A stretch of 64,000 nucleotides of DNA from Maylandia zebra (lineage: Eukaryota > Chordata > Actinopteri > Cichliformes > Cichlidae). Location: the NCBI RefSeq assembly GCF_041146795.1, contig NC_135188.1, positions 3,643,919 to 3,707,918 on the forward strand. Direction: 5' to 3'. Under the pieces are notes generated by a model. It worked only from the letters and a program-made list of their open reading frames with translations, did not search any database and had not been told where the DNA came from. The position numbers and the translations under genes are program-made. Position 1 is the first letter of the stretch; every line of letters starts with the position of its first letter. This document shows, in pieces, positions 1 to 64,000 of the stretch.

Positions 1-315
1 ATAGCCTTGCATGCAACAAAGACAGAGTTATTTGATGTACAAACATTAAGGCTGCAGCCTCGTTTGTACTTGTGCCGTGACGATGGCAGCTTGACTATAA
101 ATATCAGCAATAAATGATGTTTGGACTGTGATAACCTTTTTCCTGCAATAGACTGTTAGTGACCTTTCCATTGTTGGCCTATGAACTCAGAGCTTCCAGT
201 GAGTAATAGTTACGCAGCTGAGATTAACACAGAATGGTTAATGGTTGTTTTTATTACTGATCAGTCCATGAAAACATAATCTTGTGTGAATTTACAAAGT
301 TCCTCCTGTTACCAG
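1..315. other. Non-coding stretch upstream of the first visible firrm exon
   Basis: No convincing exon is visible here. The sequence is AT-rich with stops in all frames and has no acceptor/donor pair that joins in phase to the exon at 316. Because the exons downstream begin in the middle of the FIRRM protein, this is most likely intron of firrm. Confidence 0.5.
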
Positions 316-2285
316 AATGCAGTGCTGATGTCTCTCCTATCGGTGGTTCGAGGCCAGTCCTCTCCCGAAGAGCCGTGTGTGTTGTCTTCTGTGAGGATGG
401 TCACACAGCTCTGGTTACGAATGAGTCCAGACCAGGTAGCAAACAGTACACGCACAAACAGGTGGAGTAAATGAGAAGATGCAAGACCAGTAAACTGTAA
501 CCTGCCATGCTGTAGTTGCAGACCCACCCTGTGCTCCAGTGGACGCTGCAGCTTCTCTTGTCACTGTCGGCCATTTTAGTGAAGCACATTGAACCTCACG
601 TGATTTGTCAGGTGTGTTGTTGGCCATCACGTTAACATTTAAAGAGGGCAGAATAAATTTATTGATGTGTGCGTCTCTGTGTGTGTGTGTTATCCCAGGC
701 TCTGGTGTGTCTGGATGCTGTGGTTTCTCAGAAGTGTGCAGATTGGTTACTGCTGGCTGCTTTGGAGTTTCTCTGCTCTCTGGGGAAGATTTTTGTCCCT
801 CCTGACAGCCAGGTGATAAAAGACTTTTTACAAATGATGATTTTAATTTTGGTTTACTTGTCTTTCTATTGTCTTCTTTAGCCTACTGTTGTTGCTTATA
901 GTTGCTCCTAAAGCTGTGAGCCTGCAAGATAGATAGATACACACATTTTGTTGTATAAAGGAAAGTTCGTGATAAGAAGCAAATGATAATAACCATTTTT
1001 ATTTTCTTAAAATAAAAATAATAGAAACAAATTAAGCATTTTCTCAGTTATGACTCGTTTTGGTTCCAGAGTCAAATTCTTCCGAGGCTGAGTGGCCTGT
1101 TTGGAGTCCTTTTGGCTGACGAGTCTTGGCTGTTGCACCAGCACACCCTGGAGGCCTTTTCTCAATTTGCAGAGGTATTAATTTATAAGTCTAACATAAT
1201 TTTCATATTACATTAAATTCATACACTGTTGAAGCTTAAACGTAACCTTGATATATCCTTCTGACGTCAAAGAATACAAACCACGAAGAAGTAATCTCTC
1301 AGAGTTTGAGTGTCGAAGAAACCAAAACCAAAGTGGTTAATTATCTTAGCAAGGTAAGGGAAATCTATTATTTGTTCATGAACATGTATATAAAAACGAA
1401 GCATGGTGAAGTCGTCATTTCTTTTGCTGCAGACGGTGAATGCGCAGGAAGGCAATGAGTTACGGCTGGAGAGGCTCAAACATGAGACACAACACATCAA
1501 GCAACACAATGAGAAGCTGGAGTGTAGCAAAGAAAAGCCTTTCAGCAAACCACCTTCTGAAGTTGTTCCAGACTCAGAGGTTAGTTTAATCAACTTGAAA
1601 TGTATTCAGTGTTTCTGAATATGCATGTTCATGCACAGTCTTGTCTCACATACACGTTTCATATTAGTAGTAGCCGGCTTATATTAATTTAAAGCTACCA
1701 GAGCATAAGGAGACAGTGCACATTGCACAAAAGCAGCCTGGATTCTCATATTTTATTAGATGTCAGAGATGATCAGAATCACTTTTATTTTGCTAAGCAT
1801 AAAAAACCAAATACTTTGTTTAGCAGTAAAAGATTTGAGTGAACGCATCCAACTTCAATGTGACTGTTTGATTGGAAGTCAGCTTTGTCAGATATTCATA
1901 AATATGGTAGTGGGTAAGATTTGTGTTTTTGATATTTTTATCACAAGATTTTGCTCTCCAGGTTCAAACTGTGTCCTATGAAGTACTATAGACCATGAAT
2001 CATGTTATATAAATAACAGTTTAATTAACAAGACCTTTATCTTTTTCTTTAACTATTCATCCCTCTCAGCCATGCCCTAAGAGAGCTCGACAGGAGAACA
2101 GCGCAGAGCAGGAATACAGCCGCTATATCCAGACAGCTGAGAGTGCTTTAAAAGCCCTTCAGGCTCTCACTGATGGTAAAACTAACAGTAGTGCACCACC
2201 TCCACAGTGGCTGGACTCCAGACTACAGGAGCTCCAGACTCTCCTAACCCACATCACTACAGTCAGACCCAGCAGCTCGAGATAG
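316..2285 (+). CDS. firrm: FIRRM (C1orf112 family), FIGNL1-interacting regulator of recombination and mitosis; C-terminal part only
   Basis: Six coding exons were assembled: 316-435, 699-812, 1070-1174, 1273-1353, 1433-1579 and 2070-2285. All begin after AG, end before GT and are phase 0, giving 260 residues and a TAG at 2283-2285. Diagnostic stretches are LEAFSQFAE at the end of the third exon, NTNHEEVISQ in the fourth and CPKRARQE in the last; these match the C-terminal region of vertebrate C1orf112 as I remember it. The family protein is about 850 aa, so roughly the N-terminal two thirds lies off the left edge. FIRRM is a nuclear helical-repeat protein that stabilises the AAA ATPase FIGNL1 and helps remove RAD51 from DNA in recombination and crosslink repair. 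The convergent neighbour scyl3 supports the identity, since I recall the same neighbours in human. Exons before 316 were not identified. Confidence 0.87.
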
Positions 2286-2410
2286 TTTTTCATCTCAGGG
2301 TGTTTTCTTTCTGTATGGAAAACCCACAAAGTCCCCACAACTTTTGCTGCTATTGAAAATGGTTTCTCTCTCTTTTTAAAAAAAATGTTAATCTTTGTTC
2401 TTTTTTTTTT

Positions 2411-2416
2411 ATTAAA
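2411..2416 (+). promoter_or_regulatory. firrm: Candidate poly(A) signal of firrm (ATTAAA)
   Basis: ATTAAA follows a T-rich run about 126 bp after the firrm stop codon. It is the first plausible poly(A) hexamer on the plus strand downstream of the stop. The call is motif-based. Confidence 0.5.
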
Positions 2417-2536
2417 CCCGTTTCTGAAACTTGAAGCATTTCATTTCTTTTAGATATAGCGTCGATCGTCTTTCCTGGGTGGGTCGCTGTACTGTAAAAC
2501 AAAACAGTAAACACATTTGATACAGTAAGTTTTACT

Positions 2537-2542
2537 TTATTT
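2537..2542 (-). promoter_or_regulatory. scyl3: Candidate poly(A) signal of scyl3 (AATAAA on minus strand)
   Basis: TTTATT on the plus strand reads AATAAA on the minus strand, about 485 bp past the scyl3 stop codon. It would give scyl3 a short 3' UTR ending about 120 bp from the firrm poly(A) signal. Other TTTATT or TTTAAT matches exist nearby, so the exact site is uncertain. Confidence 0.4.
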
Positions 2543-3026
2543 CACCATCAACCCAAAAGCTACTAATAAATTATGCAATTCTGATTTCACATTCATTCAA
2601 AGTGCAAGCCTTCAGTTAATCAAACTGACTCTTTTTGGGAAGACCCAGTATCTCCGAAACGTTTCTTTATGCCACTAGTGAAAATAACCCATAAAAAAAA
2701 AAAAAAAAGCAGAGCAGATGAAACAGGATTACATTCACCTCTGATTGGCAAATTATAAATGGCTTATTTTGTCCAAGTCTAGCACCATCTGATGAAGAGC
2801 TGATCGTTCCAGTTTAAAAGCAAGTTCTCATAATTAAAAATGACAAAATCAACATAACATAAAAAGCCTTAGCCCATCCCTGGCATTACCATCCCTACTG
2901 CATCATGTTAAATGAGAAACTACTTCCAGTTTACTGGTCTGTTGGCACTCCAGATGTGGTGCATGGGTTTCAGTTTTCCAGTGGTCAAGTCTTTTACTGC
3001 AGATGGAAGTAATGGATCAAACGTAA

Positions 3027-12709
<9,683 letters not shown>

Positions 12710-13640
12710 GACCGCGGTCGTTCTTTATGAGCAGCCACTCAGGTCATAAACTAAGCAAGCCAGGCGTGATACGTGGCAGTGCGAGTGCCTGTCAGTAAAG
12801 AAACAGACACGAGTACTTGTTATAGAGTTAAGTTGACATACCGGTACCTGTTTCAGTAAACTGGATGCACCACTTAGTGACAAGTTAGCTAGCGTCAGTT
12901 GCCTAGCAGGCTAACCTTAGCACTACGTTAGCAAGCTTGTCATTGCTGCCCTTGTCGGTAGCTTTTCCGCCTCCAAACAACCATGCCAGTCGAAGTGTAC
13001 CACAGATTAATTCAACGAGTTTTGCGAACTGCTTTAAAAGTAAAAAAATAAATAAATCCCGTTTCCTTCTTGTCAAATCACCGATGCTAACGTGGAGCAA
13101 GAGCTGCGCTGTAAACAAGGACCTTTCCGGTAAAAGACGAAACCACAGAGGAGGGGTTGGTACTTACTTGTAATTACTCACTTGGTTGAATAACTTAATG
13201 TTTTTCAACTTTATTTTCAAAAGATACAGGTTTCAAATCCCTTCATCATAAAATAATTCGTTAATAGGTTTATTTGTTGTTGATACATTGATACAAAAGA
13301 ACGAACACCCCTCCCCGTAAGCTAATGGTTGCGACTAAAGTGGTGCGAGATAACGCAAGTAATCAGCGGAGAGTTGAGCGCCATATGGTGAGTGAAGTGA
13401 AAATAGAAACTGTCACTATTCATTTGAGTTACTTAAATCATACTTTATGTCCTTTTTAGAGAGAGCAGTCCATGTGTGTCTTTCTTTCCTTTACCTGTTA
13501 TACAAACTCTGAAAAGCACACTGTTTCATTCTCAGCAAAAGCGGGTGTGCTGTCCATAATGTTAGGGTAACACATAGGTATAAAAGTTAAAATCACCTTA
13601 AGTCTTAAGTGTATATTTATTTTCTTATTCCTTAGTTATA
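12710..13640. other. Spacer upstream of scyl3 start: 5' UTR/promoter region
   Basis: This stretch lies immediately upstream of the scyl3 ATG (minus strand, context GCGGTCATGG). The first 450 bp is less AT-rich, contains several CG dinucleotides and probably holds the scyl3 transcription start. No TATA box or non-coding first exon could be fixed. From about 13150 the sequence turns AT-rich with no recognised feature. Confidence 0.35.
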
Positions 13641-13659
13641 TATATATTTGTTAGGTTTT

Positions 13660-13725
13660 TTGCACTGATGTAACCGGAGCTTCGTCACTGGACATAGCGG
13701 AGATGACAATAAAGTTTACTTTGAC
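13660..13725 (+). repeat. Retroelement 3' tail (GACAATAAAG type)
   Basis: TTTTTGCACTGATGTAACCG followed later by GATGACAATAAAGTTTACTT is the kind of 3' terminal sequence shared by fish LINE/SINE families. It resembles the inverted tail inserted in the Tc1 element at 4350. No body is visible upstream. Confidence 0.35.
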
Positions 13726-13782
13726 TAAAAAGCTGTCAAAGCATAGTTTCATAGTTCATTCCGGTTTCATTCCGGCAGCTGT

Positions 13783-13889
13783 GGCTACAACTGTAGCTGC
13801 CTCCACCAGTGTGTGAATGTAAGAGTGAATGAATAGTGGAATTGTAAAAGCGCTTTGAGGGTTTCGAAAAGCGCTATATAAATGCAATC

Positions 13890-13952
<63 letters not shown>
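13783..13952 (+). mobile_element. SINE 3' half with (ATT)n tail
   Basis: The plus strand reads CCACCAGTGTGTGAATGTAA, then AAAGCGCTTTGAGGGTTTCG and AAAAGCGCTATATAAATGCA, ending in a pure ATT run at about 13891-13952 (about 20 units). The tail matches the SINE at 3676-3948. The tRNA-like head is missing, so this copy is 5' truncated. The ATT run gives stop-free frames on the minus strand that are not genes. Confidence 0.75.
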
Positions 13953-13954
<2 letters not shown>

Positions 13955-14194
13955 GCATAATATACAAGACTCCCAAACACAGCAAGGTTAAATAAAATAA
14001 ACCATATAAACACTACCAGTTCACGTAAAGCCATCATGGGATGGTAAATATAAAAATTTGCATCCCAAACTTTATTTCTATGTTAGTGGGGTTCTTAAAA
14101 ATATATATATTTCTGATATGCTTTACATTGCTTGTTAATTAAAACTGCTTCCATCTTTACCACCACCACCACTACTGGATTTTTGGAATTAATA

Positions 14195-14420
14195 CTAAAG
14201 GCTGCAGGGTTGTGTTGTGGTTACCAATGTCACCTTACAGCAAGAAAGTGTTGGTTTCAAATGTTCTCCCTGGGTCCTCTGGCTCCCCTAAGCAATCCGA
14301 AAACATGTATGCATATGAGAGAGTGAACTGTTGTCTGTCCCTCTGACAGACTGGTGACCTGTCCAGGCTGTATCCTGTCTCTCATCCTATGTCAGCTGGC
14401 ATATGATCTAGCCTCACCAT
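14195..14420 (+). mobile_element. tRNA-like-headed interspersed repeat, decayed
   Basis: GTTGTGTTGTGGTTACCAAT followed by CAAGAAAGTGTTGGTTTCAA looks like decayed A and B boxes of a tRNA-derived head. Further on are ATGTTCTCCCTGGGTCCTCT, then AGACTGGTGACCTGTCCAGG and TCTCATCCTATGTCAGCTGG. Together these are hallmarks of a very common fish repeat. A second copy lies inverted at about 29690-29880. Confidence 0.6.
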
Positions 14421-14444
14421 GACAGCAAATTGCACAAGTCAAAG

Positions 14445-14640
14445 TGGAGGTGTGAAGTAACAAAGTACAAATATTTTGTTACTGTAAGTATGTAGCCTTT
14501 GCAGATATATGTACTTTACATAAGTATTATTTTTTTTCTAACAACTTCTTACTTTTATTACCTATATTTTTAACCAAATGTCTGTACTTTCTACTCCTTA
14601 CACTTTCAAAACAGACTCGGTACTTTTGGTTTAAGACATT
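14445..14640. repeat. Probable interspersed repeat (GTAACAAAGTACAAAT type)
   Basis: Repeated use of TACTTT, TTTACTCC-like and AACAAAGTAC phrases resembles a dispersed AT-rich fish repeat that I recognise only loosely. No ends or duplications were found. Confidence 0.3.
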
Positions 14641-14810
14641 TGAGGGGAGTTCTTTTTTTTCTTCATGTCAGTGCGCATCTTCAAACATCAAACTTTCAAA
14701 ATTTGAGCCTCAACAGCAACACATGAAAGGCAATCTTACTCGTGTATTATTCACAACGATATGTCACATAAAAAGAGACGAAAGAGACCATAATCAGGGG
14801 TTAAAATGCC

Positions 14811-15371
14811 AAAAGGTGATTGCCTGCCAAAAACTGATTTCCGGTATTTGCTAAAAAAGTGATTGCCTGTATTTAAATTGCCATAAATAACTTGTTGGCT
14901 TATAATATCTAAAACATATGTCAAATGTATCCCTCATGAACGATATCAAGTCATCTTGAGCCACAAACAACATTCCTATCTCAACGTAGAAGCCGCAATC
15001 AATTTTTGGCAAAGTGACTTTTATATATCCTTTATTTATCCAGTTAAAAAGTCTAATTCACATTAACAAATGCCTTTTTAGGAGTAATCTGGCCAAGAAG
15101 ACAGCAGGAATTGCAACAAATATAACAATAATTCTATAAAGATACTTCCAAAATGGACTGGATTGGTTACAATGTAGATACAGTAACCCAGAGTCATAAA
15201 GATACTTGAAAAACATGTATTTTTTTAATTCTATAAATAACCCCTTTGTAGATCCTTTGTAAATCCTGTTCACTAAAGTCTATTGACCAATATTTACTTA
15301 TAAAGACATGACACATAAAAAAATACCACATCGAAACATTGGAAATCAATTTTTGGCAGATAACCACTTTT
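14811..15371. mobile_element. Non-autonomous element with about 29-bp terminal inverted repeats
   Basis: The left end AGGTGATTGCCTGCCAAAAA (from about 14814) continues to CTGATTTCC. It matches the reverse complement of the right end, AAGTGGTTATCTGCCAAAAA TTGATTTCC, with a few mismatches. A third copy of the end motif (GCAATCAATTTTTGGCAAAG, from about 14996) lies inside, in the same orientation as the right end. The interval 15027-15150 resembles the tail of another fish retroelement (TTTATTTATCCAGTTAAAAA and TCTGGCCAAGAAGACAGCAG), so a nested insertion is likely. There is no transposase. Confidence 0.5.
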
Positions 15372-17031
15372 CGGCACAACACAGGAATGGGTGCACATGT
15401 CCGTAAGTTGCAGTTGCTGTACTTCAGCATCTAGTTAGCACTACAGAAGAGGACCAAGAGAAGCATAAAAGGAGTGATATTTTTTTAAGTAGCAGGTAAT
15501 TTCAAATGCAACGTTTTTGTCACCTCAAGAAATGTCAGTAAACACACAAACTGTTTGTGTGTGCAGTTTGTCACACTGTGTGTCTGCTAGCTAAAGAAAG
15601 GTAGAGCTGCTGTGAAGATGTTAATTTTACTCAGAGATGGAGAGCGATAAAGACAGGGCAGGAGAGGAAGAAGAGAGGTTATATTTAACCTCTGCTCGGT
15701 GGTGTTTGATAAACTGGAAATTTGAATATCAGGTTTGTACATATTATGTTATTTTTTTCATGTTGTAAAATGTGCTGGGAAAAAAACCTGACACAGACTA
15801 ACCGTGTTATTTAAAGGTTGCATGAAAATATGGAGTTTAGTGCAGGATAAGCTGGTTCGCTTGCAGTAATGTGATGGAATTTAAATAAAGCGTTGTGTTA
15901 GATTGGTGCAAAGTGGCTGTGGTCTTCAGAGTTAGGGTACATTAAGTATTGCAAAGATGAATTTGAAGGTAAGCTGATTATACTTGGATTCATTCACTGA
16001 ATTCCACCTTCATACTGTTTAGTATAACGACAGCATAAACTGTGTCAGTGTAGAGGATGGAACAGGACAACTCATGAAACACCTGCTCACATCTTGTTAA
16101 ATTCAGTTGTGTTAATCCACAAAGTGCAGTAAACCTCAGAGCAGCAGCAGCCCAGATCATCTGATCACAGCCTGTACACAAAAGAAGATCTACAAGAGCT
16201 CAGAATAGAAATTGCGATTCTTTTCCCCACGCTGAGCCACTATAACTGATTTTAGGGTTCCACCACGTGCTGAATCCCACTTTAACCCTGGGCTATACTC
16301 ATCTTCTGTTTAGAGGCAAAATCGCCCTCTACAATGTAGGCGACAGAAAATAGATCTCTTTTTAAAAAAAATGTTCCTTCTTTTGCGCATTTTAAAAATC
16401 ACACATATTCTTTATGAGTATAAATACAGAGTGCAAAGTTACATTAAAAAGTTTATTTAGGAACTTTCCAGCAATGTGTTTCACAAGTTTAAAGTGAGGT
16501 TAACTTAAGGTGAAGACCTCACTTGACTCTCCCCTGCTACATGTGATGCTTGCACTGCTGAGAGAACTGTGAACAGTGGAGTCAGAGCAAACTCTGCTGG
16601 GCAAACACTGTCATGACACAGCTTCAAAATGATCTTTTCTGTCCTATTTTCTGTATCTGTGAACCAAAATGTCAGTCTGACTCTGTGTTAGTAACACGAG
16701 GATGTTGAGTTTTATCAGCGCCATGTTAATCAGTAATTAAGAGAAGCAGATTTTTTCTACCACTTGCAGTGGAGGTAGTGTTACAACATAACACACACTT
16801 TGTTTGAAGAAATATGCAATAAATATTTAACAAAAGCACAACTCTGTTGGTATCACACTTGCACTGCTTTAAAACTCTCACTGTTTTCATCTTCAGGAAA
16901 TAGTCAAACCTCCTCCTAGCTACTGACAATTCTTCACACAGCAGCAACCGAAAACACACCTTCCTCACAGGAAGCGACGGTTTTGATCAGATCAGAAATG
17001 AGTTCAGTTGCCTTAGCAACTAACCAGCAGA

Positions 17032-17032
<1 letters not shown>
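15372..17032. other. Spacer upstream of lpxn
   Basis: This is AT-rich DNA with no exon, tRNA or recognised repeat. The part closest to lpxn must contain its promoter, but no TATA box or transcription start can be fixed from sequence. Confidence 0.35.

Positions 17033-17114
<82 letters not shown>
17033..17114 (+). repeat. (AC)41 microsatellite just upstream of lpxn start codon
   Basis: An uninterrupted AC dinucleotide run of 82 bp ends 58 bp before the lpxn ATG. It is therefore in the 5' UTR or core promoter of lpxn. It also creates stop-free frames of His-Thr and Cys-Val repeats that are not genes. Confidence 0.97.
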
Positions 17115-17117
<3 letters not shown>

Positions 17118-17172
17118 GAAAAGAAAAAAAAGCCACCCACTCACATTCAAGTTTTATGCTGTCAGAAGGAAA

Positions 17173-20100
17173 ATGGATGAGCTCGGTAAGAACTTTCTGT
17201 CATGTTTTACCTTCATGAATGTCCTCAAACTAATCGATGGTACAATTTAAACTGAGGTCGAAACTGTTAGCAAACTCAGGAGTTGGTGTGTTGACACCAT
17301 GACATCAAGCACAGCCAGTGCTTATGGAGTATTACCACAGTCTTGTGTGTTCTCAGACTGATTTATACAGCAGACTCTAAGTACAATATGTAATGTACTC
17401 AATGATCCAGCTCATTAGAAGGAATTTTTATACCACTGTTCTTGTGTTTTACCTCTGATTCTAGGGCTCTACATGTAGCGATTCACTACAAATCAAATAC
17501 AATGTAACATTTAGAATACAGTAGAATTTTACAAGTCTTAACGAAGTCGTTTAATTCGCATACTGGAAATGAAATAAGGGTGACGGTCAAAAGGTAAGAC
17601 AAAAAAGAAAAATTCTTTTAATTTCACAATGTCAAAAAATATTTTTCTGAGGTGCGATGATGTTTGAAGATGATGATCTTTACTGACTTACTGACATTGA
17701 AAGTTAAAGTCATGTCTTTGACTTTTTAAAATGAACCTTTGTCTTTTTTGCTACTTCTGCTACTTCTATGTAAAATACTTACTCATACAAAGCTTCCCAT
17801 TTCCCTAGATGTGTGGTTTGCCCTGTGTGAAGGAGTGTTGTATTTGTTGTAACAAATGTCACCAGATTCTTGCAACATTATCACAAGTTTCACTTCTGCA
17901 ATGTGGTATGCCCTCACTTCCTGAGGAACGCAAGTTGCATGAGCAACCTTAGTCTGCTAGCATCTTGATCTGTGTATTGAAATCCACTGTAACTTACTTC
18001 ATAGAAAATATTTCACTATACATAAATTATATGCATACAGTCTAACAGTTAACACCCACAAAGGACAATAAGTGTGAAAGAGCAAATGTGTGCCGTACAA
18101 ACGTTATGTAATATGAATATTTGGTTGCATGAGTATTTTTTCTGAGGTTTAAAGATTTATTGTGTGTGTTTCCTGCCGCAGATTTGCTGTTAGAGGAGCT
18201 GGCCCTGAATCCAGCGGGTTCAGACAGCGTCCCTGAGAAAAAGAGCAATGATGCAACAAAAAGAGAAGTAAAAAGACAAAACTCATTAATCATGAGCTTA
18301 TCCTGTTTCTGCTTTATCCCCCATTTCATTTGTAGATGAACCTGGAATTCTAAAGAAAACAACTTAAAACCTAACATGTAATTTAATTTCTTTAAGTACA
18401 GAAACTTCAGTATATGTTGGTTGTGTTCGCAGGTGCCAAGTGAAGTTTGTGTTGGAACTACCAAAAATGAAAAAGTCTCAAACTCCTCAAATGTGTACAG
18501 GTGAAGTTCAAAGTTGAACCCGATTCATAGTGGTGCTGCATGAAGATCATTAGCTTAATAATTTAAATAATACATTTTAATTAATTTATGTATTTCTTTT
18601 TAACATTTTAATGCTAAGGTTTTTCTTTCATTCAGACCACACCCAAAAAGAGGAGAGCAAATACAATGAAAATGAAAGCATTGTTCTTCAGCATATTCTG
18701 GCCTTTATGTAGATGTGCTTTATTTTCTTAAGGTCTAAAAGGTTAAGAATTTCCAGTTATATTTTTGCTATGGTTCAGAAATGCAACCATTTCAATTATT
18801 AATGATGTTACAGGATGTCAGTTTTGCATTTTAAAACATTCGTGTTTTTCCTCTCTGGGATTTAGTGATGTTCCAACTCCTGTGCCAGCTTTTGTGGAAC
18901 CTGACTCACCGACTCAGGAGCTGGACTCAATCTTGCAAGACCTGATGGGTCTAGCTGAAGGGGTTAGTACTACCCCAGTGCGGAAATACATATTTTATAA
19001 ATATTGAAAGTAATCTGTGTTGCCCCTTTGAGCTTATTTATTTAAGTGTGAAGCCTGAAAAACTATGTCTATCTATTTTCAAACATTAGTAAAATGACAT
19101 GGTTAACAACAGAGGGCAGCATTGTACTTATATCAGACTCAAGCTCTTGGACCAATAAGCATTTTGTTCTTAAACATTAAAAATACTCTGATTAAATATA
19201 AAATAAATATAATAGACAGCTAATATATTTTGAGGAAATATGTACATAAAACTGTTATTCCTACATTTTGTACCATAATTTAGGATCTAGAACCTCCAAC
19301 TGACCCACCATCACTTACACAAAAAAAGCAAACAGAAGGTGGAAAACAGGCGAGCAGCAGCAGCAACACTCCAGCGGCTTCAGATGGAAAAGCCACAACG
19401 CAAAGAAAGAAAACGGATATGATAGATGACCTGCTGGGAGGGTTGAGCACTGACTTGGAGAAGATCGGTGTACGGACCACAGCCAAGGGCCACTGTGCTT
19501 CCTGCAACAAATGCATTGTAGGAAAGGTACAATCTGGACCTACAGGACACAAAGAAGAGAATTTGTCACACTGGTACCAAATTGTGGAAATTCAAACAAG
19601 ATGAAAGAGATCAAAACCTCTTGTTCCCTCTTTCACTGACATTTCCTTTCTCCAGATGATCACAGCACTGGGTGAAGTGTGGCACCCCGAACACTTTGTG
19701 TGTACGGTGTGTAAGATGGAGCTGAGCACCACAGGCTTCTTTGAGAGAGACGGACGGCCGTACTGTGACAAAGACTACCATCAGCTCTTCTCACCACGCT
19801 GTGCCTATTGCAAGGGGCCTATTATGCAGGTGAGGACAACTGTATTCATATATAACCCTGCCTCTGCATAGAAAGTAAGATTAAAATAAAAATAGGTGTT
19901 AATATGATCTCCACTAAAGGATGAAATTTCATGTTTTAATGAATTCACTTTGGTGGAAAATGCACATAGAAAATGACCAAAATACCAATCTGGAACTCTC
20001 TGGTATCTAAATGTCACTCAAATTCAGCTGCGCTGTTGTTTGATTTAAGCTATAATTTGTTCTGTCATATAGTACATCAATTTATTTACACAATAATCTT

Positions 20101-22516
20101 TTGAAGATTGGATGATGACATACAGTAGTATGTAATCAATTTTTCTCAACATATCCCACATGTCATTCTAATAGAGAAAACACAAAACCATACTGGGATT
20201 CTGCTGCAGACCAAAGTCATTAATCAGAAACTAATGCAGCTTCTTCTATGTTCCACTTTGTGTGTTTCACAATTCACATTTTTGTGTTCCCTGACATTTG
20301 AACATGTGAGATGAGACAAACCTTACTAATCCTCAAAGGAAGTAAATTTATGATATATTTTGGGCTGCTTTAGAACATCGTGACAGCTCTGGACCAGACC
20401 TGGCACCCAGAGCACTTCTTCTGCGCACACTGCGGAGGCTTGTTTGGAACGGAAGGTGAGAGATTTGTGGATTATTTCTCTCCAATTGAAACCACAACTT
20501 TAGCAAATAACTCACTGCATCTTATGCCTATCCTAGGTTTCCTAGAGAAGGATGGGAAGCCATATTGTTGTAAGGACTTCTACTACCTCTTTGCTCCAAA
20601 GTGCTCAGGCTGTGGGGAGTCGGTGCGGGAGAATTACCTGACTGCAGCCAATGGCACCTGGCATCCAGAGTGCTTCGTCTGCGCAGTGAGCCTCTTACCT
20701 CAGACCACACACACAGCTCTGGCTTGCATACGAGCCTGAGAATAAATGAGAAAAGATACCCGCACGTTAGCTTTATTTGCAACATTTTGACCTCAACGCT
20801 GATGAAAACCATATGCCTGATGAATACTCTGCTGTTAGAAATGATGCAGATAAATCAAGGAAGTGTATTCCTCAGTGTGGGTATCTTTTACATTCTCTTC
20901 AAATCTATTTCTGTATGTAGCATCTGGTCAAAAATGGTTCAATGTGCAGCTCTGCTTTACTTAACATGTGCAAGTGTAAAACATAAAATGCCATCAGTAG
21001 TAAGAGACAAGCAGGAGCAACTGTAATATTAAGAATGTATTCATTGTTTTTCTGGCAGGTACTGAAATATGAGGTCCATAAACCTGACCATAAAACATAT
21101 AAAGGGCATTTTATTTCTTAATACCTATCACTTAAAATTATAATTAACATATCTTAGTTAATCATTAATCACAAACACCAACTACAACTACTTATTTTAT
21201 ACAAACCAGTCATTATCAATAAGGTCAGTTGTACCTGCTACCTAATAACCTAAAACTAATTCCAGCAGGCTGAAGGTCAGACACTCCATAAAAAAGGATG
21301 ACGTGGACACTCAAAGGTGGAGACTTTTTAATCAGCCTACTGATAAAAATAAATAAAACAGGTCATACAATTTAGGACCCTTGAACTTCCCCGCCACTTT
21401 TTCTGTTTCACAGCAACAGTAGAAACGTTTCCATACCATGAGTCATTTGCGTCCTGTAAGCCCCAGATGAAATTCCCCTGAAAGAGCAGTCATTAACACG
21501 GCTGTCACAGTGTTATTCTCATCACACATTTGCTAGTCATTAATTGCTTTATTTTGACTGTAATCTGTATGAAATCAGGCTAAAACTGTGACGCAACATC
21601 TATTGTTTTAGTCTGTTTTGTCACCAACACTGAGCAAACCAGCCCTTTGATGGACACAGATAACTCAGGTGTTCCAAGGCTTTGGAGCTGCTCATGCTGG
21701 TGCATAATAAATGGAACAGTGCCACTGGTGATGTTAAGAGTTACACCTGTGCTTTTACTGCTACGGTATGACAAGTCAAAGTGTCGGCCAAGAGAAACGA
21801 CCATAATCAAATTCAGTGCTGTACATGTAGGTTCCAATTATGCTTTAGCGGTTATTAACAGATTGTTAAAAGAAACACAGTTGTAACACTCCTTTAGTTT
21901 TCATATTAAAGGTCCATGCCATGTGATTTTGTGGCGCCGTCACTTCATTATCTGGCTGTAACAGTCAACCATTTTCCAGGCGCTTGGTTTCCCTTCACAT
22001 CGTAGACATTTAAAATGAATGATGGATTTAAAGTCTTTTACTTTCTCTCTAAAAGTTATCACTGCTGTATGTTAAGCAGTGTTGGGTATGACGTGTGGGT
22101 TGGGTTTGGCATCACTGTGTCTAATTGAAACTGTTATAGAAAAATCAAGAAAGTTTAACTGTTGGAAGTTTAAACTTCTTCTTCCATAACACCATGCCTA
22201 ATTTTACATAACGTTCTATCCTCCCTACTGCCCCTCTTCCTCTACGCAGGACTGCCTGAAGCCCTTCACTGATGGAATTTTCATGGAGCTCAATGGTCGT
22301 CCCCTCTGCTCGCTTCACTTTCACTCCAGGCAAGGCACTGTGTGCGGTGGCTGCGGAAAGCCCATCATCGGCCGCTGCATCTCTGCGATGGATCGCAAGT
22401 TTCACCCCGAGCACTTTGTGTGTGCCTTTTGTCTGCGGCAGCTCAGCCAGGGCATCTTCAAGGAGCAGAAAGGGAAACCATACTGCTCAGCTTGCTTTGA
22501 CAAACTCTTTGTCTGA
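17173..22516 (+). CDS. lpxn: Leupaxin (paxillin-family LIM adaptor), complete
   Basis: Nine coding exons: 17173-17185, 18182-18267, 18433-18500, 18866-18962, 19284-19526, 19656-19829, 20374-20455, 20537-20685 and 22250-22516. All have GT-AG borders and matching phases, giving 1179 nt and 392 aa (human leupaxin is 386). The N terminus, MDELDLLLEEL, is an LD1 motif. Further LD-type motifs are LDSILQDL (75-82) and the degenerate IDDLLGGL (135-142). Four LIM domains follow at about 159-209, 218-268, 277-327 and 336-386, with zinc ligands in the usual C-x2-C, H-x2-C pattern; LIM3 uses Cys in HPECFVC. The protein ends LFV. Leupaxin is a focal-adhesion and podosome scaffold that binds FAK/PYK2-type kinases through LD motifs and also works as a nuclear receptor co-regulator. 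The KGHCASC junction before LIM1 and the 392-aa length favour leupaxin over the longer paxillin or Hic-5. The short first exon is chosen because it restores LD1 in phase. Confidence 0.93.
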
Positions 22517-22635
22517 GATTTGCACATGAGTAAGATGTAAATAATACAAAACAACAACAAAAACAACAAAACATTCAAATGCTACATTACTATCTTTGTT
22601 GAGTTTAGACTGTCTCGTCTGTGTATGAATGACAA

Positions 22636-22641
22636 AATAAA
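22636..22641 (+). promoter_or_regulatory. lpxn: Candidate poly(A) signal of lpxn (AATAAA)
   Basis: AATAAA occurs about 120 bp after the lpxn stop codon, inside AT-rich 3' UTR sequence. It is the first canonical hexamer downstream. Confidence 0.55.
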
Positions 22642-25600
22642 ATGAAGCAATTGTACAGTCTCTACATTACAATTCATTGTTCTATTTGTATATACAAATT
22701 CTCAGTAGATCATATTTAAAAACCATTACGGTGAATTACATGATAAATAGCATGTAACCGTAAGAAAAACATACATTGATCATGGATTAAATGAAGGGAA
22801 CATGCTAACATTGTTACATAATTAATTAGATGGTTATGAAAAATACAAATTTTCCCCATTATAACAATAAATGTGAGGACTGAATGGTTCTAAAAGGTGT
22901 ATTGCTTGATGTAAAATTTATGGGATTTCATACATCATGATGACAAAATTTATAGGTGGAGTAAGAATAACACATGTGTGCTGTTTTAGTCCACGCTTTC
23001 CATTAAGCTACCCTTAGTTTGCCGTAAGACTTGGCAGTCCAGATATGCTCTCTCGCAGTATGGAACCATTTGTCAAGGTGTTTGTCTATGTGGCCTGATA
23101 GCTTGTATTGGCAGTAACTGGCACTGAATCGGCATGCCAGCCCGAGTTTCCCCTTACCCTGACTGACCACTTGGCCTCTGGCGTGCACTGAATTCAGACA
23201 ACCTCTTCATTTTCCACACAGGCTCTTTTATAGCTGTGCACGGAAGATTAATAGAGGTGGTGAGGTTAACAAAGGTGGTTTGAGAAAGAGCTCCTTCACA
23301 TCACTGCATCTCTTTAGAAACTCATTTTGACTGCTGAGGGATGACAAAACCACAAAGTGTTTTAATGCTTTTTAGGCTGTCGATGTATTTGAGCTCATTT
23401 TGTTATTGGCAGATGGTGCGGATGATACGTGACAGCGAAGCATTTGCAGCCCAGTTGGGATGTACTGTTGTTCTAATAGAAGACAGATTTCTTTTGTGTG
23501 AATATTGTAATCAGTTCTGCAGAATCACATCATGAGAAAGTTTGGACTAAGCTTTTGAATTCTCTATCACAACTTATGTATTTAAATATATTCACTTCTT
23601 CTTTGTCTGATTATTTTTTAGCCAAATTGCTTTTATCTGATATCAAAATTTTGCTGAATTTTTGACTGATGAATCAGTTAGCTAAATAAATTGAAGGCTA
23701 GTTTCTTCTAGTATGATGTATTACCAAACTTGCCAAAATGTTTTCACTGTTATTATCCCTAAAATAATGAGTTCAGTGTTATTGTCAGTGCCAAACTGTG
23801 TCTTATCTTATCAGTGATCTTCAGATGAACACTGGCTACTTTTCTAAGCTTTCTTAAGTTTTGCTTAAGCAAGCCACTTGTGCTTGCATGTGATGTTAGT
23901 GTGTGAGCGGGAATGGAGGTGTGCATTAATCATGCTGTCATCACTTTCAGACCAGGTCCCTTATGGCCTCTACAGAATATAGACCTTGCATCATGGAAGA
24001 ACTGTGACTGTGTTATGTTCAGTCAAAATCCACAATTGTAAGTGTTTAGTAGTCCAACATTCCTCTGCCCAGATTGCTACCAAGGACTTACTATAATGAT
24101 TTTTAGAAATGCAAGAAGATGCCTGACACATTTGCTGCTGTGTTTCCAGCATGAGTCATGCACAGAACATCATCTTGGGATATGATCTGATTGAAGACCT
24201 TGGCATGTAAACTGTAAAATTTCACCCTGTCATATGATAGTATTACACATATCTCTTTCTGGATGAAGCACTTTTACAAATGATTGCTATTATTTGTGGA
24301 CCTAACACTCACAAAACTGTGTTATGAATGGAAAAAACCCATAATTTAATGCTATATTTCCACTAATGGCTTCAAAGAACTAAATGTAAACTAACAGTTT
24401 AAATTAAGATTTGCAAAAAACACGTGAGCATTACTCACAGCTATCCAGTCTCAAAGCAGTGACTAAATAAAATCTGACATTCACAGAAATATATAGGCGT
24501 TATCGTATGCCTTCTACAATATTTTATGGAGGATAGGGAGGAAAAGTGCCCTTTGGCACGTTTTAAAAAAAAAGAGAAAACATGAAATGCAAGCAGGGGT
24601 CTTTTTTAAATGGTGGCTGAATAAAGCACACTCTGTGAAAAGAAGAGAGAGTGTAAGGCAGGTGACATTTACAGCAGTGAAACAGAGTACGGACGGTCTG
24701 GGAGCGCACTGGGCCATGAGATGGCAGCTAGAGCTCAATGGGGGACGGAAAAGGAGTGGGGAGTATATCGGGACATAATGGATACTGGTGCTGAGGGACA
24801 CAGGGTGAGGAGGGCAGGGGTTGAGGAGTGTAGTTGTAAGAGTTTCCCTTGTGTGACACTGAAACTCAACACTCGCCTCCTCTCCTGTAAAATGACTGTG
24901 TCCGCTTGGCCACCCCTGATGGGGATGGAGGGGAGTCTTGTCCAGATCCATACAGCCCCACTGCAGGTCACACTTGGCTTGTCCTGCCATACCTAGTAAA
25001 CCGAGAAACTTTGAACTCATAACTGTCAAACAGGACTTTGGTTCAGACCAGCACATTAATCAAGACATTTGCTTCTAGACACATCCATGAAAAACACCAT
25101 CTTGAAACACCTCCGTTGCAGCTTTGTCCTGACATGGTGAAATTACAGCTTCAGTCCGAGCAGTAAAACGCAGACGGTTCAGGTTACTGCAACATCATTA
25201 CCGGTACTGTCAATGCACAGCATATTTCTAATAAATGTAAACAAGTGATTGGATGTGTTAGGTATCTAGTTAATGAAGATAACACAAAGCAAATGACATC
25301 TAATTTAAAGTAACAAAACTTAAACTGAATGAATTTGTTACATCTTTGTTGGGATAATAGATAATTAGCATCAGTTTTACACTGCTAGCATTCTAGAACA
25401 TATACAATTTGAGATATACACAGGTGAGATGGCAAAATTCAGTCAGGCCACAACTTTTCAAAACTTCTCTCTATTGCTGGCCATTCCAAAATATATTCTC
25501 TCAGTAAACGAGAGCTTCATGTCTCTTTCTTATCATGCAAGAAATGCTCATTCATACATTATAGAACAGGAAAGCCTCCTGTTATTCTGATATAAAGACG

Positions 25601-28600
25601 TGTCATTAACCATCTACGTATACTGAGGATAATGCACGTCTCAAAAAACATTAGCGCCTGTTACCCTATGAAATGAAAGGGTTTCTGTGTAAGAGATTTA
25701 CATGAATCCATTTTCAACAGCAGAGGAAAAGTGACAACTTCAACACCTCGGTAATTACTTCCACACAGAGAGAAGTTTAGCTGGAGTGCGGCTCTACTTT
25801 GGGTGTGTTTGTTTTGGCCTTCTGCTAACACAGGGTCACAGGTATCGCACCTGATTCATGACTGCCTCCTCTGTCCAAAGGGAACTTCTTGTTGTCCTTG
25901 GCTGAACACTGAGTTCCCCTCACTATCTCACACTCCCTCACACACCAGCAGACGTATAAATGCACACACACAAACCTCACAAACTTGTAAATACTATTTG
26001 GGGATTTTCTGTTCGTGCCATCTTGGATTTGGTTTACATAATCACATACACAGACATGCACAAAAACAACACATGAGTGGAAAAGGCTTTGGCTACATAT
26101 TAGGAATAATTAAAAAAAAACTAAAAAACAACTTATGCACGCTCCCAAATCAGTTCAAACATGTGCGGACTCTTTGGGTTTGGTCAACAACATCACGCAC
26201 AGATGCAAAACACATGCACATGCATAAATATATAAATGGCTTTTATTAGTTTGGTGTCTGTCTCTCAGTCTCTCTCTGCACAGCCTTCTTTTTTTTGGTG
26301 ACACAAAGTGTATCTGTGCGAACATCACTGCCCTCCCTGTGTGCTTGTAGATCCTTAACCAAGATAACTTTAGGTCTCCAGTTTTATGGATTAAATGGAG
26401 CCAGCTCCAGAGGTGGACTTAATGGGTGGTTCCCAAGACAACTTCACCTTCTTCTCCTGTTGCTTTGCTACACATCTTTGTCTCATCTCCCTCACATCTT
26501 CTGCCAAGTGTCTCAGCTGGACCTCCATGCTCAACAAGGAAGAGCTTGGAGAAAGAGAATGAGAAAGACAGCATGGTGCATTTTATCTGGATCCTAATAA
26601 CTCCATGGATCAAACTGGCTGGGGTTATGAAAAAGATTTATAAGACAGTCAGTTCCTTCTGTATGCTAGACTTTAGTATCAAGAAGATAGATGGTTTCAT
26701 TATGCTTGCTCATTGTGTCCATGTGTGGATTTACTGCACAGTGTGCCAGAACTTTACACTCTGTGATATTTTCAGGGAAACCTCTCTTGTAATCGATGGA
26801 TCACTTAATTAAAGCCTTCTCGTAACTGTTAGAACATGCTTTGAATGGTGGTAAACCTGCAGTGATTTAGTTTAGTCTCACATGTCACTGTTTTTCCAAA
26901 TATGGTCCAAAGGTAAAAATTAGGTAACACATCTCAGTCTCTGTTGGAGCTCCACAGGTGCCCTCTGTTGTTTGTATGAAAGATGCTTGATAGTTAGGGC
27001 TGGAGCTTTGGTTCTTTAAGTTGCAAGGGTAAGGCTTGAACCAGAGGTCAGACATTGAGCATAACAGTGGCTCTGATCCAAATCCGCCGCCTTTGTAGCA
27101 GCCACAGCATGGATCATTATAAGATTTGTTTTAAAGAGTGATGGTTAACCGCAATGCAGCCCTGTTGCCTAAGAGTTGAATGGTCTCCTGGGTTTAGACA
27201 AACTTGGAAACGTTTGTTTAGGGCTGGGAAGCCCCACCAGTGGAAGATCAGGGTTGGCTTGTTGATAAATCACAGCCGCTGTAGTAAGAGCCCAAAAGGC
27301 CAGCTTCTAGTCAAACTTCACACTAGCCCGCTTTGAAAATCAATCTGAAACTTTGTGGGAGCAAATACCATTTTAACCCTGGAAACACCAATAGGAGTTT
27401 ACCACAAAATCATTAGCAGGTGTCTATTTTACAGCACCTCTGGTAAGTTTGACTGCATGTTAATTTAATTTGCACTGAGAGGATTTCGGTTTGCCCAGGT
27501 GACGGATAAATTAGCAGCTCACTCAAAAACTTTGGGCTGGTGGAGACATTTTTGTAACTGCTAATCCCCCAATGCTTTCTGTGACACCTTGTTCCCACTA
27601 AACCCATTAAGACGCAATCATAAGCCCTCATCTGAACCCAGGCTTAACCAACAGCTATGTGTTGATGGAGCTGGGGTTACTCCTTAGCATAAAAATGATT
27701 TAGTGCATAGTAATTCTAAACCACTGCATTGCTTTCACCAATAAAGATTTCTTCTCTCTGAGGGTATTCTGCACGTTTTAAAAATGGAATATTTAATTTT
27801 CAAAGAGCCGTTCTTTTTAAATGTGTTCATTGTTTAAACAAAATGCTGAAATCACTGAAACTAAAGAAATGCACAAGTGATTCAAATTCTTTTTGAAAAG
27901 AAAAACACTCTTCATTAGGTGTAAGTGTATGTTTTTGTGTTTTTTCTGTTTTTGTTTGAAAGTAAGTTATATTGTTAGGGGGAAAAATGTTGTTTACCCC
28001 TTTTAACTGTAGTATGTTATGTTTGACATCACAGTATATGAGAAGATGCACTAATGTTTCCTTTTTATTGAAAAAAAGTTTCTATCTTTCCTTTATCAGA
28101 TACTTACTCTCTCTCTCCCTCTCAGACTTTTTTTTTCTTTTGCATACTTCATAATCACATAGCAACCAACAAAGCCAAGACAAACAGGAACACACGGATT
28201 ATTCAGTCATTTTTATCAACATCTTGTTCACTTTCCTTCCCCGAATGATGTCTGGCTTTGTAAATATTTCCACTAAACAGTTGAGTCTCCATCAGGGCTT
28301 ACGGTGGGATTAGAGCTCAAATTACTGACTCTGTGGCTCATTTACTCTCCGAATCCACGGTTTTCAGAACAAAGTTGCATGTGGACATGTCCAGTGATAT
28401 GATAATAGCATGAAATGAGAAACACATTTCTCTTTCCAGTGCCGCAGAAAGGCTTTTATGTGTAATGTTTGATGTCACAAGTTGTAACACATAGAGGATG
28501 TGAAAGGCAAGCGCAAGGACAAAAGTAAAGGTTTTCTGTGCTACGATATGAAACTGAGAGAAATCTAGGAAAAACAACAATTATTCGAGTCAAAATTTGT

Positions 28601-29689
28601 AATTAGCGTTCATAGTTTAGCTGTAACAAAATGTGCACAGCAGAAGTAGCAGTAGACCAACTTGGCATACTTTTCTTTAATTATCCTCCTGTTATCGTTA
28701 CAGTTATGACTGCACTGTTTACCCAGCAATGACTCATCTTGCATCAGGTTCATGTCTTGTCAAAAAAGTGGTTAATTTACTGTGGCGACAACATCAGTTC
28801 GAACCACAAACAACACCAGGCTCATTTTGGTCACTGGTGTTGAAAAATGTTCTTGGCAGTGTTAATGAATAACTTAAACCTGCATCATTCTGTTATTGTT
28901 ATCTTCCTGTTCTCTCTGCAAAGAGGAATGGATGGCAACAAGCCATGTCTCATTTATCTTCTGCGATATTATCACTGAATGCTGCTGCATACACACTGCT
29001 GTCGGACCATTCAAACACAGTGTTCCACAATCTTACTCAGGAAACGAGGGCGAGTAGCAAGATCATTTGTGTGATCATGCGGTTGCAATGTGGCATTACA
29101 GCATGAAGTTAAACCAAACCACAAACCATGTCAAACACGATTTCAAAGATGCAGTTATTTGCTCTAGTGGCAAAACCAGTATAAGCATTAATATAATAAT
29201 GGTTTTATTTTCTACTTTATTTTTTAAAATGGTCTGAAATGTGAATGGGACATTTAGCAGGTAATAATTCATGACGCTTTGCTTGCCTTCACTTTCAGAG
29301 ACCTCCCACTTCTGTTTCTATTTTCTGTTTCATGTCAGAGCCAGTTTGGCTGCTCTGTGAAGGTAATACAGGAGTCTATGGGAATATTCAAAATTCATTT
29401 TCCATCTTTTTTTGAACCAACTTCATCCATGTAATAGCTCTATTTTTGACCAAGAAGTTCTTTTGATTTTTGACCATTTTGAGCCAAAACTAGGTAAATG
29501 TAATTGTTCTTTTATTAGCACAGCAATTTTCAGCAAGACACAATTGAATGGGAGGTTCTCTATAGATTAACCAGCCTTTTAACATGAAAAAATTACATTA
29601 GATAACACAGCTTGCAACTGAAATATGGAAATGATTGGCTAATCCAATTTAGTGTAATAGGAGGATGGAGTCCCTTCGTGTCCCTCCGG
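22642..29689. other. Gene-poor spacer between lpxn and the TIKI gene, first part
   Basis: No multi-exon gene could be assembled. The longest open frame (minus strand, 24514-25056, 180 codons) has no recognisable domain, is rich in Cys, Ser and Leu, and shows no splice partners, so I treat it as chance. A 186-bp frame at 23003-23188 (minus) lies in a relatively GC-rich, complex patch but has no family match I know. The rest is AT-rich single-copy-looking DNA. Confidence 0.4.
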
Positions 29690-29880
29690 TGGGTGAGAGA
29701 CCGGTTTCACCCTGGACAGGATGCAATCGATTGCGGGGCCAACACAGAACGATCAATTATCAGTTAACCTAACATGAAAATGGACTTGCACATTGAGAAC
29801 ATGAACGACCCCAACCAGCAGATTTGAACCTGCTGTAAGATGAATGTGCTGACCAGTGCACCACCTAATTTATTAAACCA
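29690..29880 (-). mobile_element. Inverted copy of the tRNA-like-headed repeat at 14195
   Basis: The plus strand contains ACCCTGGACAGGATGCAATC, then TCAGTTAACCTAACATGAAA and GCAGATTTGAACCTGCTGTA followed by GTGCTGACCAGTGCACCACC. Read on the minus strand this gives GGTGGTGCACTGGTCAGCAC and a B-box-like GGTTCAAATC. It is decayed, with approximate ends. Confidence 0.6.
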
Positions 29881-30623
29881 TCTGTTTTCAATTTCAAGTT
29901 ACTTTTTAAGTAAATGCGTGAAATATATCCAAAAACAAAGAAGATTTCTCAGTGACCTCATATTGATCTTGTTGTCTGTTTACTAGTCAGACAAGGCTTC
30001 TGTCTTTAGAAGGTCATGCAAGAGGCAATAAAGATAAATACAGGAAGCTAGATTACCTCAATTTTTGTGCATCATTTGATTTGGCTGTAAGAGTTCAGAG
30101 CAACAAATTCAATATGACTACCAACATGTGACTGGTGGGCTATGACAGTATAAGGGAGTGACGGAATAAGGGAGCAAGACAGAATAGCAGCAAATATAAA
30201 AAAGAAGGAAAAGAAAGGGAGACTTATGAGCAACAGAATCCAAAAGCCTCTTCACCAGACCAGAGGACCACTGTTTCCTGTGTGCTCGAATTACTTTGTA
30301 AATGTTACCCTGTCAACCTCATTTTAAGAGCCTCCGATATCAAAACAGAACTCAGCCATCTCTGGGCATGTGCAGTGTGGTGACTGAGAGGGCAGCACAT
30401 TGGTTTAGATGTGACTTTCAATCATGGTGATGTGCTTCAGCCCAGCAGTCTATGCTAGGCTCAACTCTGGCTCATAAATCAACCTCGCTTCGACTGCACA
30501 GCTCAGAGCTCCCCAGAGTGTTACGCACGTTTTTTAACTCTCTGCAGTCAGCTGCTATTGTCAGGCATCTTCATAGTCACTGGTTCATCACTTCAGTCTC
30601 CCTTTGTCATGAATCACACAGCT

Positions 30624-30662
30624 TATGTCTGCACTGTACTGTATATGTACAGTGCAGACATA
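30624..30662. repeat. Perfect 16-bp inverted repeat with 7-nt loop
   Basis: The left arm TATGTCTGCACTGTAC (30624-30639) is perfectly complementary to the right arm GTACAGTGCAGACATA (30647-30662), with the loop TGTATAT. Transcribed RNA from either strand could form a 16-bp hairpin. No known microRNA is recognised. Confidence 0.9.
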
Positions 30663-31990
30663 TTATAGATGAATGGCCAGCAAATTTTACTAGAAAGGGA
30701 TCAAGTTAAATATCAAAGGTAATGAGTGTGAAAATGCTTATAAATTGAACGTTTTATTGCTCCAGAGATAGCAGCAGACTAGACTGAACAGCTCAATACC
30801 CGATCGAATTACTGTGTCCTTTTGGACCAACATTAACGGTGCCCTAAGGATGAATAATACTTACTTTGTTAAACTGGTGAGGTTTTCTGGGGGCATGTGC
30901 AGGTCAAAAATGGGCCTGTCACAGAGACAAAGGCCTTGCATATTACAGTTACTCCTAACTTTTCATAGCAAATTTAATTTGAATGATCTAGTTATGACCA
31001 TTACAAAACATCGTCTTCACCATCAACTTGTGATACTTTATGTTACAAATTGTTTGTAAATGTTACTAGCTAATATGCTAAGCTGTCGATGATGATAATA
31101 CTGTCACGATACCAACCAAACATCGGCCTGATTGTACCAGGTCTGGGCTCACTGGCCAATCACAACAATGTTAGCTGATACATTTAACATATGAGATCAA
31201 CCCCGTTCGGCTTAAAAAAGCAGAATATCGCATTTTTCTCCATACATATCTGCACTTGTCTAGAGAGATTATTTATAAAGTTGGTCCTATTTTTGAAACT
31301 AAATACTTCTGTAGAATGAAATACTGCAACAACAGATCCACTGAATTGTGTTCACTTACAGAGAAAGTGCTGGGAAACGCTTACACGTCGACTGATACAG
31401 TTTGTATTTCACTTACTGTATTATTGACTTCCCTGTTGGGGCATTAAGGCTCAAACTTTGCCCCCCCTGGGACCTGAGCATTGGGGCTCAGTCAGATTCA
31501 GAGTATAATTCATCTTCTGTGAGACCAGGTGGAGACTGGAAGCTGTCATCGCAACGTTATTGATGTGTTGCATTTAAGGCATATTCTTGGCTCAGACTGC
31601 TACTAAGGAAGTAAAAATAGTCTTTGCTCAATACAGTGATATTACAAAAAAATATGAAGCTTGCTTAGAGTCCAAATCTAAGACAATGTTTAATAATTAT
31701 AGGCCCACTGTCATTTCTACCAAGGTAAGTGGTTAATGATATTATTATACACATCACAGCATAACAGACTCACACCCCTTGGAAGCCCAAACAGAGCTCC
31801 AGGCAAGACCATAAATAAATCTAGACATGAAAGCAGGGGCGAAGCTGGTGTATTTTCCTTTTTCAGTCTCATACTGTAGATTACAGTATAAACCGTGACA
31901 CATGTTCAGGATCAGCTGAAGAAGCAGAAAATTACCTCTCTGGATTTTTCCTGAGAGAACTATTTGTGTATTTGTCTGTGCCTGCGTGCC

Positions 31991-32160
31991 TGTGTGTTTG
32001 TGTATTTAGTCGTAAGGGTCATGCTGTTTAATGTGTTTCGGTTCTTTGTGTGTGTTCAGTTTAGTCATACGCACAGTACTGCTTAATATGTTCCCTCTGA
32101 CCTAGTGCGTGTGTTTGTGTGTATTTTGTCATAGAAGCCATGCTGTTTGACATATTTCAA
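31991..32160 (+). repeat. Three diverged tandem copies, about 55-64 bp each
   Basis: Three successive segments follow the same layout: a TGTGTGT-rich start, TTTAGTC or TTTGTCAT, then a CATGCTGTTTAA, AGTACTGCTTAA or CATGCTGTTTGA core, then an ATGTGTTTC, ATATGTTCC or CATATTTC end. The AGTC/TGTC anchor falls at about 32008, 32063 and 32127. They are heavily diverged. Confidence 0.5.
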
Positions 32161-35100
32161 AAGCATGTGCATGTATGGATCTGTGTTTATATCGGCGGCT
32201 GTGTGGGTGAATGTGTGTGTGTGTAGCTTAGTAGCGCAGTCTGCTTCTCAACAGGCTCTGGGCCTGTTGACAGCTCCACCGCTCCCTGTCAACCACAAGA
32301 ACAGCTCTATGTGTGAGTGAAGAGTAGCAGTAGGAACATTGCCCAGAAAGAAGTCTGGGGTTTGTGTGTGTGTGCATCTATGTGTGCGTACCTGTATCAG
32401 TGTCTATGCATGTCTGAGTCTGTGTGTTTATCTGAGCCAGGTTGTTATTATGGAGACAGATCTTGAAAATGCCCTCCTACTTCTCATCCTCCACTGCTCT
32501 CGTTCCACAAACCATTAATTTTAGGCATTTGAAATATGGCCTTTAAGGCAATAAATTATGTCTGTGTTGTATCAATACAGAGCCATCAGTCAGACCTAAT
32601 CATCTCCCTCTGTAGCATTCCTGTGACTCTTCACTTCAATTGCTTTCCATCAACACCTTTTCTTTTTGTGTTTCTTTTTCCTTTCTTCTTCCACCTTGTG
32701 CACTGGTGCACCCTCCTTCTTTCAGTGTCTCATGTTTAGATGAATGGGTATGTATATCTGCACCGATACATGAACTTGAGTTTGGGGGGGTTGAATTTGA
32801 TGGGCCAAGTGTTACAGAAGCGCACACTGATTTTGAAAATATACAGAGCTGGAAACCAAAGGATATGTCGGGGTGGGAAAAAAGATGCCGAAAAGAACAG
32901 ATGATAGAAAGAAAGCATGAAATGTCATATTGCGTTACCGCTTTCGCATCATTCAGCCCCTCCCTACCCCCAACCTTGCACTGGTTCTGAACTCATAGCT
33001 GAAGTCCAGTTTTATCAGTCACAGGGATCAAAGAGCTTTTTTCTGGAATCACACAGTTCTCAACGTAGCTGAGTCAAGATGTTATCGTTCTGAGCCTGTT
33101 TCGTTGTCTCCCAAAGGAACCCAAACTGCAGATCCGGCCACTGAATTGTTTTTATACTTTCAAACACATGTTCAAACCACATGTCTGTCCAAAGCACCCA
33201 GGTACACACTATGTAGTATTTTGGACACCTAGCTTCACAGATGTGGGTAAACAAAGCTCAAGACAGTCTATGACTAAGACTACCCCCTCAAACACAGCAG
33301 CTGGCGTACAGTACGACCACAGAGAGAGATGTGCAAGAGACCAAATAAACCTTGGATAAATACAGGATAAACACACAGCGTTTCATTGACACCAAACTAA
33401 ACTCCCTGCCAAAGGCTGACTCAGGCATAAGGCCAGGCTTTGCTTTCTGTAGTCAGTGTAAAATCACAGAAACTAGGGAAAGCTGTGTGTGGAAAAACAA
33501 CACGATCAGACAGCGGCTGAACCAATGCTTCCTGTTCTCTATTGATCTTAAAGCATAATTTATTTTTTAACCTTTCATGCCACAAATTTACTATACGTGC
33601 GGCAATAAAGCATCTTCGGACAATACGATAATCTTCAAAAGACCTTATTAGTGCAGATGACCATCTTCAAAAGACGGTCAAGTTCAAACCCAGATTTCTG
33701 TCGACTTAGAGAAGAGCTCATCTGATCCCTGCACACCAGTGCAGACCAGAGGCTTTGATTTAATGATATCATAACACATGCTGTTTGTGCTCCCCAGTCA
33801 ATGAAAAATTCCTTATATGGCGTTGGTGGCCTTCTTTGAACCCTGCTTGAATAAACCCCAAACAGGACACCGACAATGAACAACAACAGTATAATAGAGA
33901 TTAACACTGGCAAAATATATATTGTATTACCATAATATTGTGATATTAATGGCATCCATTGTCCAGCTCTGAGATTTGGAGCAGAACCAGTATGTATGCT
34001 TAAATGACAAGAAGGGAAACATCATTATTTGTCCATACTTTATTTTTTTTTACCATTCAAATAGCCAAAAGACAGATCTTCTTAACAGCAGGACGAGCCT
34101 TTTCACTCCTCCAACTCTTCAGCTTTGGCTTTCAGGGGTAAATGGGGGAGAAGAGGGAAGATAGCAGGGGGTGCTCCAGATATGGGTAATACAATTACTA
34201 ACAATGCCAGTGATCAGTGGGAGAGAGTGCAGTGCATCATGGGGTGACTTTGCCAGCCAAGCCTTTGATGTAAGAGAATTATAGGCTCTAGAAAACAAAC
34301 ACAAGATATGGCTCTCTGTGAAAGCGTCAGTATGTGTGCACATATACAAAATGACCACAAAAAAAAAAATACAAATTATGATCAAAACTGCTGCTTTACC
34401 AAAATCTCAGCATAGAAACCATTTCCACAATGACCTTAGAAGTACATTGTTGCTAATAAGATGAGTCTCCTTCATCATTAAATGGAAAGTGATCAACAGC
34501 TGGCACGCATATTAAGGGAAATTTCAACATGAAGCATATTAGTAAGGTGTGTGGTCACCGCACGCTGTCAAAACAGCTCTAGTTTGTGGAAATGTACCAA
34601 AAGCATCAACTCCATTCATCCAAAAATACTCCCTTATTAGGCGTCTTGATGATGATGGCGGAGAGCGTCCGCCGGTCCCAAAATCACCCATATGATGATT
34701 CAAATCATTTTCAGACAATCAAACAATTCAGTGACCCCAAGTAGAAATTGGAATTATTGTACATTTGCTTTGTTTTCCCACTCTTTCAGTCAGGCTTTTT
34801 CCTTTGAAGAAGCAGTTCAACATTTTTGGAAATGTACTAATCTGCCTGCTCGTTGAGAGCTTGATGAGGAGACGACTGTAACTCACATGTCTGCACAGTG
34901 AATGTGAAGCGAGAGCCAGCAACCACTTAACACAAATAACTGGAAACAGGGTGGCTGTGTGCTTTCATTCATTCATTCAGCATCTCAAGAAACTGTGAAA
35001 GTGTGAATTTTCTTTCCATGACTTAATTGTAACTATTATACAGCATGACAAAAGAACCTAAAAGGTATATTTTGAAATATTAATACATCCTAAATGCAAA

Positions 35101-38100
35101 TCTTGATCTCATTTAACTAAACTGAACTATTTCTCTCCGACTCAGACTCATGTCTCTTCTTCTTTACTTCCCCCCAAAATAATGACAGATGTTTAAAAAA
35201 AAATCTATATGAGACAATACTCCTGAAAAAACAACCCTTGCCATGACCTCTGTCATTGTATCTCTTCCTCTCATCTTTCCCCTTCTGCTTTTGCTCATTC
35301 TGGATGAAGATAGACGTGTGGCCGTCAATTGCATGTGTTGACCTGCAACAAGAGACATCACTGCAACTACTAGGAAAAACTATTTAACCCAAATGTGCTG
35401 TCACCAAACAAATCAGTGTCTGCATGACCCACCAATGGCAGCAGAAATTCTTGGAGACTAACCAAAAATAGCCGTTACACGTTAGACTTGGTTGAACTCC
35501 TTTCCTCCTTTTTATCTCTGCTTTACTCATCTAGGGTAAACAGATACATTTTGGGCCCACTCCTTGGATTCTTTGATATATTTCACCACATAAAATTGTC
35601 CTTCTTCTCTACCACCTCCTAACCTTTACATTTTACCCCCCGTTTTTCCCAGGACATCCGGAAAAGGGAACCACAATAACCTTTCACCAGAGACTCTGTC
35701 AATATTATTACTCGACGTCTTCAAAGGAGGACAGAGGATATTAGACCCTGAGCAAGAAATGGGTGGAGGTAGTGAAGGGAATGCGTGTTTAGTCCAGCTG
35801 AGACACCAGAAAGAGACAGAAAGAGGGAGTGTCCAGTGGGGCCTTCGAGCTTGACAGTCAGACTCTGAGGTATGGAAGCCTGAAGCTATAAGCCACTCCT
35901 TCAGATTTATCATACTCAGTTTCTTTGAAGCGCAATTTTTATGCCCTCATGGTACCCATCCCACCTTGTTCTTCTTACTTTTGTCCACAATGTGCACATG
36001 CTTAATTCTTCTTCACACCACTAGGGGTCCCTGTGTACATAATAAACAAAATAGTTTGCATGCATTTCCAGCCTCAGTTACAGTTACACATCTCTGTACA
36101 GTTCACTGGATATAAATGGATGTTCTCTTTTCATGTGGTGTAGAGCACCGGTGGTGTTTATGAAGGAAATAATACTTCTTGCATTACATAACAAAAGACA
36201 AGTAATGACTCTGAGGCAAAGGTGCAGAGTTAAAATTGGGGTTTTGTGCCAGGACTTCTGCACAATATCAGACATGTGGACGGCCACAAGGACAAGCAGA
36301 CAGCAGATCTTTTGAACTGAAGGGCTACAGACATTAACAGGGTGCCTTCAATCTCATATTTACTCTTTCCCTATCTGTATGCTTTCTTCTGGATGTAATT
36401 GACATATTAAAGAAAAATATGCAAAGCCAGTAAAAGTGTGGACAGGCCTATTGGCAGGATTCAGCTGCAGACTTGTTTAACATGTCAAAAATACTTTTGC
36501 AGCCGAGTCAACTCTCTTTCTCTCCCTTTCCTGCCTCCTTCTCTCTCCAACACCTCCCCAGATGTGTGCTCTATAAGTGGACGTTGCCGCGATCTGCTAA
36601 CAGAACATTAACTTTAAAGTCTTCTTTCGTCCCCAGCTATATACGTGCACCATGCTGTAAGTGCTGGCCCCAGTCCAGGAATATCCTGCAGCCAGCCGCT
36701 CATAAGCCCTCTTCTAACCAGCCAAGAATGTGGAAAGCTCCTTCAAAGAGAAGCCTTCTACGAGGCGTGGTTAAAGCATGTACCTGGGTCTACAGGTGGC
36801 CACATTAGACTAGATGAAACCGTTAACTGAAGTCCCACACCTGTCTCAGAGCAAGAGCCACAAAAGGGAGAAACCGAGTAGTGAGGATGCAGAGATTAGA
36901 TCTGTTTAGCATGGTTTTCTTGAGTTGTTCCTTCTGTTTCAAGTATGTGAAAATATGAGGTGGCATTCAAGTGGACCATTGTGCAAATCCATAAAGCAAA
37001 AACATGCTAACTTTTCTACCTGTCAGACTCTCAAATCTTGATAAATGACTCCCAACGAAAGTAGTCAGAGTCAAGAGTCAAAGAGCAGAAGTGTCACAGT
37101 TTTACAACGTGAAACTTGGTTAAAAGACAACTTGATCAAAGGCACTCAACACAAACAGCCAATCTGAATGGAAAATACAATAAGGGTGCAGACGGACCGA
37201 GCTGCCCAGTAACAGAAGTGAACATGGAGTGGTGAGAAGAGGAGTGGAGAGGAGGGGAGAACATGAAAGAGGACAAAGAGCTGCTTGTCTGAGGTCTGTC
37301 TGCCCAGCCTGCCGGGAGGGGCTCGGTGCCACTTGTTTGAGGGGTCCCCATGATAAATTTCCACTACTTGACTCTGTCACGCTGTCTGCCACTTGGACAA
37401 TAACTGAGGTCACAGTAGAGTAGTGGAGCGTTGACATCGGTGCCTGCACAGAGGGGCCACTATCTCTCAACACATGCGCTGATTTCAGAATGCCTGCTCC
37501 TCATCATGACTAATACATCTTAAGAAGAGTGGTGGAATGAAGATAAATAAAAGACTTCTCACAGTTGTCTTTTCTTAGACCTGTTTATTTGCATCCATTA
37601 ATCATGCATATAAGGTCCAAGATTATCCATACAGTTCAAATGCAGCCTATTGCTGCAGGCATGTCAAACAGAGAAGGACAGAGATGAATGGGATCCTACT
37701 GGTGAGGAAGCACATGACAGCATTTGAAATAGTGTTCATTTACATCTTTGAAATGACTCTGCCGAAAACCAAACCAAACAAACCTCTGGACTGCTAGTAC
37801 TGTGAGCCCTCTGGGCTCTTGGTTAGTGGTGACAGCCCCCCTCATAATAATGAGGTACATATACCCAATCATAGCGCATGGCTGTGGTATATAAACCACT
37901 ATAGCAAATATTTCATTTAAGATCATTGGGATCAATTTAAAAAAACGAGTTCCTGAGTTCGGGTTATTAGAAAAATATCAGGAACATCGAAATGGAAGCT
38001 AAATTAACTTAATAAGCAGCTAATGAGAAGATTAATTCCAATCTGCACTGTTTTGGGGGTCTGCGTGGCTAGAGCTGCTTCACTCGCGGAAACCTGTCAT

Positions 38101-38531
38101 TTCTCTATGAACCTGTGCTCCCTCCTCTTAAAAGAACCTGGGCTGTGTGTATTATGGGTGGGGTGGGGTACTCACTCAGACCGTCCCACCTCCCTCTTTC
38201 CCAGTCAAGACGCTCCAAGTTCGTGGAGCGCAAACTCTCCAAAGAGTTTATAGCTCCTGCTTCAGGACTGCACCGGGTTGGAAGGAGCCAAGAAAAATTT
38301 AGAGCAGAAACAGATACTTTCACAAGTGGAGTGCGTCGGGAATGGCGAAGAGGCGGAATGGTCCTCTCGCCGACCTGCACATGTGAGCCCAGAGGCCACC
38401 GGTAACTTTTTTTTTTTTGTACTTCAAAGGAGACGGGAAACCGGGCAATAACAGAGAAGACAGAGTGGGGAGAAAAGAGAGAAAAGTCCGCTTTGAGCTG
38501 ACTCCTACAAGTGTCCAATAACATCGACGGG

Positions 38532-39084
38532 ATGGTCGTTCTGCCTGGAATCAGCTGGGTCTTCCTGAGCGCGCTGCTGCACGCTGTGGCACCCTGGGGC
38601 GCAGACCGACCGGGCAGACCGAGACAGTGCGACGCTCCAAAGTCGGTGAGTCGTGTTGGGAGGGCTTTCTTAAGTCAGTGACTCTCCGTGTGCACCGGGA
38701 TGGACGCGTATTTGAAAGTTAATAATAATCTAGGCTACTCCAAGCAAAGATTTGGCCCCGACAAGGTCGTTATTTAGCCCACATAACTGAATGGTGCTAA
38801 TAACAACCCTACGGCTTTGTGACACTTGTTGTCTGTTCATCCTAAACACCCCTTTCTCTCTAATAACTTCTTTTTGAATTATATGGCGAAACTCCACTGA
38901 AGCATTGGGTCACTTTGGAGGGAGATTCTACGACGGGGGGCGCAGAGTCTAGTTTGTCATTAGGCTGTTTTTCTGACTTAGACACTTGTCTATAACAAGC
39001 GCAAAGGCTGATATGACTTTAAAGAAAACAGCCTACAATTTCTTATTACTTATGCTTAAATTTATAGTAACAATAACTTAAAGT

Positions 39085-39129
<45 letters not shown>

Positions 39130-41757
39130 TGCGTTATGTTTATGTAAATGTTCAGGTATATATGAAAGACCCTTATACTGCAGTAAAACTGTGGAGTGGG
39201 GACTTAACGTGAAGGAGACTGCCAAGAGAAACTGTTACCGTTTGCCAACTTTATGGCTGTTTATGTGACAAACGCAAGTGGGAACACCCACGGGTGACTT
39301 ACTTCATTTGGGAAAGTTTCATTGACCTTTCAGAAGTGATCGTGTTTCAGTACTGTGGCGGCTTATTAAAACACTTATCGGGCATATTGGTAAAATTATG
39401 GACGTGGCTTGAACTCGCAGACCGTGAGGAAGTGCCGGAGTGCAGCCCGGACATATTCCAGCTCGGTTAATGTGCTTGCCCAGCCGGCTGTCTGACTTCC
39501 ACTTCTTGCATTTTCGACATAAAGAGCGGGGGGAAAGTTAATGGCCATCGTGACTTCAAGAATCATATCCAACACTCTTTTCTGTTGGAAAAAAAATACA
39601 GCACATGAAAACTGCCCAAGAGCCCAGAAACAGTCCAAAACAAAAACAAAACGCTTGGCACTTGAGTGTGCAGAAGATATTATTAAGGAGTTGTTTACAG
39701 ATCACAGACTTTGTTGTATTAGGTTGTCCTATAATAGTACTGTTGTCAGATATGGCTGAAGGCTTGCTCCATGTGATTTCTAATGCATCAGTACAGTGGT
39801 CTCTGTTTTCTGTTAAGAGTAATTACCCCCATAAAAAGGAACCCCGTGCGTCAAGGCTCGCCAGAAAAGTCAAAGCTGCCTTAGTAGAGAGGCTCTCGCC
39901 TCTTTTCAGGTCTTACACGAACACCGTCTCACTTTCCACGTCAAAACGTCTTCGTTTACGGTTAGGCCCAAGTACACGTCGTTAACGGTGGACGTGCAAA
40001 ATGCTTTATTAGTTTCCGCCCTTCCAAAATATGATATTAATCCCTTCCAAACCTTTCCCGTTACTCTTCGCAGACGAGTGGCCTTGGCCAGAGTGAAAAT
40101 GAGGTTAGAAACACAGAAACAAACGCAGTGTGTCTGCAAAAAATTTTGCCCTGAAATCAAATATGTTCATTTTGATTTATTTTGTCTAGCACAAGTTGGT
40201 GCCAGTAATTACGGTATGTAAATTGCAATTAATTATGATGATTATAGAAACATACCACAAGAGCACCGCTATTTGAAAAGTTGAAATGACAAAGGCAGCA
40301 TTGGCAGTATGCAGTGGAGCACAGCTGAAGAAAATCTTGATTAAATTTTAGAAATAAACATTTTCTAAGAAAAACTTTATTTTACAGTAATGGGTTTCAT
40401 CCCTCAAATGCCTGATTGCACTGTGTCTCAGCGGCCAGAAGTTTGATATTGTTTATAAAAGCTATTTTTTGTCATATTTAAATAATGCCAACATCAAAGT
40501 CATAGCACATGCAAAGCACATTTGCAGAGCAGCTAATAAGAAACATGTTTTAAATGCAGTAGAGCCTTATATTCATTTAGAACGACTGTGATTATTTAAT
40601 TTCAATTTTGACATTTCTTTCTATTAAAGACAACCACAACAGTAAAAAGCTGTAACACAAACTTTGGAGACAAAATCAGTGCTGTACTTGAGACTGTCAG
40701 CATTTCGTCCTCATGCCCGATGTCAAAAAAAGAAAGTAAAATCCCAAATATAAGTATCATAGTGAGGTCAGAATTGAGTGCAGGTTTCTTTCATGGTTTT
40801 TATGAGCTCCAGTGTAGTATATTTGCACCACAGCCCTGAAAATGCTTCCCAGGCCTAAAGAGGCTTTGGCAACCGAGGTATGCACCTCAACAATACACGG
40901 GGGTCTGTTTACAGCCCAGAAGGCCCCTCTATAAACTCCCTGACTGCAAGTGCTCGCAGCACAGCCCCAGGCTGACTAGACTTCATACTTCCTGCGGTGT
41001 AATTTTAAAATAGTATTTCAAATTTTTAACTTGTTGACCTGAGCCCATGAGCCAGTAAACCACAACAGAGGAAAAATCTGTCACTTTCAGTTTTAATGCG
41101 AGCTCTAACATGATGGTTTTGGTGTTTTTGTTTCTGTTTACTGTTAAAATCGTTTTCCTCTTCTTCTTTTTTGTGTGTTTTTTATAGCAAAGTGACATGA
41201 ACTCTTTCCTTTGGAGAGTAAAGCGGGCACCTCCTCACCCACCTTCTTACTTATTTGGTACCATCCACGTGCCCTACACCCGAGTCTGGGACTTCATTCC
41301 CAACAGCTCCAAGCAGGCTTTCCATGACAGCAATAATGTTTACTTTGAGCTGGACCTGACTGATCCCCTGACCATCTCCAAACTGACCAGCTGCCAGTTA
41401 CTGCCCCACGGAGAAAACCTGCAGACCCTGCTACCTCGAGATCTGTACCGCCGACTCAAACGCCATCTTGATTACGTCAAACACATGATGCCTTATTGGA
41501 TGACAGCTGACCAGCGAGGCCGAGGCCTGTATGCTGACTACCTGTTCAATGCTATTGCAGGGAACTGGGAGAGGAAGAGGCCTGTGTGGGTAATGCTGAT
41601 GGTAAACTCACTCACAGAATGGGACGTCCGGTCCAGGGGGACACCAGTGCTCGACCTGTTTCTAGCTCAAGAGGCAGAGCGAATGGGAAAGACTACAGGG
41701 GCAGTTGAGCAAGTGGAGGAGCAGTGTCATCCCCTCAATGGACTCAACTTCTCTCAG
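38532..41757 (+). CDS. trabd2a: TIKI-family Wnt-inactivating metalloprotease, first two coding exons (partial)
   Basis: Exons 38532-38645 and 41188-41757, both phase 0, give 228 residues ending in NGLNFSQ before a GTAAGA donor. Residues 1 to about 23 form a hydrophobic signal peptide. After a short basic linker with one Cys (33), the TIKI catalytic domain begins at QSDMNSFLW. It contains the GxxH metal-binding motif GTIH (62-65) in [10 protein letters not shown] and a conserved Glu in YFELDL (92). TIKI proteins are membrane-anchored metalloproteases that clip N-terminal residues from Wnt ligands, which then oxidise and lose receptor binding. Family members are about 500-570 aa; the second half with the FGAGH-type motif is not in this window. 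LPRD, LTSCQ and [11 protein letters not shown] lean to TIKI1 (trabd2a) rather than TIKI2, from memory only. The family call is firm, the paralogue is not. Confidence 0.85.
38646..41187 (+). other. trabd2a: TIKI gene intron 1
   Basis: This 2.5 kb intron has GTGAGT donor and TTTTTTATAG acceptor. Besides the ATA/AAT run at 39087-39122 I see no exon or recognised transposon in it. Confidence 0.75.
39087..39122 (+). repeat. (AAT)n microsatellite
   Basis: A run of about 12 TAA/AAT units in TIKI intron 1. Confidence 0.9.
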
Positions 41758-44700
41758 GTAAGAGGATGAAATGACTGTCTTTGCCTTTATTTTTCCTGTG
41801 TGTACACAGCCAGAATAGCCGAAGAAATGACAAGAACAATTTGGTGAAGTTGGAGCATCGTTTATCCTCCTGAATACATGAAAATATATACACATATACT
41901 GCATGCAACTAAGAATGTGGGAGAAGACAACATAAGGAGAAAGAAGTGATTAAAACATGTCTGCTGTAGACAGCTTTATGGTTATGAACGTCCCTCCACC
42001 TCACTACACAAACATATTTAACTGCTGAATCTGGAAAAAGGGTGTGAGAGAGTACACAATAACACACTGAAGAAGGTGAGAAGAGAGGAGCGCTCTCTCT
42101 CATTTATTAATGCAGACTGTGTGTCAAGCTCTCTGCAGTAATCCTAAACTCATACTGCAATTTGAGAGGAGTGTAATTACCAAATTACTTGATCAGCAAA
42201 ACACAGGGTGCATATGCATTTTTAATTGATTGTATCATGTAAAAAGCAATGGAAATATGTTTCTATTTAAAGAATTAGTCAGCAGCTTACTTAAAATAGA
42301 GGCTGTAAAACATTTTTCAGGGCATGTGAGTTCCCAGACAAAACTCTATTGAGCCTCAAAAGAAGGAGTAAGATGATCTAATAGTTTTTATTCCCTAATG
42401 CAGCCTTTTGACAAAATTTGAAATGAGAAATCTGCATGTGTGTTCACAAAGTATTCATAATCAAACACGTTTGCGTGGACTGCCTACACACAAAGGCACG
42501 CTCTACATGTAAAAGGTTCATACATCCATGTTGACTGAGTAATGCAAGAGAATCTGTGAGGGCCTGAACCTCCATGCGAGAGGACGGAGGGCTCGGGAGC
42601 TAATTTGAGACGCAGCGGGCTTCCTGCCTCTCCTCTTTCATCAGCACCTCCTAACTACGCTGTCAAAGTCGCGTTGCATGCCCTGCACATGCCTGAGAGC
42701 TTTACTAACCCTAGAAATAAGCTAGGGCAGGCACACTATGTTTCTCGGGAGAATATTGCCACTGCCTTTGGGAGTTTTTTTCAGTGTTTATGTCTATTAT
42801 GTGCCGTACAGGTGTCGTTTTCTTATTACCTTAAGGGTAATAATATGTTTCCTGTTTTTAGTGTATTTAATGTTGATCTGCATTTAGTGCGACAGTCACT
42901 GCCCCTAAAAACAACACTGCTTAAATTACACCCAAACATGGTTGAGAAGCAGCACACGTCCAGTTTTAGAAAATAGCGTTTATGTTTCTAAAGAACCTTG
43001 ACTTGACTTTAATCTTTGAGATGTGTTTTTGCATGAAAAGGCTTTAAACAAAATCATATGACGATCTTTCAAATTCAGATAAGCACATTAAATAGAACTT
43101 TTATCACAAATAATTTGAATTTCACCCAACCTGTACATAGGCACCACCGACTCCAGAGCTTCCAACCCCCTTTGCTTCCAGACATGTATGAGAACTGAAC
43201 TGAAACTGACATGGAAACCATTATTCTCAATTATAATAATTTGTGATTTAATCTGAACACTATGGTTGATTGGATCCCTCTACGCTTGACTATAACAGCG
43301 ATGAGGTCAGAAGGATGGATACACCAAAAGTTGAACAGAAAATGCGTGGGTGGGAATCAGGGGAAAGAGAAGTGAAACACCAGAGAGAGAAAGTCAGAGA
43401 TACATTGACTAAGGAGGAAGAAACAGGGGAAAGACGGCGGAGGAGCTGCATGGAGAGTGACCGGCATCTTGTTGCTGCTAATGCTAATCTGAAACATAAG
43501 CAAAGGGAGAGCTAAAATGGGAGTTACTCTAAACCTGGCTGGCTCACAGATAATTTGGTCCCAATAAAAAGTACATTTTTAACACCATCCCATAACTCTG
43601 ACTTTACAGAGAGGCTCTTAAAAACGTGATCACTGATCATTTATCACCTATCACACTGTAGGTATCTCAGTGGAGGGCCCGGTCCCACTGTTACAGTACC
43701 AGTACAGTGGACTCCTGGGAGATGGGTGGTCTCGAAGCACTGCTTTGTGACTCATGAATTTAGAGGAAGCAGTTTTTGGCTGAAAAGTGGTACGGCAAAT
43801 ATATCATCCTCTCTGGAATAGGAGGAGGAGGCATGTTTAAAGCAGTAATCTTCTGTTTAGTGGTGGTGTTTGTGGTAGCGTGGGAGGGTCAGAGAGATAT
43901 CAAGTATAGCAGAACCCTCTTTAGACAATTGTGGTCTAACAAGAGTGCAGTTTGTCTGAGACCTCTCTCTGGTCTTTTTAGATGACAGAGAGGTGTGGAT
44001 GTCTCTGTGAGAGGCAGTTTAAGGCTGTGGAAACAAAGGCAGGCAGGGTGCATGGTTCTTCTCCAGTCCTTTGAAGGCCGATGTAGGTTGACAGCTGGGC
44101 GGTACCAAGTGCTTTCAGCGCAGATTGGAAAAGGCTGGAGACAGTGCAGTCAGCAGAGAGAGTGTACACTCCATAACCAACACTCTTTGTATGTCTTTTG
44201 TTCCCTCAAGGGTAGATACATATATTACATAATGACTTATCAAGTAAATGCCACTATCACCATAATAATAGCAACTGTACCATGTGTTATTAATGCACAA
44301 CATCAAACTCCACTGGCTTATTTGCACCTAGAGTCTGTTCATTTTTGGAGTTGGGACATGGAAGAAAAATTGATTTAGTCCAACACTTCTTTTGGGAAAT
44401 TTGGTGGTGGCGCTGGCCTGTGATAAGCAACAATATTTACTTTGCCTGGGTCACTTGGCAGCTGAGACCACTGGACCACGTCAAAGGGAAATTGCATCGT
44501 ATCGGTGGCGCCTTTCTCCTGGGCGGGGGTCATGGGTCATGGTGGGAGGTGGTAGCGGAGCCACAAGCAGCAGAGCGGTAAGGAGACTGGCAGTCTGCTG
44601 AGGTCAGCCTGGGCACTGCTGAGCAGGCAGACAGAGACCAGTCTGATGGAGTCCCTTGTTCAACCTCTGACCATTAGTTTCCATCAGCTCAAGCTACTTG

Positions 44701-46888
44701 CGCAAATAGAGAGCGAGAGATAGATGACCGGTGACAGATTCGAGTGCCGTCACCTTAGGCTTGAAAGGAGATTGGGTAATGTTATTACGAGACGGGAGGG
44801 TGGTTGGTGAATCCAGTTTCCTCTGAGTAAGAAGGCGTTCTCCTCCCGATTAGGAGGCGCCCTGTTTACAGATGCAGTGACAGTCTGATGTGTCTATTTC
44901 AATCAGTGCAGCTCCTGTGGCATTCCTCTGCTAGAGCAGACATCAGCCTGAGGCTTTCTGCTGTGCTGACGCTGCAGCCTCACACATGCTGTGGTCACAG
45001 TGGGGCACTTTCAGGCCTGGGGAGATGGCCAAAGTATCACAACAATGTATTTCTTTATGGTAAAATAATGTGCAAAGTGATGACATTAAGATTTTCCAAC
45101 ATGTGCTTGCAAACATATAATAAAAAATACACGATAGCAACCGCTGAGTTTACACACAGCGACCATAAAGTGAAACTTTTGTCTGTCTGGGAAAAAAAGA
45201 CATTCCTTTTAACAGTGTTTAGACTTTTCCCATAAGTCACTACTACTTTATATGATATTAAATATGATTTGTGTTTGGTTTTCCAATTCAGACTGATACA
45301 AATCAGCAATTTTGAAGATGATTTAAAAGCAGTGAAATGGTAAAAATAAAATACAGCCTTTCGACGGCGAATGACTTTTTCTGTGGGGATACTGAGGTTT
45401 TTGGCTGTGCGTGGCACTTAGATGATGAGCATTTATAGGCGGTGAATGTAATATTGAGAACCCAGGGTAATGAATGGCTCCAAAAGCTGGGCGAGGTTTA
45501 CAGAAATGAAATCAAAATAAGATTCTCATGCGTCATATTAAATGATGAATGATACTTTGATTTGTGTTCCTTGGACCGTGTTCACCTAAACAGCACATCT
45601 TTAAAGGGTGGAATTAAGCAACCAACCTTAGCCATATCCAAATATTTACATTGTAAGTTTGGGTTTAAAGAAATTGTGTTGGCCACAGAGGATGACTGTC
45701 TGCACTATACTCTAACTTCCTCTGACCTCCTCACTCTATTTGGGTCTCTGTTGCCTTCTTCTTCATTCCGTATCCTTTTCTCTGACATGTCCCGAGGCTC
45801 TGGTTGTCCCGCTTCTCACCTATTGCTCATCCGCACACACAAATCCAAACGCATAGGCTGAGTGGAAAAAGGAGAGAAGGAGGAGGAGGAAAAGCAGAGA
45901 TGGAGATTGTCTTTAAAGCATGCTGGTGACGTGCATTCCCTCTTTAAGCGTGACATCTGAGGGTGGTTTACATTGAAGCTATAATTACCTGCGCGAATCT
46001 GTTGAAAAACTGCAAGGCAACACATATCAGGTTGATCATCTGGTCCTGTCGGCAGGCAGAAGGCAGTCCCTCTGCTGCACTAATGACTTAATAGGCCCCT
46101 AAATGACCAAATCGCCCACTGCCATCTAGAAGCACTTAGACAATTATGTACAGGCCAGAACTCTGTAGGCTGAGGGAGGTACAGAAGCAGGATGTGGACA
46201 ATGTGAAAACAGGAGCGGCGTGCTTGACAACAGAATAGATCACAGTTCTTGTACGTGGTTCGTATTTTTACAGTCATTTTGCGAGACAAAATGTTTCTTC
46301 TGTGGTGTTCAATAGCAGGCTGCAATCAAGAAGTAATGGGAGAATATTACTACAAAAATCAATCCACTGAACTTAAGTGCCGCAATTTCAGTGTTTCTTT
46401 TAAGTTGAGAAAGTTAAGCAAACTCTCGTTACTAAATAAATAAGAATACCCCAAAGCGCATGTGTTTCCAGGTTTGATTTTTTTCCTTGGATCTGTAAAA
46501 CTTGGACTTATGAACAAGATTCATTAATCAACAGTGTACTGTTAACTTCAGTCTAACCAAAAAAACCTGTAAACCCATGTGCTCGTCTATTAACTCGGTG
46601 CAGTATCTCTATTCGTTGCTTCCAACAGAGTTCACGTCCCTTCTCCCTCTGAGTACCTGAGAGACCTGAGGTAATGATTCCACCACATTGTCGCTAAGCC
46701 GAGGCAGTGAGTTAAGCACGGCAGGTTGAAGCGCTCTTCCATACTTTTGAATTTATTTTGCCAAAAGCCTTCCCTCCTTCCTTCGCCCACATTCTCCCTT
46801 TGGTGGAGAAATGAGGGTTTCTGTCAGGGTAAATTGTAGAGACCTCTTGTCATACTGTGAATTCATCTAAACTCCACACTCTTCTTGA

Positions 46889-46889
<1 letters not shown>

Positions 46890-46974
<85 letters not shown>
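46890..46974 (+). repeat. (AC)n microsatellite, about 42 units
   Basis: An uninterrupted CA/AC run of about 85 bp. Confidence 0.97.
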
Positions 46975-46976
<2 letters not shown>

Positions 46977-49569
46977 TAGCCAGCTTCTCTATAATTATTT
47001 TGTCATCCTAACTGTGGAAATTGCAGTAAATCTTCAGGTACACTCAAAGAAACATTCACAAGCACACATATTAAACTTTGATATTTTCTCATCACAATAA
47101 GGGAAAATTGATTTTCATAAGGCTGGAGGTTGCTTTCTATGGGGAGGGCAGGTAGTTTCCAGGGTGGCTGAAGTCAATCTCAGGTTGTCTGGGCCAGAGG
47201 CTGATTGATCACAGACAGGAATGTGACCGACTGATTTCCTCAGAGACCCACTTGGCCCCTCTGGAATGTTGTTGTCTTTTGGGACATTGTTGTTTTATAA
47301 CCTTTGTTTAACCAGGTTAACCCTGCTAGATCTAAGGATCAGGGTGTGAGCAGCGCAAAAAGCTACACTTTCGTTGTAGAAATTTCTCTCATAATTCTGT
47401 TCTTTCCTGATGCATATCTTTAATCTTCATGCCTAGATGGGATAAAACAGAAAACAAAATAGATTTGCTAGTTGTATAAGGTTCAGACAATATTTTATAA
47501 TGATTTTTATCATAACTCAAGGATTTTATGGGTGTTGGGCAACCACCTGCTCTAAAGGTACCTTTAGTGTGCCACAAACAATTCTCTTAAAAGAGATTTC
47601 CTGGTGTTTTGAACATGGTGGTGCAAATCCCCCATAAATATTTAACTGGGAGGAGATCTGGGAACTGTGAAAGGAATAACATATGACTCTTATCATTTGT
47701 TTTTATAGCCATCAGCCTTTTCTTTGACCCTCATATGCCTTCAGCTATGAACAGTGCCATCCTTAAAGAGACCACTTCCTAATTTTAATGCCCATCTAGG
47801 AATTGGCATTGCAAATTAGGTTAGGCAAATAATCCTGTGTTCTGCGGCATGGTTCGTGTCACATGTGTGTCTACACAAATAAATTAATGTTTCAGTTTAG
47901 TAAAAAAGTTAACAAAAAAACCAAAAAGCAATCTTCAAAACAGAATCCCTCACAGAAGAAAGGGGGGCCACAGAGGGCTTAAATCTAATTAGACATAAAA
48001 AATATCTTGCGTACACATGCAAAGCGTAAAACAGTAGTGCCTGACAACTAACTAACCGGACATTGTGGCATGTCAGTATCAGCCTGAAGAGGTGAACATG
48101 GAAAAATAGATTGCCAGCGTGCCATGGCATGCAACTTTCCATGTCAGATACTTGGTGGTCCAAGATGAATTCAGCTTCTCAGTCAGCCTGTGACATCAGC
48201 CACACATACCTCACACACCTCTCACACACACTGGTGGCCAACAATCATAAATAGGTGCCAGTAGGGAGCAACTGTGTGTATGAGTGTGTGTTGTGTGATG
48301 CAGGCTTGTCAGGATTAGGTAGCATTAGCGGAGCCCTCACACTGAACTCAGTTTTAATGTGATTCCTCCTTTCTACCCCCAACGCCCTGTCCCCATTATA
48401 CACAACCCAGTGGAGCACTTCAGCTCTGCTTGTACCCTGCCCCTCTAACGCTCACCTCTCTATACCCCCCTTCAGAAAAACATGTTCAAGCTCATTTTCA
48501 CTCTCACACCCTTTACCTGCATTATCCTGTAAGTCAAATAATATTTTTGTAGTCCCGCTTTTTATGTGTTTTTGCAGTCAGACTTGTGGGGCACATGTAC
48601 GTCATTTTTTTTGGCAATACTGCGCGTCACACATGGCACATATTCACACTTGGCTCTGTGGAGTGTAAAACAGATTTCCTTCTGCTAGAAGTCTCATATA
48701 GAAAGCAGTCATTTGTATGCAGCAAAAATACAATTTTCATACTCCAACTTTCTGGTTCAAGGGGAGTAGGTGACCTGTGAGAGTTAAGATTACCTCCATT
48801 CAATAATGTAGATGTAAGATAGCAGGTGAGCGGCTTTCTTTGACAACAGTGGCATTTTTGTAAACTAAGCAGAACAATATAATGCATCAAATGATCCTGT
48901 CTGTGAAAAGTCAGCTAGTCAAGCTCTCTGATTAGCATTATGGAGGCAGGGGACATGATTACAGTTCAATTCTGTGAATTCAAAAGACATTTACCTGCAC
49001 TGTTCTAACATGAGAACATCTCACAGACTTTGTACCACAGAGCTGTCAGAGTAAAGACTGTGTATTTTCTGAGACCCTTGTTACATTGTATTCACATCAG
49101 TCAGGTTTTGTGTAGAAAAGTTCAGGGTTGTAGTGAATAAAAATTATAAAATTATAATGTATGTAATGTTTTTGTCAGAAAAAACAAAAACAAATAACAG
49201 AACAATTTCATTCTAATGCTATTTTTTTTCTGTCTCTGACTGAGAATGTCTCTCAGCCAAGGTGAAACGACCAGTTGGCTCTCTTGAAGCAAGGCTCCAC
49301 TCATAAACTTTATTAGGGAGCACATAAATCCTATAGTCCTATCATCCCTTGAACAGTTGGATACAGTTACTCCCTTTGCACACCTCTAGAGGAGTACCTG
49401 TGAGCTGAAGCAAAACCAGCAGAGAGAAAAGCATGCAAGAAGTAAGTTAGCGGTAAGGACCAGAGGGTAAATAAACAGACAAGACAGAAAGCAGATAATC
49501 AGAAAGGCAAGCAGGCAGGAAAGAAAGAAAGACAAGAAGCAGGCGAGCAGGAGAAAGGATCCAGTACCA

Positions 49570-49609
49570 TTAACAACACTGCAGATGCTCTGGTCTGCAG
49601 TGTTGTTAA
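49570..49609. repeat. Perfect 16-bp inverted repeat with 8-nt loop
   Basis: The left arm TTAACAACACTGCAGA (49570-49585) is perfectly complementary to TCTGCAGTGTTGTTAA (49594-49609), with the loop TGCTCTGG. It lies at the end of a purine-rich stretch within the large TIKI intron. No known microRNA is recognised. Confidence 0.9.
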
Positions 49610-50784
49610 CAACATTTTGCAGGGATAGATTACCCCAGAGATAAGCGAAAGCACAAACATTGAGCTCCAAAGGTCAAACTAAGCTTAGCCACTAATTTGA
49701 AAAATGCTACCTTCTGCCCAAACTTTCTTCTCGCCATTGCAAATCTGTTCTCAGCCACTCACAGTGCTGTTGCCAGGTTCCTTTCTGTTACACATAACAA
49801 AAGTATCTAGACTATATGCGTCTGTCTTTGCTAACCACCTTTTTGAGTTGTATTTTTATAACACACCTGGGTATAGGGTTCTGAAGGTTGATGCACAGCT
49901 ACTATGTAATTAGACTAAAAACTGTATTGAGTGTAATGTGAACCCATGTATACAGTTAGGTGAAATTTTTGGATGCTGACTCAGATTTCACAGTTTCTTA
50001 CACCACTGTCAGTTTGAAATGATGCAATTGGAAATTAATCCCTAAAAAAGAGGGAACTGTGTACAAAGTAGCAGCAATACCTGTGAAATAGCTGTAAAAC
50101 AGCATTTAGAGGGTTTATTTGCACCCATAAATTTAACCAAGAGTCTGCACTTCACCTGCATCATTTCAAATTTATTGTAGTGGTGTACACATGTAAAATT
50201 CAGGCACTGTCAGTAGTTTCCAAGCCAGACTGAATCATCGGGATTTATCTGCTTCTGTTTCAAATTCTGCAACTCGTTAGAATAGATTATACCAGTAAAA
50301 TACAAAAATGAGCTTTTAGCAAAGACCATAAGCATCCGATCAATAAATATATTGTTTTCCTATGAGATTTTGGTCTCTGTTCCATCTTTCCAGTTAGAGT
50401 TCACAGAACCTTTCCTGAGTTAGACTGACTGAAGGACTAGGTTGGCCTTGCACTTGCCCTCTGGATGACCCCATTCCTTTGCCTTAGGCCCAGTTTCTTC
50501 TCCGTGCCCCTCACACTGCAGTTGAATGTGACATTTTTAGTTCTATATAACGACGCAGGCTGGAGTCAGGTAGCCTTTGCAAGTTTGGGTTTAACAAGCT
50601 AAGCTGTTTAAGAAGTACATGAATGGATGAGGATTATTTCTCTTTTCTATCAGGTAAGTACAGCATTGGGACAATGATGAAAGTGAACGTAATCTCCAAA
50701 TAATTTGCTGAACTCCTTGGCTCTCGTTCTGCAAGCTTATAGAGAAATTCCTGTCCTTTTGGTGTGTTAAAAGGATAATAAATA

Positions 50785-50808
50785 TATATGTATATATATA
50801 TATGTATA
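50785..50808 (+). repeat. Short (TA)n tract
   Basis: An imperfect AT-alternating run of TATATATG units. Confidence 0.7.
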
Positions 50809-52319
50809 CAATAAAAATTGGCTGCCCTGCTGCTGACGTCTGACCCGGTCAATCCTTATCACGGGAGAAAGGGCAAAAAAAGAGAAAAGCATGGAAAAGG
50901 CGATTATGAAGAAAGAGAAAATTGAAAGGATGGGGACACCCAGTGAGTCAGGAGACGAAGGAGTCTCCATGTCACTAATTCAAACTAGAGGGAGTGAAGA
51001 GGAAAATAAAAATGCTCAATTTGGTGGTACTGGAGAGAGAACGGCAACAGTAACACAGGAATACTTTCTACACTTGATAGCTTCCCCTGTGCCAAAATAA
51101 AAGACAACAATAATAAACTGGATGCTGCTGTGAAGTAACTTTCTCTTCTCCATTTTTGCTTTTGATTGTTTTTTCCCCCTGAAATGTTCTTTCACATCAC
51201 GGTTAATTTCACCTGTCAGTCACTTGCACCGTTTTTCCAGCAAAGTTTTCTACCTTTCCCAAGGCACACACTTTCTTGGCATCCACTGGAACAGTTTAAA
51301 TATAATATCAAACATATGGCAGAGTTTACAGAACGTAAATGAGATGAGAAATCAAATTTATGTAGCAGGACTGTGGTCTCCGAGGGGTGCCGTTGTTTAG
51401 GGAGAGCCTAAATGACGGGCAGCTGTAATTACAGCCACAAAACTGGTGCGAGAGATCAGAAGATGAAGGGGATGGTTTAACTGAGAGAACCAAGAGGACA
51501 GTGAGGATGGAGGGAAAAGCCCAGGGGAATATTTGGGGTGAGTGGGAAGGGGAAGAAGCTGACAAAGAGGGTCTCTCTCAGTGGGTGGCTCTTTTTCTCA
51601 TTTTTCTTCCTTGGGCTCTCTTGTGGGTGTGCATCATGTGACGATGTGTAATTGGCCTGTGGTCACACCAGAGTTGTGCAAACAGATTAGCAGGGAAACA
51701 TGTCAGCCTGAGGGGCTGCGGAGGTGAATGTGTGTTTTGTGTGAATCACAGATGTGGGATTGTGTGGGAAATGGTTTGATGGAGTAAAACCTATATTAAT
51801 GGTGAACAGGTGGGGCAGTTGACTTTGTCACAGACAAATTTGTTGTCGTGGGCACTTGGGAAATGTCTAGAGTTCTCGGGCAGTATTTATGCACAGTTAC
51901 ACGCACATATAATAATACCAACACATGCATCCATACACAAAGACTTGCAATGCTTCATTTTCATTCACTAAATTGAATTATGTCTGCACTGTACTCATAT
52001 ATTCCAGAGGTTCAGTGTGGTTTTAAGCACACTGGAGATTACAAGCCTTGCTCTCACTGCCATAAAGCCCAGCACTGCAGAAACTCAACAGAAGTTCATT
52101 GTGTGATCAGCCTGGTATTTTAAAAACTTTCATATTAAGTCTGCAGCTCATTCCCAATACCAGCTTATATCCTTTTTTAGAGTTTTAAATCTAAACCCGA
52201 TGCATCTTTATACATGGGTGAATTTCGTATGCCTGTCTCATCGCAGCCATTTCACAGCCAAATAAACTGTCGTTCAAATGTGGACATATTTCACTTTTTT
52301 CACTTCAGTAATATGATAA

Positions 52320-52860
52320 ACATTTTCTGGTGTGCAAGAGAGGGCCCGGTTGGACCAGTGTTTGACACAGAAACAATGTCCTCTCTGGGATAACCACATT
52401 GCAGTTTTGGGGCATCTGACCACAGTAATTTTGGTTATGGCTCACTCACACGAGAACAAAAATAGGACGGCAACCTCATTGCGACTAGGAAAAATCGGTG
52501 GTAGCCTCGTGACTCCACTGGATTTGTTCGACTGTCAGAGACAGATTACAAGTAATTACACCAACCACCTGGTTGTTGAGTTGAGAGTGCAAGATCCTCG
52601 GGGTTGCGGTTTGAGGGTGCCAGACCATCAACTTCTGGAAGACCACTTTCAATTGCATAGTTATTGCACAGGTTGCCAAGTGCGGGCCAACTTCAAACAA
52701 CTGGGGTCTGACTTGGTGTGACTGCAGTCACGTTCAGATTGGCAAAGGTTTGCAAATAACTATTCTGCACCAATGAGTACAACTCAGTCAACGCAATAGG
52801 GGATGTGACATGCCTCAGCTGGTTGCCAAGTAGTTGTATTCTGGTTCTATTCCTATATAA
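52320..52860. repeat. Possible interspersed repeat of unknown class
   Basis: This roughly 540-bp block is more complex and GC-balanced than its surroundings and carries a 129-codon open frame (52332-52721, plus) with no known domain. Phrases such as GGGATAACCACATTGCAGTT and TTGGTTATGGCTCACTCACA feel familiar from fish dispersed repeats, but I cannot name the family or find its ends. Confidence 0.3.
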
Positions 52861-55800
52861 AAGCAAGTTAAGTCCTGCAGCAACTACAGATTTCCAAATT
52901 TCTTTTTCAAATCTATGAGGTTCTGGCTGGAATTTCTATTACTATTATTTCTAATTACAATTAATCATGCTAACATCACAAACAAAATGTATGTAATTAC
53001 CAGCTTGACCACATTCTATAACAAACATATATACAGAGGCTCCCTGTCCTACTGTGATACGTCACTTTTAAGTTAAGATTAGTTGTAGACTGGGAGGCTA
53101 CATTTAATTTCGAGATATTGCCATCATCAGTAGTTAAAGTTAATATTGACACTGAAATAGCAGCTTTTCATTGTAAAAATGTAAAGGAACTGCCCCATTG
53201 AGCACTGCTCTCAGCTAAAGTTGAGTGTGGGAACAGAGAGATGATGCACAAGTAAGCATTCCTGGAGCTGAGCTGAGGAGACAGACAATCAAAGACTGTT
53301 AGGTAGAATAAGAGCCGCAAAGAAATCTCATGGACACACTGTACGAGCCCATTCAGATACATGAGTTTAACTTGGCTGAAGAAAGTCAATGTGTAAGCAC
53401 ATGCCGTTATTGGTTTCTGATGCCCCTGTCAACTCAGTGCCAAACCACCTGCCTTCAGGTAGTAACAACATCACATAATATACCACCAAGTGTGGGTGGC
53501 CATAGTATTTTACCCTTAAAAAAACAAACCCTTTACATGTATATTCCCTTTCATAGCTAGAAGTGTCTAGTTTGTGTAAATCCACATTTGTCTTATAGTG
53601 TAGGATTGTGTTATTTTTTTCTGAGACTTCTTTCTAATAAGCCATTACTTACAGGAGTTTAAAAAAAGGCGTTTTAACTTGTTCAGAAATTATTTACACA
53701 TGTTTTAAATGTCTAGTGTATTAACGGCTACTAGAATGGAAAACGTTCTACTTGTTTCTTTTTAGGACAGCTCGTCATATTCCTTATAATGCTTTATATC
53801 AATATAAAACATATTATTTTTGCTATTATAGTGAACTGAAAAGCGTCTGAAAATGATGTATTTAATGTCATTAAAACCTGCTAAACTGGTAGTTTAGTCC
53901 AGACTGTGAATTCACTGTTGTTAGACAGAGTTAGTTGCTATTTCTGTCATTTATTACTTTTTTATTTCATATTTTTAGATTAGCACATATATTATAAATC
54001 ATTAGAATTATAAATTGCTTTAGAAATACTGTATTTACAGACCCCCTATCCTCTGATAGAGATGACTGACGCAGAGTCTCCAGCTCTCCACGAAAGAGTT
54101 CACTCACAATCTCCAAAACAGAAATGTGATATTTCAGTACTGGACAACACAGGGCACCGTTTTCAGATTTCTTTCTGAATCCTCCTGAAAGCCGTATCAG
54201 TGTTAAAAAAACATCAGTCAGTGATGAACAAATGAACACACCATCACAATAAACAGTTTCTAATGGATGAGGCCTCCATCGTCATGTTGCTATGAAACAT
54301 AACACAATCTGATAATACAGAAAATATGGTCTGCTCTCCGTGTGAGCCAATTCTGGATTGACATGAACAAATCCAGTGTTTTTGATTGGTTTTTCTGCTG
54401 TTGATTCTCACAGGTAATAGTGTCAGTGCCCGGGGCAGCTGACAGGAGCCTGACAGACATGCGGTGCAGGCATGCACGCCATTGTTGACAGTCGAAAGCT
54501 AGATCTTTGTGAAAAGCTCATGGAGAGCGAGTGAGTGTTGGAATGGAAACACAAGGCTATTTTATCAGATGCCAAAATGCAAAGGGGAGAACGCATGAGA
54601 GACATAGAGGAAGAGAGTTAGAGAAAGACAGAGAGCGAGAGAGAGGCCAGAGCCCGTCAAAGCCTCTGTAGTGAGTCGTGGTGACGGCCAACCTATGCAC
54701 TTGAGAGCAGTGCGAATGGCTTTTTAATGCCTGCTAACAGCCAGGGTATTTAGTGGGATGCGGGAATGGATGAAGGGATATGCTGAAGGATGGGAGGGAT
54801 GGAGAAAGGATGAGTGACGACAATGTTTGGACAAGAGGTCCCAGCTGACCACTGCTGCAGCGCTGCTGCCCAGTCACTGTACAGCTGCAGGACTCAAGTT
54901 CATCCTGTGCTTTGTGCTATTAGTGATCACAGATTTAACATTGTGGTCTTTTCTCTGACTCCAACCTCATTTATCTTGGTCATGCCTCATATTTTTTTGA
55001 GGTCTTGGTATTTTGCTTGAGACTGACACAAATGACGTTTCAATTATGTGGAAATCACAGACATAATTGCCAGTGATGCTCTTCTATCTATAGATGTCTG
55101 TTCAGCCGGCTGGTTATGCACTCAGTCAGACTAAACTTGAGTGAATATGCTGTTGACAAGTGCTGTCCAATGCAAATACAAGAGAAAGTCTGATGGCCAA
55201 AAGGAGTGCCACTGTCTTGCCTTTTTCTGCAGTTAGACTAAACTTTTGTTTGATCGAATCTTTTCCTTCATGATAGTGAGTTCACCATTTCCTACAGCAA
55301 GACAAAACTCATGTCATATCTGTCAAAGAGAACCTATTACAATAACCTCCAGCTCCATATTATTATTGAACTAAAGTAATTTCATGATTCACGGTTCGAA
55401 AGACTACTTGTTTATCTTATACTAGGCCTTGGCGCAGCATTTCAACTTCTAAAACAAGTTGTTTTAGCTAAACACTTTCTAAAATTGAGCACTTACAGCA
55501 GAATGAAGTCCGAGCTTTTGGCAAACATTGATCCCTTGCACATACTGACATCATCTGGATCTTGATGCCAGCCCTAATCGGTTTTCACTTATTCCAACTG
55601 CCTCTCATGTGGCGATAGGAACCTCTGTAAACATTATAAATTACCACATTGGGAGCTCGTCCTTTTATGACAAGAACCAACAATGTTTGATCCTTTGAAC
55701 TTCTCACAGTTTACAATTGCTAATACATCATTTTATAATGTTCCCAAACATCTTTATCATAATAAGATAATAATTAACAACAGACCAGACACTAACAACA

Positions 55801-56795
55801 AGCCAGTAAGCAACGACCTGCTGCTCTTGTACACATTACATTCATTACATTCACCTTGTCTCAGTCCACCAATGCCATTGTCACTCCATATTACATCTAG
55901 CACTTTCATTATTAATGATATCATTATTAGCAGCAAACTGGATTGCATGCTTCTAACAGGTGATTGAAACATCGCCCACTAATTATAGTTCTGGATACAA
56001 ACAGGAGCAGTGATGGAATTGCTGTTGTTTATGAGAACATTGTTAATTGTGAATCTGCGTCATGCATCTCTGCAAGAAACATTTAAAAAGTCATGAAATT
56101 GGAACATGATCAATAGATTTTTATAATGAGCTATTGAGTCCAAATGCTACAAATGATATAAGACAGAAGAAGGAACAACAAATGAATCTGGAAACTATTT
56201 AATTGACCTTTGTGTCATAAAACGGCATATTTGAGGAAAAGCGTACTGCTTCATTCCAAATGTTTAAAAACTGAAAGACAGCCAGAATCCATTTTTTATG
56301 TTTATCAGAAGAGGATTTCTGAAGAAAGGAACTGGTCGGGTCATATATACAGTACTACACAAACTACACTATCTTACCTCATCCCTGCTGGTGTTTACAT
56401 AAAATGGCCCCTGACTCAAACAAAAGCGGGAATGCTCCTTGGAAACCGTGTGAAGAGAAGATTAGAGTGATGAAGATGGGAAAGAGGATGGGAAAAAATC
56501 AAACTACATAAATTTACAGGAAGAAGTCAAAATGCTAAAGAAAGAAAACTAAAAGTGAAAAAGTTGTCTTTGTTTTTTCTTGGTTTCTGATTTTTCAGAT
56601 TCTTAAACAGAAACTTTGTTAAGTTTTCTGAACTGTTGTTCTTTGCTTTTCATGTAATTCTACCTTTATATTTAGTTTCCAAAGATTTTTATGCAACCAT
56701 TTCTAAATTTCTTACTCTCCATATTACTTGTGTTGTGCATAAGGAGTGTTATCTGGTGTTTACTAAATCACTTATTGTAGAAATTGATAGGTTTA

Positions 56796-59700
56796 AGAGT
56801 ACTCTTAAATCCCCCAAATTATTATCTAAAATATACAGAACACTTTCTAAATTAGATGAATCAATATCCCTTCCTACTGCAAAGTGGGAAGCAGATTTAT
56901 CAGTCAACCTAGACCAAAACTTCTGGTCTCAGATTTGCTTAAAAACTTTTAAATTAATTAAAAATCCCAGTCTGCAATTAATACAATACAAAATACTACA
57001 TAGAGTGCACTATACAGGTCATCGGATGTTCAAGATGGGCTTTACATCTTCCAACAACTGCTCACACTGTCAAGGCAATACACCAGACAATTACATCCAC
57101 GCTCTTTGGTTCTGTCCACCAGTGCAAAAGTTTTGGCGCGAGATATGTGAAGACTTATCAAAATGTCTGAAATGTAACATTCCAACTTCCCCCTTAGTGT
57201 GTCTACTGGGCAGCTTAGATAATGTCACTTCAGAAAAGAATATAGCCCATATGGTTTTCACTGCCCTATGCATAGCCAAGAAAACAGTCCTCATGAACTG
57301 GAAAAATAAAAATAATCTTAATTCTAACCAATATAGAAATTATCTATTAGATTACATTAGTCTTGACACAGCCTCTGCCACCACATTAGATCAATTGCTC
57401 TGGGCCCCTTTTATCAGCTCCATCACCTAGTGGGGGTGGGGGGTCATAGTTTGGTCCCGCCTTCACTGTTGTGATTGGTGAGGGGGTAGGGACAGGCTTA
57501 GGGCGTCGGGGGGTTCCCCGGAGGCATCTTCCTTGGGGAGCTCAACCCGGGGTAGCGGTCACGTCCGGTTGGGGGCTCTGTTGGCTCTCAGGTGACTGTT
57601 TCCTCGCGGCTGCGTGCAGCGGGGCTAGGGGAGGGTCTGTGCTGACGGACGTGGGTTACTGACCTGGCAACCTGGCTGCCCCTGGGTGGGTCCGGGATGG
57701 GCGTGAGGTTCTGGGGGCGCTCCGTCTCTGGGCTGGGGCCCGGGCCGGGCCTCGGGGGCTTGGGTCCTGGTTGGTGTGTTGCCGGGGTTGTGGGCGGGTG
57801 GGTGCATGGGGGCCCGGCCCTGGAGCAGGGTGCCGCCGGTGCGTCGAGCCGCCTGGGGGGCTCTTCAACTGCTGGGGGGGATGGTCACATCTTGCAGGAG
57901 CTTTCTTCTCTTCAGGAACTCTCTGCAGGAGGGGGAGATACAGGAGAGGTGGAGGAAGATCTCAGCCTGGGCGTTTACCGTCTTATGTAGTCTGGAAGAT
58001 GTGTGGATGGTGGGGTGGGTGCAGTTTTCTCTGTGGTGGGGTTGGGTGGACTGTCCAGGGCTCTGTGGAGCCGGGGGGCGCTACTGCACTGGGCCCCGGT
58101 CTGATGGGCCTGGGCCCCCCTTCCCTGGCGGGTCGCGGAGGGTGGGGGTGCCTACTGGGGTCAGCGGGGGAGCTGGCCCCAGGGAGGGGTTACCTGCCCC
58201 TCCCTTCCTTCCCTCCCCATCTCCAGCTGCCTCCCTCTTCCCGCTCCTCCACAACCACCCACACATGCAGGGCCTTGGAGTGGGGGTATGTCACCAGGGT
58301 GCAGAGGAGGCTACCCCCCCCCCCCTGTCCCCTTCTGGCTGCCTCTGCCTCAATTTTATCCCACAACTTAGACATTCACATTATTCACACTCTCATTACA
58401 CATACATATAGGATCTTGGGGGTGGGCACAATCACGGAGTCCAAATTACCATCAGGGTGTATACCTCACCCCTGACGTCGTTGCCCACCTCTCAATTTTA
58501 AATACACTTAGACATTGAGGGCTATCAGGAGGGACTATGCGCTTACCTGCTGCTCCTTGGCAGGTAGCTCCATGCCCTCCTGGGTTTTAATTGCACCTTA
58601 GAACACACATGCATCAACATTACAATGAGCGGGTGGAGGGAGGTTTGGAGTCTTCTCCCACCCCCATTCTCTGCGGCCTGCTGGAGCGGGAGGGCTAGTA
58701 GGAGGAGTTGGCCGTCCGACTGCGGTCTGGGGTGTGGGGCCTCCCTGCTGCTGCGGAGTCGGGGTGGTCTGCCTCTCCCCACCGCAGGGAAAAGGGTAAC
58801 ACCACCTGGGTCTGGGTGCAATTCCCCCCTCCAGGGGCAAGGGTACCTAGACCCGGTTTGTAGAGTACGCTTGGGGAGTGTGATTGTGTGTACAGCGTCT
58901 CTTTATGTCTGTCTCCACGTTGGTTGAGTGTGGAGTAAGTGCATATGAGAGCATGAGGGTGGGAATGGATGTTTGTGTCTGTGTGTGCCTGTATGTCTGT
59001 GTCTATATGTCAGGTTGGGTATCAGACGCCACCTCTCTGGGGACACCTCAGGCCCTCCAAGGTTTGGAGGCCTATCTCCACCCACCACCACTTCCCCTGC
59101 CGGTGGCGGACTCCCTCAGGTGTCGGTGTGTTGGTGGTTCTTTGTGTCTGGGGGTGGGCGTCCGGGTACACACCGGCTCACTCCTTGGCGGCCGCTTGTC
59201 GGGGCCTGGGGCCTGGGGCTCGCTCGGGCCCCTTTGGAGATAGGGTGCCCCCGGCCTCTCGGCCTGGGGCTCGGTCACTAAGGCACAGCTGGGGGCCGGC
59301 GGAGCTCACGGGCGCGTCACTGCAACTCCCCCTGACTTCTGCTCCGCGGCTGCTGGGCGAGCCCTCATCTGGGACTCTCCTCAGCTCTTACTGGAACAGT
59401 GGCGCGGCTGCCCCTCTGTTGGTCTTCCATGGTCTCTTGTGTTCTGGGGGCCTCTGGATGTCTGGAGTTTTGATCTCCTCCATACCTGCTTCACACCCTG
59501 GAGGACGGGGCTGTGGCCCCCCCACACCCTCTAGCAGATCATTACATGGAGAAACCTTTGGAATGCAAGCATGCTGATCCACACAGGTATGCACACATGG
59601 GTATTCACAGACGCGGACTAAAGCTTTCTTGGCTGCTGCCTCAAAGCACACTGTGCGCTGTCTATCTTGCGTGCTGCACAATATCGTTTATTATTTAGTA

Positions 59701-60105
59701 AATATTGATATCTATGACTAGCTAGTTTATTGTGATGGTGCTTTGTTTTCTCTATTATTATGTTGCTCTTTGTTGTTTGCTGTCTCCTCTGTTTGTTTTT
59801 TTTGTTTGTTTTTTTTTTTTCTCCATACAGGTGACCCAGGAGTTCTTTTTTTTTTCTCTCTCTTCCCCCCCCTTCTCACCGTCTCTTCTCCCCTTTGGTT
59901 TTCTTTCTTTCTCTCCCCCTCTCTCTCTCATTCATTCCCCCTGTCCTATTTATTAAAAAAAAAAAAAAAAAAAAAAAATGACAAAGGATGAACTGAAGCT
60001 CTGCCATCACGTAATGTTGCATACTGCTGTTTCTGATGTCATTTAAAAAAAAAAAAAAAAGAAAAAAAAAAAAAAAAAAAAAGAAAAGACTTGATAAAAA
60101 AAAAA
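56796..60105 (+). mobile_element. 5'-truncated L1-clade LINE insertion with long GC-rich 3' UTR and poly(A)
   Basis: The insert is bounded by a perfect 17-bp direct repeat, AGAAATTGATAGGTTTA, at 56779-56795 and 60106-60122. The right copy directly follows A-rich sequence (60044-60105). The insert begins inside the C-terminal part of an ORF2, reads to a stop at 57430, then continues through about 2.5 kb of strikingly GC-rich sequence and a CT-rich block (59830-59945). It ends in two A-rich blocks, 59955-59978 and 60044-60105. This is target-primed reverse transcription structure: 5' truncation, poly(A) tail and target-site duplication. Open frames within the GC-rich tail are chance frames. The perfect duplication and undamaged ORF suggest a recent insertion. 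Confidence 0.88.
56797..57430 (+). pseudogene. C-terminal fragment of LINE ORF2 (reverse transcriptase protein)
   Basis: About 210 codons are open from the insertion boundary to the TAG at 57428-57430. The fragment begins STLKSPKLLSKIY and includes AKWEADL, FWSQICLKTFK and a Cys/His motif C-x2-C-x9-H-x4-C (CSHCQG through ALWFC) followed by FWREI. This matches the zinc-knuckle-like C-terminal region of L1-clade ORF2 proteins, downstream of the reverse transcriptase domain. The endonuclease and reverse transcriptase domains are absent because of 5' truncation, so it cannot act on its own. The open frame extends upstream to 56636, but that part is flanking host DNA. Confidence 0.85.
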
Positions 60106-60122
60106 AGAAATTGATAGGTTTA

Positions 60123-61465
60123 GGGCTTTAAAGGAAATTAACTTAATTCTTTTTGGGGGGGTTCGACATCACAACACAAAATTGAATCCATCAGTTTGTG
60201 GAATTTTGTCAGTATCCTATTATTTCAATTTATGTGTGAAAAAATAAAGAATCCTGAATCCTCAAAGCCCTCAAATCTCTTCACGCCTCACCTTACCCAC
60301 AGAGAGATTCGGAACGCGAGGTCTGATTTTAGTCTGCAAGTTGATTCAGGAATTCCATTTGTCTTCACTTGGGCTCAGCTTTGACTGTAGAGATGGGATT
60401 TTGTTGTTTTTTTTTTGTTTGGGAGCGTGCCAAGTTTTGGAAAGATTTTTGGGCACGTCTGTGGGATGGTAGATGTTCCCTTCAATTGAATCACATTTCT
60501 CGCAAATCAGATGCTTATCTTGGATCGCTCGCAGTCATCAGTGCACGAGGAACTGTGGATGAAATCATTTTAAGGACGTCTGGTTTGGATTCAGGTTTTT
60601 TAGGGTACCACTGCCCACCCAGGTGGACTTGCTGATCTGGCTCTTGTAAAAAGGAACTCTAGTCCACTTTGTCTCCCAGAGAAACACAAATAAATTCTTT
60701 TTAATCAGCAGTGGATTCTTCAGGGGCTCATTTGGAAAGAATGTAATTGAAACTTAAGGTAACATTATTCATAAGGTAAATGTGCTTTGGTAAGCTTCAT
60801 TTCTTTCTCTGGCCTTTGATATACTCAAGGGTGAACTTGCAGCAATTTGGGTGAAGACACAATTAGTTGAGCAGAAAATGGAAGTGGGCTCTGAGACTGT
60901 GACTGAACACCAGGAATTGTAAAACTCACGCAGAATGGAAGCTATTTCAACAAATGATTAAATACAAACTCTCCGATATCATGAGAGCTCGTTGGCTCTC
61001 ACTTCCTGTCTGTCCTCTTTCCTTCATGTTCGCTGCTTTTCTGCCAGCACTGGCGTCTAACGCTCTTTGGAAGTGCTGAGGGAGAAAGGTCCTGAGTTCA
61101 GCTCCTCTGAAAGGGGATCTAAACCGCGTGCTAACAAGAATGCCAAGCCTAACAGGGACTGACAGCTCATCGCACTGAGAACTGCTGTGTGCATGTGTGT
61201 GTGCGAGGGTTGGGGGTTGGTGTTGGAGCGTGCCAAATATCTGTGTGCATTTATTATGAGAAGGCAAACATCCCTGGTGAAGCTTAATAACTCACTTATT
61301 TCTTCACACACATGCATGCAGGAATGCACCTACATAAACACACTCCAAGATGATGGGTAAATTGCACACACACAATCACACAGGCGTATTGTCTACAGGC
61401 ATCAATCAGTCAGGGATAATAATATTTAGGAATCTGATTGGAAATGTAAGGGATAACACCCCCTC

Positions 61466-61468
<3 letters not shown>
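60123..61468. other. Non-coding DNA after the L1 insertion
   Basis: This is AT-rich complex sequence without a recognised exon or repeat. It is presumed intronic to the TIKI gene. Confidence 0.35.

Positions 61469-61547
<79 letters not shown>
61469..61547 (+). repeat. (CA)n microsatellite, about 39 units
   Basis: An uninterrupted CA run of about 79 bp following a short CT-rich lead. Confidence 0.97.
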
Positions 61548-61549
<2 letters not shown>

Positions 61550-64000
61550 CCCACTTAACTGCATCATTGCCTTAACCACAAGCTTCTCTCTCTTCTCATC
61601 TATCTGGCCTCAGATGAAAAGCAGATGGATTAGACTCGAGTGGAAGAGACACAAAATGAAATACATGAAGACGAATAAAACAGGCGTAAAGTCAGATTCA
61701 GGTTAAAGGGTCAGAATTAGACACTGGAGAGGAAAAAAAACCTCAAAAAATAAGACAGAGATAAAGTGAGAGGGTACTAAAGAGAATGTAAGAGACAGAA
61801 AGCAGGAGAGCGCTCAAGAGAAAGTGGGAGAGACCGACAGACAGCAAGAGGAAGATAAAGGCAGCTGAGAGGTCAGGTCTGGAGCGAGGGAACAGGCAGC
61901 CATTTTCAGATGAAAGGAATCCAACCAATCCCCTCAATGATAAACATGTGTCCGTATCACCCATCGCGAGATTCCGCTCTATTTATGTATGTGTGTATTT
62001 GCGAGACAAAGTGAATTCTAACACTGACACTGATAATTATGATATACACTTGTAGCAGTCACACTCGTGCTGTATGCGTGTTAATGGACACGGGCTATTT
62101 TACCCTCAGCACCAGAGAGTTAAGTGTTACATGTTTTTTTCTTCTCCCTACTCCTACTTAATCATTTGGTCTTGTCCTCACCTACATTTTCAGTTGATGT
62201 CCATGTGATGAGATGTCCCTCCCATGGGATATGTAAACTTCAATAACAACCAGAGATATAAAGTTCAGCCACGTTAGGTTACCATGTTAGCATGAAATCA
62301 TGGGTATTGTTTTACTGAAGACTGATTTCTTTTCATCTACAGTATAGCCATGAGCTGTATTCAATCTAAGAATGCCGTTGCAGAAACGAGCAGGGAGAAT
62401 TTTCAGTGAGAGCAGTCAGCCCTGTGAAAGTGACAGAAAGTGTGAGGAGATCTGACAGTGGGCTGAGGTGCTTTGCATTGAAAGCATCCAGCTGATGTAG
62501 CTTGATGATCTGGATGCCTTCTTCGTGACATCTGCCTAGTGGCTTACTAGTCTGCTCCATGTGAGACAAGACCCTGAGCTTGAACTGGGAGCATCTTGGG
62601 ATCCTGCAAAACGAACTGGAAAACATTGCCGAGGAGAAAGACGTCTGAAATAACCTACTTAGCCTGATCCAATTACAACTAAGCAGATGGATGGATGGAT
62701 ATAATGGAGTGTGTGTCACTTTAAAATTGTGCTTATTTTCATTTCCTGCAAATATACAAAATACAGAAAAAGTGTATTTTTACAATCAATTTCCACAGAG
62801 ATACTAAACTTAATGTAGGTCATACAAAGTCTCTTTGCGGGAAATGACAAATTGTGAAAAGGGAAACAACTCAGTCTTGAGGTGAGCACTGACATACACC
62901 ATAAGCCACATTCTCTAATACGGAAATCCTACGTTTTTGCCAAGAGCTTTAACCCTGATGATTTGGCGTTTTTGAGGTCGTTCAAATCACTTTAAAAGTA
63001 ACATGAGCCAGCATTGCAAAAAAAAAACATTTAGTTTTCCATAATTCTTTAAAATCTAACAAACACTTTCTCTGCTCTCACCCTTTCCTCTTCGTTCATT
63101 CAGGGAGTTGAGGTTGCCTCACTCCACCATCTCACCCCCCAAAGACTAAGGTTGAGAGAAGGGCCTCTGTGGCTCTCTGTTGACTCGGCCACCTTCTTGG
63201 AACGTTTCCATAGCCACTGCCAGCCCGGCCTGAAATGAACCAGGTGGGGGTGCTGATGAGAGTGGGGGAGGTTATGTGGGCAGAGAGGATAGAGAGCCCA
63301 GGGGTGAGTAGAGAAAATGTTAGTGACCTAAAGTGATTAGGAAAAAAGAAGGGCGGATATTATTTTGAAATGGTACACGTTCTTTAACTTGTCCCTTTTG
63401 TTCTAAATGTAAACTTCAGTCTCTCTCAATGGGCTTTTTAAACAGTCGTTGAGGTGCAGCATCTGTTTGAATGTGCATGTATGTTTATACCAGTGTGTGT
63501 TGAATTGCCTGTTATGGTATTTTCACAACAATGGTGGCGGTGGACAGGGTACAGTCATTCTTTTCTATTCTTCTGTTGTAACCCTGAACTGTGTAAAGCA
63601 TCTGTCAGCAACCCCCTTGTGTGTATGTGTCTGTGTGGAGCCATTGAAACCACGGCTACTCACCCATAACCACACTAACGATTGGGTCACTGGCCCAGAC
63701 CCAGGCATGCAGGAGAACATATAAACACACACAGACTGTGCCACTGCTTGATTTGGCTCAATTTCTACTCAACTGACCGTGACAGATATCGTTTTCAGTT
63801 AACCCTGAGTCGATAACATCATCTTTTTCTGACACGTTCTCGTTTTAGTTAACGCGCCGGGGCCCCAGCCCCAGCCTCAACTTCAACACTTAATTACTGT
63901 CAAAACCAGCGTGTAGGTCCTACTAAACCAACAGTTATCTAGTAAAATCCCAGTGTTAATTAAGATAGGCTTTGGCCCAGCAGGGTGTGTGGTGAGATGA

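Follow-up and report, generated by a model that had tools for sequence, protein, structure and literature searches.

A perfect 17-bp direct repeat that flanks 3.3 kb of DNA in the genome of the cichlid Maylandia zebra raises two questions, namely whether the repeat is the target-site duplication (TSD) of a single retrotransposition and, if so, whether its perfection tells us when that event took place. The locus lies in a window of 64,000 nucleotides, the whole stretch of DNA that was analyzed (C22:3643919-3707918 of a 962-Mb assembly), and all genome comparisons described below were made within this one assembly of one individual. An initial annotation of the window had reported the repeat as a TSD, and an exact-repeat search returned the same perfect pair, AGAAATTGATAGGTTTA, and placed it identically (Table 1). 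There was no further match to AGAAATTGATAGGTTTA elsewhere in the 64-kb window with up to three mismatches allowed; at that tolerance the mean for shuffled sequence was 0.43, and an exact pair is far rarer. We regard it as almost certain that the insert between the repeats is a single, 5′-truncated retrotransposition of a LINE of the L1 clade.

The two 17-mers are separated by 3,310 bp (56796-60105), and on its sense strand the insert consists of the last 209 codons of ORF2, then 2.5 kb of GC-rich 3′ region, then a tail rich in A. L1 homology starts at 56800, and in 20 of 20 fetched copies the same L1 point is preceded by CACATTTTCT, where the insert has AGAG. Together with the adjoining TACTCT (56796-56805), these four bases read as a perfect palindrome, the kind of junction expected if the end of the cDNA had folded back; its chance probability is about 1 in 256. 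The ORF2 fragment was said to contain no internal stop; indeed, the window frame is open for 209 codons, and all 21 copies that were examined have the stop that follows at the identical position. The zf-RVT match in this frame is weak (E 0.0012, under the curated cut-off). Upstream of 56796, the stop-to-stop frame of 279 codons (56591-57427) is host DNA throughout, and the 264-codon ORF reported earlier corresponds to a TTG start at 56636, which confirms that its first 53 or so codons belong to the host. GC content reaches 62% over 57431-59560 of the 3′ region, and frames of 114, 234 and 270 codons in this region gave no Pfam match and are consistent with the scarcity of stops in GC-rich sequence. 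The + strand of the insert has four G-tract (quadruplex-type) and two C-type motifs at 57684-59228, vs. three and none, respectively, in the window's other 60.5 kb. The A-rich tail of the initial annotation is present, although a 64-nt segment divides it into two A-tracts. The terminal tract is the longest of 16 tails measured (the others range from 13 to 33 nt). The GACTTGAT that interrupts it has TTGAT in common with the target site, a match too short for interpretation and, accordingly, for any claim that the target site is partly repeated there.

Table 1. Coordinates of the insertion and its host locus, numbered from the first base of the window.
Feature	Position	Strand	Basis
Upstream exon of probable host gene, TraB/PrgY/gumN domain (profile 1-162)	41206..41757	+	Pfam PF01963
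5′ TSD copy, 17 bp, host DNA	56779..56795	+	Exact repeat; single-copy 5′ flank; adjoins L1 5′ truncation point
Four extra bases (AGAG) at TSD/L1 junction	56796..56799	+	Unmatched in 39 other scored copies
L1 ORF2 3′ end, 209 codons, zinc-knuckle region	56800..57427	+	Open frame; stop follows at 57428-57430
L1 3′ region, GC-rich, G-/C-tract motifs	57431..59954	+	Common to family copies; composition
A-tract 1, internal, variable length, family-wide	59955..59978	+	Comparison of copies
Terminal module, 64 nt	59980..60043	+	Found in almost every copy sampled
Terminal A-rich tail, 62 nt, broken by GACTTGAT at 60088-60095	60044..60105	+	Sequence
3′ TSD copy, 17 bp, host DNA	60106..60122	+	Exact repeat

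A search of the genome for near-identical copies with longer 5′ ends, as suggested in the initial annotation, found many. The first search produced 1,328 first-look candidates, 40 of which were scored (the window copy plus 39 others), and the 39 others match at ~99% identity over 797 bp. Twenty of the 39 were fetched at 10 kb each. All 20 are longer at the 5′ end and begin at 20 different points as placed by alignment, a truncation series whose members are longer by selection, since only matches extending to the query start were taken. An exact 22-mer located just before A-tract 1, near the L1 3′ end, has 770 matches in the genome, whereas its reversed control has none. The longest copies (~8 kb) contain a 313-codon frame, a 151-codon frame and a 1,259-codon ORF2, and ORF2 is uninterrupted in several copies. 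In copy L014, the 1,259-codon frame matches the Pfam families RVT_1 (9.2e-41) and Exo_endo_phos (1.6e-18), together with zf-RVT at a level under the curated cut-off (E 0.0029), and its closest match is human LINE-1 ORF2p (E 1.7e-174), the nearest solved relative (PDB 8uw3, 8sxt). Given an AP-type endonuclease and a reverse transcriptase that are nearest to those of L1, the family falls within the L1 clade of non-LTR retrotransposons. The 313-codon frame of L014 (ORF1) gave weak, sub-cut-off matches to coiled-coil families, with no L1 ORF1 family among them, and ORF1 is absent from the window copy, which keeps only the end of ORF2. The 151-codon frame, located between ORF1 and ORF2 (L014 2251-2703), has no Pfam match in L014 and is open in five of the six listed copies that span it (L014, L023, L016, L022 and, with 155 codons, L015; not L013).

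Some copies are rearranged. A single L1 insertion with a 17-bp TSD occupies 5294-10000 of L018 (oriented) and continues in L041 (C18:7925817-7941816); it contains a 1,405-bp internal segment three times in tandem, the copies being 99.8-99.9% alike, and could reflect either a local triplication inside the L1 or repeated template jumps. In L017 (at 7313) and L024 (at 7320), both oriented, ~1.3 kb of the 3′ region is gone, and the deletions begin at a poly-C run that corresponds to window 58314-58325. A spliced 3′ region was considered for these two copies and rejected, since their right ends are not common while both left ends fall at the poly-C run.

The two-part 3′ end deserves separate consideration. 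L1 3′ transduction places an A-tract, a unique segment and an A-tail in that order at the 3′ end, and the same order is seen here. Unlike such a segment, the 64 nt occur in nearly all sampled copies, which rules against a private transduction by the window copy; at most, a transduction took place in the ancestor of the family and became fixed there. The arrangement of A-tract, 64-nt module and second A-tail was found in 18 of the 19 readable loci among the first 20 (L022 is masked), the exception being L023, and the module is present in 31 of 34 further copies; it is absent from L062, L084 and L068, the last of which has a second A-run after an interruption. An exact 22-mer within the module has 776 genome matches (reversed control, 0), and an L1 end precedes the module in all 12 that were fetched of 40 listed matches. 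For C1 and C2, the complete lists contain 84 L1 ends and 85 modules that match exactly; these form 78 pairs, with an implied A-tract 1 length of 8-51. Six L1 ends on these contigs are unpaired, the module being mutated in two (L095, L098) and absent in four (L093, L094, L096, L097), and L096 has a different short segment between its A-runs. Seven modules are likewise unpaired: five follow a mismatched L1 end, and two (L087, L090) have non-L1 DNA upstream. The latter were considered as template-switch chimeras, but their TSDs lie directly before A-tract 1, identifying L087/L099 and L090/L100 as L1 insertions truncated almost to the tail, only ~148 and 115 bp long (A-tract, module and A-tail), flanked by 13- and 16-bp TSDs, respectively. 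The L090/L100 insertion lies in what appears to be BEL/Pao-type coding sequence. With 78 exact L1 ends, five mutated ones and two near-tail truncations, all 85 modules on C1 and C2 therefore belong to L1 copies. The fold of the module was no more stable than those of shuffled sequences (z 0.53), and an Rfam search of its 64 nt returned nothing above the gathering score and one match below it (GA-cis, E 0.37).

In some 5-9% of the copies sampled, the element ends at A-tract 1. In L023, the sole module-less copy whose end was tested, the copy's own 18-bp TSD directly follows A-tract 1. L023 is nested with L015 and L044 in the tree (support 92), and the module is present in L015 and, via its 3′ end L054, in L044. 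This nesting among module-bearing copies indicates that the module was lost at insertion rather than ancestrally absent. In this copy at least, A-tract 1 thus served as an additional point at which the RNA ended or priming began. It is conceivable, though we put it forward tentatively, that an ancient 3′ transduction, fixed in the founder, gave rise to the two-part 3′ end, that every RNA consequently offers two A-tracts, and that in the same 5-9% of insertions the module is dropped because reverse transcription begins, or the RNA terminates, at A-tract 1.

The initial annotation inferred a young and possibly polymorphic insertion from the perfect TSD and the open reading frame, a reading that these arguments do not support. 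The family itself is young: the mean pairwise difference is 0.86% among 16 copies, a comparison that omits five fetched loci that are rearranged or masked (L017, L018, L022, L023 and L024). The two arguments themselves are nearly uninformative about age, however, and private substitutions place the window copy toward the older end of the near relatives sampled, not among the newest. At 0.39% divergence, the two 17-mers would remain identical with a probability of 0.88, and 209 codons would lack a stop with a probability of 0.89 (assuming a nonsense fraction of 4.7%; the 5.5% computed for the window ORF makes little change). Since a perfect TSD and an open frame would each be expected in 88-89% of cases at this divergence, neither shows that the insertion is very young. 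In an alignment with 15 other copies, 12 of 3,100 gap-free columns contain a substitution private to the window copy (range for the others, 3-15), and the terminal branch of the window copy is the second longest of 16. Ten further copies, taken from the best matches to the L1 3′ region, brought the tree to 26 copies. In this set the window copy has nine private substitutions in 2,434 sites (0.37%; range for the rest, 2-11). Its terminal branch, at 16.1 substitutions, ties with that of L015 and is exceeded by those of L009 and L021, which makes it third or fourth of the 26 in a tree where branch supports near the window copy are mostly low and where it is compared with 25 of many hundreds of copies. 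When L023 was added, eight private substitutions were counted in 2,392 sites.

A study of Malawi-region cichlids uses a rate of 3.5e-9 per site per generation and a generation time of 3 years (PMC12186717). With these borrowed values, nine private changes correspond to 1.06 million generations (Poisson 95% 0.48-2.01 million), or ~3.2 million years (1.45-6.0), a figure that is likely an upper bound, since some of the changes are perhaps subfamily variants. The insertion would thus date from about 0.5-2 million generations ago. On the evidence of its private substitutions and terminal branch length, we consider it probable that the element inserted ~1 million generations ago and is now fixed and common to close relatives, bearing in mind that both rate and generation time are borrowed and that changes counted as private may be subfamily variants present in unsampled copies, in which case the copy is younger. 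That the element inserted very recently and is still polymorphic in the population seems unlikely by comparison. Such an origin would accord with the perfect TSD, the stop-free ORF2 fragment, the low divergence of the family and the long A-tail, which points mildly toward youth, and TE insertions do segregate in cichlids (PMC11753138). Yet the first two features are expected at the frequencies given above even at 0.39% divergence, the private divergence of 0.37% exceeds the SNP divergence of 0.1-0.25% quoted for Lake Malawi species pairs (PMC11753138), and the rate from PMC12186717 implies ~1.1 million generations (0.48-2.0 million). If the species belongs to the Malawi radiation, it is more likely that the insertion predates the radiation than that it segregates within one species.

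Regardless of its age, the duplication at the window locus can be compared with those of other copies. A TSD of its own was found for 17 of the 20 fetched copies, 15 in one set plus L018 (17 bp) and L023 (18 bp). That of L010 is weak (9 bp, mostly A); L009 lies in a microsatellite, where the TSD is ambiguous, L022 is masked at the 3′ end, and in L017 a TSD was looked for and not found. The 16 measured TSDs, window included, range from 9 to 17 bp (median 14.5), and the 17-bp duplication of the window is at the upper end of this range but ordinary. Between TSD and L1, 1-8 extra bases occur in six of the 16 measured sites. The endonuclease of L1 prefers TTTT/AA-like sites. In our sample, the base preceding the TSD is a pyrimidine at 14 of 16 sites, window included, and purines account for 67 of 80 bases at TSD positions +1 to +5 (16 sites; background 0.50), counts that are biased because setting the TSD edge by maximal extension pulls an adjoining A in and leaves a non-A before it. 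The part free of this bias is the preponderance of T/C over G before the TSD (14 to 2) and the excess of G among the first bases. The nick context matches the TTTT/AA-like preference and constitutes supporting, not independent, evidence.

Independent support that the 17-bp repeat is a target-site duplication comes from the host locus, where the 5′ flank of the insert is single-copy genome-wide and the insert itself is highly repeated. The next TraB-domain match after the exon in Table 1 (profile 200-243) is at C22:3734685, also on the + strand and outside the window (coordinate 90767). Because the two matches lie on either side of the L1 and on the same strand, the element probably sits in an intron of a TraB-domain gene, in sense orientation. 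This host gene is presumably a TRABD2/TIKI gene; motif words expected in later TRABD2/TIKI exons had no match on the + strand of the window. Exons of a LIM-domain protein, which we take to be paxillin/leupaxin-like, occur on the + strand at window 20374-22513 (Pfam LIM in both ORFs scanned).

By analogy with general L1 biology, the insertion probably proceeded by ordinary target-primed reverse transcription. The endonuclease of an L1 copy would have nicked the bottom strand at 5′-...CAATTTCT/ACAATA-3′, whereupon the A-tail of the L1 RNA would have annealed at the nick and reverse transcription begun. Synthesis would have come to a halt after ~3.3 kb, within the end of ORF2, and a staggered second cut followed by joining would have left the 17-bp duplication and the four extra bases. 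There is only a negligible chance that the 17-mer pair and its insert arose instead by segmental duplication or recombination between repeats, an origin for which no support was found and which is contradicted by the single-copy 5′ flank, by the 5′ truncation, A-tail and nick context, and by the unrelated duplications at other copies. No evidence against an L1 insertion was found. The L1-type insertion proposed in the initial annotation has in its favor homology and copy number, the truncated 5′ end and the A-tail, the nick-site context, and the independent TSDs at other copies. The insertion is real but ordinary in kind, a member of a known L1 type.

Like human LINE-1, the fish family combines an AP endonuclease and a reverse transcriptase in one ORF2 (1,259 vs. 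1,275 residues in human), and it resembles LINE-1 in its A-tail, 5′ truncation, TSDs (9-18 bp in the fish) and purine-rich targets in which a pyrimidine precedes the nick. Mammalian L1 likewise has a G-rich 3′ region. In contrast to LINE-1, the longest fish copy is ~8 kb, the 3′ region is GC-rich over 2.5 kb, the 3′ end is in two parts (A-tract, 64 nt, A-tail), and ORF1 is weakly coiled-coil-like. A paper on teleost L1 lineages (Duvernell et al. 2004, cited in PMC5389967) has "low copy number" in its title. As far as that title goes, young, 5′-truncated L1 copies in a fish genome are common ground, whereas the at least 770 exact 3′-end matches found here are more than such a title would suggest.

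The insertion alone alters no general picture. It does document a well-amplified young L1 family in an African cichlid, and, as a clean insertion in a probable intron, it is a candidate presence/absence marker. Its perfect target-site duplication also makes a case against using such a duplication to date an insertion.
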